Positions 1 through 64,000 of a DNA stretch of 64,000 nucleotides are shown piece by piece. Both the position numbers and the translations under genes were made by a program. Source of the stretch: Branchiostoma floridae (Eukaryota > Chordata > Leptocardii > Amphioxiformes > Branchiostomatidae); the NCBI RefSeq assembly GCF_000003815.2, contig NC_049979.1:32134500-32198499 (forward strand), in the 5' to 3' direction. Position 1 is the stretch's first letter; the number at the start of each line of letters is the position of its first letter. The notes below the pieces were generated by a model that was not told the origin of the DNA, did not search any database, and saw nothing but the letters and a program-made list of their open reading frames with translations.

Positions 1-1564
1 ATTTTTTTCTGTGTGCGGAAAATACAGCCGGGCGTAATTAATGTTCCATGTCAATATTCTAAGCTTGAAACAAATCGAAGTTTTATAGGTTATTAAAAAT
101 GATTTCAAAGGCATTTATTGTAGGAAATGCGTCTTTTTCTATGGCGCAGAAAATTAAGAACAATTACGGCATTACAAGCAATCAATTTTTTTCGGATGTA
201 CTTTTGTTGCCTGCGAATTCCTTACTGAATGTATGGAAACACTCACTATATGACGGTTGTCCTGGCAAATGTGGTACAATGTGGGGCCAAACGGCTCATC
301 AGAACAGGTGCTAAATTACCATAGATGCAGGCATGTTGAGGATATAAGAAATGTGCGTGGTCTTGCCCCAGATTTTCCGACATATTCTATCAATTATTAT
401 AATCTATAGCACAATCAGCGTCAAGTAAACCTCAAGTATATCACTAGACGTAACACATAACTCGTATTTGCACCGTTCTTCGTGGTTAAATTTCCTTTGA
501 AATCGGAAATGTGATACATGAAAATATGTTACTTTCGAATATAAAACCAACCAAGAGTAACGTTATGAATAGAATTACATATAGAAATGAGACTTACCAT
601 TTTAGCCAATGTGTTACTCAGTGCCTGGTATGGATGTATGCCTCCTCTAAATGCCAAAATACTTATGTCTCATATCGGATAGTTTTCATAAATGTTGCCA
701 AGCTACATCTGCACATTAATTTTATAGATTTTGTTGTTTTCAATAAAAAAGGTAAATCCCATGTGTTTCTCCACACGCGCACATACACACCTTCATACGA
801 CGGCTAAAACTAGTGTTTGATATTAATTACCAATGGTATACTCTTGCATGGTAACATTCGTCCAGGATTGGGGCCTTTCTTCGTTGGGGTGTTCTCAAAC
901 CTGACTTGGGCCCCAATACATAACAGTCGAATGACTTCCAATAGACCTGCTATGACAGAAATTAAGCATAATTTATGCAGGAATGTTGTTACTTGGCTCT
1001 GGATGGGTTGCACTACACGAAATGATCTGGAATCCTGATGAATACGTACAGGTATTTCCCGGATTCTTGGCGAATTCAAGCGAATGCAGGCGAATCCGAC
1101 AACGGATTCGTAACAAATCCGAACAACGGAAACGTTTATTCGGAAAGTGAAGACGACTAATATACGAACATATAAATTTGCGAGAAATAAGACTAAACTT
1201 GTCTAAGTCTAATACGTCTAAATATTGGTAACATCCGTATCTACTGCAGTTTCAAGTGATAAGAAAGGCAGGAACAGAATATGTTATAAATCATGTACTA
1301 TAAATCCGAACGGGTGGGGTGGAAAGTAATGGTCTGAAAAATTATTGTAATACGAACACAGCATCAAATGATTGCATCAGCAAATAGATCAAAAATATAA
1401 TTTGACATGTCCATGTAGTAGATGCATACATTTTATCTCAGTTGTTCAACAATTCCTTTCTAAAAAAATACTACACACTCATAAATATTGCCAACTTACC
1501 CTGGCAGAAGTATTGTCCGGTGTTCCTCCACATGTTCTATATACGTATCCACTTAACTTTCAAC
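1..1564. other. No recognisable gene
   Basis: I see no gene, RNA or clear repeat here. The short ORFs have no recognisable domain and no convincing splice sites. AT-rich non-coding sequence. Confidence 0.5.
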
Positions 1565-1785
1565 CCTTATCCAGGGTCCTTATGTAGGGTTCTTATTCAG
1601 GGTCCTTATCCAGGGTCCTTATCCAGGGTCCTTATCCAGGGTTCTTATCCAGGGTCCTTATGTGGGGTTCTTATCCAGGGTCCTTATCCTGGGTCCTTAT
1701 CCTGGGTCCTTATCCAGGGTCCTTATCCAGGGTCCTTATCCAGGGTTCTTATCCAGGGTCCTTATCCAGGGTCCTTATCCAAGGT
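1565..1785. repeat. 13-bp minisatellite, 17 units
   Basis: Tandem array of the unit CCTTATCCAGGGT. It spans 221 bp, exactly 17 units of 13 bp, with a few substitutions (CCAG to GTAG, GTGG, TTCAG or CCTG). Three units make 39 bp, so the array stays open in translation as a 13-residue repeat. That explains the long ORF over it, which is not evidence of a protein. Confidence 0.95.
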
Positions 1786-2079
1786 TAAGCTGATTCTTAT
1801 TCACGCTGTTATCCGGGGGCACTGACAGACACTTCGGGCTAGGGTAGCTTATACAGGAGGTCTTGAGTACATAGCTAAGGGCTTAATATGTCAGAACGGG
1901 GAAGAGTCTTTTATAACTTATATACTGTAGATTGAGGCTAATATTTACCTAATATTTACACATATTTACCGGGTGAATTTTAGGTATTTGTCGGTAAATG
2001 TTGTGTATCACATTTACCAGGAATTTACAAATCCATGGTAAGTATGGTAAATCCAAGATTTCATGCAGTGATGTGTTGG

Positions 2080-2260
2080 CGTTACTTTATGACGTTATAT
2101 AAATTGACGTCAATGATGTCACTATTGGCAACAAAAGTCGTCACAGACATTATCATTCTGATATTTGCACTTGCTGTTATATTTTTGGAGCATGCCTTAA
2201 AGTTTTCTTGAAAGACCTTTTTTTATGGTTACAGCCAATATAGTCAAATTCAAGACATTA
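2080..2260 (+). mobile_element. Degenerate fragment of family C TTAA MITE
   Basis: This matches the interior of the family C element at 18505-19442 (its part around 19085-19250): a run of GACGTCA-type sites, then the segment around ATTGGCAACAAAAGTCGT, then a conserved stretch ending near TTTTCTTGAAAGACC. Both termini are missing, so it is a relic. Confidence 0.7.
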
Positions 2261-3121
2261 TTATTATGTTTTGTTACGTAATGATGAGCTTCAGATTTGT
2301 CACATGTTTAAATATTTTGTCTATATCAATATAGAAAAATATGGTTGTGTAATTCTAGGTTTAATTGCTCGGTTTGGGGCCTCCATGAAGCATTTATTTG
2401 CTCTACAGATTTTTAAAATCTTTTGCACTGAACTTAATTTCGTCTTCGTAAGAGTTTTTCGAACAAACTTATGGTTTCTTCGACTCCATACGACTCTTTG
2501 ACATACCATGTTCAGGCATTCGTAGGTAGCAGGGGCAGGTCATAACATAAGGACAAAAAATAAGTTTTAGATAAGATGGAACAAAAGGTTCTTGTAATTT
2601 TTAAAGCAACTTGCTTACACAGAGAAGATTTTAATTAAATTTATTTATGCATGTACAGATTTACCTTACATAATGAATAACAAAAAGTCTGTAATTCCCG
2701 TGTTTCTGTAAAAACTTTAATACACCCAGTACATAGAGTAGAAAACAGGTGACGCATTAAAAATAACAATAATTAAAATTATATAGGTTTTCTTTAACAA
2801 AAAACGTATATTTTAAAAAATTCCTCAGTCTACAATGATAAATATATATGAGTTAAAGTTATACATCACCATGTACAAATACATACATATGCTAATTTTT
2901 TGCATTCACAAAAAATCAAATGTTCAAAAGAATGAATCCCCGCAAAAGGAATACTCATGAGTATTAAATGTGATCTAAAGACCTCTGTTACTATGTTACT
3001 CACTGTAAGCGAGGCAAGTAGCAATCACGAACCCACCAAATCACCACACAACCAACACGTATACACTCTCACGCTCCTCCGAGTCCAAAAATAGAAAATA
3101 TACTCTAGACCAATTATTTTT
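2261..3121. other. No recognisable gene
   Basis: Apart from AT-rich simple sequence I see nothing here. The two overlapping ORFs near 2271-2509 lie on opposite strands and resemble no family. Confidence 0.5.
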
Positions 3122-3451
3122 TTATTTAATGCAAGTACATATAACCCCCCTCAATGAAAATTCCCCTTCTGCCCGGCGGCGCAAACAAACCCGGGTGGGA
3201 GAGATGGCACAGCTGTCGACGAGGACAACATCTGCTTGACGATATCCAATCACCACAGGCTTCATAATGAAGACCTGGACCATTATTCCGGAGGGCGTAG
3301 GGGTGATGTCTGAAATTATTACATCGAGTATAACAATATCAAACGCGAAAAGAAAGGAACGTGCATCATTTCGCAACTGAGTACAGACGACGTGCCAAAC
3401 CACATACGAATGTTGCAAACGGAAAATAGAGATATTTGAGGGAACACTCAT
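3122..3451 (-). CDS. Unrecognised 109-codon ORF, possible terminal exon
   Basis: An ATG-to-stop ORF in a stretch with more G+C than its surroundings. The stop codon overlaps an AATAAA-like sequence on the minus strand (TTAAATAAAA near 3119-3128). A plausible acceptor (AATAATTTCAG) lies inside the ORF near 3315, so the second half could instead be a last exon of about 63 codons (ITPTPSGIMVQVF... to ...VICTCIK). No domain is recognised. An ORF of this length can occur by chance in sequence of this composition, so I consider it only possible. The family D MITE begins about 200 bp to its right. Confidence 0.2.
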   Translation of the reverse strand: MSVPSNISIFRLQHSYVVWHVVCTQLRNDARSFLFAFDIVILDVIISDITPTPSGIMVQVFIMKPVVIGYRQADVVLVDSCAISPTRVCLRRRAEGEFSLRGVICTCIK

Positions 3452-3661
3452 TGCATAAACCGTTCACAATACTTTGTGGACGGAGGTTACCCTTCAGTCA
3501 CAATCTAATAAGTATCATATCTTTAAACGAAGGGAAAACAAATTTTTTTTTTAAAAGGAGAAATGCATATTATGGAATGTTGTCAAATAAAAACCGTAAG
3601 GGGGTTTTGGGGAACTGAAGTAAAGTGACAGGTAGCAAGAAAGTAAAAATTCTTAAAATGT

Positions 3662-4544
3662 TTAACCCTCAAACCACCGTAGTTTTTTACGACTAATTTT
3701 ACCAAACGGTGTCAAAACTGACTCCATAACGATTGGAAAAATACATATTTTGTGAATATTTTTGTAATATGTATATATGCATAATTTCATCAATCTATGT
3801 GGGAGGTTTTGACATGATTAGGTGTAAATAATGGCAGGTCATTATCACCATTTATGCAAAAGAGCATAAGGACCAAATTTAAAGTGAAGACGGGGGAGGT
3901 TTTATATCACAGAGCTCCTGAATGGCTGAGGCTAGGGCCACAAAACTTAGTATCTTATCAGAAAATGTTGATAGCAATTAGATAAAGTAAGGTCATCCTT
4001 TTTTCATGTTGCCATGGCAACGAAATTCGAACAGGCGTCTTTGGTATAACAATCTAGGTATAAACAATAAAGTTTTAGGGTTTTCTAGGCAAAAACACTT
4101 GTTTATGACATATTATAAAATTCAACGTAAATTTCATGCATCATTTTTCATAGTTTATTTCAATTTGATGACGTCATCGATCATAATATCGCCATATGGC
4201 CTGACAATAACACAACAGTTGTTACCTTTATTTTGTCTTATAAGTACTTCATTGTCAGAAAACAAAGTCATACGATAAGTAGTCAAGGTGTTGGTCTCGA
4301 AATTTTGTTTGAAAAAATAAAAAATCACATTTTCCCCTTGTCAGTTTTGACTCCGCTGGACAATGGATAAACTTCCCAGGATGATTTAATCAACAATGAG
4401 CCTTTCTCGGTAAAACGTATGCAAACTAATAAGACATATATACAAACAAACTATGGGAGGAATTTTTGTTTTCAACTAGAAATGTCACAATGACATACAT
4501 TTATATTCGTCTGTATTGACCCCATACGTTGGTTTAAGGTTTAA
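3662..4544 (+). mobile_element. TTAA MITE, family D (piggyBac-like), worn
   Basis: Starts TTAA-CCCTCAAACCACCGTA and ends near CCCATACGTTGGTTTAAGG-TTTAA, so the ends are inverted repeats flanked by TTAA. Interior features shared with other copies are the exact palindrome GTTGCCATGGCAAC at 4008-4021 and GATGACGTCATC near 4170. The subterminal hairpin has decayed to GTGTCAAAACTGACTCC. No transposase reading frame is present, so it is non-autonomous. Assignment to piggyBac rests on TTAA targets and CCCT-type termini. It lies downstream of the homeobox gene. Confidence 0.8.
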
Positions 4545-4694
4545 AATGATAGCATGTGTTTGAATAATACAACTCGACATTAAAGACCATGCAATGAACA
4601 TACTCCTAGGTTTACTGCCAGTCCTTGTTTACCTTTTGCAACTGAACCTCAACTCATAATGCAAGGTCTACGATCGAGTAATTCATTTTATATC

Positions 4695-4700
4695 TTTATT
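4695..4700 (-). terminator. Candidate poly(A) signal for the homeobox gene
   Basis: TTTATT on the plus strand reads AATAAA on the minus strand, about 590 nt downstream of the homeobox stop codon. If used, the 3' UTR would contain the whole MITE at 4763-5237. Other signals could be used, and transcript data would decide. Confidence 0.25.
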
Positions 4701-4762
4701 GTCTGATAAAAACCCATTATTGAAGTAAGAGGCGAAATGATAGGACGACTGTTATTTACTTA

Positions 4763-5237
4763 TTAACCCTATCTAGTTGGGGGGGGGGAGTTCCAGCACC
4801 AACTTTGACGTCGTAGGACTGTCGAACGACGTGTGCTAGAACTACGAAACTTGGTGACTTTTCCTTAAATTTTGTTGGCATCAATTCCAAGAAAAAAAAA
4901 TGACGTAATTTTATGACGTTATATATGCCTCAGTGTCGTCGACATTGGTAACAAAAGGCTTGGCAGACTTACATACTAATAAGGTAGCGTAAAGCGGAAA
5001 TTCTATATATAGACGGTTTAAGTCAAACATATGATACTATGACGTCATAATCACGTATTACTACGTCATATTACGTCAGAACGCTACCAACATTACAGAA
5101 AACATAAAGCTTTGCTAGTACATTGCCACTTCCAAATTTTTATCATTGTAACCCAAGCCGTTTTGAAATTACGAAGGGACAAAAGTCAAAACAACCCCCC
5201 CCCCCCGGCCCCAGGTATTCCAGTCGAGATTAGTTAA
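4763..5237 (+). mobile_element. TTAA MITE, family B/C, internally shortened
   Basis: Begins TTAA-CCCTATCTAG followed by a G run, and ends in a C run followed by CCAGGTATTCCAGTC and TTAA. It is about half the length of the relative at 29773-30692, so an internal part is lost. It ends only 53 bp from the stop codon of the homeobox gene, which places it in the probable 3' UTR. It has several TGACGTC-type sites. The right terminus has diverged from the GTCTGGATAGGG consensus. Confidence 0.8.
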
Positions 5238-5289
5238 ATCTGGTAGTGTAAGATTTTTTGATATCTTTAAGAAACCTATTTCCGCAAAG

Positions 5290-5390
5290 CTAACTTCGTT
5301 GGTGCTTTGTTATATCCTGAAACCACCTATCCATGAACCATGTCTGGACTTGCGCTGATGTCATCAGCTGGCCATGAGGGTACTCTTCAC
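5290..5390 (-). CDS. Homeobox gene exon 6: homeodomain helix 3 and stop
   Basis: A short terminal exon found by looking for the missing third helix. Acceptor tttgtacag/GTGAAGAG continues the codon left by exon 5 (phase 1) and reads GEEYPHGQLMTSAQVQTWF, then MDRWFQDITKHQRS and TAG. W-F at residues 314-315 aligns with homeodomain 48-49. Position 51 is Asp (GAT) and position 53 is Trp, where nearly all homeodomains have Asn and Arg. There is no C-terminal activation region. Confidence 0.82.
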
Positions 5391-8300
5391 CTGTACAAAC
5401 AAACATAAAATATCTAATATAAATGTCTATCATACATGATAATAAGTTAACTTAATTATTTTAATACCTTGTTACGATTGTTGTTGTGGTTTGAATTATT
5501 CCATAGCAAACATCAAAAGAAACAAACTTCAGTTTTTATGTCACTTTTTATACACGTTCTCCATATTTCTAGGAACACAACTGTGAGTAAAAAGCAATGT
5601 AAGTGATAAACCCCTTGCAACTAGGGCTTTTGTATGATAAATAAGCTGTGAGTTCAAATTTGAAACTGAAATCCCTTATTTACGACACTACATGTAGTAT
5701 CATGTTTATGTAGGCTATTTTAGTTGTTTAAGTAATACTGTTTTGTGTGCTAAACCTTTCCCTTTTTTTGGCCAAACAGTATCGGTAGTAGCAGCTCTTA
5801 TCTGCATAAGAATATATAGCTTTTACAAAGGATATTGGTATTTTTTTTTAAATCCAGCCCTTGCTTAGACAATGATAAAGAACAACATAACACTGAATTC
5901 AAAATAACGGAAAATCTGGTTAATGTGTGTTAGTTGATCTTTCTACCATAAAAACTGTAGTGGTGGATATTGCTCTATGTAATATCCAGCCATCTTGGAA
6001 CTCACTGGGCCACCTTACTTGACAACATTTAATTAAAACTAGTAAAAGTTCAATTTTTTTCAAGCGGACCTGACGGTTAATATGCAAATAACTGTCTGTT
6101 ATGTGTTGTCATTGTTTCTGCCTGCAGCCAAGGTTTAACTTTCCATGTTTTTAATTAGTTTATGTGGTCTGGAGAGTCAATTTATGTGCCAAAGTCCTGT
6201 CAGGGGACAGCAGGGAGCAACTGCACTAGATTATGATTATGGTTGTTCCCTGGACAGTAATCCTCCAGGTTAAGGAAAGTCTTTTAAATAAGTTTGCAAC
6301 ACCATACCTGTTTTTTGTAACTCGTCATTACAGACACGTGCAATCTCCTCTCTCTGGTTCTCGGTGGGGTTTTTATCCATTTGGAAGAACCTCTCCAGTA
6401 TCACTGTAGCTGCTGATGGCCACTTCACCATAAACCTGCGCTGCTTGTGGTCAAGGCCATGAGCAGTGCTATCATTTGTCAAATCGAATGTCCTCTTCGT
6501 GGTACTTTGCTGACTGCAATTGGTATCTAAAAGATACATGTATACAAGCAGCCTTAGGAAATAGTCAACTTTCGTTAAAATTTACAACTCCATTAACATT
6601 TGCCTGCAGGTTACCAGTATTGATACAGTCCTAAATCAAAACCAGTACGTAATCCCACGGTTAAATACAATCAATTGAAATAAGGCAATAATGATACGCT
6701 AGGATGTGTACAGAGTAGTATTGTCATTTTAGACTGTACTTCAGTGATAACTGTCTCTTTCTCGTATTGAGAAATATTATTTTATCCGAATAAAGATAAC
6801 TGAAGTACCTGATATCCCTGACATATTCCTCTTCTGCCTCAGGTACCAAGTATAGAGAGCTCTTTTATTGACCGGTTTCAGCCCTCGACCATGTAAAAGA
6901 AACGCTGACACCACACTCTGGCTGGTGCCGATTTGTTTTGACACGGTGTCTTGACTAATGTGATGAATACGGAGAAAAGTCTTGATTTCGGAATTTAAGT
7001 CCGTCATATCTGTACCAATTTTCCTGGAAAAAAAACATACCATTTGTAAGTCATTGCTTGTTATAGATTTGTGACAATAAATCGGTGTTTTAAAAAAGAA
7101 ATCGGTAACATGATTTGTTTTAAAAAATTTTCACATTGTGCATATTCCTAATGATTTATATACATTGTTATAAGAGATGTTATTTACTTGTTACCTCAAT
7201 ATATTTCATGGCTTATACTTGCACTAGCGTTTGTGTGTTTGTCTATCTGCGTGGGGCTTTTTTGTCAAAACAATCCAAAGAAGATAACTTAAAACAGGAA
7301 GAACGGATTTTCATTTTTTGGGGGCCGTGAAGGTAGCTTAGGCTAAAATTTATATAATGCTATTCATGTTATGCAAATTTTATTGCAAAAGCTATTTTAC
7401 TTGCTCTCTCACAGCCCATGACAAAAGCTATCATCATTCCAAGGACCATGACAATCTGTCAACCCAAATGATTAAACTCCATAGGAATGATGCAACTACA
7501 TAGGCGCGGGAAAATTCCTGTAGAATTCCGGGAATTTTTGCCAATCGGACGTATCATATACTATCAGGCTAGCCCCTGAGATATAAAAACATATATCTAG
7601 CTATAAAAACACTCTCTTACCACCACACATTCACCCATTTCACGGAGGTTGAGTTCTACGAACGCATGTTAAGTAACACATATTTCCATTGATATGTCAC
7701 TTACCAAGAGTACCCAAATCACCTCGACCAATCGCTTGGGGATATTCCCTCCTCTAGAAAATGTGACACTCCTTGACTTTCCAGGGGACATTCCTCTCGG
7801 AAAGAGGACATGCCTCCCTTTATGAGGGACACTCCACGGAAAATAGTATGGTTATCAGGGAAAGTGGATACCCCTCTGACAACCCGGCCGACCTGTGTTA
7901 GAAACTTCTGTCATGTACATGTGTCAGGGAGGGAGGCCTTAAAACTTGATAACCACACGGATATTTAGGCTAAAACTCAATGTTTGTGCTTACCGGACAT
8001 TCGATACGTCGCCATTAAAACACTGATACATATAGAAGGTGGCGTGAGAAAAGAAAATAAGAAAGAAAATAATTACCGCATTAACTCGTCCACATCTGTC
8101 ATTAACTTCTCATCTGGGATTTGCTCCAGAGATGTCTTTACGCAGGGGATGACCTCACCATCTACCTTCTCGGCTTTTTCCTCTTTTGACTCTTTCCCAT
8201 TTTGATGGAGTTCTAGTGGAGTTTCAAAAAGTTTAGAAGATGATAGTCAAACGATTTTTAACCCTATTCAGCGAAAGCCGCCCCGCCGGTTCATGGATAA

Positions 8301-11300
8301 CCCAAAAAGCCCGGTCTGAATAGGGTTAAATTTCTTTTTGAGGTAATTAGACATGCACATTTTTATCTGGTTGTGTATGATGTGTGTATGTTGTTGGCAT
8401 TTTCTATTCGTATGTCGGACACTGTTAGCCCACATAGTAGTCATCTATGATAATAAATCCTATCTAGACCGGGGGGCCCGCCCCAACTTCCATGTCGCAT
8501 ATTGTCTGGACGGCTTAAGCTAGAGCCACCAAACGTCGTTAGCTTTCTTAACTTATCCAGACTGGGCTTTTTGGGCATTCCCTTGACTGGGGTGGGGGGG
8601 GGGGGGTGCTCATTCGGCCCCGACTTCATATTTTCAAACGGCTTACTGTACGATCACCAAATTTGCAGGCAGTGATATACTCATTGAGTTTTATAATTCC
8701 TAATTTTTTTTGTATAATTATGACATATAATTCCCGTAATACCTAAATACTTCAAAGAATAAGTTACCAATAAAGGTTTCTTATAAATATGTAAGTGTTA
8801 TAAGACTTCTGTTGTCTAAACCCGACGCAACGACGTCAAAATGAATTAAAAATGATCATCTTGGATGATCATCCTTAATGATCATCTGGATGATCATCCT
8901 TTATTTTCATAAGATACATTTTTCAACATATAACGCTAGAACCCCGTGAAAACGGATTAAAAACGTTCACATGAATGTGTTCTGTAAGAAAATACCAAGG
9001 CCAGTCTGGATAGGGTTAAATTAATAGATACGGATTGTTTATGTTAGTTTGGTGACATATTTGGCGAAAATCCAAGATGGTGGACTTAACGAACAGATAA
9101 AAGATAACTACATACATAATGTAATGTAGTTTATTATCCCCTAAAGTTCGGATTTACCAGTTATCCATTAAATAGTTTGCAAAAAAATTTTGGTCTTGTA
9201 TCTATATCGTCTTTTGCGGAATAACATAATTAATGATTCAGGCAAAGTATTTATATTGACGTCGTATTTAGTCATAATAGCGTCGAATTTTAAAAGTCTT
9301 TAGATATTATTTACATCATTCTCTGAAAATTTGGTGGTTTATAGTTTGTTTAAGAGTTAAAAGAGTTAGATGGGGCGGCCTCAAAAGCACCCCTCCCCCT
9401 TCCCGGTCAGACGAATGACTAAAAAAGGACGGTCTGAAAAGGGTTAAAGATTTTCCAAAATATTTTTCCCTTTCAACTTAGGAGACTTTTTTTCCGTCAT
9501 GTATATAGACAAGGATGCCTTTATTTAACTTTTAACGACCAATACGATCAATTATAACCCATATCTTCCAATATTCAAAATGAAATAAAGTTAGTGAATG
9601 TTTATATATTTGCAACGTTTCCTTCTTTCGAACATAGAAAATATTTAGTTACAGGAACGTGGCTTGCAGATATGTACCGTCGATATCGATGTTTGTTGTT
9701 ATATGTTGCTGCATGTAGGGCATGATGTGGGAGATGCTGTCCTCTGACAGACCAGTCTGCTGCAGACTCTGATAAACCGACAACTGACGCGTCAGCAGGA
9801 TGAGCTGCTCACGTGTGAATATCGGTGGTTCAGTGACGCACATAGGTAACTTCTTCCTGCAACAACAAAGGGCTTTCTTGAACTAGTTGGACTGTAAAAT
9901 CCACTACAAAATTGGACACCCCCCAATTTTCAACTAAAGAGTACCAGCGTTTGTCATGGAAAGACTGGTGCTGTATAGTCAAAAATTTGTGTGGGTCAAA
10001 TTTTTAAAGTCCAACTAGTTCAATAATAACTTCTACCAATACAGATGGACTTTTAAGTTAACACAGAGCTTTAATGTTCATGTGGTAAAGTCAATGTGTC
10101 ATTGTTAGCTTTATTGTATCATACGACCCATTAGGTCTACAATTTTGGAATATACACATTTGCATTTTCATTAATTAGATTTTTCTCTTAACACCTCATA
10201 TATAGCCAGGCTTTAGCACGATGAGTGTTTCCCGATTCAAGTTTCATTTTTAACCCTCAAACATCTGAGTTGGGTCCATTTAAACCCCTGAAGAAAATTT
10301 TGGCTGCCATTTGAACATTTTTTATCCGAAGAAAAATTTATCCAGTGAATTTGTCACTCAGTATCTTGAAAGTCTATGGAAACTATAAATAAAAGACTTT
10401 GTTTATCCATCTGGAGTCCATGGATATGCAGTTTTAAAAAAAAACAAACTTTTAAAACCCACCCCTTAACTACTAATCGTATAACCACCAAATTTTCATG
10501 ATATGATGATAAATCTTAAACTTGTATCCTCACAACAACTTTTGTGTCATCATCATATCACGTGACTACATTATAACGTCATTTAGCGAAAAAGGGTGGC
10601 CATATTGGATTTTGACCTATGCTGTCATAAAATTTGCATAAATCGTAACTTTTGAATCATTAAAGTTCCATAAGATTTTATAGGATTAATTTGATATTAG
10701 AAAACAAGTGTAGCTTAATGAGAGAACCTTGTTTGTTTAAATCGAAATTGGCAAGTTTTGGAAAAAGTATACCTGTCAGAATTTTGTTGCGTGGCAACAC
10801 AAATAAAATAAACTTACTTTATTGACTTACTTTATTGTACTTTTGGTAGCAACATTTTGTGATAAATTACCAAGTTTAGTAGCTGTAGTGCTTAATGTTC
10901 ATGAGCTATGCGACAGAAAAGTTGCCTAAGGCCTCAAAATTCTCCTCCCTGGTCAGAATACGGTTAGTGCAAAACGTGGTCCTTCTGATCGTTTTCATAA
11001 ATTATGATAATGAGCTGGACTTAGCAACACCTCAACATGTCAAAATATTCCTCTTACATTGCCAAAACAATGTATGTACAATGATCACCGATAAGAAGTA
11101 CAAATGAGATTTTATTGTACGATCATATTGGGGTCATTTAAGTCGCAAAAAAGGTCGGGTGCTTGAGAGTTAAAAGAAAGTATAAAGAAATCAGTTGATT
11201 GAAAATACCAGTAATGGGTAATAACCTTTAATCTGAACATAGACTAGAATTTCTAAGACGTAATGACAAATGTACCCTAAATGACAGCTCTGCTGCATCA

Positions 11301-11415
11301 TGCGGATGGTTTTGAACATGTTGTCCCGCGGCAGGCCGGCCTGCTGAAGTCTCTCACAAATGGACACCAGACGTGTCAGCAGGTTAAACTGCTCCAGGGT
11401 AAACTTTGGCTCCAT
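5290..11415 (-). CDS. HNF-class (HMBOX1/HNF1-like) homeobox protein, 6 exons
   Basis: Predicted nuclear DNA-binding transcription factor of the HNF homeobox class. Joining exons 11276-11415, 9678-9856, 8077-8212, 6809-7023, 6308-6526 and 5290-5390 gives 990 nt, that is 329 residues plus stop, with GT-AG introns and matching phases (2,1,2,1,1). Domains: HNF-p1-like segment 1 (about residues 2-42), HNF-p1-like segment 2 (about 55-98), acidic/lysine-rich linker (108-141), atypical POU domain (about 142-220) and homeodomain (about 253-327). The linker end DELMR resembles VEELMR of HMBOX1. The intron after QKTG in the homeodomain is where I recall HMBOX1 being split. The protein ends just after helix 3. 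Odd points: duplicated dimerisation segment, and W48-F49 kept but N51 replaced by D and R53 by W. The start ATG has an in-frame TAG 6 nt upstream. The amphioxus Ahnfx gene is one candidate identity. The promoter is not identifiable. Confidence 0.85.
6308..6526 (-). CDS. Homeobox gene exon 5: homeodomain helices 1-2
   Basis: Acceptor tatcttttag/ATACC and donor AAAACAG/gtatgg. It encodes a Ser/Thr-rich lead and then the first part of an HNF-class homeodomain (FMVKWPSAATVILERFF, NPTENQREEIARVCNDELQ), to be compared with NQYPDEAKREEIANACNAVI of HMBOX1. The conserved REEIA--CN core is intact. Confidence 0.88.
6809..7023 (-). CDS. Homeobox gene exon 4: atypical POU-specific domain
   Basis: Acceptor ttttttccag/GAAAATT and donor TATCAG/gtactt. 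It encodes most of the POU-type DNA-binding domain: EIKTFLRIHHISQDTVSKQ, then IGTSQSVVSAFLLHG, then KRALYTWYLRQKRN. This matches the HMBOX1/HNF1 layout (EIKAFL, ISQ, TGISQS, KKRAFYRWY), with the recognition-helix SQS and the R-A-L/F-Y-x-W-Y signature kept. Confidence 0.88.
7230..7390 (+). mobile_element. Fragment of element E in intron 3
   Basis: Similar to the interior of the element at 20478-21483: a TGTGTTTGTCTATCTG lead, GGGGC-TTTTTTGTCAAAA, a stretch of ACGGATTTTCAT, then GGTAGCTTAGGC and a TTATGCAAAT end. No termini are present. It lies in the intron between the POU and linker exons. Confidence 0.6.
8077..8212 (-). CDS. Homeobox gene exon 3: charged linker
   Basis: Acceptor actccactag/AACTCC and donor ATGCG/gtaatt. 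It encodes a Lys/Glu-rich linker (NGKESKEEKAEK) and then EQIPDEKLMTDVDELM, leading into the POU-type domain. The acceptor has a weak pyrimidine tract, so the left edge is less sure than the donor. The ORF on the opposite strand here is a shadow. Confidence 0.7.
8258..8329. mobile_element. 72-bp minimal TTAA MITE, family B/C
   Basis: TTAA-CCCTATTCAGCGAAAG ... CCGGTCTGAATAGGG-TTAA: both termini in inverted orientation, both TTAA copies, and only about 30 bp between. This is an extreme internal deletion derivative. It sits 46 bp from the exon 3 acceptor, inside intron 2 of the homeobox gene. Confidence 0.85.
8548..9019 (+). mobile_element. Family B TTAA MITE nested in family C
   Basis: TTAA-CTTATCCAGACTGGGC at the left and CCAGTCTGGATAGGG-TTAA at the right. 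The left third matches the B copy at 12678-13261 (GGCTTTTTGGGC, GCTTACTGTACGATCA). It contains the GATCATC palindrome cluster at 8851-8901. Confidence 0.85.
8851..8901. repeat. Short palindromic repeat GGATGATCATCC
   Basis: The perfect 12-bp palindrome GGATGATCATCC occurs at 8863-8874 and 8888-8899, with further ATGATCATC copies between and before. It is absent from the other B copies, so it arose locally inside this MITE. Confidence 0.85.
9678..9856 (-). CDS. Homeobox gene exon 2: second HNF-p1-like segment
   Basis: Acceptor ttgttgcag/GAAG and donor GACG/gtacat. It encodes residues 47-106, including EPPIFTREQLILLTRQLS, then LQQTGLSEDS and YMQQH. It is a clear paralogue of exon 1 (shared pattern EP-FT-EQ--LLTR-----LQQ-GL--D). 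It has an internal ATG at 9843, so it could also be used as an alternative first exon, but the splice acceptor and matching phase favour inclusion after exon 1. Confidence 0.8.
10250..11173 (+). mobile_element. Family A TTAA MITE in intron 1
   Basis: TTAA-CCCTCAAACATCTGAG at the left and AAGGTCGGGTGCTTGAGAG-TTAA at the right. The left hairpin is decayed (GGGTCCATTTAAACCCC). Inside are CACGTGAC and degenerate GTTGCGTGGCAAC sites at the places where other copies have the RFX-type palindrome. It fills most of intron 1 of the homeobox gene. Confidence 0.85.
11276..11415 (-). CDS. Homeobox gene exon 1: first HNF-p1-like segment
   Basis: Residues 1-46 plus two bases. The core pattern is EPKFTLEQFNLLTRLVSI followed by RLQQAGLPRD and MMQQ, which fits the short helical N-terminal dimerisation segment of HNF1 and HMBOX1 (HMBOX1 has FTIEQ..LL.RLRRTGMT). 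The ATG is the only sensible start because a TAG lies in frame just upstream. Donor TTTAGG/gtacat is phase 2. Confidence 0.8.
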
Positions 11416-11915
11416 TTGCTATATTCTTCCGTCGGGAATCTTATTCCTAGGGATAAATTAAGACATTTAAACATCTGACTATATCTGCATCCCAATTTCT
11501 AAACATATTTATTGCAACCAAAACAAGGTTATATTTTCTGTTTTGCCACGATAGATTGGCTGGGTATAAGTCGCTGTAAGTCCGGTAATGCTTTACATGA
11601 TTAGTTATTTATGTTGCGAATAATGAGTTTTTTTGCATAAAGAAAATGGAAATATAGTTGCAGTCCACAATCATTTTTAAACATGTGGCATATGTACCTG
11701 AGAATGATGGAATCATCATTAGAGATCCGTTATTCCAATGTAAAAGCCGTTTGCAACATTTATGAAAACTAAAAAAAACTACGGTATCATAGAAATGTAA
11801 ATGTATCAATACATGATATGATACTACCCCCATCCCCATCTCCCCTGCCTTCCCCTGAAGTGTGTTTATTTTGCCATTATTTTTCTGAATGGTTAATGGA
11901 TTTTAGTTTTTTTAA
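11416..11915. other. Upstream region of the homeobox gene
   Basis: It holds the 5' flank of the minus-strand homeobox gene. I see no clear TATA box, initiator or further coding exon. The minus ORF 11609-11839 has no recognisable feature. Confidence 0.4.
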
Positions 11916-12677
11916 TTAACCCTCAAACCCCCGAGTGGGGTCCATTTGGACCCCAGGCGTAAATTTTGAAGTACCATTTGAACATTTTTTATCTGAACAA
12001 AAATTCCAAACGGACCCCTGCAAAAAAGTGCAGCTTTTGAAACAAACTTTTGGGTCTAACTCCCCAAATACTTATTGTATCACCACCAAACTTTTAGAAG
12101 ATAACAAACATGTAAAACTAAATGCTCATAAAAACTTCTGTGTCATCACCATATAATATGACGACATTATGACGTCATTTAGCTAATAAGGACGGCCATC
12201 TTGGATTTTGACTAATGAATTCATGAAATTAGCATAAATTATAAATTTTGAATCATGAAAATAGCATTGAATTTCATAGAATTTTATTGTTGTAAGAAAA
12301 CAAGCATTGTTTACCAAGAAAACCTTGTTTAAATCGAAATTGGCAAATTTTGGCAAAAATATGCCTGTCATAATTCCGTTGCCATGGCAACCCCAAAAAA
12401 TGAAAAATTTACTTTATTGACTAAAAAATTTTGCTAACAATATTTTGCGATATATTACCAAGTTTCGTAGCCTTAGCACTAGCCGTTCATGAGTTATGCG
12501 ACATAAAGGCTGCTGAGGGCCTCAAAATTCCCTTCTCTGGTCAGAATAGGTTTAGTGCAAAAGATGGTCCTTTCTTTTCTTTTGCATAAATTATGATAAT
12601 GAGGTGGAATTAGCAACACCTTAACATGTCGAAATATTTCTCTTATACTAACGAAGCAATGTATGTGGAATACTAAC
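11916..12677 (+). mobile_element. Family A TTAA MITE, right end missing
   Basis: TTAA-CCCTCAAACCCCCGAG followed by the hairpin GGGGTCC-ATTT-GGACCCC at 11937-11954. The exact palindrome GTTGCCATGGCAAC is at 12378-12391, and CCATCTTGGATTTT (reverse of the AAGATGG motif) is near 12190. The right terminus is cut where a family B element starts. Confidence 0.85.
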
Positions 12678-13261
12678 TTAACCCTATCCAGACTAGGCTT
12701 TTTGGGCCTTCCCTGGCCTGGGGAGGGGGGTCAGACCCCCTTCGTATTTTCAAAACTGCTTACTGTACGATCATCAAATTTGCACTTTTAAAATTTTTTG
12801 TATCATTATGACGTAATATGATGTAATTAGGACGTCATTAATTGCTATTTTTGGCTAAGACGGGGAATTCCCATAATACCTAGATATCTCAATCAAAACG
12901 TTACCAATAATGGTTTCTTATTAATATTTAAGTGTTATTAGACTTCTGTTCACATGAATGTTTTCTGTAAGAAAATACCACGCAGTGATGAAATCTGAGT
13001 TGTTATACCGTTTAAATCTTAAAATCCCATTGTTTCAACCAAAGTTAGTGATTTTTGTAAAATTTGCCTTTCAGAAACCCGTTCCCATGGCATCACGAAA
13101 AATCATAAACTTACCCAATTTGTTTTGAAATGTTGCCAGCAATATTTTAGGAAAACTCACGAAGTTTGGATGTTCTAGCACAAGCCGTCTGGGATATAAA
13201 GGAGGTCAAAGTTGTCGCGGGCACGTTTAGCCCCCCCCCCCCCCAGTCTGGATAGGGTTAA
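12678..13261 (+). mobile_element. Family B TTAA MITE, complete
   Basis: TTAA-CCCTATCCAGACTAGGC to CCAGTCTGGATAGGG-TTAA, 584 bp, with inverted termini and both TTAA copies. A G run near the left end and a C run near the right end are typical of B and C. The RFX-like site is mutated (GTTCCCATGGCATC). Confidence 0.88.
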
Positions 13262-13909
13262 CGGGGGGTGGCTTTGAGGCCTGCGGCAACTTTGATGTCC
13301 AATAACGCCAGAACGGCTTATGCTAGAGCCACGAAATTTAATGAGTTGTCCTAAAATATTGTTGCAAACAATTTAACAAACTTTGACAAATTTTTCATGT
13401 TTTCTTGTTGCCATGGCAACCGTTTGTTGACAGGCAGTTTTGCCAAAAATCACTTTTTTTGGTTCTAGCAATATATTTGTCACATTTATTTGCTTTTTAC
13501 TGCTATTTGGTTATATAAATAAAATCTTATATCATTGAGCATATCTTTCATAATTATATATGCATAAATTATGCTTATTTGATGACGTCATCAGCCCAAT
13601 ATCCAAGATGGCGGACCGTATGGCCAGATCAAGAATAACAAGCTAATTATCCCTTAAAATTTGTAACTACCTGGTGTTTTTTCATCAGAAATCTGCCCAG
13701 AAATTTAGCCTATTTCCGTTGCCCTTTGTGATTATGACGTCAATGATTTTGCTATTGGCAACGCAAGTCGTAATAAACATTATTATTCTGTTATCTGCAC
13801 TTGAAGTTTTATGAGAATACCCTTTTTTCATGCGTCCGGCCAGTTTAATTAAATTGATGACGACACAAATACGTCATTTTACGTCAACCTAACGTTAAAC
13901 GTCTTATTT
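13262..13909 (+). mobile_element. Family C TTAA MITE, both ends missing
   Basis: It starts directly at the right TTAA of the previous B element and aligns with family C from about 18518 onward. The exact GTTGCCATGGCAAC is at 13407-13420, GATGACGTCATC near 13581, and CCAAGATGGCGGACC near 13602. Its right end is replaced by satellite. Confidence 0.8.
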
Positions 13910-14037
13910 TTCACAGACACACAGGTTCCGAGAGAAATTCAGAGGATTTTTTCCAAACCTTACACTTCCGACACGGCTATTACAAACACACAGGTTCCGA
14001 GAAAAAAAAGAGGATTTTCTCCAAAAATTATACTTAA
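13910..14037 (+). repeat. Satellite outpost, 1.5 monomers
   Basis: A short block of the 78-bp satellite (CAGACACACAGGTTCCGAG, then CGGCTATTACAAACACACAG), separated from the main array by about 3.9 kb of LINE and MITE sequence. It shows the array once reached this far left, or that a piece moved here. Confidence 0.85.
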
Positions 14038-14954
14038 CAAACTACAGCCCTGTGTTGCTGACATGCGTAGCCTGCAAATTGATGGAACATATAGTGGTTG
14101 CTTACACCATGCAACATTTTAAATCTAACGACATTTTGAATGACAACCAACATGGTTTTAGCAGAGGTCGCTCCTGTGAAACACAACTCCTCGACTTTGT
14201 TGAAGAGCTGACAACAAATCTAGCGAGTGGCAAACAAACTGACATCATGATCATGGCGAAAGCGTTTGACCGGGTAAATCATAGTCTTCTTGTACATAAA
14301 CTCCAACGCTATGGTATTCATGGCCCCACCCTAGCGTGGATAGACTACTTCTTGAAAAGACCGACGACAAGCAGTTGTGGTTGATGGTCATTTTTCCTCA
14401 TACACTAGTGTAAAGTCAGGAGCCCCCCAGGGCTCCGTTCTGGGGCCCTGTCATTTTCTGGCCTACATTAACGATCTGCACGACAAATTGGAGGCAATGT
14501 CTAGGCTCTTAGCAGACGATACAGCTGTATATAAAAGTAGTGTCAGAGCCAGCGTAACAGGCTCATTTACAACAAGACCTACGTCATCTTGAGCAATGGG
14601 AAGAAAGCTGGGATATGAAGTTCCATCCCGCAAAATGTGTTTATCTGCCGGTGACTAGGAGCAGGTGGGTCCTGACCCATCACTACACTCTGCATGGCCA
14701 CGAACTTGATTGTGTAACCTCGGCCAAGTACCTGGGTTCAACTATGAGCAGGGACGGGAGCTGGGACACCCACATAAACAACACCGTAAACAAGGCTAAC
14801 CAAGTCTTAGGTTTTCTGAGGAGAAATCTCAAGGTCAGTTCAAAAAACATTAAGGCCAAGGCTTACAAAGCTTTTATGAGACCACTCTTGGATTATGCTG
14901 CAACGGTTTGGGACCCGTATACCTAGATGAACACGAGCAAAATAGAAGCAGTGT
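14038..14954 (+). pseudogene. LINE 1, 5' part: Jockey/CR1-type reverse transcriptase, broken
   Basis: A 5'-truncated non-LTR retrotransposon beginning inside the reverse transcriptase at NYSPVLLTC. Visible motifs: HGFSRGRSCETQLL, KAFDRVNHSLLVHKLQRYGI, then after a frameshift near 14370 SGAPQGSVLGP and LLADDTAVY (first residue of the FADD box changed), then after a second shift near 14565 MKFHPAKC, SAKYLGSTMS and MRPLLDYAATVWDPYT. A stop follows WDPYT. Clearly dead. It continues at 16648 beyond an inserted LINE. Confidence 0.88.
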
Positions 14955-16647
14955 CACTCTGCCATGGTATTTTCCTCCGTCCTGGAAATGTGCAGATGTT
15001 GTCCCTATTTTTGGAAAAAAGGAGACCCACAAGAGGTTTCCAACTACCGCCCTGTTTCTTTACTTCCACCGCTTTCCAAAATTCTTGAACAAATTGTATA
15101 TAAACACCATTATAACCACTTACTATCTCAAAACTTGTTATTTCCATTTCAGTCGGGTTTTATCCGAGGTGACTCCACTGTTTGTCAACTCGTTTGTATA
15201 ACCCACAAAATACTGGAAGCTCTTTATGCAAACAAAGAAGTCCGAGCTGTTTATCTTGATTTCTCTCGTGCTTTCGATAAAGTGTGGCATTCAGGTCTAT
15301 TATTTAAACTACGTAGAAACAGGGTGGAAGGGTCACCTTTGAATTGGTTCCACAGTTATCTCCATGGCATGGTGCAACGTGTTGTTGTTGATGGTCAATG
15401 TTCTGATTGGCTAAATGTTAGCGCAGGTGTGCCTTAGGGTTCTGTATTAGGTCCCTTGCTTTTTCTCATTTATATTAACGCGGTCGGAAGACATGTCAAC
15501 CCAACCCTTTCTCTTTGCGGATGACAGTTCTCTGATTGGTATTGTCTAAAACCATATTCTCACATCTCTGAGACTTAACTCCGATCTCAAAAAAATTCTA
15601 TCCTGGACCACAAAAATCCATCCAAATCTATAGAAGTTTGTTTTTCAAGGAAACGTACCCCTCCCATCCATTCGCCCCTTTTTCTTGGTAACACCAGTAT
15701 TCAATCAGTGAAAGACCATAAACACAGTGGAGTAACGTTAACGTCCTCCATGTCATAGACAACCCATATTTCTCAAATGATTGCGAAGGTTTCGAAGAAG
15801 GTATCTGTATTTAACAGTTTGACCAAATTTGGTGAGTTTTCCTAAAATATTGTTGGCAACAATTTTACGAAGTTCGACCTTCGTTGTAATATGCCGATGT
15901 TGTATGGCATAGCTGTTCAGTTTCTGATTCTCAACTTATTGAGAGGATACAATACGAATGCTCCCTTACGGTATCTGGTGCCGTGAGGGGGTCTTCGTAT
16001 TCTTCTCTTCTTCATGAACTTGGCTGGGAAAAGTTAACTGATCGACGCCATGTTCATTCTCTTGTTCTATTCCATAAAATTGTTAATGGCCAAACACGGA
16101 AGTATTTGACCGATTTATTACCACCAGAGATTTCTGCAACAACGTCATACAATATTCGCAGCAAACGCAATCTCCAGTGTAATACAACTTGTTTTCAACA
16201 ATCTTTTTTACCGCACTAAACTCAGTTATGGAACTTTCTTGATTCTAGTGTCCGTTTGTTGAGCGCTGCTCGATTCAAAAGGTATTTGGTAAAATCTGCT
16301 CACCCTGTTGCCGTACCATATTTTAATTAAAAGTTTATCTGCTACTTAAAGGATCGGCTTTACTGACATCTGATATAAATTCCGAAATTCTCTCCATAAC
16401 TCAATCATACTTATCCGAAACAAAACGATTTTAATCTTGTTTTTTGACTATCCTTATCATTTACTATTGGTAATATAAATTTATCCGTCCGTTTCTTTTT
16501 AGCATTAGGCGTTCCCGTACCCGTTTCATCTTTTTTGTCCTATGTTGTGTTGTTATTTTGTCTAGTGGTGTCTTTAATATAAGCCTGTGTGCTTGAGTGG
16601 GGGCACCACTATGTTTTGTACTGTATTAATGTTGCAATAAAAAAAAA
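14955..16647 (+). pseudogene. LINE 2 inserted into LINE 1, broken
   Basis: A second, different non-LTR element. 5' truncated, it starts at PPSWKCADVVPIF and reads SNYRPVSLLPPLSKILEQIV, YLDFSRAFDKVWHSGLLFKL and NVSAGVP-stop-GSVLGPLLFLIYIN, with a FADDSSL box after a frameshift. The C-terminal region (LIERIQYECSLTVSGAVRGS, ELGWEKLTDRRHVHSLVLFH, LTDLLPPEISATTSYNIRS) is at about 15940-16300. The 3' end has AATAAA and an A run at 16637-16647, as expected of target-primed insertion. Stops and shifts make it inactive. Confidence 0.88.
15822..15876 (+). mobile_element. 55-bp MITE fragment inside LINE 2
   Basis: CCAAATTTGGTGAGTTTTCC ... ATATTGTTGGCAACAATTTT matches the interior of family C and B elements (compare 13341-13380 and 18590-18640). 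It has no termini. It replaces or interrupts the LINE coding region just before LIERIQYE. Confidence 0.6.
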
Positions 16648-16952
16648 CGCTTTCACAACACCTCTAGTGTGTCAAATATGATAGAGTCTCTGGGATGGGA
16701 ATCGTTAGAAAAAAAGGAGAAAGCTCACACGAGTTGGCATGTTGTACAAAATCCAGCATGACTCTGCCCAGTGCCCCATTATCAAGAACAAATTGGTCTC
16801 ACGACCTGCAAGGCAGAGGAGGGCGCATAGCCGACAACTGACAATGATCAACACAAGAACCCAATACCGCAGTGGTTCCTTTCTACACAGGACAAATAGG
16901 GACTGGAACGACCCTCAGTGCAGTACTGTGGAGGCAGCGATTTTTAACATCT
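16648..16952 (+). pseudogene. LINE 1, 3' part
   Basis: Continuation of LINE 1 after the LINE 2 insertion: HNTSSVSNMIESLGWESLEK in one frame, then MLYKIQHDSAQCPIIKNKLV, RTQYRSGSFLHRTNRDWNDP. About ten residues expected between EAV (ending about 14945) and HNTSSV are missing. It stops at the TTAA where a family A MITE is inserted. Confidence 0.85.
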
Positions 16953-17762
16953 TTAACCCCGAGGACCCCAGGCGTACATTTTGAAGTGTCATTTAAACAT
17001 TTTTAATCTGAAGAAAAAATCCTTCCGTGACTTTGTCAGTCAATATGTCGTATACCTATTGCTAAGTTTTCGCAAAGATTTGTATAATAATGTGGAAATT
17101 ATGCAGAAAGTTTGTGTTCAGTCCCTCTGGGGTCCAAACGGACCCCAGCAAAAATGTGCAGTTTTTAAAACAAACTCTGGGGGGTAACTCCTTAACCACT
17201 TACAGTATGACTACCAAACTTTTAGACAATAATAAGAATGTAAACCTACATCATCACAAAAAATTCTGTGTCATCAACATTTAATGTGACGACAAAACGA
17301 CGTCATTTGCCTAATCAGGGCGGCCATCTTGGATTTTGACCAATGACGTCATGAAATTATCATAAATTAAAAAATTTAAGTCATGAAAATTACATTGAAT
17401 TTCATAGAATTTCATTGATGTCAGAAAACAGGTGTAGTTTACCGAGAAAACCTTGTTTAAATTGATATTGTCAAATTTGGCAAAAATATGCCTGTTAGAA
17501 TATGGTTGCCTTGGCAACCCCGAAAAAAGATAAACTTACTTTATTTAGCATTTGCAATTTTGCAAAAATTATGATAATGACTTGGAATTAGCAACACCCT
17601 AACATCTCCAAATCTTCCTCTTACATTGACGAAGCAATGTATATACAATGATCGCCGATAAGAAATGGTACTGAGATTTTATGAACAAAATATTTTGGGC
17701 TCCGTTTGGACCCCACTCGGTCATTTTAGTTGCAAAAAAAAGGTCGGGTGCTTGAGGGTTAA
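16953..17762 (+). mobile_element. Family A TTAA MITE inside the LINE 1 remnant
   Basis: TTAA-CCCCGAGGACCCCAGGCGT at the left (outer TIR shortened) and AAGGTCGGGTGCTTGAGGG-TTAA at the right. The hairpin GGGGTCC-AAAC-GGACCCC is at 17129-17146, with a right-end decayed copy near 17701. The RFX-like site is mutated once (GTTGCCTTGGCAAC near 17505). It contains CCATCTTGGATTTT and TGACGTCATG. Confidence 0.85.
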
Positions 17763-17944
17763 GTCGCTGGCTGCCGCGGAATAATCCAAGTTATTACAAT
17801 CCCTGACAGCTCAATGGTCATGGACTAGGCATGGTAAATGGACTAATGTGTAACGGATCATAGTTAATAAGACAGAAGCAAACCGACGGGTATGTGCACC
17901 ACAAAAAGCCAAAATATTCTATATAAAGAATGTTGGCTTTCAAA

Positions 17945-18504
17945 GAAGAAGAAGAAGAAGAACACAGGCTCGGAGAAAAAAAAACAGAATTTTTTTTCCA
18001 AACCATGCATTTTACATCGTACATACACCGCTTTTACAATTTCACGATCTAAAAAAAAAAAACGGATTTTCTCCAAACCTTGCATCATGCATCTTATTGT
18101 AACGGTTTTCACAAATACAGAGGTTTTGAGAAACGGAAGATTTAACCCAGATATTTATTCTTACAGACACGGCTTTTAAAAAACGCAAAGGTTCCGAGAG
18201 GATTTTGTTTTTGATATTGCACAGATACGGCTATTACAAACTCACAGGTTCCAAGAAAAAATAGAAAAGATTATCCAAACATCTTACAGACACGGCTTTC
18301 GCCAACACACAACTTCTCCCGAAAAAAAGGAGGATTTTATTCATACTTTACAGTTTTAATCTTACCATTACGGCTATTACAGACCCACAGGTTAAAAAAA
18401 GGGAGGAATTTTTCCAAAACTTACACTTTACATCTTTCTGACACGGCTATTCTAAGCAAACATGTTTTGAGAGAAAAAAAAAAAAAACGAATTTCCATAA
18501 CGAC
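17945..18504 (+). repeat. 78-bp satellite, start of the main array
   Basis: Main array, first block. Monomers run about 75-81 bp (mode near 78) and contain, in order, CTTACAGACACGGCTATTAC, AAACACACAGGTTCCGAG, an A tract, CGGAGGATTTTCTCCAAACC and TTACACTTTACAT. Here they are diverged, with long A runs. The block begins after a GAAGAAGAAGAAG run, and a MITE closes it at 18505. Confidence 0.92.
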
Positions 18505-19442
18505 TTAACCCTATTGAGACGGGTGGGTGTTGAGGCCGCGCCAACTATGATATCCATAACACCAGAGCGGCTTGTGCTAGAGCCACAAAATCTGGTGAAT
18601 TTCCTACAATATTGTTGGCAATAATCTCCTGAATTTTGACAAATTTGTCATTTTTCGTGATGCCATGGCAACCTTTTGTTGACAGGTAGTTTTGCCAAAA
18701 ATCGCTAATTTCGGTTCTAACAGTGTATTTTTCACGTGTATTTGCTATATCACAGCTCTTTTCTTACATAAATAAAATATTATGTTATTAAAAATATCTT
18801 TCATAATTGGATATGCATAAATTATGCTAATTTGATGATGTCATCAGCCCAAAATTCAACATGGATGACCGTACGGCCAGGTTAAGAAAAACTAGCTTAT
18901 TATCCCTTACAATTAGTAATTACCTGATATTTTTTCATCAAAACCATCTAAATCAATGTATTTACTCTATTCCCATGTATTTAGTCTATTTTCATTGCAT
19001 TTTGTGATTATTTGTTGCATAAAAGTATTTTTGAAAATTCAAGATGGTGGATACAATATGGCGGAGCCCAACGGGTATCTTAGATGTGCATTACGTCATT
19101 TTTTGACGTCATTGCTATCGGCAACGCAAGTCGTAACAAACATTATTATTCTTTTATCTGCACTTGCTGTTACATTTTTGTGGCAAAACCTGAAGTTTTC
19201 TTGGAAGACCCATTTTGTATGGGTCTGGCCAATACAATCAAATTGATGGCGTCATAATAACGTCATATAACGTCATCGTAACGTCAAACTTTTTAAAACG
19301 TCAGATATTATCATTTTCTAAAAAAATGGTGGCCATACGACACGTCGTTTAAGACTTATGTACTTAGAAGTGGAGGGCCTCAAAAGCCCCCCCCCCCCCC
19401 GTCCAGGGATGACCAAAAAAAGGACGGTCTGAATAGGGTTAA
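18505..19442 (+). mobile_element. Family C TTAA MITE in satellite, complete
   Basis: TTAA-CCCTATTGAGACGGGTG to GGACGGTCTGAATAGGG-TTAA. The flanks rejoin as AACGAC-TTAA-ACTTGACATC, which matches intact satellite such as 37620-37640, so the insertion into the array at TTAA is precise. The interior has GATGCCATGGCAAC (one change from the palindrome), GATGTCATCAG and a run of GACGTCA sites. Confidence 0.9.
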
Positions 19443-20477
19443 ACTTGACATCTTACAGACACGGCTTTTCCAAACACACAGGTTCCCCAAAAGACGAGGA
19501 TTTTATTTAAACATTACGCTTCACATCTTACAGACACGGCTTTTACAAAAACAAGGGTTCCGAATACAAAACAGAGGTATTTCTCCAAACCTTGCATTTA
19601 ACATATTAATACAGACACGGTTGTTACAAACACACCGACTTTAAGGAAAAAGCAGACAATTTTCCCCAAAACCTTGCATTATATATCCCACAGACACGGC
19701 TTTTACAAACAAACAGGATTTTAGAAAATACGGAGGATTTAATGCAATCGTTAGACTTTTAATCTTACCGACATGGGTTTTTAAAAAAAAGACACGGTTT
19801 CCGAGAAAAAAGAGTATTTTTTTTAACATTCCAATTTTAATCTTACAGACAAGGCGATTACAGACACACAGATTCAAAGAGAAAAACAGAGGGTTTTCTC
19901 CAAACTTTACACTTTCCATCTAACAGACACGGATATTATAACACACAGATTCCAAGAAAATAACAACAGCGGATTTTCTCCATGCATTACACGTAACATT
20001 TTACAGACATAGCTATTATAAACAAATAGTCTCGGAGAAAAAAAAAAGGATTTCCTCCAAAGCTTACAATTTACACTTTTAAACACGGCCATTACAAAAT
20101 CACAGGCACGGAGAAAAAAAGAGAATTTTCTTCAAACCTTGTACTTTATATATTACAGACAAGGCTTTTACCTACACATAGGTTAAAAAAAAAGACCCGG
20201 ACGATTTTCTACAAAGCATGCATTTTACATCTTACAGACATAGCTATTAGAAACACACAGTTTCTGAGAGAAGAAAATAACGGAAAAATTATGTCCAAAC
20301 ACTACACTTAACATTTTACAGACACGGCTATAACAAACACATAGGCTAAAGAAAAAAAAAGAGCATTTTCTCCAAACCTCGCATTTAACATATTACAGAC
20401 ACGGATCTTACAAACACAAGGGCTTTAGAAAAAAAAAAAAAAGGATTTTCTACAAATCTTGCATTGTACACCTTATT
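19443..20477 (+). repeat. Satellite block with diverged monomers
   Basis: About 13 monomers in forward orientation. It ends in a monomer with GCATTGTACACCTTATT, where element E is inserted. Confidence 0.92.
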
Positions 20478-21483
20478 ACCTCCATGAACAAACGGAGGTA
20501 TAGTTTTGTGTGTGTGTGTGTGTGTCTGTGTGTGTGTCTGTCTGTTTGTCTTTCCAGATATTTGTGGTCATCATAACTTAAGAACCTCTTGATGGACTAC
20601 GATGGTATTTGGTATGTGGGTAGGGGTTGGGAAGACGAAGGTCAAGGTCAATTTTGGCCCCCCTGGTGTATGACCTTGGTATTCCAGCGCGACTTCCGGT
20701 TTTGCTATCTTATTGTTCTGAACATGCTATGGTCAAGACTTTTGAGTAAAAGATAGATCTTATGCTCAGGAAAAAAATGACATAAGTTTGGCCCCCTAGC
20801 GTCTAGTTTTGGGATAGCAGGGGCATTTTTGTCAAAAAACTTCTGACGACTATAACTCAAGAAGGGAACAACGGATTTTCATGATTTTGGGTATGTAGGT
20901 ACCTTACACAATGCTGTGCATTTGCATAATCAATGAGAATAATCTATCATAGCATTTTTTTTCAATGTATCTCTTGTCCCGTACGTAATATAGTTCTGAC
21001 ATTTAGGTGATATATAGCTTTTAGTGTCATGACAATGTGGGGCAAGTTTCAGTCCCCTAACATTCAATTGTGGAACTGCAGGGGCGTTTTTGTCAAGACG
21101 CTCCAAGAAGGGTAACTGCAGAAAGGAAAGGCGGATTGCCTGCATTTTAGGTATGCAGGTAGCTTAGGGAAAGATGTTCATAATGATATGCATTTTATGC
21201 AAATAAGGACTTCGATAAATGTAACCCTTGTTAATTATAATCGATGGAACATATACAGATATCAAATATGCAAATGAGGATCGTATTTGCATAATTGATG
21301 CAAAAATTGCAAAATAACCTAATAATTGATGATTTGAATTGGGACATATACTTGTGACATGTGCACTGTACTTTATTCAATGGTGAACAACACAATAAAT
21401 AAATCATGTTAATGTTAAGTCATTTGCATGAAATTCACAAAAGTTCTAAATATTCATGAAGGTATGAGGTCGACGAACTCCAG
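20478..21483 (+). mobile_element. Element E, about 1 kb, in satellite
   Basis: Left end ACCTCCATGAACAAACGGAG, right end CATGAAGGTATGAGGTCG...CTCCAG, so ACCTCCATGAA/TTCATGAAGGT form a short imperfect inverted repeat. No coding capacity. It contains a TG-rich microsatellite, repeated TTTTGTCAAGA and AGGTAGCTTAG segments, and many TTTGCATAAT motifs. Probably a non-autonomous DNA element; the class is unknown. It sits exactly between CCTTATT and TTGTTACTG of a satellite monomer. Confidence 0.75.
20507..20552. repeat. (TG)n microsatellite
   Basis: A TGTGTG tract with a few TC interruptions, part of element E near its left end. Confidence 0.95.
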
Positions 21484-22196
21484 TTGTTACTGTTTTTAAA
21501 AATACACAGGTTCTGAGAGAAAGAAAAAAAACGGAGGATTTAACCAAAATATTTAAACTTACAGACACGGCTTTTAAAAAAAACCCAAAGGTTTCGAGAA
21601 AAAACGGAGTATTTTTTTATATTGCACTTTTAATCTTACAGACACGGCTATTACAAGCACACAGGTTTCAATAGGAAAACAGTGGATTTTCTCCAAGCCT
21701 TACATTTTTTATCGTACAGATACGGCTATTAAAAACTCACAGGTTCCAAGGTAAAAAAAAAAAAAATTCAACAAGCATCTTACAGATACGGCTTTTACAA
21801 ACACACAAGTTCCCCTGAAAAGAATAGGATTTCATTCATACTTTACTATCTTAATCTGACGGTCACGGCTATTACAAACACGCAGGTTAAAAAAAAAGAG
21901 GATTTTCCCCAAACCTTACACTTTACGTCTTTCTGACACGGCTCTTACAAGCAAACATGTTTTGACTAAAAAAAAAAGAAACAGGACTTTCATTACAAAT
22001 TATACTTTACAACTTACAGACAGGGTTTTAAAAACCACACGGGTTCCCAAAAAACGGAGAATTTTATTCAAACATTACACTTTACATCTTAGAGACATGG
22101 CTTTTACAAACAGACAGGTTTCGAATACAAAACAGAGGATTTTCTACAAACCTGAAACTTCACATCTTTCTCACACGACAATTACAAACACACATG
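21484..22196 (+). repeat. Satellite block
   Basis: About nine monomers continuing from the same monomer type that was split by element E (TTGTTACTGTTTTTAAAAA). Ends in ACACATGTTAA next to a family D MITE. Confidence 0.92.
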
Positions 22197-23175
22197 TTAA
22201 AAAAAACTCAAACCACTGTATGGGGTCAAAACTGACCCGTGACGTATATCAAGGTGTGCCATTATGTCAATTCTGGTCGAAAACAAATTTACTTCCAGGA
22301 GTTTGTTAATATATATGTCCTACAACTTCTGACACGTTTTTAACGAGATTGGCTCATTGTTGATTAAGTTATCCTAGAAAGTTCAGGCATGGTCCAGTGG
22401 GGTCAAAACTGACCCTAGCATTTTTTTAAACAAACTTTTGTTACCCACACCTGAACTACTTATTGTAGGATCACGAAATTTTTAGAGAATAATGTTCATG
22501 TAAGCCAAAATTATTGTAAGAACTTTTGTGCCATTATTATGTTATATGACGACATTATGACGTCATCTAGGTAATATCGGCCACCATCTTGGATGTTTAC
22601 TAATGACGTCATCAAATTAGTATAAAATATGAACATTGAGTCGTGAAATTTACGTTGAATTTTATAAGATGTGACAAATAACTGTTATTTGCCAAGAAAG
22701 CATTAAAATTTAAATGTTAAATACAAAATTAGAAAATTTCATAATAAATATGTCTGTTAGAATTCCGCTGCCATGGCAACATAAAAAAAGATGAACATAC
22801 TTTATTTAATAAAATTTTTTGCTATCAACATTTTCTAAAAAAATTCACCAAGTTTGGTGGCCCTAGCATAAGCCATCCAGGCGCTATACGGCATTGAAGT
22901 TGGTACAGGCATAAAAAACCTCCTTCCCTGTCTAAACAGCGTTGGTGCAAAATGTGCTCCTCATGATCTTTTGCATAAATTATGATAATGAGCTAGAAGT
23001 ATTCTCACCTACTCATGTAAGACTGTCCCACATAGATTAATGAAACTATACATAATATACAAATCAGAAAAAGAGTCACACAAAAAACTGTATTTGTACA
23101 AAACGTTTTGGGGTCAGTTTTGACACCATACGGTAATCTATGTCACAAAAAAGGTACGGTGGTTTGAAGGTTTAA
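22197..23175 (+). mobile_element. Family D TTAA MITE in satellite
   Basis: The left end has lost its first bases (CTCAAACCACTGTATGGGG). The right end is GTACGGTGGTTTGAAGG-TTTAA. The subterminal hairpin GGGGTCAAAACTGACCC appears near the left end and again near 22410. The RFX-like site has one change (GCTGCCATGGCAAC near 22768). AATGACGTCATCAA and CCATCTTGGAT are present. The right flank continues as satellite ACCAAACATTAGAC. Confidence 0.88.
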
Positions 23176-26100
23176 CCAAACATTAGACTTTTAATCTTAA
23201 AGACAAGGGTTCGAAAAACCAAACAAGTTTCGAGAAAAAACGGATAATTTTGTTTTTAACATTCCACTTTAATTTTTAAAGACAGGATCAAAAAGAAAAA
23301 CAGTGTATTTTTTGGAATTTTTACATTTTCCATCTTACAGACACGTATATTACAAACACACAGATTCCGAGAAAAAAAGGATTTCTGTCGAAACAATACA
23401 CTTAACGTCTTTCTGACAAGGCTATTGAAAGCAAACATATTTTGAAAAAAAAAAAACAGGATTTTCATTACAAATTATACTTTAAATTTTACAGAAAATG
23501 GTTTTAAAAGCCACACAGGTTCCCTCAAAAACGGAGGATTTTATTCAAACATTACACTTTACATCTTACAGACACGGCTTTTACAAACGCACAGGTTCCG
23601 GAAACAAAACAGAGGATTTTTTCAAACCTTAAACTTCATATCTTTCTCACACGGTTATTACAAACACACAGGTTTAAAAAAAACGGAGGATTTACACCAA
23701 CCGTAAGACTTTTAATCTTACAGACAAGGGTTTGAAAGACCAAACAGGTTCCGAGAAAAAACGGAGGATTTTATTTTGTAAACTGCACTTTTAATCTTAA
23801 AGACACGTCTATAACGAACACACAGGATCAAAGAGAAACACGGTGGGTTTTCTTCAAACTTTACATTTTCCATTTTACAGACACGTATATTACAAACACA
23901 CAGATTCCGAGAAAAAAAAGGATTTTGTCCAAACACTACACTTAACATTCAACAGACATGGCTATTACAAAAAGACAATCTGGGAGAAAAGAATAGCATT
24001 TTTCCCAACCTTACAATTTACACTTTCAGACACGGGCATTAAAAGCCCACAAGCTGGAAGAAAAAAAAAGGATTTTTTCCAAACATTGCATCGTACATCT
24101 TACGGTCACGGTTTTTACAAGTACACAGGTTCTGAGAAAAAAAAACGGAGGATTTAATTTTTCTTTTAAACTCAACAAACATCGTACAGACACGGCTTTT
24201 ACAAACACACAAGTTTCCCTGAACAAAATTTGATTTCATTCATACATTTTTGTTTTAATCTGACGGTCACGGCTATTACAAACACGCAGGTTAAAAAAAT
24301 GGAGGATTTTTCCCTAAAACCTTACACTTAACGTATTTCTGACACGGCTATTAAAAGCAAACATGTTTTAAGAAAGAAAAAAACTAGATTTTCATTACAA
24401 AATATACTTCAAATCTTACAGACACGGGTTTTAAAAACTTCACAGGTCCCCCCTCCCCCCGAAAAAAAGGGGGCTTTTATTCAAACCTTTAACTTCATAT
24501 CTTTCTAACACGGTTTTTACAAATACACAGGTTAATAAAAACGGAGGATATAAACGAAACGTTAGACTTTAAATCTTACAGAAAAGGGTTTGAAATACTA
24601 AACAAGCTCCGAGAAAAACGGAGGAATTTTTTTTTTTAACATTGCACTTTTAATCTTAAAGACACGGCTATAACAAACACACAGGATCAAAGAGAAACAC
24701 ATTGGGTTTTGTTCAAACTTTACATTTTCCATTTTACAGACACGTATATTACAAAAACACAAATTCCGAGAAAAAAAGATTTTCTCCAAACACTACACTT
24801 AACATTAAACAGACATGGCTATTACTTAAGAACAGTCTGGGAGAAAAGGATAGGATTTTTTCCAACCTAACAATTTACACTTTCAGACACGACCATTACA
24901 AAACCACAGGCTCGGAGAAAAAAAAGACTTTCTCCAAACCTTGCATCGTACATCTTACTGTCACGGTTTTTACAAATACACAGGTACTAAGAAAAAAAAT
25001 GAGGATTTAACCCTAATATTTAATCTTACAGACACGGCACGGCATTTAAAGAACGCAATGGTTTCGAGAAAAAAAACGGAGGATTTTTTTTTCAATATTG
25101 CACTACTAATCTTACAGACACAACTATAACAAACACACTGGATCAAAGAGAAAAAACAGTGGACTTTCTCCAAACCTTACAATTTCATCGTGCAGATACG
25201 GCTATAACAAACTCACAGGTTCCAAGGTAAAAAAAAAAAAAATCAACAAACATCTTACAGACACGGCTTTTACAAACACACAAGTTCCACTGAAAAAAAT
25301 AGGATTCCATTCATACTTAAATGTTTTAATCTGACGGTCACGGCTATTTCAAACACACATGTTTAAAAAAAAGTAGGATTTTTCCCAAACCTTACACTTT
25401 ACACTTAACGTCTTTCTGACACGGCTATTAAAAGCAACATGTTTTGAGAAAAAAAAAAGGATTTTCATTACAAATTATGCTTTAAATCTTACAGACAATG
25501 GTTTTAAAAACCACACAGGTTCCACAAAAAACGGAAGATTTTATTTAAAGATTACACTTTACATCTTACAGACACGGATTTTACAAACACACTGGTTCCT
25601 GAAACAAACAGAGGATTTTCTCCAAACCTTTAACTTCCTATCTTTCTCACACGGTTATTACAAACAAACAGGTTAAAAAAACCGAAGGATTTAAACCAAA
25701 CGTTAGACCTTTAATCTTGCAGACATGTGTTTGAAGGACGAAACAGGTTTTAAAAAAAACGGAGGATTTTTTTTTTTAACATTGCACTTTTAATCTTACA
25801 GACACGTCTATAACAAACACACAGGATCAAGGAGAAACACAGTGGGTTTTCTACAAACTTTAGACACACAGGATCGGAGAAAAAAAAAAGGAGGATTTTC
25901 TCCAAACATTGTACTTTACATCTTGCAGCCACGGCTTTTACCTACACATAGGCTCCGAAAAAGACCCGGAGGATTTTCTTCGAAGCATACATTTAACATC
26001 TTACAGACACAGCTATTACAAACACACAGTTTAAGAGAGAAGAAAACGGACAATTTTGTCCAAACACTACACTTAACATCTTACAAACACGGCTTTTACA

Positions 26101-27662
26101 AACACACAAGTTCCCCTGAAAAAATAGTATTTCATTGATACTTAACTGTTTTAGTCTGACAGTCACGGCTATTACAATTAAACACCGAGTTAAAAAAGGA
26201 GGATTTTTCCCAAACCTTACACTTTACGTCTTTCTGACACGGCTCTAACAGGCAAACATGTTTTGAGAAAAAAAGGACTTCCATCACAACTTATACTTTA
26301 CATCTTAGAGACAAGGGTTTTAAAAACCACACAGGTTCCCCCAAAACGGAGGATTATAAATCAAACAGAACACTTTACATTTTACAGACACGGCTTTTAC
26401 AAACACACAGGTTCCGAATACAAACCCGAGGATTTTCTCCAAACCTTAAACTTCACATCTTTCTCACATGGTTATTACTAACACACAGGTTAAAAAAAAC
26501 GGTGGATTTAAACCATTTTTGACTTTTGATCTTACAAACAAGGTTTCGAACAACCAAGAAGGTTTCGAGAAAAAACGGAGAATTTTTTTTTTTTTTTAAC
26601 ATTGCTGATTTATTTTTACAGACAGAGCTATAACAAACACATAGGCTGGAAAAAAAAACCAGAGCATTTTCTCAAAACCTGGCACATAACATCTTACAGA
26701 CACGGCTAGTACAAACACACCGGCTTAAGAAAAAAACAGAAGGTTTTCTCCAAATCTTGCATCATATACCTTATTGTCACGGTTTTTACAAATACACAGG
26801 TTCTGAGAAAAAAACGGAGGATTTAACCCAAATATTTAAACTTACAGACACGGCTATTAAAAAAAACGCAAAGGTTCCGAGAAAAAACGGAGTATTTTTT
26901 TTTTTTATATTGCACTTTTAATCTTACAGACACGGCTATTACAAGCACACAGGCTTCAAGAGGAAAACAGTGGATTTTCTCCAAACCTTACATTTTTTAT
27001 CGTACAGATACGGCTTTTACAAAATCACAGGTTGCAAGGTAAAAAAAAAAAATAAAAAAATCAACAAACATCTTACAGCAAGGCTTTTACAAACACACAA
27101 GTTCCCCTGAAAAGAATAGCAATTCATTCATACTTAACTGTTTTAATCTGATGGTCACGGCTATTTCAAACACGCAGGTTAAAAAAAAGGAGGATTTTTT
27201 CCCAAACCTTACACTTAACATCTTTTTGACACGGCTATTAAAAGCAAACATGTTTTGAGAAAAAAAAAACAGGCTTTTCATTACAAATTATACTTTAGAT
27301 CTTACAGACACGGCTTTTACAAACACACAAGTTCCCCCGAAAAAAATAGTATTACATTTATATTTAACTGTTTCAATCTGACGGTCACGGCTATAACAAT
27401 TAAACACACAAGTTAAAAAAAGGAGGATTTTTCCCAAATCTTACACTTTCTGACACGGCTCTTACAAGCAAACATGTTTGCAGAAAAAGAGGACTTTTAT
27501 TACAACTTATTCTTTACATCTTAAAGACAAGGGTTTTAAAAACCACACAGGTTCCCCCAAAACGGAGGATTTATTCAAACATAACACTTTACATTTTACA
27601 GACATGGCTTTTACAAACACACAGGTTCCGAATACAAAACAGAGGATTTTCTCCAAACCTTA
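23176..27662 (+). repeat. Satellite block with higher-order structure
   Basis: About 57 monomers. Distinct monomer types recur in the same order: one with CACGTATATTACAAACACAC, followed by one with ACAGACATGGCTATTAC, one with TCAGACACGGCCATTAC, one with CATCTTACTGTCACGG, and so on. Recurrence of the GTATATT monomer near 23345, 23886 and 24755 shows incomplete higher-order units. Long ORFs on both strands result from a period divisible by three. Confidence 0.92.
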
Positions 27663-28440
27663 AAGACCAGCCAAGTGTGCCCTGGGCAAAGCACTAAGGA
27701 AGTACTCCCTACTGTGACCATCCCAGCAGCTAGAGTGGTGAATTGACCCCTATAAATACATGAACTAATAAACATCCCAGACTGTCTACACGCTGGAAAC
27801 AAAGGCAGGGACAGATTAGCATAAAATACTGGTCAAAAATTCAAATATTTTTCTCTACTGGTTTTCAAGGAAACACTATCAAACCCTGCAGAATGATCCA
27901 GATAGTTGTAACAAAGTTACATAATCGAGGTCCTAATAACTTTCAAATATTGGGAAACCAACCTTGTGTTCAAATTGAAACTTTCAACTCTGCTCTGCCA
28001 ACTTTGTATCAAAGTGTTTTTTTGTATCTACAACACATAATTGCAACTTGAAAATCTTCCTTATAACTGAATTAGCTCTGATATTTATGTGTCTAGAAAT
28101 ATGGCTAATAATGTGGTGTATGTTTGTAAGTGTACCAACAGGGGCTATGTAGACTGTACATGTAACTGTCAGTTATGTCTCATAGTACCGAGTAAGACAA
28201 GCCAGCATTTTCATTGCTTTATTTTCTGGGTTAGGTGAAGCTTTATGTATAATCATACTTCAATACCTTATGTAGTATCCTAATATCAAAATTGAATTGA
28301 AAATTAATTTGTGTTGGTCAGCGGTCTCAGCCAGCCTTCCCCGATGTGAACTCCACCACAGTCAACAGAAGACTGAGCTCTAGTAGTTTACGTTAACCGA
28401 ATTTATTGGGTGGTTTTATAGTAAGGGGTTGGTCTTTAAA
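27663..28440. other. Non-satellite insert with SINE-like piece
   Basis: About 780 bp of unique-looking sequence within the array. Its start has GTGCCCTGGGCAAAGCACTA, which resembles the GGCAAAGCACT-type core seen in the SINE at 62108-62345, so a SINE fragment is possible. The rest shows no gene, and no clear terminal repeats were found. Satellite resumes at CATCTTTCTCACACGG. Confidence 0.5.
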
Positions 28441-28734
28441 CATCTTTCTCACACGGCTATTACAAACACACATGTTTAAAAAAAAACGGAGGATTTAAAC
28501 CAAACATTTGACTTTTGATCTTACAGACAAGGTTTTGAAAAACCCAAAAAGGTTTCGAGAAAAAACGGAGAATTTTTTTAAACATTGCTATTTTATTTTT
28601 ACAGACATGGCTATAACAAACACATAGGCTGAAGAAAAACAGAGCATTTTCTCAAAACCTCGCACTTAACATCTTACAGACATGGCTCTTAAAAACACAC
28701 CGGGCTAATAAAAAACAGAGGATTTTCTCCAAAT
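28441..28734 (+). repeat. Satellite block left of the gap
   Basis: Forward-oriented monomers up to the run of N. The monomer order (CTTTCTCACACGG, then TTACAGACAAGG) matches that near 37795-37890. Confidence 0.92.
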
Positions 28735-28834
28735 NNNNNNNNNNNNNNNNNNNNNNNNNNNNNNNNNNNNNNNNNNNNNNNNNNNNNNNNNNNNNNNNNN
28801 NNNNNNNNNNNNNNNNNNNNNNNNNNNNNNNNNN
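28735..28834. other. Assembly gap, 100 N
   Basis: Exactly 100 N inside satellite. The round number suggests a scaffold gap of unknown true size, so the array length given here is a minimum. Confidence 0.99.
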
Positions 28835-29772
28835 GAAACAAGTTCCGAAAAAACGGAGGATTTTTTTTATTTAACATTGCACTTTTAATCTTAAACACAC
28901 GGCTATAACATACACACAGGATCAGGGAGAAACACAATGGGTTTTCTTCAAACTTTACATTTTCCATTTTACAGACACGTATATTACAAACATACAGATT
29001 CCGAGAAAAAAAAAGGATTTTGTCCAAACACTACACTCAACATTAAACAGACATGGCTATTACAAAAGAACAGTCTGGGAGAAAAGATTAGGATATTTTC
29101 CAACCTTACAATTTACACTTTCAGACACGGCCATTACAAACCCACAGGCTCGGAGAAAAAAGCCTTTTTCCAAACCTTGCATCGTAAATCTTACTGTCAC
29201 GGTTTTTACAAATACACAGGTACTAAGAAAAAAAAATTGAGGATTTCACCCTAATATTTAATCTTACAGACACGGCATTTAAAGAACACATGGTTTCGAG
29301 AAAATAAACGGAGGATTTTTTTTTCAATATTGCACTACTAATCTCACAAACACTGCTATAACAAACACACAGGATCAAAGGGAAAAAAAAGTGGACTTTC
29401 TCCAAACCTTACATTTTTATCGTACAGATACGGCCATTAAGAACTCACAGGTTCCAAGGTAAAAAAAAAAAATCAACAAACATCTTACAGACACGGCTTT
29501 TACAAACACACAAGTTCCCCTACAAAAAATAGGATTTCATTCATACTTTACTGTTTTAATAGGACGGTCAGGGCTATTACAAACACACAAGTTTAAAAAA
29601 GGATGATTTTTCCCAAACCTTACACTTTACGTCTTTCTGACACGGCTCTTACAAGCAAACATGTTTTGAGAAAAAAAAAAAAAAACAGGAATTTCATTAC
29701 AACTTATATTTTACATCTTACAGACAAGGGTTTTAAAAACCACACGGGTTCCCCAGAAATGGAAAATGTTAT
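28835..29772 (+). repeat. Satellite block right of the gap
   Basis: About 12 monomers. It includes the ordered series GTATATT, ACATGGC, CGGCCATT, CTGTCACGG that also occurs at 39900-40250 with very few differences, showing recent duplication within the array. Confidence 0.92.
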
Positions 29773-30692
29773 GTAACCCTATCCAGACCGGGGGGGGGGG
29801 GGCTAAAAGTGCCCGCGCCAACTTTGACGTCGTATAACTGCCGAACGACGTGTGCTAGGACTACGAAACTTGGTGACTTTTTCTAAAATGTTGTTGGCAA
29901 CATTTTTAGAAAAAAATTTGGTTGTGATTTTTGTGTTGCCATGGCAACGGGTTTATGACAGGCATATTTTACCAAATTTACTAATTTCAGTTTGAATTAT
30001 GGGATTTCATAGTTTTATTGCTAAACCAAACTTGTTTATCTATATCATTAAGATCCTGTGTAATTCTAGGTTACATTTCCAATTAATTATTCACAATTTA
30101 TGATAATTTGATGATGTCATGGGTCAAAATCCAAGATGGCGGACAATGCATTTTTCAACGATAAATACATGTTTTTTTTTTATTTAAATTCCGTCAAAAT
30201 CTGTTATTTTCTTACAGAACACAATCATTTGAACCTTTCTAGTCAAGTTCCATTGGGTTTTGGGGTTATATGTGGAAAAAATCGCATTTTAGAAAATTCA
30301 AGCTTGTCGATCCAAGATGGCGGACAAATGACGTCATTGTCTGACGTCATATTGGCGTCCGTGTCATCGTCATTGGCAACAAAAGACTTGGCAGACTTAG
30401 ACAACAATACGATAATCTTTATAGTCATCTTTTTTTTTAATACCTTTAAGTATTGCGGCAATTTCATATGTAGACGATTTTAGCCTAAAATATGACATTA
30501 TGACGTCTTAATTACGTCATATTACGTCATACTGACACCAAACTTACAGAAAATATAAAAATTCACTAGTACATCATCCCCTCTAAATTTGGTGATCGTA
30601 ACCCAAACCGTTTTGAAATTACGAAGGGTGGGTCAAAAGACCCCCCCCCCCGTCCCAGGTAGCCCAAAAAAGCCCGGTCTGGACAGGGTTAA
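29773..30692 (+). mobile_element. TTAA MITE, family B/C, complete, in satellite
   Basis: GTAA-CCCTATCCAGACCGGGG (first T of TTAA mutated) to CCGGTCTGGACAGGG-TTAA. The exact GTTGCCATGGCAAC is at 29935-29948, CCAAGATGGCGGAC occurs at two places (near 30130 and 30315), and ATGACGTCATTG followed by CTGACGTCAT is near 30330. The flanks rejoin into a satellite monomer (TTATG-TTAA-ACATCACAC). No transposase reading frame. Confidence 0.9.
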
Positions 30693-31952
30693 ACATCACA
30701 CTTTACATCTTAGAGACACGGCTTTTACAAACACACAGGTTCCGGAAACAAAACAGAGGATTTTCTCCAAACCTTAAACTTGATATCTTCCTTATACGGT
30801 TATTACAAACCAGAGGTTTAAAAACAACGGAGGATTTAAACCAAACGTTAGACTTTTAATCTTACAGACGAGGGTTTGAAAGACCAAACAGGTTCCGAGA
30901 AACAAGTTCCGAGAAAAACGGATGATTTTTTTTTTTAACATTGCACTTTTAATCTTAAAGACACGACTTTAACAAACACACAGGATCAAAGAGAAACACA
31001 GTGGGTTTTCTTCAAACTTAACATTTTCCATTTTACAGACACGTTTATTACAAAGACACAGATTCCGAGAAAAAAAAAGAAATTGTCCAAACACTGTACT
31101 TAACATTAAACAGACATGGCTATTACAAAAGAACAGTATGTGAGAAAAGAATAGGATTTCTTCCAACCTTACAATTGACACTTTCAGAAACGGCCATAAC
31201 AAACCCACAGGCTCGGAGAAAAAAAAGACTTTCTCCAAACCTTGCATCGTACATCTTACTGTCACGTTTTTACAAATACACTAGGTACTAAGAAAAAACG
31301 GAGGATTTTACCCTAATATTTAATCTTACAGACACGGCATTTAGAAAGCAATGGTTTCGAGAAAGAAAACGGAGGATTTTTTTTCCATATTGCTTACAGA
31401 CACGGCTATAACAAACACACAGGATCAAAGAGAAGAAACAGTGGACTTTCTCCAAACCTTACATTTTTATCGGACAGATAGGGCTATAACAAACTAACAG
31501 GTTCCAAGGTAAAAACAAAATTTAACAAACATCTTACAAACACGGCTCTTAAAAACACATGAGTTCCCCTGAAAAAATTGGATTTCATTCATACTTAAAT
31601 GTTTTAATTTGACGGTCACGGCTATTTCAAACACACGTGTTAAAAAAAAGTAGGATATTTCAAAAACCATATACTTTACACTTTACGTATTTCTGACACG
31701 GCTATTAAAAGCAAACATGTTTGAGAAACAAAAGGATTTTCATTACAAATTATGCTTTAAATCTTACAGACAAGGGTTTTAAAAACCACAGAGGTTCCCA
31801 AAAAACCGGAACGGAGGATTTTGTTTAAACATTACACTTTACATCTTACAGACACGGCTTTTACAAACACACAGTTTTCGGAAACAGAGGATTTTCTCCA
31901 AACCTTAAACTTCATATCTTTCTCACATGTTTATTACAAACACACAGCTTTA
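30693..31952 (+). repeat. Satellite block
   Basis: About 16 monomers, covering close to one complete higher-order unit, from TTTACATCTTAGAGACACGG to CACACAGCTTTAA, where a reversed family A element begins. Confidence 0.92.
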
Positions 31953-33606
31953 ATATAACTCGTGAACGGCTAGTGCTGAAGCTACGAAACTTAGTAATTT
32001 ATCACAAAATATTAGTAGCAAAATTTTTGTGTCAATAAAGTAAATTTATCATTTTTTGGGGTTGCCATGGCTACGGAATTATGACAGGCATTTTGTTTGC
32101 CAAAAATTGCCAATTTCAATTTAAACAAGGTTTTCTTGGTAAAGTACACATGTTTCCTTACAACAATTAAATTCTATGAAATTCAATGTAATTTTCATGA
32201 TTCAAAATTTATAATTTATGCTAATTTTAAGACGTCATCGAAGATGGCCGCCCTTATTAGCTAAATTACGTCATAATGTCGTTATATTACATGGTGATGA
32301 CACAAAGGTTTTTGTGAGGATTTAGTTTCACATGTTTATTATCTTCTGAAAGTTTGGTGGTCATACAATAAGTACTTAAGGAGTTAGTCTCAAAAGTTTG
32401 TTTTAAAAACTGCACTTTTTTGCTGGGGTCCGTTTGGACCCCAGACGGACTGAACCCAGACTTTCTTTATAGTTTCCACAGTATTGTACCAATCTTTGTA
32501 AAAACTTAGGAGAAAATATAGCAGATATTGACCGACAAAGTCACGGAAGGATTTTTCCCTCATATTAAAAGTGTTTAACCCTCAAACCACCGTAGCTTTT
32601 TTGTGACGTAGATTACCGTATGGGGTCAAAACTGACCCCAAAGCGTTTTATACAAATACAGTTTTTTTTGGTGAATCTTTTTGTGATTTGTGTATATGTA
32701 TAGTTTCATTAATCTATGTGGGACAGTCTGACATGATTAGGTGAGAATACTTTTAGCTCATTATCATAATTTATGCAAACGATCACGAGGACCACATTTT
32801 GCACCAACGCTATTCCGACCGGGAATGAGGTTTTTGATGCCTGTACCAGCTTCAATGCCATATAGCGCCTGAATGGCTTATGCTAAGGCCACCAAACTTG
32901 GTAACCTTTTAGAAAATGTTAATAGCAAACATTTTCAGTGAACAAAGTATGTTCATCATTTTTTATGTTGCCATGGCAACGGAATTCTGACAGACATATT
33001 CATTACGAAATTTTCTAATTTTGTATTAAACATTTAAATTTTAAGGTTTTCTTGGCAAATAACAATTGTTTATCACATCTTATAAAATTCAACATACATT
33101 TTAGGACTCATATTTATAACTTATGCTAATTCGATGACGTCATCAGTCAAAATCCAAGATGGCGGCCGATATTACCTAGATGACGTCATAATGTCGTCAT
33201 ATGACATGATAATGGCACAAAAGTTGTTACAATAATTTTGGCCTACGTCTACATCATTATCTGAAAATTTCGTGATCCTACGATAAGTACTTTAGGAGTT
33301 GGTCGCAAAAGTTTGTTAAAAAAATGCTGGGGTCAGTTTTGACCCCACTGGACCATGCATAAACTTTCGAGGATAACTTAATCAACAATGAGTCAATCTC
33401 GGTTAAAACGTATAAGAAGTTATAGGACAGATGTACAAGCAAACTCCAGGAAGTAAATTTGTTTTCGACCAGAAATGACATAATGGCACACATTGATATA
33501 CGCCTGGGGTCAGTTTTGACCCCATACGGTGGTTTGAGGGTTAAACGGCACAACAAAATTTACGCCTGGGGTCCAAATGGACCCCACTCGGTTGTTTGAG
33601 GGTTAA
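31953..33606 (-). mobile_element. Family A TTAA MITE, reversed, split by a family D MITE
   Basis: The right end reads CCGAGTGGGGTCCATTTGGA on the minus strand, ending at TTAA 33603-33606. The left part is truncated at about 31953. It is interrupted at 32575 by a complete family D copy. The pre-insertion sequence GTGTTTAAACGGCAC matches ATGTTTAAATGG-type sequence in other family A copies. A hairpin lies near 32424. The RFX-like site has one change (GTTGCCATGGCTAC near 32063). Confidence 0.88.
32575..33544 (+). mobile_element. Family D TTAA MITE, best copy, nested in family A
   Basis: TTAA-CCCTCAAACCACCGTAGC to CATACGGTGGTTTGAGGG-TTAA, 970 bp, with perfect TTAA duplication. Hairpins GGGGTCA-AAAC-TGACCCC (32622-32639) and GGGGTCA-GTTT-TGACCCC (33329-33346 and 33506-33523). 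The exact GTTGCCATGGCAAC is at 32967-32980, GATGACGTCATCAG near 33135, and CCAAGATGGCGGCC near 33152. No transposase gene. Confidence 0.93.
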
Positions 33607-33806
33607 TCTTACAGACACGGCTATATCAAACACACAGGATCAATGAGAAACACAGTGGGTTTTCTAAAAACCCACAGGCCCCGAGAAAAAAAGGAGAATT
33701 TTCTCTAAACCTTGTACTTTACATCTTGCAGACAGGGCTTTTACCTACACATAGGCTCCGAAAAAGACCCGGAGGATTTTGTCCGAAGCATACATTTTAC
33801 ATATTC
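33607..33806 (+). repeat. Short satellite block
   Basis: About 2.5 monomers between the reversed family A MITE and LINE 3. Confidence 0.9.
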
Positions 33807-34173
33807 TGTTTTTATATGTTTAAAGACGCTATAACATCCCGAAGTTGTCTTTAAACACCTTATGATTGTCTGTGTCGAAATACAAACCCATCTTGGCTGG
33901 CGTTACCCGACTTTATCTTCGGACTGTTCACACATTCTGTGGCTACTTGGACTAAACAATTGCGTCTCGGGGGCATCTGCAGTATACCGCCGACTTCATC
34001 CGGAGTCTAAAGACTACCAAACCCCCAATGGATATTCATCTAAAAGAGCAGCTCAGTCATCTAGGCCTGCACTGACGGAGTCGGCCACGAGGATGCCGTG
34101 CCGGTAAGAACTCCAAACGCTCTATTCCCAGTTTCCCACCATTGTAGGACATAGACCGAGCCATTTTGCACCG

Positions 34174-34578
34174 TTGATATGCAAATCTAAGAACCTGCCG
34201 TTTGTATACACGGTGAGCAACAGCCATAACTCGATCACCCGGCCAAGAGTCTATGACATATATGGAACATCGCACCTTCAACCGCACAACCAAGGACAAA
34301 TCCGATGCCAACTACAATTGTACGTAACGAGGTCTTTGTGTAATAAGGTGGATGATCTCCAAGCTGCACTGTCACTAAATAAGGTCCAAATAGCAGTCAT
34401 ATCTGAGACTTGGTTCAGCCCAGATATACAATCTGACCTGTGGAATATCGACTGCTACCAGCTGTTCTCTAAGCCGCGGGTAGGCAAACAAGGCGGAGGT
34501 GTCGCCGTGTACATCGTGAACGACGTCCAGGCATGTGAGATCAACATCCCAGTCCCCCCAGACCTTGAATGCCTATGA
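34174..34578 (+). pseudogene. LINE 3 endonuclease domain, N-terminal part
   Basis: Reads RSLCNKVDDLQAALSLNK, VAVISETWFSP with the catalytic-type ETW, and GGGVAVYIVND, all typical of the endonuclease of non-LTR elements. A stop follows DLECL. The frame resumes farther on with NIPTRNEATLDLVVTN and GHSDHNVI (SDH motif) at 34804-35172, which ends in WLTP-stop. It would nick the target DNA for insertion; in this copy it is interrupted. Confidence 0.8.
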
Positions 34579-35839
34579 GTAAAGTTTAGGCCGACACGGC
34601 TTCCTAGATAAGTACCAGCCATCGCCGTTTGTGCAGTGTACTTCCTACCAACTTCACATCACGGCACAACATTGATCGACCATCTGACCGATTCAATTGA
34701 CCTACTACGAGTACGATCGCCTGGTATCGGTATATGCGTAGCTGGAAACTTTAATAGACTGGATATTCAGTAACTATGCAAAGGCAACAATCTACGCCAA
34801 GTTGTGAACATACCGACACGAAATGAGGCTACACTTGACCTGGTAGTCACTAATGTGGCCCATTTGTACGAAACGCCTACCTATTTACCACCGATCGGAC
34901 ATAGTGACCACAATGTCATCATTCTGAAGGCCAAGAAGATCACCCTCAGCAACAAAACAGTGACAAGGACCACTAGACCATTTCCTGACTCCAAAATCAG
35001 AGCATTTGGTCAATGGATCACTGCAAATGACTGGGAACAAGTGCTTACCGCCCCTGATACTCAATCCAAGACAGATGCATTCTATGAAACGATGCGAAGC
35101 AAACTTGAAGAACACTTTCCGACTAGAACGACCAAGATGCACGTGAACGACAAACCGTGGCTCACCCCGTAAATAAAGAACCTTGTACAACAGAGACAAA
35201 AAGAGTTTGCCAATAAACAGGACAGTACCTGGCGCAGCTTGCGAAACAAGATCCAAAGGAAGATTAAAAAAGCCAAGAAAACGTTCTACAAGAAAAAAAG
35301 TACAAGCCCTCCCTAGAGAGGATCCTGCCCAATGGTATCGGGGAATTAAAACAATGCTAAACACACGCGCCAAGGATCTCACACTTCACGTAGACGGTCT
35401 CCACCCCGAAGATGGCAAGGCCACGGCTGATGCAATTAACGACGTACTTTCCAAGGTAACAACTTCACTTCCACCATAAGACTTTGAACAATTACCCACC
35501 TTTCTACCGGCGATGCCCCCATCAGTTCTCCAACCATGCGTAATGTACGACGATCTGAAAAGAGTCAAAGTGAGGAAAGCGGCGGTTCCTGATGATCTAC
35601 CCACTAGAATTATCAAAGAATTCGCTTATGAGTTAAGTGCGCCAATGACGGCCATCTTCAATACTTCACTAAAGGAAGGATATGTACCAACACAATGGCG
35701 TCAAGCCAACATAGTGCCACTTCCGAAAACATGCCCCAAAATATAAACGAACTTCGACCAGTGTCCCAAACAACAATTGTTGCCAGGGCAGTAGAGAGCA
35801 TAATTTGCGTATCGATACTCAAAGACATTAGCCCCAACA

Positions 35840-36970
35840 TTGATTAGAGCCAGTTTGGTTGTTGATACAATCCACAACCTTGTCAAGACATCGGATCAAC
35901 CAGGCTCCATAAGCACACTAGTACTCACGGACTTTAGTAAGGCATTTGACAGGGTCAACCATACAATCGCGGTGTCAAGTATCCTTAAACTAGGACTGCG
36001 TCCGCCATTAGCCTCCTGGCTCATCTGTTTCCTGACGAATAGAAGCCAGAGGGTGCGTTATAAGAACACCTTCTCCGACTGGAAGAATACATCATGTGGC
36101 CTCCCAAAAGGGACAGTACTTGGCCCGATTATCTTTCTTGCTCTGATTAATAGTGCTGCCGAAAACGCAGTCTCCAGGCGATGGAAATTCGTCGACGACT
36201 TAAACCTAGTTGAGTGCAGTAAGATTAGAGACCCCTCCACTATACAACAGGACCTCGACGACCTTGGCCAATGGTCTACAGAACATGACATGAAACTTCA
36301 TCCGAAGAAATGCCAAGTGATGTTTCTGTACTTTGCGAAATCTGTACCACCATTACACTCACTGAAATTCGATATGATAAATGATAAATTCGATAACTAC
36401 CCCCTGGTACAAGTCAAAGTAGCTAAACTTCTGGGTCTCCATGTACAAGACGATCTGAAATGGAATACTCAGGTAGACAAGATGGTGAAGAAAGGGAATC
36501 AGAGATTGTTCTTCCTGAGGAGACTCAAATCATTCGGAGTAACTAGAGATGACCTCATCACCATTTATACAAGTTTTATTCACTTGACCTGTGAGTACGC
36601 AGCCCCGGCCTGGCAAGCAGGCATCATGCAGTCCCAAAGTCATCAGCTAGAACGGATACAACGTAGAGCATTCCTTACGACTCTTGGAATTCAATACACA
36701 ACCTACGCGGACGCTTGCCACACACTAGGCCTCACGACGTTGCACCAAATACGTGACTGCCTCTGCGAGTCCTTCGCTAGGAAACTGCTACAGTCAGAGT
36801 GCTTCCACGATTGGCTACCCCCACGTCGAGAATCAGTCAGCAGCAGAAAGACGCGTAACAGCTCTCAGTTGGACACGATAAAAACAAGGACCGAACGGTT
36901 TAGAAAAAGCCTAATACCGTACATGGTATCACTGTTAAACAAGAAGCCTGTTAACTCCCTTGTGAAATAA
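35840..36970 (+). pseudogene. LINE 3 reverse transcriptase, 376-codon open segment
   Basis: The longest ORF in the window. Motifs in order: LTDFSKAFDRVNHT (catalytic Asp box A), CGLPKGTVLGPIIF (box B), WKFVDDLNLVE (FVDD in place of the common FADD; both catalytic Asp kept), LHPKKCQVMF, KLLGLHVQDDLKWNTQ. The C-terminal region has ERIQRRAFLTTLG and ends at TAA 36968-36970. The N-terminal part of the polymerase lies at 35183-35830 in broken frames (KVRKAAVPDDLPTRIIKEF). The start Met shown by ORF finding is not the real start. Confidence 0.85.
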
Positions 36971-37290
36971 TGAGTACATCTGCGAGTCGTTTGCAAGAAA
37001 GTTACTTCACTTTTATATTGCAACAAGTCTTTTTAATCCTTGCAGGATGAAATTTTAAATTGTAATGTCTACTTGTGATTGATACGTTAAAAGAACATTT
37101 TCTATCTTAGTAATTTTAGACACGTGTATATGATGTAATATGTATAGTCAGGTGTTGATAACAGTAAATAGTTTTAATGATGTAAGTGATTTAAAAAAAA
37201 ATGTATACCAGTCCAATTCAGTGCACGAGTTTTGTGCACTGTGATGCTGTGTATTTTGTACAAAGAAAGAATGATAAACCCTTGATATAT

Positions 37291-40200
37291 AAATTACAGA
37301 CACAGCTATTACAAACACACAGTTTCTGAGAGAAAAAAATGAGAATTTTGTCCAGACAATACACTTAACATTTTACAGACACGGCTATCAAAATATCAAC
37401 AAACATATTACAGACACGGCTTTTACAAACACATAAGTTCCCCTGAAAAAAAAAACTAGTATTTCATTCATACTTAACTGTTTTAATCTGACGGTCACGG
37501 TTATTACAATTAAACACACATGTTAAAAAAAGGAGGATTTTTCCCAAACCTTACACGTTACGTCTTTCTGACACGGCTCTTACAAGCAAACATGTTTTGA
37601 GAAAAAAAGGACTTTCATTACAACTTAAACTTTACATCTTACAGACAAGGGTTTTAAAAACCACACAGATTCCCCCCAAAACGGAGGATTTATTCAAACA
37701 TAACACTTTACATCTTACAGACACGGCTTTCATAAACACACAGGTTCCGGAAACAAAACAGAGGATTTTTTCCAAACCTTAAACTTCACATCTTTCACAC
37801 ACGGCTATTACAAACACACGGGTTTAAAAAAAAACGGAGGATTTAAACCAAACATTTGACTTTTGATCTTACAGACAAGGGTTTGAAAAACCAAAAAGGG
37901 TTCGAGAAAAAACGGATAATTTTTTAAACATTGCTATTCTATTTTCACAGACAGGGCTATAAGAAACACATAGGCTGAAAAAAAAGCATTTTCTCCAAAC
38001 CTGGCATTTAACATCTTACAGACACGGCTAGCACAAACACACCGGCTTAAGAAAAAACAGAGGATTTTCTCCAAATCTTGCATCATATACCTTATCGTCA
38101 CGCTTTTTACAAATACACAGGTTCTGAGAAAAAAACGGAGGATTTAACCCAAATATTTAAACTTACAGACACGGCTATTGAAACAACGCAAAGGTTCCGA
38201 GAAAAAACGGAGTATTTTTTTTTTATATTGCACCTTTAATCTTACAGACACGGCTATTACAAGCACACAAGTTTCAAGAGGAAAACAGTGGATTTTCTCT
38301 AAACCTTACATTTTTTATCGTACAGATACGGCTATTACAAAGTCACAGGTTGCAAGGTAAAAAAAAAATCAACAAACATCTTACAGCAAGGCTTTTACAA
38401 ACACACAAGTTCCCCTGAAAAAAAATAGGATTTCATCATACTTAACTGTTTTAATATGACGGTCACGGCTATTTCCCAAACCTTACACTTTACGTCTTTC
38501 TGACACGGCTATTAAAAGCAAACATGTTTTGAGAAAAAAAAACAGGCTTTTCATTACAAATCATACTTTAAATCTTACAGACACTGGTTTTAAAAACCAC
38601 ACAGGTTCCCCCCAAAACGAAGGATTTTATTCAAACCTTAAACTTCATATCTTTCAAACACGGTTATTACAAACACACAGGTTAATAAAAACGGAGGATT
38701 TAAACCAAACGTTAGACTTGTAATCTTACAGAAAAGGGTTTGAAAGACCAAACAAGTTCCGAGAAAAACGGAAGATTTTTTTTTTAACATTGCACTAAAA
38801 TTTTTTAATCTTAAAGACACGGCTTTAACAAACACACAGGATCAAAGAGAAACACAGTGGGTTTTCTTCAAACTTAACATTTTCCATTTTACAGACACAT
38901 ATATTACAAACACACAGATGCCGAGAAGAAAAAAGAAATTGTCCAAACACAACGCTTAATATGAAACAGACATGGCTATTACAAAAGAGCAGTATGTGAA
39001 AAAAGAATAGAATTTTTTTCCAACCTTACAATTGACACTTTCAGACACGGCCATTACAAACCCACAGGCTCGGAGAAAAAAAAGACTTTCTCCAAACCTT
39101 GCATCGTACATCTTACTGTCACGTTTTTACAAATACACAGGTTCTGAGAAAAAAACGGAGGATTTAACCAAAATACTTAAACTTACAGACACGGCTATTA
39201 AAAAAACGCAAAGGTTCCGAGAAAAACGGAGTATTTTTTTTATTTTTTTTGATATTGCACTTTTAATCTTACAGACACGGCTATTACAAGCACACAGGGT
39301 TCAAGAGGAAAACAGTGGATTTTTTCCAAACCTTACATTTTTTATCGTACAGATACGGCTATTACAAAGTCACAGGTTGCAAAATAAAAAAATAAATAAA
39401 AAATTCAACAAACATCTTACAGCAAGGCTTTTACAAACACACAAGTTCCCCTGAAAAAAAATAGGATTTCATTCATAATTAACTCTTTTAATCTGACGGT
39501 CACGGCTATTTAAAACACGCAGGTTAAAAAAAGGAGGATTTTTCCCAAACCTTACACTTTACGTCTTTCTGACACGGCTATTAAAAGCAAACATGTTTTG
39601 AAAAAAAAAAACAGGCTTTTCATTACAAATCATACTTTAAATCTTACAGACAAGGGTTTTAAAAACCACACAGGTTCCCCCCAAAACGGAGGATTTTAAA
39701 CAAACCTTAAACTTCATATCTTTCTAACACGGTTATTACAAACACACAGGTTAATAAAAACGGAGGATTTAAACCAAACGTTAGACTTTTAGTCGTACAG
39801 AAAAGGGTTTGAAAGACCAAACAAGTTCCGAAAAAAAAACGGAGGATTTTTTTATTTAACATTGCACTTTTAATCTTATAGACACGGCTATAACATACAC
39901 ACAGGATCAGAGAGAAACACATTGGGTTTTCTTCAAACTTTAAATTTTCCATTTTACAGACACGTATATTACAAACACACAGATTCCGAGAAAAAAAAGG
40001 ATTTTGTCCAAACACTACACTCAACATTAAACAGACATGGCTATTACAAAAGAACAGTCTGGGAGAAAAGATTAGGATATTTTCCAACCTTACAATTTAC
40101 ACTTTCAGACACGGCCATTACAAACCCACAGGCTCGGAGAAAAAAAAGACTTTTTCCAAACCTTGCATCGTACATCTTACTGTCACGGTTTTTACAAATA

Positions 40201-42489
40201 CACAGGTACTAAGAAAAAAAATGGAGGATTTAACCCTAATATTTAATCTTACAGACACGGCATTTAAAGAACACAATGGTTTCGAGAAAATAAACGGAGG
40301 ATTTTTTTTTCAATATTGTACTACTAATCTCACAGACACGGCTATAACAAACACACAGGATCAAAGGGAAAAAAACAATGGACTTTCTCCAAACCTTACA
40401 TTTTTATCGTACAGATACGGCCATTAAGAACTCACAGGTTCCAAGGTAAAAAAAAAAAATTCAACAAACATCTTGCAGACACGGCTTTTACAAACACACA
40501 AGTTCCCCTACAAAAAATAGGATTTCATTCATACTTTACTGTTTTAATCTGACGGTCAGGGCTATTACAAACACACAAGTTTAAAAAAGGAGGATTTTTC
40601 CCAAACCTTACACTTAACGTCTTTCTGACACGGCTCTTACAAGCAAACATGTTTTGAGTAAAAAAACAAGAACAGGACTTTCATTACAACTTATACTTTA
40701 CATCTTACAGACAAGGCTTTTACAAATATACATGTTTTAAATACAAAACAGAGGATTTTCTCCAAACCTTAAACTTCACATCTTTATCACACGGCTATTA
40801 CAAACACACAGGTTATAAAAAAACGGAGCATTTAAACCAAACATTAGACTTTTAATCTTACAGACAAGTGTTCGAAAAACCAAACAAGTTTCGAGAAAAA
40901 ACGGATAATTTTTTTAACATTGCACTTTAATTTTTACAGACAGGTCTATAAAAAACACACAGGATCAAAGAGAAAAACTGTGTTTTTTTGCAATTTTTTT
41001 ACATTTTCCATCTTACAGACACGTATATTACAAATACACAGATTCTGAGAAAAAAAAGGAATTTTTGTCCAAAAAATACACTTAACGTCTTTTTGACAAG
41101 GCTATTGAAAGCAAACATATTTTGAAAAAAAAACAGGATTTTCATTACAAATTATACTTTAAATCTTACAGACAAGGGTTTTAAAAACCACACAGGTTCC
41201 ACCCAAAACGGAGGATTTTATTAAAACATCTTACAGACACGGCTTTTGCAAACACACAGGTTCCGGAAACAAAACAGAGGATTTTCTCCAAACCTTAAAC
41301 TTCATATCTTTCTCACACGGTTCATACAAGCACACAGGTTTAAAAAAAACGGAGGATTTAAACCAAACGTTAGACTTTTAATCTTACAGACGAGGGTTTG
41401 AAAGACCAAACAGGGTTCCGAGAAAAAACGGAGGATTTGTTTTTAACATTTCACTTTTAATCTTAAAGACACGGCTATAACAAACACACAGGATCAAAGA
41501 GATACACATTGGGTTTTCTTCAAACTTTACATTTTCCATTTTACAGACACGTATATTACAAACACAAAGATTCCGAAAAGGATTTCGTTCAAACACTACA
41601 CTTAACATTAAACAGACATGACTATTACAAAAGAACAGGCTCGGAGAAAATAAGGATTTTTTTCCAAACCTTGCATCGTACATCTTACTGTTAGGGTTTT
41701 TACAAGTACACAGGTACTAAGAAAAAAACGCTGGATTTAACCCTAATTTTTAATCTTACAGACACGGCATTTAAAAAGCAATGGTTTCGAAAAAAAAAAA
41801 ACTGAGGATATTTTTTTTCAATATTGCACTTTTAATCTTACAGACAATGCTATAACAAACACACAGGATCAAAGAGAAAAACAGTGCACTTTCTCCAAAC
41901 CTTACATTTTTATCGTACAGATACGGCTATTACAAACTCACAGGTTCCAAGGTAAAAAAAAAAAACAACAAACATCTTACAGACACGGCTTTTACAAACA
42001 CATGAAAAAAAAAGGATTTCATTCATACTTAAATGTTTTAATCTGACGGTCACGGCTATTTCAAACACACATGTTAAAAAAAGGAGGATTTTTTCCCAAA
42101 CCTTACACTAAACGTCATTCTGACACGGCTACTAAAAGCAAACATGTTTTGAGAAAAAACAGTAGGATTTTCATTACAAATTATGCTTTAAATCTTGCAG
42201 AAAAGGGTTTTAAAAACCACACAGGTCCCCCCAAAACGGAAAATTTTATTCAAACTTTACACTTTACATCTTACAGACACGGCTTTTACAAACACACAGT
42301 TTTCGGAAACAGAGGATTTTCTCCAAACCTTAAACTTCATATCTTTCTCACATGGTTATTACAAACACACAGCTTTAAAAAAACCCGGAGGATTTAAACC
42401 AAACGTTAGACTTTTAATCTTGCAGACAAGGGTTTGAAAGACCAAACAGGTTCCGAGAAAAAAAGGAGGATTTTTTTAACATTGCACTT
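37291..42489 (+). repeat. Longest uninterrupted satellite block
   Basis: About 66 monomers in 5.2 kb, all forward. The higher-order period is visible: the GTATATT-type monomer occurs near 38905, 39962, 41025 and 41547, spacings of about 1057, 1063 and 522 bp, so a unit of about 13-14 monomers with half-unit deletions. Homogeneity between successive units is high. Confidence 0.93.
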
Positions 42490-42615
42490 TTAACCCTCAA
42501 GCACCCGACCTTTTTTTGCGACTAACATGACCTAGTGGGGTCCAAACGGACCCCAAAGTGTTTTGTTCATAAAATCTCAGTTCCAATTCTTATCAGTGAT
42601 CATCGTACATACACT
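42490..42615 (-). mobile_element. Family A MITE fragment, terminal 125 bp
   Basis: TTAA-CCCTCAAGCACCCGACC, then the hairpin GGGGTCC-AAAC-GGACCCC at 42537-42554. It is cut after GATCATCGTACATACA, where satellite resumes. It corresponds to the right end of family A in reverse. The TTAA lies in the usual satellite context GCACTTTTAA. Confidence 0.88.
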
Positions 42616-42860
42616 ACAAATCTCACAGACACGGCTATAACAAACACACAGGATCAAAGAGAAAAAACAGTGGACTTTCTCCAAACCTTACATTTTTATC
42701 GTACAGATACGGCCATTAAAAACTCAGAGGTTCCAAGGTAAAAAAAAAAAAATTCCAACAAACATCTTACAGACACGGCTTTTACAAACACACAAGTTCC
42801 CCTACAAAAAATAGGATTCCATTCATACTTTACTGTTTTAATCTGACGGTCAGGGCTATT
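42616..42860 (+). repeat. Short satellite block
   Basis: Three monomers between the MITE fragment and the second element E copy. Confidence 0.9.
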
Positions 42861-43360
42861 GCAGTCCCCTAACATCCAATTGTGGAATTGCAGGGGCGTT
42901 TATGTCAAGACGCTCCAAACTGCAGAAAGGATAGGCGGATTGCCTGCATTGTAGGTATGCAGGTAGCTTAGGCAAAGATGTTCATAATGATATGCATTTT
43001 ATGCAAATAAGGACTTAATTTGCATAATTATTGAGAAAATTGTATAATTCCATTGTTGGAAATAACTGGACTTCAATAAATGTAACACTTGTTAATTATA
43101 ATCGGTGGAACATATACAGATATGAAATATACAAATGAGGAACTTATTTGCATAATTTATGCAAAAATTGCAAAATAACCTAATAATTGATGTTTTGAAT
43201 TGAGACGGTTTTGAATTGAGACATTTACTTGTGACGTGTGTACTGTACGTTATTCAATGGTGAACAACACCATGCATAAATTATGTTAATGTTAAGTCAT
43301 TTGCATGAAATTCACAAAAGCTCTAAATATTCATGGAGGTATGAGGTCGCCGAACTCCAG
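42861..43360 (+). mobile_element. Element E, second copy, left-truncated
   Basis: Matches the right half of 20478-21483, from CAGTCCCCTAACATCCAATT to GCCGAACTCCAG. Its right junction with the satellite (CTCCAG/TTGTCACGGTTTTTAC) is at the same monomer position as in the first copy. Confidence 0.85.
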
Positions 43361-45732
43361 TTGTCACGGTTTTTACAAATACACATGTTCTGAGAGAAAA
43401 AAAATGGAGGATTTAACCAAAATATTCAAACTTACGGCTATAAAAATTCAACAAACATCTTACAAACACGGCTTTAACAAACACTAAAGTTCCCCTGAAA
43501 AGAATAGGATTTCATTCATACTTTACTGTTTTAATCAAACAGTCACGTCTATTACAAACACACAAGTTTAAAAACACCTAACGTCTTTCTGACAAGGCTC
43601 TTACAAGCAAACATGTTTTGAGTAAAACAACAACAACAGGACTTTTATTAAAAATTATATTTTACATCTTACAGACAAGGGTTTTAAAAACCACACGGGT
43701 TCCCCAAAAAATTGAGAATTTTATTCAAACATTACACTTTACATCTTAGAGACTTTACGACTTTTACAAACAGACAGGTTTCGAATACAAAACAGAGGAT
43801 TTTCTCCAAATCTTAAACTTCACAACTTTCTCACACGGCTATTACAAACACGAAGGTTTATTAAAAAAACGGGCATTTAAACCAAACATTAGACTTTTAA
43901 TCTTACAGACAAGGGTTCGAAAAACCAAACAAGTTTCGAGAAAAAAGGAGAATTTTTTTTTTAAACATTGCACTTTAATTTTTACAGACAGGGCTATAAA
44001 AACACACAGGATCAAAGAGACAAACAGTGTTTTTTTTTTGCAATTTTTACATTTTCCATCATAAAGACACGTATATTACAAATACACAGATTCTGAGAAA
44101 AAAAAAGATTTTTGTCCAAACAATACACTTAACATATTTCTGACAAGGCTATTGAAAGCAAACATATTTTGAAAAACAAACAAACAGGATTTTCATTACA
44201 AATTATACTTTAAATCTTACAGGCAAGGGTTTTAAAAACCACGCAGGTTCCCAAAAAAACGGAGGATTTATTCAAACATAACACTTTACATTTTACAGAC
44301 ACGGCTTTTACAAACACACAGGTTCCGGAAACAAAACAGAGGATTTTCTCCAAACCTTAAACTTCACATCTTTCACACACGGCTATTACAAACACACAGG
44401 TTTAAAAAAAACGGAGGATTTAAACCAAACATTTTACTTTTGATCTTACAGACAAGGGCTTGAAAAACCAGAAAGGTTTCGAGAAAAAACAGAGAATTCT
44501 TTTAAACATTGCTATCTTATTTTTTTAAGACAGGGCTATAACAAACACATAGGCTGAAGAAAAAACAAAGCATTTTCTCCAAACCTGGCATTTAACATCT
44601 TACAGACACGGCTCATTCAAACACACCGGCTTAAAAAACAACAGAGGATTTTCTCCAATTCTTGCATCATATACCTTATTGTCACGGTTTTTACAAATAC
44701 ACAGGTTCAGAGAAAAAAAAAATTAAACTTACAGACACGGCTATTAAAAAAACGCAAAGGTTCCGAGAAAAAAACGGAGTATTTTTTTTATTGCACATTC
44801 TCACAGAGACGGCCATTACAAGCACACAGGTTTCAAAAGGGAAACAGTGGATTTTCTCCAAACCTTACTTTTTTTATCTTACAGATACGGCTATTACAAA
44901 GTTACAGGTTGCAAGGTGAAAAAAAAAAATCAACAAACATCTTACAGCAAGGCTTTTACAAACACTCAAGTTCCCCTAAAAAAAATAGGATTTCATTCAT
45001 ACTTAAATGTTTTAATCTGACGGTCACAGCTGTTTTAAACACGAAGGAAAAAGAAGGATTTTTTCCCAAACCTTACACTTTACGTCTTTCTGACACGACT
45101 ATTAAAAGCAAACATGTTTTGAGAAAAAAAAAAATTTCTCCAAACCTTAAACTTCATATCTTTCTCACACGGTTATTACAAACACACAGGTTTTTAAAAA
45201 AAACGGAGGATTTAAACCAAACGTTAGACTTTTAATCTCACAGACGAGGGTTTGAAAGACCAAACAGGTTTCGAGAAAAACGGAGGATTTTTTTACAACA
45301 TTGCACTTTTAATCTTAAAGACACGGCTATAACAAACACACATGATCAAGAAGAAAAACAGTGGGTTTTCTCCAAACTTAACATTTTCCATTTTACAGAT
45401 ACGTATATTACAAACACACAGATTCCGAGAAAAAAAGGATTTTGTCCGAACACTACACTTAACATTAAACAGATATGGCTATTACAAACAAAAATTCTGG
45501 GATAGAGAATAGGCTTTTTCCTTACCTTGAATTTTAGACACTTTCAGACACGGCCATAACAAACCCACAGACTCGGAGAAAAAAAAAAGTATTTTCTCCA
45601 AACTTGCATCGTACATCTTACTGTCACGGTATTTACAAATAACAGGTTCTGACAAAAAACGGAGGATTTAACCCTAATATTTAATCTTACAGACACGGCA
45701 AAAGGTTTCGAGAAAAAAACGGAGGATTTTTT
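43361..45732 (+). repeat. Satellite block
   Basis: About 30 forward monomers. Some are truncated at the A tract (for example near 44705-44730), giving frame changes and a local loss of periodicity. Ends in a monomer GGAGGATTTTTTG, next to a reversed family A fragment. Confidence 0.92.
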
Positions 45733-46262
45733 GTAACCCTCAAGCACCCGACCTTTTTTTGCGACTAAAATGACCGAGTGGGGTCTAAACGGACCCCAAA
45801 ATGTTTTGTTCATAAAATCTCAGTACCATTTCTTATCGGCGATCATTGTATATACATTGCTTCGTCAATGTAAGAGGAAGATTTTGAGATGTTAAGGTGT
45901 TGCTAATTCCGACTCATTATCAAAATTTTATGCAAAAGTTCAGAAGGAACACGTTTTGTACTAAACCTATTCCGACCAGATAGGGGAATTTTGAGGCCCT
46001 CAGCAACATTTATGTCGCATAACTCATGAACGGCTATATCTAACGCTACGAAACTTGGTAATTTTTCAAAAAATATTGTTTGCAAAAGTTTTTTGTCAAT
46101 AAAGTAAGTTTATCATTTTTGGGGTTGCCATGGCAACCATATTCTAACATGCATATTTTTGCCAAAATTTGAGAATTTCAATTCAAACAAGGTTTTCTTG
46201 GTAAACTACACCTGTTTTCTGACAACAATTAAATTCTATGAAATTCCATGTAATTTTCGTGT
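45733..46262 (-). mobile_element. Family A MITE, reversed, right half only
   Basis: GTAA-CCCTCAAGCACCCGACC at the left, with one TTAA base mutated and the hairpin decayed to GGGGTCTAAACGGACCCC. The exact GTTGCCATGGCAAC is at 46124-46137. It is cut near 46262 and followed by satellite CTTACAGACGAGGG. Confidence 0.85.
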
Positions 46263-48476
46263 CTCTAAAAAATTTTCATTACAAAATATGATTTAAATCT
46301 TACAGACGAGGGTTTTAAAAACCACACAGGTGCCTCAAAAGCGGATGATTTTATTCAAACATTACACTTTACATCTAACAGACACGGTTATTACAAACAC
46401 ACATGTTCCGGAAACAAAACAGAGGTTTTTCTCAAAACCTTAAACTTTATATCTTTCTCACACGGTTATTACAAACACACGGGTTTAAAAACAACGGAGG
46501 ATTTAAACCAAACGTTAGACTTTTAATCTTACAGACGAGGGTTTGAAAGACCAAACAGGTTCCGAGAAAAAATGGAGATTTTATTTTAAATTAAAATTTT
46601 AATCTTGCAGACACGGCTATAACAAACACACAGGACCGAAGAGAAAAAAAGAGGAGGATTTTCCCCAAACCTTGCACTTTGCATCTCGCAGACACGGCTT
46701 TTACCTACACATAGGTCACGAAAAAGACCCGGAGGATTTTTTTCTAAAGCATACATTTATAAATTACAGACACAGCGAAATTACAGAGAAAAAAAAATTT
46801 TGTCCAAACACTACACTTAACATTTTACAAACACACCGGCTTAAGCCTCAAACCCTCGTCTGTAAGATTTAAATTATATTTTGTAATGAAAATCCTGTTT
46901 TTTTTTTCTCAAAACATGTTTGCTTTTGAAAGCCGTGTCAGAAAGACGCTAAGTGTAAGGTTTTGGGAAAAATCCTCCTTTTTTAACCTAGGTGTTTCTA
47001 ATAGCTGTGACCGTCAGATTAAAACAGTAAAGTATGAATGAAATCCCCTTTTTTTCAGGGGAACTTGTGTGTTTGTAAAAGCCGTGTCTCTAAAATGTTT
47101 GTTGATTTTTTTTTACCTTGGAACCTGTGACTTTGTCATAGCCGTATCTGTATGATAAAAAATGTAAGGTTTGAAGAAAATTCATTGTTTTTTATCTTTG
47201 ATCCTGTTTGTTTGTAATAGCCGTGTCTGTAAGATGAAATGTGCAATCTTAAGTTAAAAAAACCCAGAGGATTTTCTCCAAATCTTGCATCATACACCTT
47301 ATTGTCTCAAACCTTACTTTTTTTTTAAAATCTTACAGACACGGCTTTTACAAACACACAAGTTCCCCTGAAAAAAAAAGAGGATTTAATTCATACTTTA
47401 CTGTTTTAATCTAACGGTCACACATGTTAAAAGAAGGAGGATTTTTCCCAAACCTTACACTTAATGTCTTTCTGACAGGGTTCTTAAAAGCAAACATGTT
47501 TTGAGAAAAAAAATACAGAATTTTCATTATAACTTATACTTATATACTTATACCTATACAAGGGTTTCATAAACACACAGGTTCCGAATACAAAACAGAG
47601 GATTTTCTCCATACCTTAAACTACACATCTTTCTGACACTTCCATTACAAACATACAGGGTTTGTGAAAAAACGAAGGATCTAAACCAAAAGTTAGACTT
47701 TTAACCTTAAAGACACGGGTTTTAAAAAAAACACAGGATCCGAGAAAAAACAGAGAATTTTTTTAAACATTGCACTTTTAATCTTACAGACACGGCTATA
47801 ACAAATACACAGGATCAAAGAGAACAAAAGTGGGTTTTCTCTAAACTTTTCATTTTCCGTCTAACACACGTATATTACAAACACACAGATTCCGAGAAAA
47901 AAACAACAATGGATTTTGTCCAAACACTACCCTTAACACTTTACAGACATGGCTATTACAAACACACAGTCTCGGAGAAAGAAAGAGGCTTTTCTCCAAA
48001 CCTTGCACATTACATCTCACAGACACGGCTTTTACCTACACATAGGTTCCGAAAAAGACCAGGAGGATTTTTCTCAATAAATACATTTCACATCATACAG
48101 AAAGAGCTATTACAAATAGACAGTTTCTGATAGAAAAAAAGGAGGATTTTGTCCAAACACTACACTTAACATTTTACAGAAACGGCTATTACAAACAAAT
48201 AGGCTGGGAGAAAAAACAGAGGATTTTTTTCAAATTTTGCACCTAACATCTTACAGACATATCTATTACAAAAACACCGTTATTTGAAAAACCAAACGAG
48301 TTTAACCAAACCTTGCATTATATATATTACCTTACTAACACTGCTATCACAAAACACGGATTTCGAGGAAAAAGACGGAGAATTTAAACGTTAGCCTTTT
48401 AATCTCACAGACAATGTTTTTTAAACCACACAGTTTGCGATAAGAAACGGACTATTTTTTTCTAAACATTGCACTT
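46263..48476 (+). repeat. Satellite block containing an inverted segment
   Basis: About 28 monomers, forward except for 46846-47247. Ends in the monomer ATTGCACTTTTAA, where a complete family A MITE is inserted at TTAA. Confidence 0.92.
46846..47247 (-). repeat. Inverted satellite segment, about 5 monomers
   Basis: The sequence here is the reverse complement of the satellite: T tracts instead of A tracts, GCCGTGTCTGTAAGAT in place of ATCTTACAGACACGGC, and AATCCTCCTTTTTT. Both edges carry CTTAAG (46840-46845 and 47248-47253), a self-complementary hexamer also found in forward monomers (CGGCTTAAGAAAAA). Confidence 0.93.
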
Positions 48477-49456
48477 TTAACCCTCAAACACCCGATTTGG
48501 GGTCCATTTGGACCCCAGGCGTAAATTTTTAAGTACCATTTAAACATTTTTTATCTCACTAAAAAATCCTTCCGTGAATTTGTCAACCAATATCTTTTAC
48601 ACCTTCTACTAAGTTTTTATGAAGATTGGTACATTACTGTGGAAGCTATAAAGAAAGTCCGTGATCAGTCCGTCTGGGGTCCAAACGGACCCCAGCCAAA
48701 AAGTGCAGGTTTTAAAACAAACTTTTGAGTCTAACTCCCTAACTACTTATTCTATCACTACCAAACTTTCAGAGAATAGTAAACTTGTACAAATAAATCC
48801 TCCTAAAAATTTCTGTGTCATCACCATATAATATGGCGATATCATGACGTCATTCAGCTTGTAAGGGCGGCCATCTTGGATTTTGACTAATGACGTCATG
48901 AAATTAGCATAAATTATAAATTTTGAATCATGAAAATAGCATTAAACTTCATAGAATTTTATTGTTTCTAAGAAAACAAGCATGGTTTACCAAAAAACCT
49001 TGTTTGAATCGAAATTGGAATTTTTTTGCAAAAATATGCCTGTCAGATATCCGTTGCCATGGCAACCCTAAATAATGATAAATTTACTTTATGGACAAAA
49101 ATATTTTGCTAACGATATTTTGTGATATATTACCAAGTTTCTTAGCTTAAGCACTAACCGTTCATGAGTTATACGACATAAAGCATGCTGAGGGCCTCAA
49201 AATTCCCCTCTCTGGTCAGAATGGGTTTAGTGCAAAACATGGTCCTTCTGATCTTTTGCATAAATTATGATAATGAGGAGAAATTAGCAACACCTTAACA
49301 TGTCAATATATTCCTCTTACATTGACGAAGCAATGTATGCACAATGATCACCGATAGGGATTGGAACTGAGATTTTATGAACAAAACAATTTGGGGTCCG
49401 TTTGGACCCCACTCGGTCATTTTAGTCGCAAAAAAGGTCGGGTGCTTGAGGGTTAA
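48477..49456 (+). mobile_element. Family A TTAA MITE, complete, in satellite
   Basis: TTAA-CCCTCAAACACCCGATTT to AAGGTCGGGTGCTTGAGGG-TTAA, 980 bp, the best full-length family A copy. Three hairpins GGGGTCC-NNNN-GGACCCC lie at 48499-48516, 48676-48693 and 49393-49410. The exact GTTGCCATGGCAAC is at 49053-49066. CCATCTTGGATTTT and ATGACGTCATGA are near 48869-48899. The flanks rejoin as CACTT-TTAA-TCTTACAG, identical to intact satellite. Non-coding. Confidence 0.95.
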
Positions 49457-50975
49457 TCTTACAGACACTGCTATAAAAAAACACACAGGATTTAAGAGGG
49501 AAACAGTAAGTTTTCTCCAAACTTTACATTTGCCATTTTACAGACAAGTATATTACAAACAAAAAGATTCCGATGAAAAAAAAAACAATCGATTTTCTCC
49601 AAACACTACACTTAATATTTTGCAGATATGGCTATTACAAACACACAGACTCGGGAGAAAAAATTAAGAAAAGCTTACAATTTGCACTTTAGACACGGTC
49701 ATTACTAACCCACAGCCTCAGAGAAAAAGAAAGGATTTTCTCCAAACTTTGCACTTTACAGCTCGCAGACACGGCTTTTACCTACACATAGGTTCCCCTA
49801 AAAAGACCCGGAGGATTTTCTCCAAAGCATTCATTCATCTTACAGACAGAGCTATTACAAACACAGAGTTCTTGAAAGAAAAAAAAACGTCGGATATTGT
49901 CCAAACACTACATTTAACATTTTTACAGACTTGGCTATTACAAACACATAGGCTGGGACAAAAAAAGCAAAGGATTTTCTCCATACCTTGCATTAAACAT
50001 GTCACGCTTTTTACAAATACACAGGTTCTGAGAAAAAAACGGAGGATTCAACTCAAATATATGATCTTACAAACATGACGTTTAACCCTATCCAGACAAG
50101 GCTCTTACAAACACACGACTTCCAAAAGAAAAACAAAGGGTTTTCTCCAAACATTACTCTTATAATCTTATAATCTTACAGTCACGGCTGTTAGAAACAC
50201 ATAGGTTTTGAGGAAAAAAATTACGATATTCTCTAGACATAAAATTTTACATCTTACAGACACTGCTTTTATAGACACACAGAGAAAAAAAACGAGAAGA
50301 ATATCCAAACCTTACACTTTAATCTCAAAGACACCGCTTCTAGAAATACACAGGTTTTGAGATAAAAACAGAGGAATTTCTCCAAACCTTACACATTATA
50401 TCTTACAGACACGAAATTTCTTGAAACTTTACTATTTACATTCTAAAGACACGGCTTTTACAAACTCACAGGTTCCGAGAAAAACGGAGGATTTTTTTTT
50501 CCAAACATTGCAATTTTTAAATCTTACAGACAGGTTGTATCAAAACAGTACACTTTGAATGTTACAGACACGGCTTTTACAATCTCACAAGATCCAAAGA
50601 AAAAGCAGACGATTTTCTCCAAACATTAAACCTTATACTTTATATCTTACAGTCACGGCTACTACTCACACACAGGTTCCGAGGGAACAACTGAGGATTT
50701 TCTCTAAACCTAACATTTTACATCTTACAGACATAGCTATTACAAACACACAGGCTCGGAGAAAAAACACATGGTTTTCTCCAAACCTTACACTTTACAG
50801 ACACGGCTATTGAAAACGAACCTGCTTTAAGAAAAAAAGACGATTTTCTCCAAACCTTGCACTTTACATCTTACAAACACGGCTATTACTCACATATTGG
50901 TTCCAAAAATAAAACGGCAGAATTATTCAAACTGTAAAATTTACATCTTACATTTACAGCTATCACGAACACACA
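49457..50975 (+). repeat. Satellite block, right end of the array
   Basis: About 19 monomers, increasingly diverged toward the right, ending near GAACACACAGGTCATCTCAC. The decay toward the edge is typical of satellite borders. Confidence 0.9.
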
Positions 50976-51397
50976 GGTCATCTCACGAGTTTGCCAAGTA
51001 AGTTGCCAACTAATTCTGGGAAAAAAATGGTAATAGCTCCTGACATATACCGCGGTATCCGTCGGTAACGGATGCTGAAGATGCGGTTTTTTTACGGATT
51101 CTAACAGGTCCTCTTTCCGTATCTACTAGGAATAACTTTGCCTCGAAGAACAAATTAAGCTGTTTCCACAAAGTAAGAGCACCAATGACATCTGATTTTT
51201 TAAATATGGTCCGATTAGATTTTCTGACAGTGACAAATAAAGTGACAAACACATGCCAGACTGTTATTTTGTCTCAGAAGGCCAGATCAATTCTAACTGA
51301 CAAGCATTCTACATGTAAAATGTAAAAAAATAATTCTGCACCCCATTAGGTTTGGTCGATACAAAAAATCGGAATTCTTTGACAATGTCGTATTTTT
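50976..51397. other. Array border, no gene seen
   Basis: Low-copy AT-rich sequence. A segment with AACAAATTAAGCT and TGACAAATAAAGTGACAAAC recurs in weaker form near 53070 and 53150. Confidence 0.45.
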
Positions 51398-51790
51398 ACA
51401 CATCCAAAAATGTTTTTGTCTTGTTCATCTTGTTTTTGTTTTCTCACAGAAAATTTATCTTCTAGGAAGAAAATTGTTTTGTTCCCAAGAAATCTTAGAA
51501 AAACGTGTCCATGGGGAAAGCAAATTTTGCTTGAATTTTTGAGACATTTTTGAGATTAGTATTTTTACACCAAGAATACTTTTGTTACGTCAAGAGCAAA
51601 AATTACTGTATTTCTTAAGAGTTATAAAAAATTAATTTTTTTCTTGCATCATAAGAAAAAACAAGAAGATTTTGCTTAAAGTAGTTCCAGAAAATTCTAA
51701 GGTGTGAAAATCTTTCAGAAAAATATTTTTTTGGAGTTTCTTGTTTTGCTCGAATATTTCATCTTGGCAGTGTAGGATTTTGGCAGTGTA
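51398..51790. mobile_element. TA-flanked MITE, family F, copy 1
   Basis: Left end TA-CACATCCAAAAATG, right end TTGGCAGTG-TA (twice, at about 51778 and 51790). The interior has the shared TTGTTTTTGTTTTCTCACAG and AGAAATCTTAGAAAAACGTG segments. TA flanks and CACTGCC-type ends suggest a Tc1/mariner-like non-autonomous element. Confidence 0.75.
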
Positions 51791-51913
51791 GGAAAAATAT
51801 TATGTTTGTGTTAAATGAACAAAATAAGCATTATTGGCAACTAAAGTGCATGTATGGTGTCAGAAAATTATTATGCGCATCTTAGGCCAATTCAAAGAAT
51901 ATGCGATACCTAT

Positions 51914-52390
51914 ACAGTACCAAAATGTTTTTTTCCTGTCTATCTTGTTTTTCTTCCTCACGGAAAATTTATCTTTCAGGAAAAAAATTATTCTGTCCCC
52001 AAGAAATCTTAGATAAACATACTTGTCCATGGTAAAAGCAAATTTTTGCTTGAAGTTATGAAATTCATATTCTTACACCGAGAATACTTTTCTTACATCA
52101 AGAGCAAACATTTTTGAATTTTTTTAAGAGTTATAAAAAAGCAAGCATAAGAAAAAAACAAGAATATTTTGCTTAAAGTTTTAGAACATTCTTAGGTGTG
52201 AAAATATTTCGAAATAATTTTCTTCACCAAAGAAGAAAATTGCTCTTCGCGTGAGAATTAAGATTTTTTTGCAGTTTCTTGTTTTGCTTGAATTTTATTC
52301 TACATTTTCTTCTTGCAAGAATATTTTACTTCATATAAGAATTATCCATGGTGTAAGGAAAACAAGCAAAAATCATTTTTGGTAGTGTAC
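51914..52390. mobile_element. TA-flanked MITE, family F, copy 2
   Basis: TA-CAGTACCAAAATG at the left, CATTTTTGGTAGTG-TA at the right. The interior matches copy 1 (TATCTTGTTTTTCTTCCTCA, CCAAGAAATCTTAGATAAAC, then the CAAGAATATTTTGCTTAAAG segment). Confidence 0.8.
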
Positions 52391-52557
52391 TAACTTTTAA
52401 AAAATCCATTCTTGCAGAGATTAGGAAATTAAGGAGAATTAAGTAAATTAAGCTTCAATGAAAATAAAGCTGCACATAAGATGTGGGGAAAAATTCGCTC
52501 CCAATAAAGTTGGTATTAAGAGAATTAGACCTAAATTCGCGAAATCTGATGTCTAAA

Positions 52558-52730
52558 ACACTGCCAAAAATGCTTTTTCTTGTTTATCTTGTTTTGTTTC
52601 CTCACAAAATTTATCTTCCAGAAAGAAAATTCGTCTGTCCCCTAGAAATCTTAGAAAAATGTACTTGTCCGTGGGGCAAACAAAGGTTTGCTTGCTAAGT
52701 TTTTGAGAGAATTCGAGATTTGTTTTCTTG
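52558..52730. mobile_element. Family F MITE, left half (copy 3)
   Basis: CACTGCCAAAAATGCTTTTT start followed by the usual left interior, up to the point where copy 4 begins. The right half is missing. Confidence 0.75.
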
Positions 52731-53050
52731 TACTTCCAAAAATGCTTTTTCTTGTTTATCTTGTTTTGCTTTCTCACAGAAAAGTTAATTTCCAGGAAGA
52801 AAAAAAAATCTTGCAGTTCTTAAGAGTTTAATCTGGTTAGAAAAAAAACAAGAATCTCTAGGATTGTTTTCTTGCATTAAAAGAAAAAAAAGAAGATTTT
52901 TGCTTCAATCTCTAGAATTTTTTTGTAGTTTCTCGTTTTGCTTGAATTTTACTCAACGTTTCATTCCTACAGAAATATTTTTTTTTTTCATATGAGAATT
53001 GTCAAAGGTGGAAAGCAAAATGAGAAAAAAAAACATTTTTTGGGCAGTGT
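52731..53050. mobile_element. Family F MITE, copy 4
   Basis: TA-CTTCCAAAAATGCTTTTT at the left, TTTTTTGGGCAGTG-TA at the right. It starts directly in copy 3, so it is either nested in it or joined to it. Confidence 0.75.
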
Positions 53051-54681
53051 AGATCTTCTGGTCTGAGAAGAGCAAATTAAGCTTTAATGACGAGCAAGGT
53101 AAATATATCGTGTCAGAATATCTTTGCGAAAAAAACTGTCCCTACCTCGGAACGGCAAATTAAGCTTAAGTGACAAGCAATGCAAATATAAGGATACTCA
53201 TGTTAACTGTTAAATTTTGAAAAAAAAAAAACTGCTGAGATTGGAAAGGCTTCGAGAATAAACACAATCGAACAGTTATAACTTGATAAGAGTCGTCAAT
53301 GCAATGGGTATAGAATAGAACAGCACACAACTGCCGTCACCAAACTTATGTTCATACAATACACAAATTCACCAAGGCTAAGAAATGTAAAAATTCTTCA
53401 TTGCGTCAAATCCTCGCCTCTCAAAAAACAAGACCATTGTATACCCAGAAGCTACACCTTGAAGTTCTGCTGTACTACAAAGAAACCCCGCTAGAGGGCC
53501 TTCAGACCGTCGAGATCTCTAGCTTCGCAAGACAAACCCTAAATAGTGAAGACTTTGTAGCACTACAAGGCCAAACATGAAGGTTTTTAAATAAATACCT
53601 TTAGTCTAACAAATGCAAATTATTGCAACTATATTGCATACGATAGAATACACAGTAAATATAATATTCTGCCATATGTACGGTCTAGCTTGTTTTACTG
53701 ACGTTATGTATCCTTCAGTACATTTCTGACGATGTGCCTTGATCTCTACCTTCTTCTATAGGGATTTGGTACGTTATTCAAGACAGCATCCTTTCGTTTA
53801 TCAATAATGTTATAAACCCTTAACTTTATCGTCAGGAAGCCAATTTCCTTACTTTAACGTCACATGCGCTAGTTATATAGGCCTTGTTACATCGGACCTA
53901 TTTGAACATATTATCCTTACGTTACCAGAAGTTATCTGTACTTACATAGAAACAAGGGATGACAAGCGAAAAAGTGGAAACTTTACTTTAGCATGATTTA
54001 GTATCACAGATATTTCATTTTATGGACAGAATTATCTGCATAACAGAGATGAATTAACTGCAATGGAACTAAAAATGCGTTGCAGGATTTTAAAGGAAAT
54101 TTTCCACGACAAGCAACGAGACGAAATGTTTGCGGTTCTCTGTTAATTATGCACCATCTGAATTGTTTACAATGGCACAGATTATCTTTTTTTTGACCAG
54201 AACTATGTTGAAAAGGGACAAAAATTTGTACAGAAATTAGATCTAAAGCGTTAAGGCTTGAGTATTTGCCAAAAACATTTAAAATGTAAATACAATAATG
54301 TATAAATGAGTTGATATAAATTACATTTAGAAAAATGTTTGGTCTTTATGATGTAATTAAAAAAGGGTTTTCTAGCTAGCTCTTATTGAAATTTGCGCTG
54401 TCTATCTATACTTTGCATCAGGCTTACGGTCAATATTAATCTTATAATCTAACTATCTACTAAATCTAACAGTCTATAGGCTTTTCATATTTGGTGGGCT
54501 TTGTTCACATCTTTATCATTGGATAAGCCGGGTGTTTACTGCAACGCGCCATTCCACCCACTGGTTTTTACATGGTGTCTGTACACTGTTCTTTTTGTTT
54601 TAACCTTAAAACTGTAGTATTTTTTTTGAGCCGGTATAGATTTAAAAGGTCTAACGGTCATTATCTACATCTTATTAACAG
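53051..54681. other. No recognisable gene
   Basis: AT-rich low-copy sequence. No ORF with recognisable domains, no RNA gene and no strong repeat structure seen. Confidence 0.45.
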
Positions 54682-55612
54682 TAAGTTAGTAACACACACA
54701 CTCCATCCATGCTATTTGTTATTGTAATAGAACGTAGTAGTATACTTGTACATTTCAGTTCACTTTTGACAAAGGAGAGGACTGTTTTGACTACATAAGT
54801 TAACCTTAACCGGAAAGCAATACTATCCTTATGGATTAACTAGTGAGGAGTTGTAGTAAATGTGGTATGGGACGAAAATAAGTGACGGCTTAGCTTTTGT
54901 AGTCCGTCGTTTCCTTCAAAAATACATGTAATGTGATTAGGTTAGGTTAGTAACACATACACCCTCCCACCGTGCTAATTGTCATTGTAATAGAACGTGG
55001 TAGTATACTTGTACAATTCAGTAAAGTTCACTGTTGACAAAGGAGAGGACTGTTTTAGACCGTTTTAACTACCCAAGATAACCTAACTACAAAGCAATAA
55101 TATCCGCAGGGATCGACTAGTGAGGAGTTATAGTAAATGTTGTAGGAGTCGAAAAGAAGTGATAGCTTAACTTTAAACGTCCGCCGTTTCCTTTGAATCT
55201 AAATGTAATGTGATTGGGTTAGGTTAGTAACACATATCCTCCCACCGTGCTATTTGTTATTGTAATAGAACGTGGTAGCATACTTGTACAATTCATTTCA
55301 GTACATTGTTGACAAAGGAGAGGACTGTTTTTTTTTTTTAAGTAACTACGATAACCTTAACTGGAAAGCAATACTATCCGCAGGGATTAACTAGTAAAGG
55401 ACTTATAGTAACTGTGGTGAGGGACGAAAATAAGTGACGGCTTACCTTTGATGGTCGGTCGTTTCCTTTAAAAATACATGTAATGTGATTAGGTTAGGTT
55501 AGGTTAGTACCACACACCCTCCATTCATTTCATTTGTAACTGTCAATAAACGTGGTTGTATACTTGTACATTTCATTTTAGTCCACTTTTGACAGCGGCG
55601 GGCACTGCTTTT
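54682..55612. repeat. Tandem repeat, unit about 270 bp, 3.3 copies
   Basis: Landmark GTTAGTAACACACAC... recurs near 54687, 54948, 55225 and (as GTACCACAC) 55506, spacings of about 261, 277 and 281 bp. Each unit also has TAGAACGTGGTAGTATACTT, TTGACAAAGGAGAGGACTG, GCAATACTATCCGCAGGGAT and ACATGTAATGTGATTAGG in the same order. Units differ by substitutions and small indels. Confidence 0.92.
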
Positions 55613-55628
55613 TTTAATGTATCTAAGG

Positions 55629-55833
55629 ATAAGCTAGTAACACACACACACACTCCCGTCACCCCCCGTACTATCAGTGATAATGCTAGGCTAGTAACAC
55701 ACACACTCCCGTCACCCCCGTACTATCAGTGATAAGGCTAAGCTAGTAACACATATACTCCCGTTACCCCCGTACTATTAGTGATAAGTCTAAGCTAGTA
55801 ACACACACACTCCCGTCACCACCGTGCTATCAG
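55629..55833. repeat. Tandem repeat, unit about 55 bp, 4 copies
   Basis: AAGCTAGTAACACACACACT, CCCGTCACC and CCGTACTATCAGTGATAA in the same order, starting near 55632, 55690, 55742 and 55796. It adjoins the 270-bp repeat and shares its TAGTAACACAC lead, so it may have arisen from it. Confidence 0.92.
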
Positions 55834-56998
55834 ATATTTTGACTGAACATTGCAGACTAGTTACACATTGTCTAAACTTGTTCAGCGTCGTAAATTGATA
55901 AATAGGTGCGTTGTTTAATGTCAGTTTCCTGTTGTAAGCCGACAAAGGAGGCGACTACCAAAGAGACCGTTTTCAAAAAGTACCTAATATAACCTAAACT
56001 TAAACTTTTCTGTACCAGTATATATCATTTACAATTAGTACGTTATGGTAAGTTAGTGTGGCAGTACCGTTATACATCGTTAAATTAGTTCAGCATCGTA
56101 AATGTGCAAAGCAGGACGGTGCTTCAGAGTTCATTGTTGTAAATTGACGATGTAGAAGACAGGAAATCTGTTAATCGAGTGAAGAGATCACTGCACGCAT
56201 TTAAGTTTAAATCATACATTAACAGCTATATTGTTGATCCTGGCTTTCCTATGATCAAGATGTAAAGAAAAATGACAAGAACCCACCTTGTAAAACAGCT
56301 AAATATTCCAAACATCTGAGGATCGAGTAGCAGTGTGCTACGTGGCGATGTACTGACAAACTACTTTGTGTGACGGTTGGTGGCCTTTAACTTTTCTGTG
56401 ACGCTTCCTTATGCAGACAATGGTGTCATTATGAAGTTACACCACGCCCAGTAATCTGATCTTAAATCATAATCTAATGGCTAATTTCTGTGACTTAAGC
56501 TGTCAAATTGCTGTATATTTAGACACTACTGAAAACGATGATTATGAGTATCAACTTCGCAATAACACTAGAGCAATAAGTTTAATCCAGTCATTTTAGG
56601 CGAAAATCTCTAAACATAAAGACAAGGTCATTGGGTCACGTGGTGAGTCATCCATGCGAACAGCTCGGTGCACGCTGACATTTCACGATAACATCGGTCA
56701 CCAACAGAGCGCTGCATTGCGCAATGACCTGTTAAGTGTTTTCTCCTAACAATGAGTGAAATTTTATGTGTTGAGAATAGGGATATATGGCTCAAGAAGT
56801 TCTTTATGGTCAAATTTACTGTGCACAAAATGTTATTCATAGAAAAATAAGATGTGTGAAGGAACCTCCTTAGTGATGATGAAGGTGACGCTATTGATTG
56901 ACATACCGCACACTGTCACCTGAGCCCGGCACATCAACATAATGTTTGTCACAAATCTTGTTACGCGACGATGTGAAATAGTGTCCTGTTTACTTACC
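55834..56998. other. No recognisable gene
   Basis: Low-copy sequence downstream of the minus-strand exon at 56999-57449, so probably intron if that exon is real. The minus ORF 56628-56840 has no supporting splice sites. Confidence 0.4.
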
Positions 56999-57449
56999 AG
57001 GAATCCTTGAAGGTAGACCAGTGATGATTCTGTTGGTCATCCTCACATGCACACCTCCCCAAGCTGACCCGGTTGAGGTCGGGACTGACCACCATTTCCT
57101 CAGTACTACTATTCCTTCACCAGTAAAGACACAGTTGTCATCTTGCAGAATGTCACTCAGTCTGATATTGCTTGGGTAAGGGATTGTAACTGTTCGCAAG
57201 GTTTCTATGGATAGCACGCCTTTTTTTCTTCTGGCAATTTTATCCAACATAATATATCTATGTATATAGGAGTCAGCAAAGGGTTCGCCTCCCCAAAACT
57301 TGGACTCGGTTATCGAATAAATGAATTGTAACTCTGCTTTGGGAATAATGATGATCACGAAAATATGAACATTATTTTCCTCCAAACACATTCCACTGAA
57401 GATGTGCATGAAATAATTGTATACCGCGCTGAGCTGAATATTTGACACT
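56999..57449 (-). CDS. Possible internal coding exon, function unknown
   Basis: About 150 codons open on the minus strand without an ATG at its start. The right border is a possible acceptor (TTCTAAGCTATAG), preceded by an in-frame TAA. The left border is a strong donor (ATTCCTG/gtaagtaaac, phase 1). The translation has mixed, protein-like composition (MCLEENNVHIFVIIIIPKAE, KFWGGEPFADSYIHRYIMLD, NCVFTGEGIVVLRKWW, GGVHVRMTNRIITGLPSRIP). I do not recognise a family. G+C is a little higher than the flanks. An open stretch of this length could occur by chance here, so the donor site is the main support. Confidence 0.4.
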
Positions 57450-57559
57450 ATAGCTTAGAAATTTTAAACCCATTTACATGAACAGGCCCGGTGTTTGTTC
57501 AAAAAGAATACCATGCTAGTGATTTAGGTATCTAATATTGTGATTATTTTTTTAAAGCG

Positions 57560-57660
57560 TGTGCACTTGGTAATTAAACCAATTTCCTAACGCCACTCAG
57601 TTTTAAATTAGCACCTAGTTTTGGTTAGAGACGTGATTTTGATGGTGAGTCAATGGGAAA
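57560..57660 (+). mobile_element. Degenerate SINE fragment
   Basis: TTTCCTAACGCCACTCAG, then TTAGCACCTAGTTTTGGTTA and GAGACG, matching the core of the SINE at 62108-62345 (TTTCCTCACTTCACTCAGG, AGTACCTGGCTTCGGTTAGG). The tRNA-like head is missing. Confidence 0.6.
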
Positions 57661-58497
57661 GTTGCACCGTAACAGCACCTGATAAATTTGGCTAGTGTAA
57701 ACTGTCTAGACTTTAGTTTCCTACCATTGACATTTCGTTCTGATGGGTTCCAAGACAACGTATAAACATTCTCAATGCAGGTTCGTATGTAGAAAATTAG
57801 ATGAACGATTTCAGTTTTGTTGTACTAAAAAAAGTCTTATTACTCCAAACCGGAAGGATAATTAAGTAATGACTGGTAGAGAAACAACCTGGCAGAGAAT
57901 CATTGGCTGCAGTAGTATTGCATGTTCTCAATGCTTCAATTTTAGACACACAAATATTGATATAACACGAGCCATAACATAGCCCAGATTTCTTTAGTGA
58001 TCTTCCTCTGAATGATTACGCGGTTTTGTTTGGTACTGACAACGCTGAGTACAAAGGTGAGCAATCCAATTTCATTCAGACAGCAGTCCTTTTCATTCGA
58101 AATATGCAGTAACATTTTCATTCCATGTTTTGTTTGTCTTTTCCTAAAAAAATTGAACCACTGCGAATTAGCGGCCCGTGCCGCTAAATAAACAAGCCGT
58201 AAGCATTAAGTACAGCGGGTTTAATGCACTAGATACGGTAATCCTCACACGGGACTTTAAGTAGACACAATCCCAATTAAACCGCCAAAAACAAGATTAT
58301 ATATCATGCATAGAATGTCATTCTTTTTTAATTTTTCTTCATAACCAAAAAATTACAAAGGGTATTGTGCCCATTGACTACCGAGCCACAAAATCAGGCG
58401 CTACTGTCATAACAACGTCTCACAGTGTTTACCGCTTGTAACATTGACCGTAAGGTGCTTATGGCAACTATAAATCCATTTCGTATAAAAGAATGTG
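57661..58497. other. No recognisable gene
   Basis: Low-copy sequence upstream of the candidate exon at 56999-57449. I see no further exon of that gene that I can support. Confidence 0.4.
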
Positions 58498-58660
58498 GTT
58501 TGAATTGTCTAAAAGACATTCATAAAGACCTGGCTAACGTCTGGGAATAAGCGACGCTGCGCCGTGATATCTTGCACGGGAAAGACCGTGTTACGTTAGG
58601 GTGCTTGCCGTAAGGTTATTATAACAACAGCTGGAAACAGAAGTTATTATCTGAGAAAAT
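58498..58660 (+). repeat. 163-bp direct repeat, copy 1
   Basis: Starts at TTGAATTGTCTAAAAGACAT and ends near GAAGTTATTATCTGAGA. About nine in ten bases match the copy at 63838-64000 (shared AGACCTGGCTAACGTCTGGG, GCGACGCTGCGCCGTGATAT, ACCGTGTTACGTTAGGGTGC). The G+C-rich core stands out from the AT-rich surroundings. Confidence 0.93.
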
Positions 58661-61600
58661 TACACCTTTAGCTTTTATTATCACTGATATTGATATTTCT
58701 GAAAATGAGACAATCGTAAAAAAAGAACATTGCAATACATATTAAAAAAAAAAGAAAATATGGTCAATACTTGCAGGTTATAGGCCTACAAAAATGTTCT
58801 ATTTCTGGTACCCAACTGATCCTTGCGAAATCCTACCCACCCTGGCTTTTTGGGTAAAAAAGCTTTCGAGCTAAATTCCAAATCACTTTGAATCAGTCTA
58901 TGTAAGAGAGTGTTTTTAACACTATAGTTCTTTGCTCTGTTTCATAACATACTTGTGCTTGCACAAAGTATATGTATAATTACAGTATGATGTTGGAAAA
59001 GCATTGGCTGATGTATGTGGGTTTTACATTGTACACAGTATTACCCATTTCTTTCGTACTTTAGGAAAAGTAAAAAAAGTCAAAATAAGACAATATCCTG
59101 ACATTTACAATTTATTGGTAGCAGTGCAAGAGTAATCGTATTGTTAGTTTGCCTTTAAACGGATCTCAATATCTAAAACATAATCAGCTGAGAGTTTTAC
59201 ATACTTGAAGGGTTTTGCAGGTATACTATTAATTATCAGCATAACTAGACTGTGTGCAGATGAAGATATAGAAATGACAAGTATAGACTCGTATAAGGCT
59301 ATTCAAGTATAATTGCTATTTCAAGGCATTCATGTTTAAGTGTACACATTACGTGAATAATTGGCAAATTTCCTCTTAAAATGGACATTAAGATGACACA
59401 ATACAAAGGTAAAAGTATTTGTTTATTTGTTTCTTGAAATTTACGATCAACATCACAATGAAAGAAGAGACAAAATAGATGATTGCTAACCTCTGTGTGT
59501 CCTTCCTCGTTATAAACAAAATGCACAAGTAAATAACTAGGGATATAATGGTACTTATAGTAACAGCTAGGAGTAAAATATACATTAGTTCACAATACAA
59601 ATTATATAAATTCAAAGAAATATAACAAAATGAAATTAGGGCTTGACTTGTTCGACCTTGTGGCAATATGTGGAACATGAACAGATCGTCGCCAGGTACA
59701 TTGAACGTCTGTATCAGAGAGCAGTCCAAATTTGTTATGTAGGTATTTTAAAAACTGTCGTTGAAAAGAGACCATGTGTTAAGAGACACTGCGGCTGTCA
59801 GGTTGAAAGCTATTTTGTGCCAAATGTAAATGAGTCTTTATATGTGTTATCACGTCAGACTTAAAACTTGTTTGTACCTCTCGAAAGAAAAGAAAAATAT
59901 TGTGAAATGTCTGAGTCATATGAATTTTTCTTAGACTAAGAGTAGAACATAAGTCTACAGACAATAGGTGGTAATATAACGCAAGTAGTCAAAGTGAATT
60001 TACATCTAAAAAATTCAGAAACAGCATTAAATAAATATATACTACTTAAATGCCGTACGCTGTATACATTCTTTAAGACTAGGCAGCTATACTTCTAACC
60101 AGGGTTGTGTACATGATGACCTATGCCAAAACATCTCGTAACACCAACTGAGAGTCTTATAAATCCAAACATCGAGTTTTCTCTGGCTGTAATGATCGTG
60201 TTTGTAACTTGAAATGTTATCCAATCAAAGAGCTCTAGATAACTGCACAGGACTCTGTATTGTAGCATATCCACATGTACTAATATGGGATGGAATTGGT
60301 TCTTCACCATGATAACAAAGGACCTTCCACATCTGTTGTAAACAACAGATCTCTTGTAGGGACGCCTGGAGCGAGGCGCCAATTATCCAGCCCAGCTGTG
60401 ACCTAAGGTCAGCCGCGTGACGTTTTCACTGAGACAATGTGATATATCACATACATCTGGGAGGTGCACAAACAATTCATTTCACAAGTTAGGAACAAGT
60501 CATGGCTATCTTTTCCGTGCTTAGTCCGCTGATAACAATTCAGTTGGAGCGAGCTGAGCTATGGGGTTAAGATGAAAGTCTGAAGTAATTTACAAAAAAT
60601 AGCACATCTATCATCACTACTAAGACGATCAATCAAAGAAGAGGCATTACGTGCGACAGACGCGTTAACGTTTAAACAAGGGTCAATACTTGGGTCACAC
60701 GGAATGCTTGAATAAGGGGTCGACTGTGTTGATTCGTGCCTTGTTCCGCAGACATCATATCGGCGTCACTGGGCCCACTTAGCCTTGTTGCCTGTCATAA
60801 ACTGTAAAAAAAAAAATAGAAAGGATGGTTTTAAACGGTACAGTGGTTGCGAGGTGTTTAGTACAACAGACTAGAAGTCGAAAGAACAAGTTGATACGTG
60901 AACTTATATAATCCACAATACGAACATAATGGTGAAAAACGTTTATAAAAGATGCTCTGGATATATTAAAGACATTTGTTTCAGTAACTATAACTTACAT
61001 AACATCTATCTATCTATCAACAATATTAAGTCTTTATAAGACTGACTACGCTGGCTTTAATAGGGAGAAAAAAATCGCCAGGGAAGGTTTGCTACCAGAG
61101 GAGATTTTTGTCGCGCAGTAAGCTCCCAAATCGGGGAATTTTCCAGAGGAGTCAGTCAACGCTAATGTTTATATTTCCTCTCTGGTCATACTACTTTTTC
61201 GTTATGACACGTTATTGGAGTGAATGATAGAATCATTACAGTAAAACAATTTGATAATTGAAAAGAATGAACATCTACATATACGTGTAAAAAACATAAA
61301 GGTAGTTCGTTCTTATGTCAAATTCGAAAGAAAAAAAATGATATGATTATGTTTTCTTCGTTTTTCAATCTGAATTCGTTTCAATGTTAATCATTATAAC
61401 ATTTCTCCATGACCTGTCTACTCTTGATTCGAGGTCAAGCTCGCCAGCTCCTAATCCCATCGATGGCTGCAATCTGATAGGCTCCACAGAATTTTGAATT
61501 CTGCAACAAATTATAAAACAAAAATGATTTTAGACCTTCACCTAGGATTCCTGTAAATGTTACATATTAAATTTTAATGAAATTTTGTTCAATACGTTTT

Positions 61601-62107
61601 GTGACAGTTGTTGATGACTCTTCTCCAAAAGGATAGTGCTATATTAACCTGGAGTGACCTTGAACCTTTGTTGAGGACGGATCCTTGTTTCTTTGGCTTG
61701 GAGCTGTTATTGAACTGAATTTGAAGACCACTTTGCGTTTATACGTCGACAATTTATACTAAAAAAAAAAGAATTAAGATAAGATTAAAAAACAATATGG
61801 ATACTGTTGTACTTTTGTGTTCTCTCGTGTTCAAAGAAGAAATACCTTTTTTACGTTCCTACCGTTTTTCATGATGAAGCAATATGAATTATTACATAGC
61901 AGAGCCAGGTTTTCGTTTATACGAGCATGTACATTTATATTTTTCGTGTCATATGGTACTTTTCTTGTTGTTGCATATAATAAGAAAAATTCTATATTCT
62001 AAAATTAAAAAAAAGCTTTAAGTGTATCAAATTGCAAGTCAAAATCATCAACTAGTAGTTTTTTTTTTCATTTGCAAATCAGCATTTATTACATGGACGG
62101 TACTAAT
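58661..62107. other. No confidently recognised gene
   Basis: Low-copy AT-rich sequence between the two direct repeats. Minus ORFs at 59388-59729 (hydrophobic) and 60095-60382 are open, but lack good splice or start signals. CTATCTATCTATC near 61005 is a short microsatellite. Confidence 0.4.
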
Positions 62108-62345
62108 GGGATCGCGTGGCGTAGCTCAAGCGTGGTTGGCCAAGGTAATTGGCATAGGACAGAGAGGTCCCGAGTTTGTGTTATTGAGGAATGCACTATA
62201 CACGGTTTTCCTCACTTCACTCAGGTTAAAATCAGTACCTGGCTTCGGTTAGGGACACTCTTTAAGTAGGACGTTAAATGGAGGTACCGTGTTAGGAGAG
62301 AGCCACACCTTTCCAAAAAGTAGTACGAGCCATGCTCCGGTTTGC
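62108..62345 (+). mobile_element. tRNA-derived SINE
   Basis: The head has an A-box-like GTAGCTCAAGCGTGGTTGG and, about 40 bp later, a B-box-like GAGGTCCCGAGTTTG, as in RNA polymerase III promoters of tRNA-derived SINEs. The core follows: TTTTCCTCACTTCACTCAGG, AGTACCTGGCTTCGGTTAGG, GACGTTAAATGGAGGTACCG. The ends are not sharply defined. A decayed relative is at 57560-57660. Confidence 0.75.
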
Positions 62346-63300
62346 GATTGTGTAAACTTTACAGCAGGTATGTAGGCTATAGAGTCTCGTTGGCATGTTG
62401 ATTTTGGAAGCCTAAAAAGAAAGAAAAAAGAAAATGTACATCAAATAGTACTCTTATACCTATAGTTTACTGCCCTAGAACTTTACTTGTATATCAGATA
62501 TGACATTAACGAAATAATTGCATCACAGTAGGGAAGTGCTAGTGTTGTGTCCGCCACAACAGACAGGACGTCTGTCACCCGGCAGAAGCACGGTTTACAC
62601 ATGGGATAATGGAGTCTCTACGGACGCAATATGTGTACAATTATCGTCAACAATTTTATACTAGCGTGGGTTTGAAATGTTTAGCATTAATAGACAAAGC
62701 ACCACACATTGTAGTAGTTTTATGATACTGAATCTGGGCACTTTTCCCCACTCAAAACATAAATGTAGTAACGGTACAATGCACAGTTGCTGTTGTTTTT
62801 AATCAAAAATACAAATGCTAAGAAACTAAGACAAGTGACAAGCTTTTCTATAGTCTAGTACTATACTGCACATGGAGGGATAACATAAACTGGTGTGTCT
62901 GAACAAAGTCCATGGGTAACTTCTCATGCAGCACATGGGTAGTTTAACAGTCAGAAAAGACAGAGATACATGTAGTACATTTGTCAAAATATTGGGAAGT
63001 CTAAGTCCTAGGAATATGTACAATCTGTTACAACACTATGATTACACATATAGTCTAACAATAGGCAAGGTTCATCCCAAATTATCAATAGTCAGTCCAC
63101 TAAGGTACGTCCGTTCTTGGAAGTCCTTTTCAAATACATTGAGAGGTTATTTATGTACAAGTGTATGTCTTTTTTATGCCAGATCCAAGTTTTTGAGATG
63201 GCCCATAAAGCCACAGTAACAGTAAATGTTCTATTTTCGGCTCTTTAGATGTTATTAGATGATTAATTCTTCCGAAATCTCATGAAAAGTGATTTTTTTA
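62346..63300. other. No recognisable gene
   Basis: Low-copy sequence downstream (on the minus strand) of a LINE remnant. The two opposite ORFs between 62826 and 63219 show no known motif. Confidence 0.4.
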
Positions 63301-63684
63301 TGCTAGGCATAGGTCCATATGTGTTGATATATTTGCAAAAGTTACACAGTCTTTCACTTCACATCTAAAGAAAATATGTTCATAGTCACCTATTCTTCCA
63401 CTGCTACATAGTGCACATGTTGCATCAAATATACAGTTTCATCTTTGATACCCAATTTAATACTTAGTGTCATTACAGATCTGTGTCCTCTTAAAACAAT
63501 CTAAATATATATTCCCATGCCAGCGTTTTAGTTGGAGATATGGATTACCATTTGTACAGCAGATTGGTTCCTTGACCTGTGCCTGCACTATTGTACTGTA
63601 CAAAAACTTGCAGGTGTTTTTGCTTTTGATTTGCTTTATTGTTTTACCATCAGGTATACATGTGGTAAGGCTGTTACACTCTAA
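63301..63684 (-). pseudogene. Decayed LINE C-terminus with CCHC-like motif
   Basis: On the minus strand one frame reads (with two stops) LECNSLTTCIPDGKTIK, then YLQLKRWHGNIYLDCFKRTQ, then ATCALCSSGRIGDYEHIFFR-C. The pattern C-x2-C-x3-G-x-IGD-x-E-H-x4-C is the zinc-binding-like tail found after the reverse transcriptase of many non-LTR elements. The rest of that element is not visible in the window. Confidence 0.55.
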
Positions 63685-63837
63685 TCTTAGTTACGCCATT
63701 GGGCCTATATGGCTTCTTGAAGCTACGGTATAGCTATAAACAGAGTTATATATTCATTTATACCATTAGCTCTTGTGTTAAGGTAAAGCTGAGGATACTG
63801 TTCTTGACAAATGAACCTGTCTAAGGGGAAAATGTTT

Positions 63838-64000
63838 TTTGGATTGTCTAGAAGACATTCATAAAGACCTGGCTAACGTCTGGGAACGAGCGACGCTGCG
63901 CCGTGATATATTTTACGGGAAAGACCGTGTTACGTTAGGGTGCTTGCCGTAAGGTTATTATAACAACAGCTGTAAACAGAAGTTATTATCTGAAATAGTT
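63838..64000 (+). repeat. 163-bp direct repeat, copy 2
   Basis: Same orientation as copy 1 and 5,340 bp to its right. Similarity begins at TTGGATTGTCTAGAAGACAT and continues to the window edge, so its full length is unknown. Confidence 0.93.

Follow-up and report, generated by a model that had tools for sequence, protein, structure and literature searches.

Tandem putative dimerisation segments and a non-canonical homeodomain in a family of Hmbox-like HNF-class genes of Branchiostoma floridae

HNF-class proteins pair via one short helical hairpin, and mutations of this hairpin matter in human diabetes genes. A gene located in a 64,000-nucleotide stretch of the Branchiostoma floridae genome (hereafter, the window) appears to offer a natural experiment on this arrangement: its hairpin seems to have been doubled by exon duplication and kept through gene duplications, in a protein whose homeodomain lacks the near-invariant Asn51. 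The question it poses is whether a doubled segment locks the protein into self-pairing or bridges two partners. It would also be an example of the in-frame duplication of a first coding exon, in which the region of the old start codon turned into a linker.

Structure of the window gene and its HNF-class relatives

The gene lies on the minus strand, from position 11415 to position 5290 of the window, and is composed of six exons with consensus splice sites and consistent phases, encoding 329 amino acids; all exons and splice sites were intact. The encoded protein comprises, in this order, two paralogous dimerisation segments, a linker, a POU-like domain, and an HMBOX-type homeodomain. Exon 1 (11276..11415), which begins with the start ATG at 11415, encodes segment 1 (MEPKFTLEQFNLLTRLVSICERLQQAGLPRDNMFKTIRMMQQ) and ends in phase 2 at a donor cut between GG and GTACAT. 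Exon 2 (9678..9856; 179 bases), entered in phase 2 and left in phase 1, encodes the in-frame linker KKLPMCVTEP followed by segment 2, and contains an in-frame ATG (9841..9843) that is a candidate alternative start. Exon 3 (8077..8212; phase 1 to 2) encodes an acidic linker that leads up to the POU-like domain and has ...DVDELMR as its last residues; the POU-like (HNF-type) domain itself is encoded by exon 4 (6809..7023; phase 2 to 1). Exon 5 (6308..6526; phase 1 to 1) carries helices 1 and 2 of the homeodomain and the start of a long loop, and exon 6 (5290..5390) carries helix 3 (VQTWFMDRWFQDI), with Asp51 and Trp53, and the stop codon.

The initial annotation had proposed that the splice phases join both segments into one protein. 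This was borne out at the level of sequence, the phase 2 end of exon 1 being the entry phase of exon 2, an agreement conserved across the loci described below. Exon 2 is left in phase 1 and continued by exon 3 from 8212, so that both segments are read in one frame with the exons for the POU-like domain and the homeodomain. Moreover, the length of exon 2 is 2 mod 3, so that exon 1 cannot be joined in frame to exon 3 without it; skipping of exon 2 in the window gene leads to a frameshift and a stop.

The spliced protein matched the Pfam models HNF-1_N (E 1.4e-17) and Homeodomain (E 2.4e-6), both passing the curated cut-off, and HNF1A and HNF1B structures matched it over both the POU-like domain and the homeodomain. 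The closest solved structures to the homeodomain were those of HMBOX1 (2cuf and 4j19), to which the loop bearing extra residues between helices 2 and 3 aligned without gaps; this homeodomain was nearer to HMBOX1 (E 1.4e-8) than to HNF1 (E 1.5e-5). In a tree of the POU-like domain and homeodomain, the branch order of Hmbox, its C2 neighbour, HNF1, and the window family was unsettled, with long branches.

HNF1 and HMBOX1 had been stated to have only one such segment, which agrees with what we observed in the HNF1 and Hmbox genes of B. floridae. These single-segment relatives, together with a Hmbox-like gene adjoining Hmbox, were located on other contigs than the family of the window gene. Hmbox (HMBOX1; C2:30.4196 Mb) shares with this family the order of segment, linker, POU-like domain, and homeodomain, as well as the loop between helices 2 and 3, but has one complete segment, seven residues shorter, and a canonical WFANRR third helix; four partial repeats of the second half of the segment were also observed in this gene, inside a minisatellite. 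The adjoining Hmbox-like gene (C2:30.4310 Mb) has the same seven-residue segment extension as segments 1 and 2, but differs by its one segment exon, a long linker, and a WFINRR third helix with Asn51 and Arg53. HNF1 (C11:19.885-19.897 Mb; HNF1A/B in people) resembles the window family in being of the HNF class and in having an N-terminal dimerisation segment, a POU-like domain, and an atypical homeodomain; it differs by the one segment seen, a canonical third helix, and a direct segment similarity to the window family at chance level. Because the canonical HMBOX-type third helix and the short segment belong to the Hmbox gene of C2 (C2a), the window family is at most a paralogous offshoot of Hmbox.

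Likeness of the two segments

As had been claimed, exons 1 and 2 encode paralogous segments. Their local BLOSUM62 alignment gave a score of 83, which none of 2000 shuffles reached (best shuffle, 42), ruling out a chance likeness of the two exons. Compared with the single segment of the Hmbox-like C2 gene, segments 1 and 2 scored 116 and 102, respectively, the top score for both among the single segments compared. The segment of this C2 gene scored 115 with that of Hmbox, which in turn scored 60 with that of HNF1 (0 of 2000 shuffles as good in each of these comparisons). Direct comparison of segments 1 and 2 with the HNF1 segment did not rise above chance (214 and 216 of 2000 shuffles, respectively, reached the score), and the link to HNF1 thus runs via the C2 gene and Hmbox. 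Judged by sequence, the N-terminal dimerisation segment of the HNF class is present in the window family.

An AlphaFold2 monomer model of exon 2 predicted two helices (15-33 and 38-54) arranged as a helix-turn-helix hairpin, with the turn at TGLS (mean pLDDT of 81). A profile search of the PDB with the segments returned no HNF1 dimerisation structure, the matches being unrelated chains, designed helical repeats among them; for the HNF1 segment of B. floridae, the match was to 1f93, the structure of the HNF1A dimerisation domain (E 3.6e-5). When single exons were searched against Pfam, only a weak, unrelated match was obtained for exon 1 and none for exon 2. The fact that neither exon reaches the HNF-1_N model by itself, together with the chance-level scores with HNF1, would suit an unrelated helical hairpin that occupies the same place and has no HNF-p1 kinship. 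We consider this very improbable, given the chain of similarities from the segments through the C2 gene and Hmbox to HNF1, the position that the segments hold ahead of the POU-like domain, and the predicted fold.

A family of at least ten loci

In the 513 Mb genome searched, the exon pair was found at no fewer than ten loci on one contig, C1 (the window copy, W, and nine others, A to I); the searches scored the best candidates, and locus counts are lower bounds. Both segment exons were present in the same order and on the same strand at all ten loci, so that this family departs from the single segment of the HNF class. Exon 1 was open at eight loci and exon 2 at nine (both at seven). Splice sites, junctions, and phases were conserved across the C1 loci, and exon 2 measured 176, 179, or 182 bases, all 2 mod 3, the frameshifted copy F apart. 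Frameshifts in exon 1 (C and D) or exon 2 (F) were observed at 3 of the 10 loci, which indicates that the family is partly decaying. The interrupted exon 4 of locus B proved to be an assembly gap of Ns and not the mark of a broken gene, and locus E is not start-less, as its upstream ATG serves.

In a segment tree of 15 rows (seven segment-1, six segment-2, and two single-segment sequences; loci B, C, and D left out), segment-1 and segment-2 sequences formed separate clades, with support of 95/92 and 100/98, respectively, which points to a single exon duplication before gene amplification. Alignment A1 comprised 18 rows.

The third helix of the window gene, WFMDRW, aligned to the canonical WFANRR and lacks the Asn51 and Arg53 that are general to homeodomains. 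Asn51 is the main base-contacting residue of the homeodomain. The MDRW motif (Asp51, Trp53) was present at all eight loci where exon 6 was found, a count based on searches of stretches around the loci, whereas the C2 genes and HNF1 of B. floridae retain N51 and R53. No homeodomain exon was found in the locus searches at E and H, where it seems to have been lost. In a survey of 346 homeodomains, Asn51 is described as invariant and position 53 as almost invariably Arg (PMC2211742). Human SEBOX, as presented there, is like the window family in having Trp53 and a residue other than Asn at position 51; it differs by its Lys51 and in being a single gene, of the PRD class, which may be non-functional according to the authors (PMC2211742), whereas Asp51 and Trp53 are common to diverged copies in the family. 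Neither the ten-locus family nor the altered homeodomain helix featured in the initial annotation.

Estimates of dN/dS indicate clear purifying selection when exons are pooled, and in some pairs a weaker one on exon 1. With all open exons common to a pair included, dN/dS was 0.39 for W-G (p 3e-10) and 0.43 for W-I (p 9e-9), and it was 0.43 for W-A (329 codons; p 0.014). The lowest value among the pairs compared was that of E-H (0.21, p 1e-11; exons 1, 2, and 4), despite the apparent absence of a homeodomain from both copies. These sets omit frameshifted or gapped exons (exon 1 of C and D, exons 2 and 3 of F, exon 4 of B), as well as exon 3 of E and H, which is diverged. Exon 1 by itself was constrained in W-E (p 0.002), W-H (p 0.009), W-G (p 0.027), and E-H (p 7e-5), with no significant constraint in W-I (p 0.30), G-I (p 0.31), A-I (p 0.076), and W-A (p 0.51).

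Alternative readings and a proposed role

It had also been suggested that the two exons are alternative starts, since exon 2 has its own ATG. This ATG does exist in the window copy. Across the family, six of the 10 loci share the position of this in-frame exon 2 ATG, one has it elsewhere, and three (F, H, and I) have none, so the suggestion fails as a general reading; it could hold for the window copy, which has the ATG and whose close copies C and D carry a disrupted exon 1. Under this reading, an intron 1 promoter would yield a one-segment protein from the exon 2 ATG, exons 1 and 2 being alternative first coding exons and exon 1 a relic or a rare form. Consistent with this, the ATG lies ahead of segment 2 and, in the window, reads through the whole remaining gene, exon 2 is open at C and D, and exon 1 is less constrained than exon 2 in some pairs. 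We nevertheless hold it to be improbable. Exon 1 is usable in frame solely via exon 2 and is constrained in the four pairs listed above; the codons ahead of the exon 2 segment mostly retain K-L-P...T, with pS exceeding pN in 6 of the 7 pairs tested (significantly in only 2); and intron 1 of G and I showed no match to intron 1 of the window copy (blastn, >150 bases, E 1e-20). A single protein with both segments is well supported by the sequence data.

The window copy could, on its own, be a recent decaying duplicate, open by chance and functionless even if older members work. The other nine loci all have an in-frame ATG located 7 or 8 codons upstream; in the window copy (11416..11445, minus strand), this ATG is an ATT followed by an in-frame TAG, and translation must therefore start at 11415. 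The stretch common to the window and locus A (C1:30.78 Mb) extends over at least 1565..16328, in pieces 92-98% identical, a minisatellite at the low end apart. Near window position 14000, locus A has an insertion of other sequence, about 8 kb long; the likeness continues past 14035, after this interruption, to 16328, and on the low side two further short matches, of 82 and 37 bases, were seen outside 1565. Decay would accord with the lost upstream start and the stop in its place, with membership of a recent near-copy set (W, A, B, C, and D) in which C and D have a frameshifted exon 1, and with a dN/dS near 0.9 for exons 4 and 5 between W and A. We find it doubtful in view of the six intact exons and their splice sites, the second in-frame ATG that remains, and the constraint between W and A, although this signal may stem from the A branch. 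Some near copies could also be allele pairs that the assembly put at separate places. As a whole answer, this conflicts with the presence of five near copies, more than two alleles, with the placement of W and A on a single contig, 1.36 Mb from each other and oppositely oriented, and with the divergence of E, G, H, and I from W (dS 0.68-0.87); if near copies are counted as allele pairs, no fewer than eight distinct loci are left. It is unlikely that the homeodomain reads DNA with a changed specificity via Asp51 and Trp53, the second segment merely strengthening an ordinary homodimer. The conservation of MDRW in all copies with exon 6 and the constraint on exon 5 in W-G (p 0.00056) and W-I (p 0.00021) fit such a change, the constraint on exon 6 being less clear (p 0.10 and 0.046, respectively); the invariance of Asn51 in the survey cited above (PMC2211742) and the apparent ability of E and H to manage without homeodomain exons argue against it.

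We consider it probable that the window gene is a member of a lineage-specific, Hmbox-like HNF-class family with doubled segments and a non-canonical homeodomain, acting via pairing. The tree and the exon anatomy suggest that the first coding exon was duplicated along with a splice acceptor, that the surroundings of the former start codon were turned into an in-frame linker, and that the gene was amplified afterwards. The mRNA would join exons 1 and 2, giving each protein two helical segments for pairing, with about 15 residues between them, in addition to the POU-like domain and a homeodomain whose helix 3 appears to have lost Asn51 and Arg53. The two segments may bind one another, or they may bind two partners. 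Such a protein would act mainly through pairing and its POU-like domain; it would read DNA poorly in the canonical manner and would modulate or titrate Hmbox-like proteins that have a segment of the same type. The step that involves partners is the least certain. A more specific version, which we put forward only tentatively and regard as doubtful, is that these proteins are lineage-specific natural pairing hubs or antagonists, with tandem segments and a homeodomain disabled (Asp51/Trp53) or lost (E and H), selected to pair with Hmbox-like factors and not to read DNA. A precedent for an antagonist role is a truncated HNF1A that antagonises HNF1B by way of the dimerisation domain (PMC8905088).

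The family was not found in the titles and abstract beginnings of the papers listed on amphioxus HNF-class or homeobox expansion. Ahnfx, an amphioxus-specific HNF-class gene in HomeoDB, may be one of the ten loci; a literature search by this name gave no match. In Table 2 of its description, HomeoDB2 is credited with four HNF-class genes for B. floridae (PMC5322547), whereas the genome contains ten family loci besides HNF1, Hmbox, its C2 neighbour, and a divergent C5 gene. B. floridae thus has more HNF-class loci than these four, and homeodomains of this kind might be discarded by standard filters.

Exon structure and segments of the window gene

The window gene (W) lies on the minus strand and comprises six exons. 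Exon 1 (11415-11276) encodes the first HNF-p1-type dimerisation segment (segment 1), exon 2 (9856-9678) segment 2 preceded by ten linker residues, exon 3 (8212-8077) an acidic linker, exon 4 (7023-6809) a POU-like domain, and exons 5 (6526-6308) and 6 (5390-5290) together the homeodomain. GT donors were present at exons 1 to 5 and AG acceptors at exons 2 to 6. The junction phases match (2, 1, 2, 1, 1) and the spliced frame has 329 codons followed by a stop, which bears out the initial annotation in that both segments join in one frame.

Pfam domains HNF-1_N (1.4e-17) and Homeodomain (2.4e-6) were detected in the spliced protein, whose solved relatives are HNF1A, HNF1B and HMBOX1. Among solved structures, the homeodomain alone best matched HMBOX1 (1.4e-8; HNF1, 1.5e-5), with gap-free alignment of the long loop between helices 2 and 3, a mark of the HNF class (PMC2211742).

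The proposed paralogy of the two segments was confirmed: segment 1 scored 83 against segment 2, versus a best score of 42 among 2000 shuffles. The corresponding scores were 80 at locus I and 89 at locus G, with none of 2000 shuffles as good in either. The structure prediction suggested earlier for residues 1-110 was run on exon 2; this model, built from a two-row alignment, predicts two helices (15-33 and 38-54) joined by a turn, with a mean pLDDT of 81. An HNF1-like dimerisation hairpin would be expected to have this helix-turn-helix form.

Close upstream of the gene, broken fragments of reverse-transcriptase-like frames, of LINE type by eye, were observed on the plus strand (13899-16219), and this stretch is also present at locus A. 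A degenerate repeat of about 77 bases, typically with ACAGACACGGC...ACAAACACACAGG, occurs in scattered arrays at 19439-50799.

Ten loci with the exon pair

We searched the host genome (513,431,437 bases), in which the window is C1:32134500-32198499, separately with exon 1, exon 2 and the HNF-1_N profile. Both exon queries found the same ten loci on contig C1 (W and A to I, spread over 30.3-34.2 Mb) and one locus on C2, along with weak cross-matches between the two exons. Every C1 exon 1 is followed by an exon 2 on the same strand, at a distance of about 0.6-4.1 kb. At the C2 locus (30.4310 Mb) there is one segment only, and both queries match it. The profile search added HNF1 (C11), Hmbox (C2:30.4196 Mb), which adjoins the single-segment C2 gene, and a divergent HNF-class gene (L040, C5:21.6986 Mb) with a POU-like domain and the third helix FWYQNRRRK, in which a dimerisation segment was not identified.

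Loci W, A, B, C and D form a set of near copies (protein identity 93% for W-A, 96% for W-C), and some of them could be alleles that the assembly has misplaced. Pieces 92-98% identical link W and A across window positions 1573-16328; in A the likeness is interrupted for 8 kb. Misplaced alleles would not account for the whole family, since the near copies number five, more than two alleles could supply, and protein identity to W is only 55-64% in E, G, H and I. A 13-base minisatellite of 17 copies (1565-1785) lies at the low end of the W/A shared stretch.

The initial annotation had also considered exons 1 and 2 as alternative starts. An in-frame ATG occurs in exon 2 at the same position in six loci and at a different one in G, and initiation there is possible in W and its near copies; it is absent from F, H and I, so an alternative start is not a family-wide feature. 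The exon 1 donor and the exon 2 acceptor and donor are kept in all ten loci. Unbroken exon 2 measures 176, 179 or 182 bases, all 2 mod 3, so that in the window gene exon 1 joined directly to exon 3 would run into a stop. From these sequences we infer joint use of exons 1 and 2 in one mRNA, and in at least one member of the family both segments very probably occur in one protein. All nine loci other than W have an in-frame ATG 7 or 8 codons ahead of the MEP, MEQ or TEP motif. W has ATT in its place and then a TAG in frame, so that its start must be at 11415. The lost upstream start, which may weaken expression, is the main reason for suspecting the window copy itself.

Open frames and selection

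Exon 1 is open in eight of the ten loci (frameshifts in C and D), exon 2 in nine (frameshift in F), and both in seven (W, A, B, E, G, H and I); sequence errors may explain small frameshifts. Four loci (W, A, G and I) have every one of their six exons open, and exon 4 of B contains an assembly gap. E (L025, C1:32.637 Mb) and H (L028, C1:30.344 Mb) retain exons 1-4 in frame and under strong constraint, exon 3 having diverged. Searches of about 14 kb (E, including a 1.9-kb gap) and 13 kb (H) downstream of exon 4 yielded no homeodomain exon; as a genome query, exon 5 of G matched eight places on C1 and two on C2, neither E nor H among them.

With every shared open exon included, Nei-Gojobori counts gave dN/dS values of 0.39 for W-G (one-sided Fisher p 3e-10), 0.43 for W-I (9e-9), 0.36 for G-I (3e-9) and 0.43 for W-A (0.014), and 0.21 for E-H over exons 1, 2 and 4 (1e-11); these tests are approximate, as they assume independent sites. 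Results differed from exon to exon. Exon 2 reached p < 0.05 in W-G, W-I, W-E, W-H, A-G, A-I, G-I and E-H but not in W-A, and its segment part alone in 3 of 7 pairs. For exon 1 this level was reached in W-G, A-G, W-E, W-H and E-H, and W-I, A-I, G-I and W-A fell short of it. Exon 5 was constrained in W-G and W-I, and the short exon 6 less clearly so (p 0.10 for W-G, 0.046 for W-I); between W and A, exons 4 and 5 looked nearly neutral.

Putative role and origin of the doubled segment

In each of the eight loci in which exon 6 was located, the third homeodomain helix contains MDRW; Hmbox, the C2 gene and HNF1 have NRR there. Across 346 homeodomains, position 51 was always Asn and position 53 almost always Arg; human SEBOX, with Lys51 and Trp53, was considered possibly non-functional (PMC2211742). 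The family resembles SEBOX in Trp53 and a non-Asn residue 51, but here Asp51/Trp53 is common to copies differing in up to 45% of residues (identity 182/328 for W-I, 188/329 for W-G). MDRW in diverged copies, together with E and H lacking a detected homeodomain exon, suggests from sequence a family that does not depend on the canonical homeodomain-DNA contact.

HNF1 proteins form homo- and heterodimers by way of a four-helix bundle at the N-terminus, the domain through which a truncated HNF1A can antagonise HNF1B (PMC8921476, PMC8905088). By analogy, a protein whose two segments are separated by about 15 residues could fold on itself or engage two partners. Given a weakened homeodomain, it would most likely modulate single-segment relatives; the C2 Hmbox-like protein would be the most plausible target, because its segment is closest. 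We regard the account as a whole as reasonably likely, and a role as hub or antagonist as doubtful. Among the papers listed by open-access searches on amphioxus HNF-class or Hmbox genes, none recognisably described this family. HomeoDB2 puts the number of HNF-class genes in B. floridae at four (PMC5322547, Table 2), and one of the ten loci may already have been named, for instance in the lancelet survey of 2008.

In a short, unrooted tree, segments 1 and 2 each formed a clade of their own (support 95/92 and 100/98), and the single segments of Hmbox and the C2 gene lay apart from both. A seven-residue extension is common to segments 1 and 2 and the C2 gene and absent from Hmbox. The separate clades and shared extension point to a probable order of events: lengthening of the segment in an Hmbox-like gene, duplication of its first coding exon, and finally gene amplification. 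An acceptor-like sequence precedes the ATG of the C2 segment exon; such an exon could thus have been copied with its acceptor, the start-codon region becoming the linker, and KLPM in exon 2 may be a fossil start.

Minisatellites in Hmbox and its C2 neighbour (genome stretches L039:3826-4339 and 6346-7096; L030:6701-6992) repeat the 3' end of an exon several times within the next intron, and the repeats of the C2 neighbour include the splice donor.
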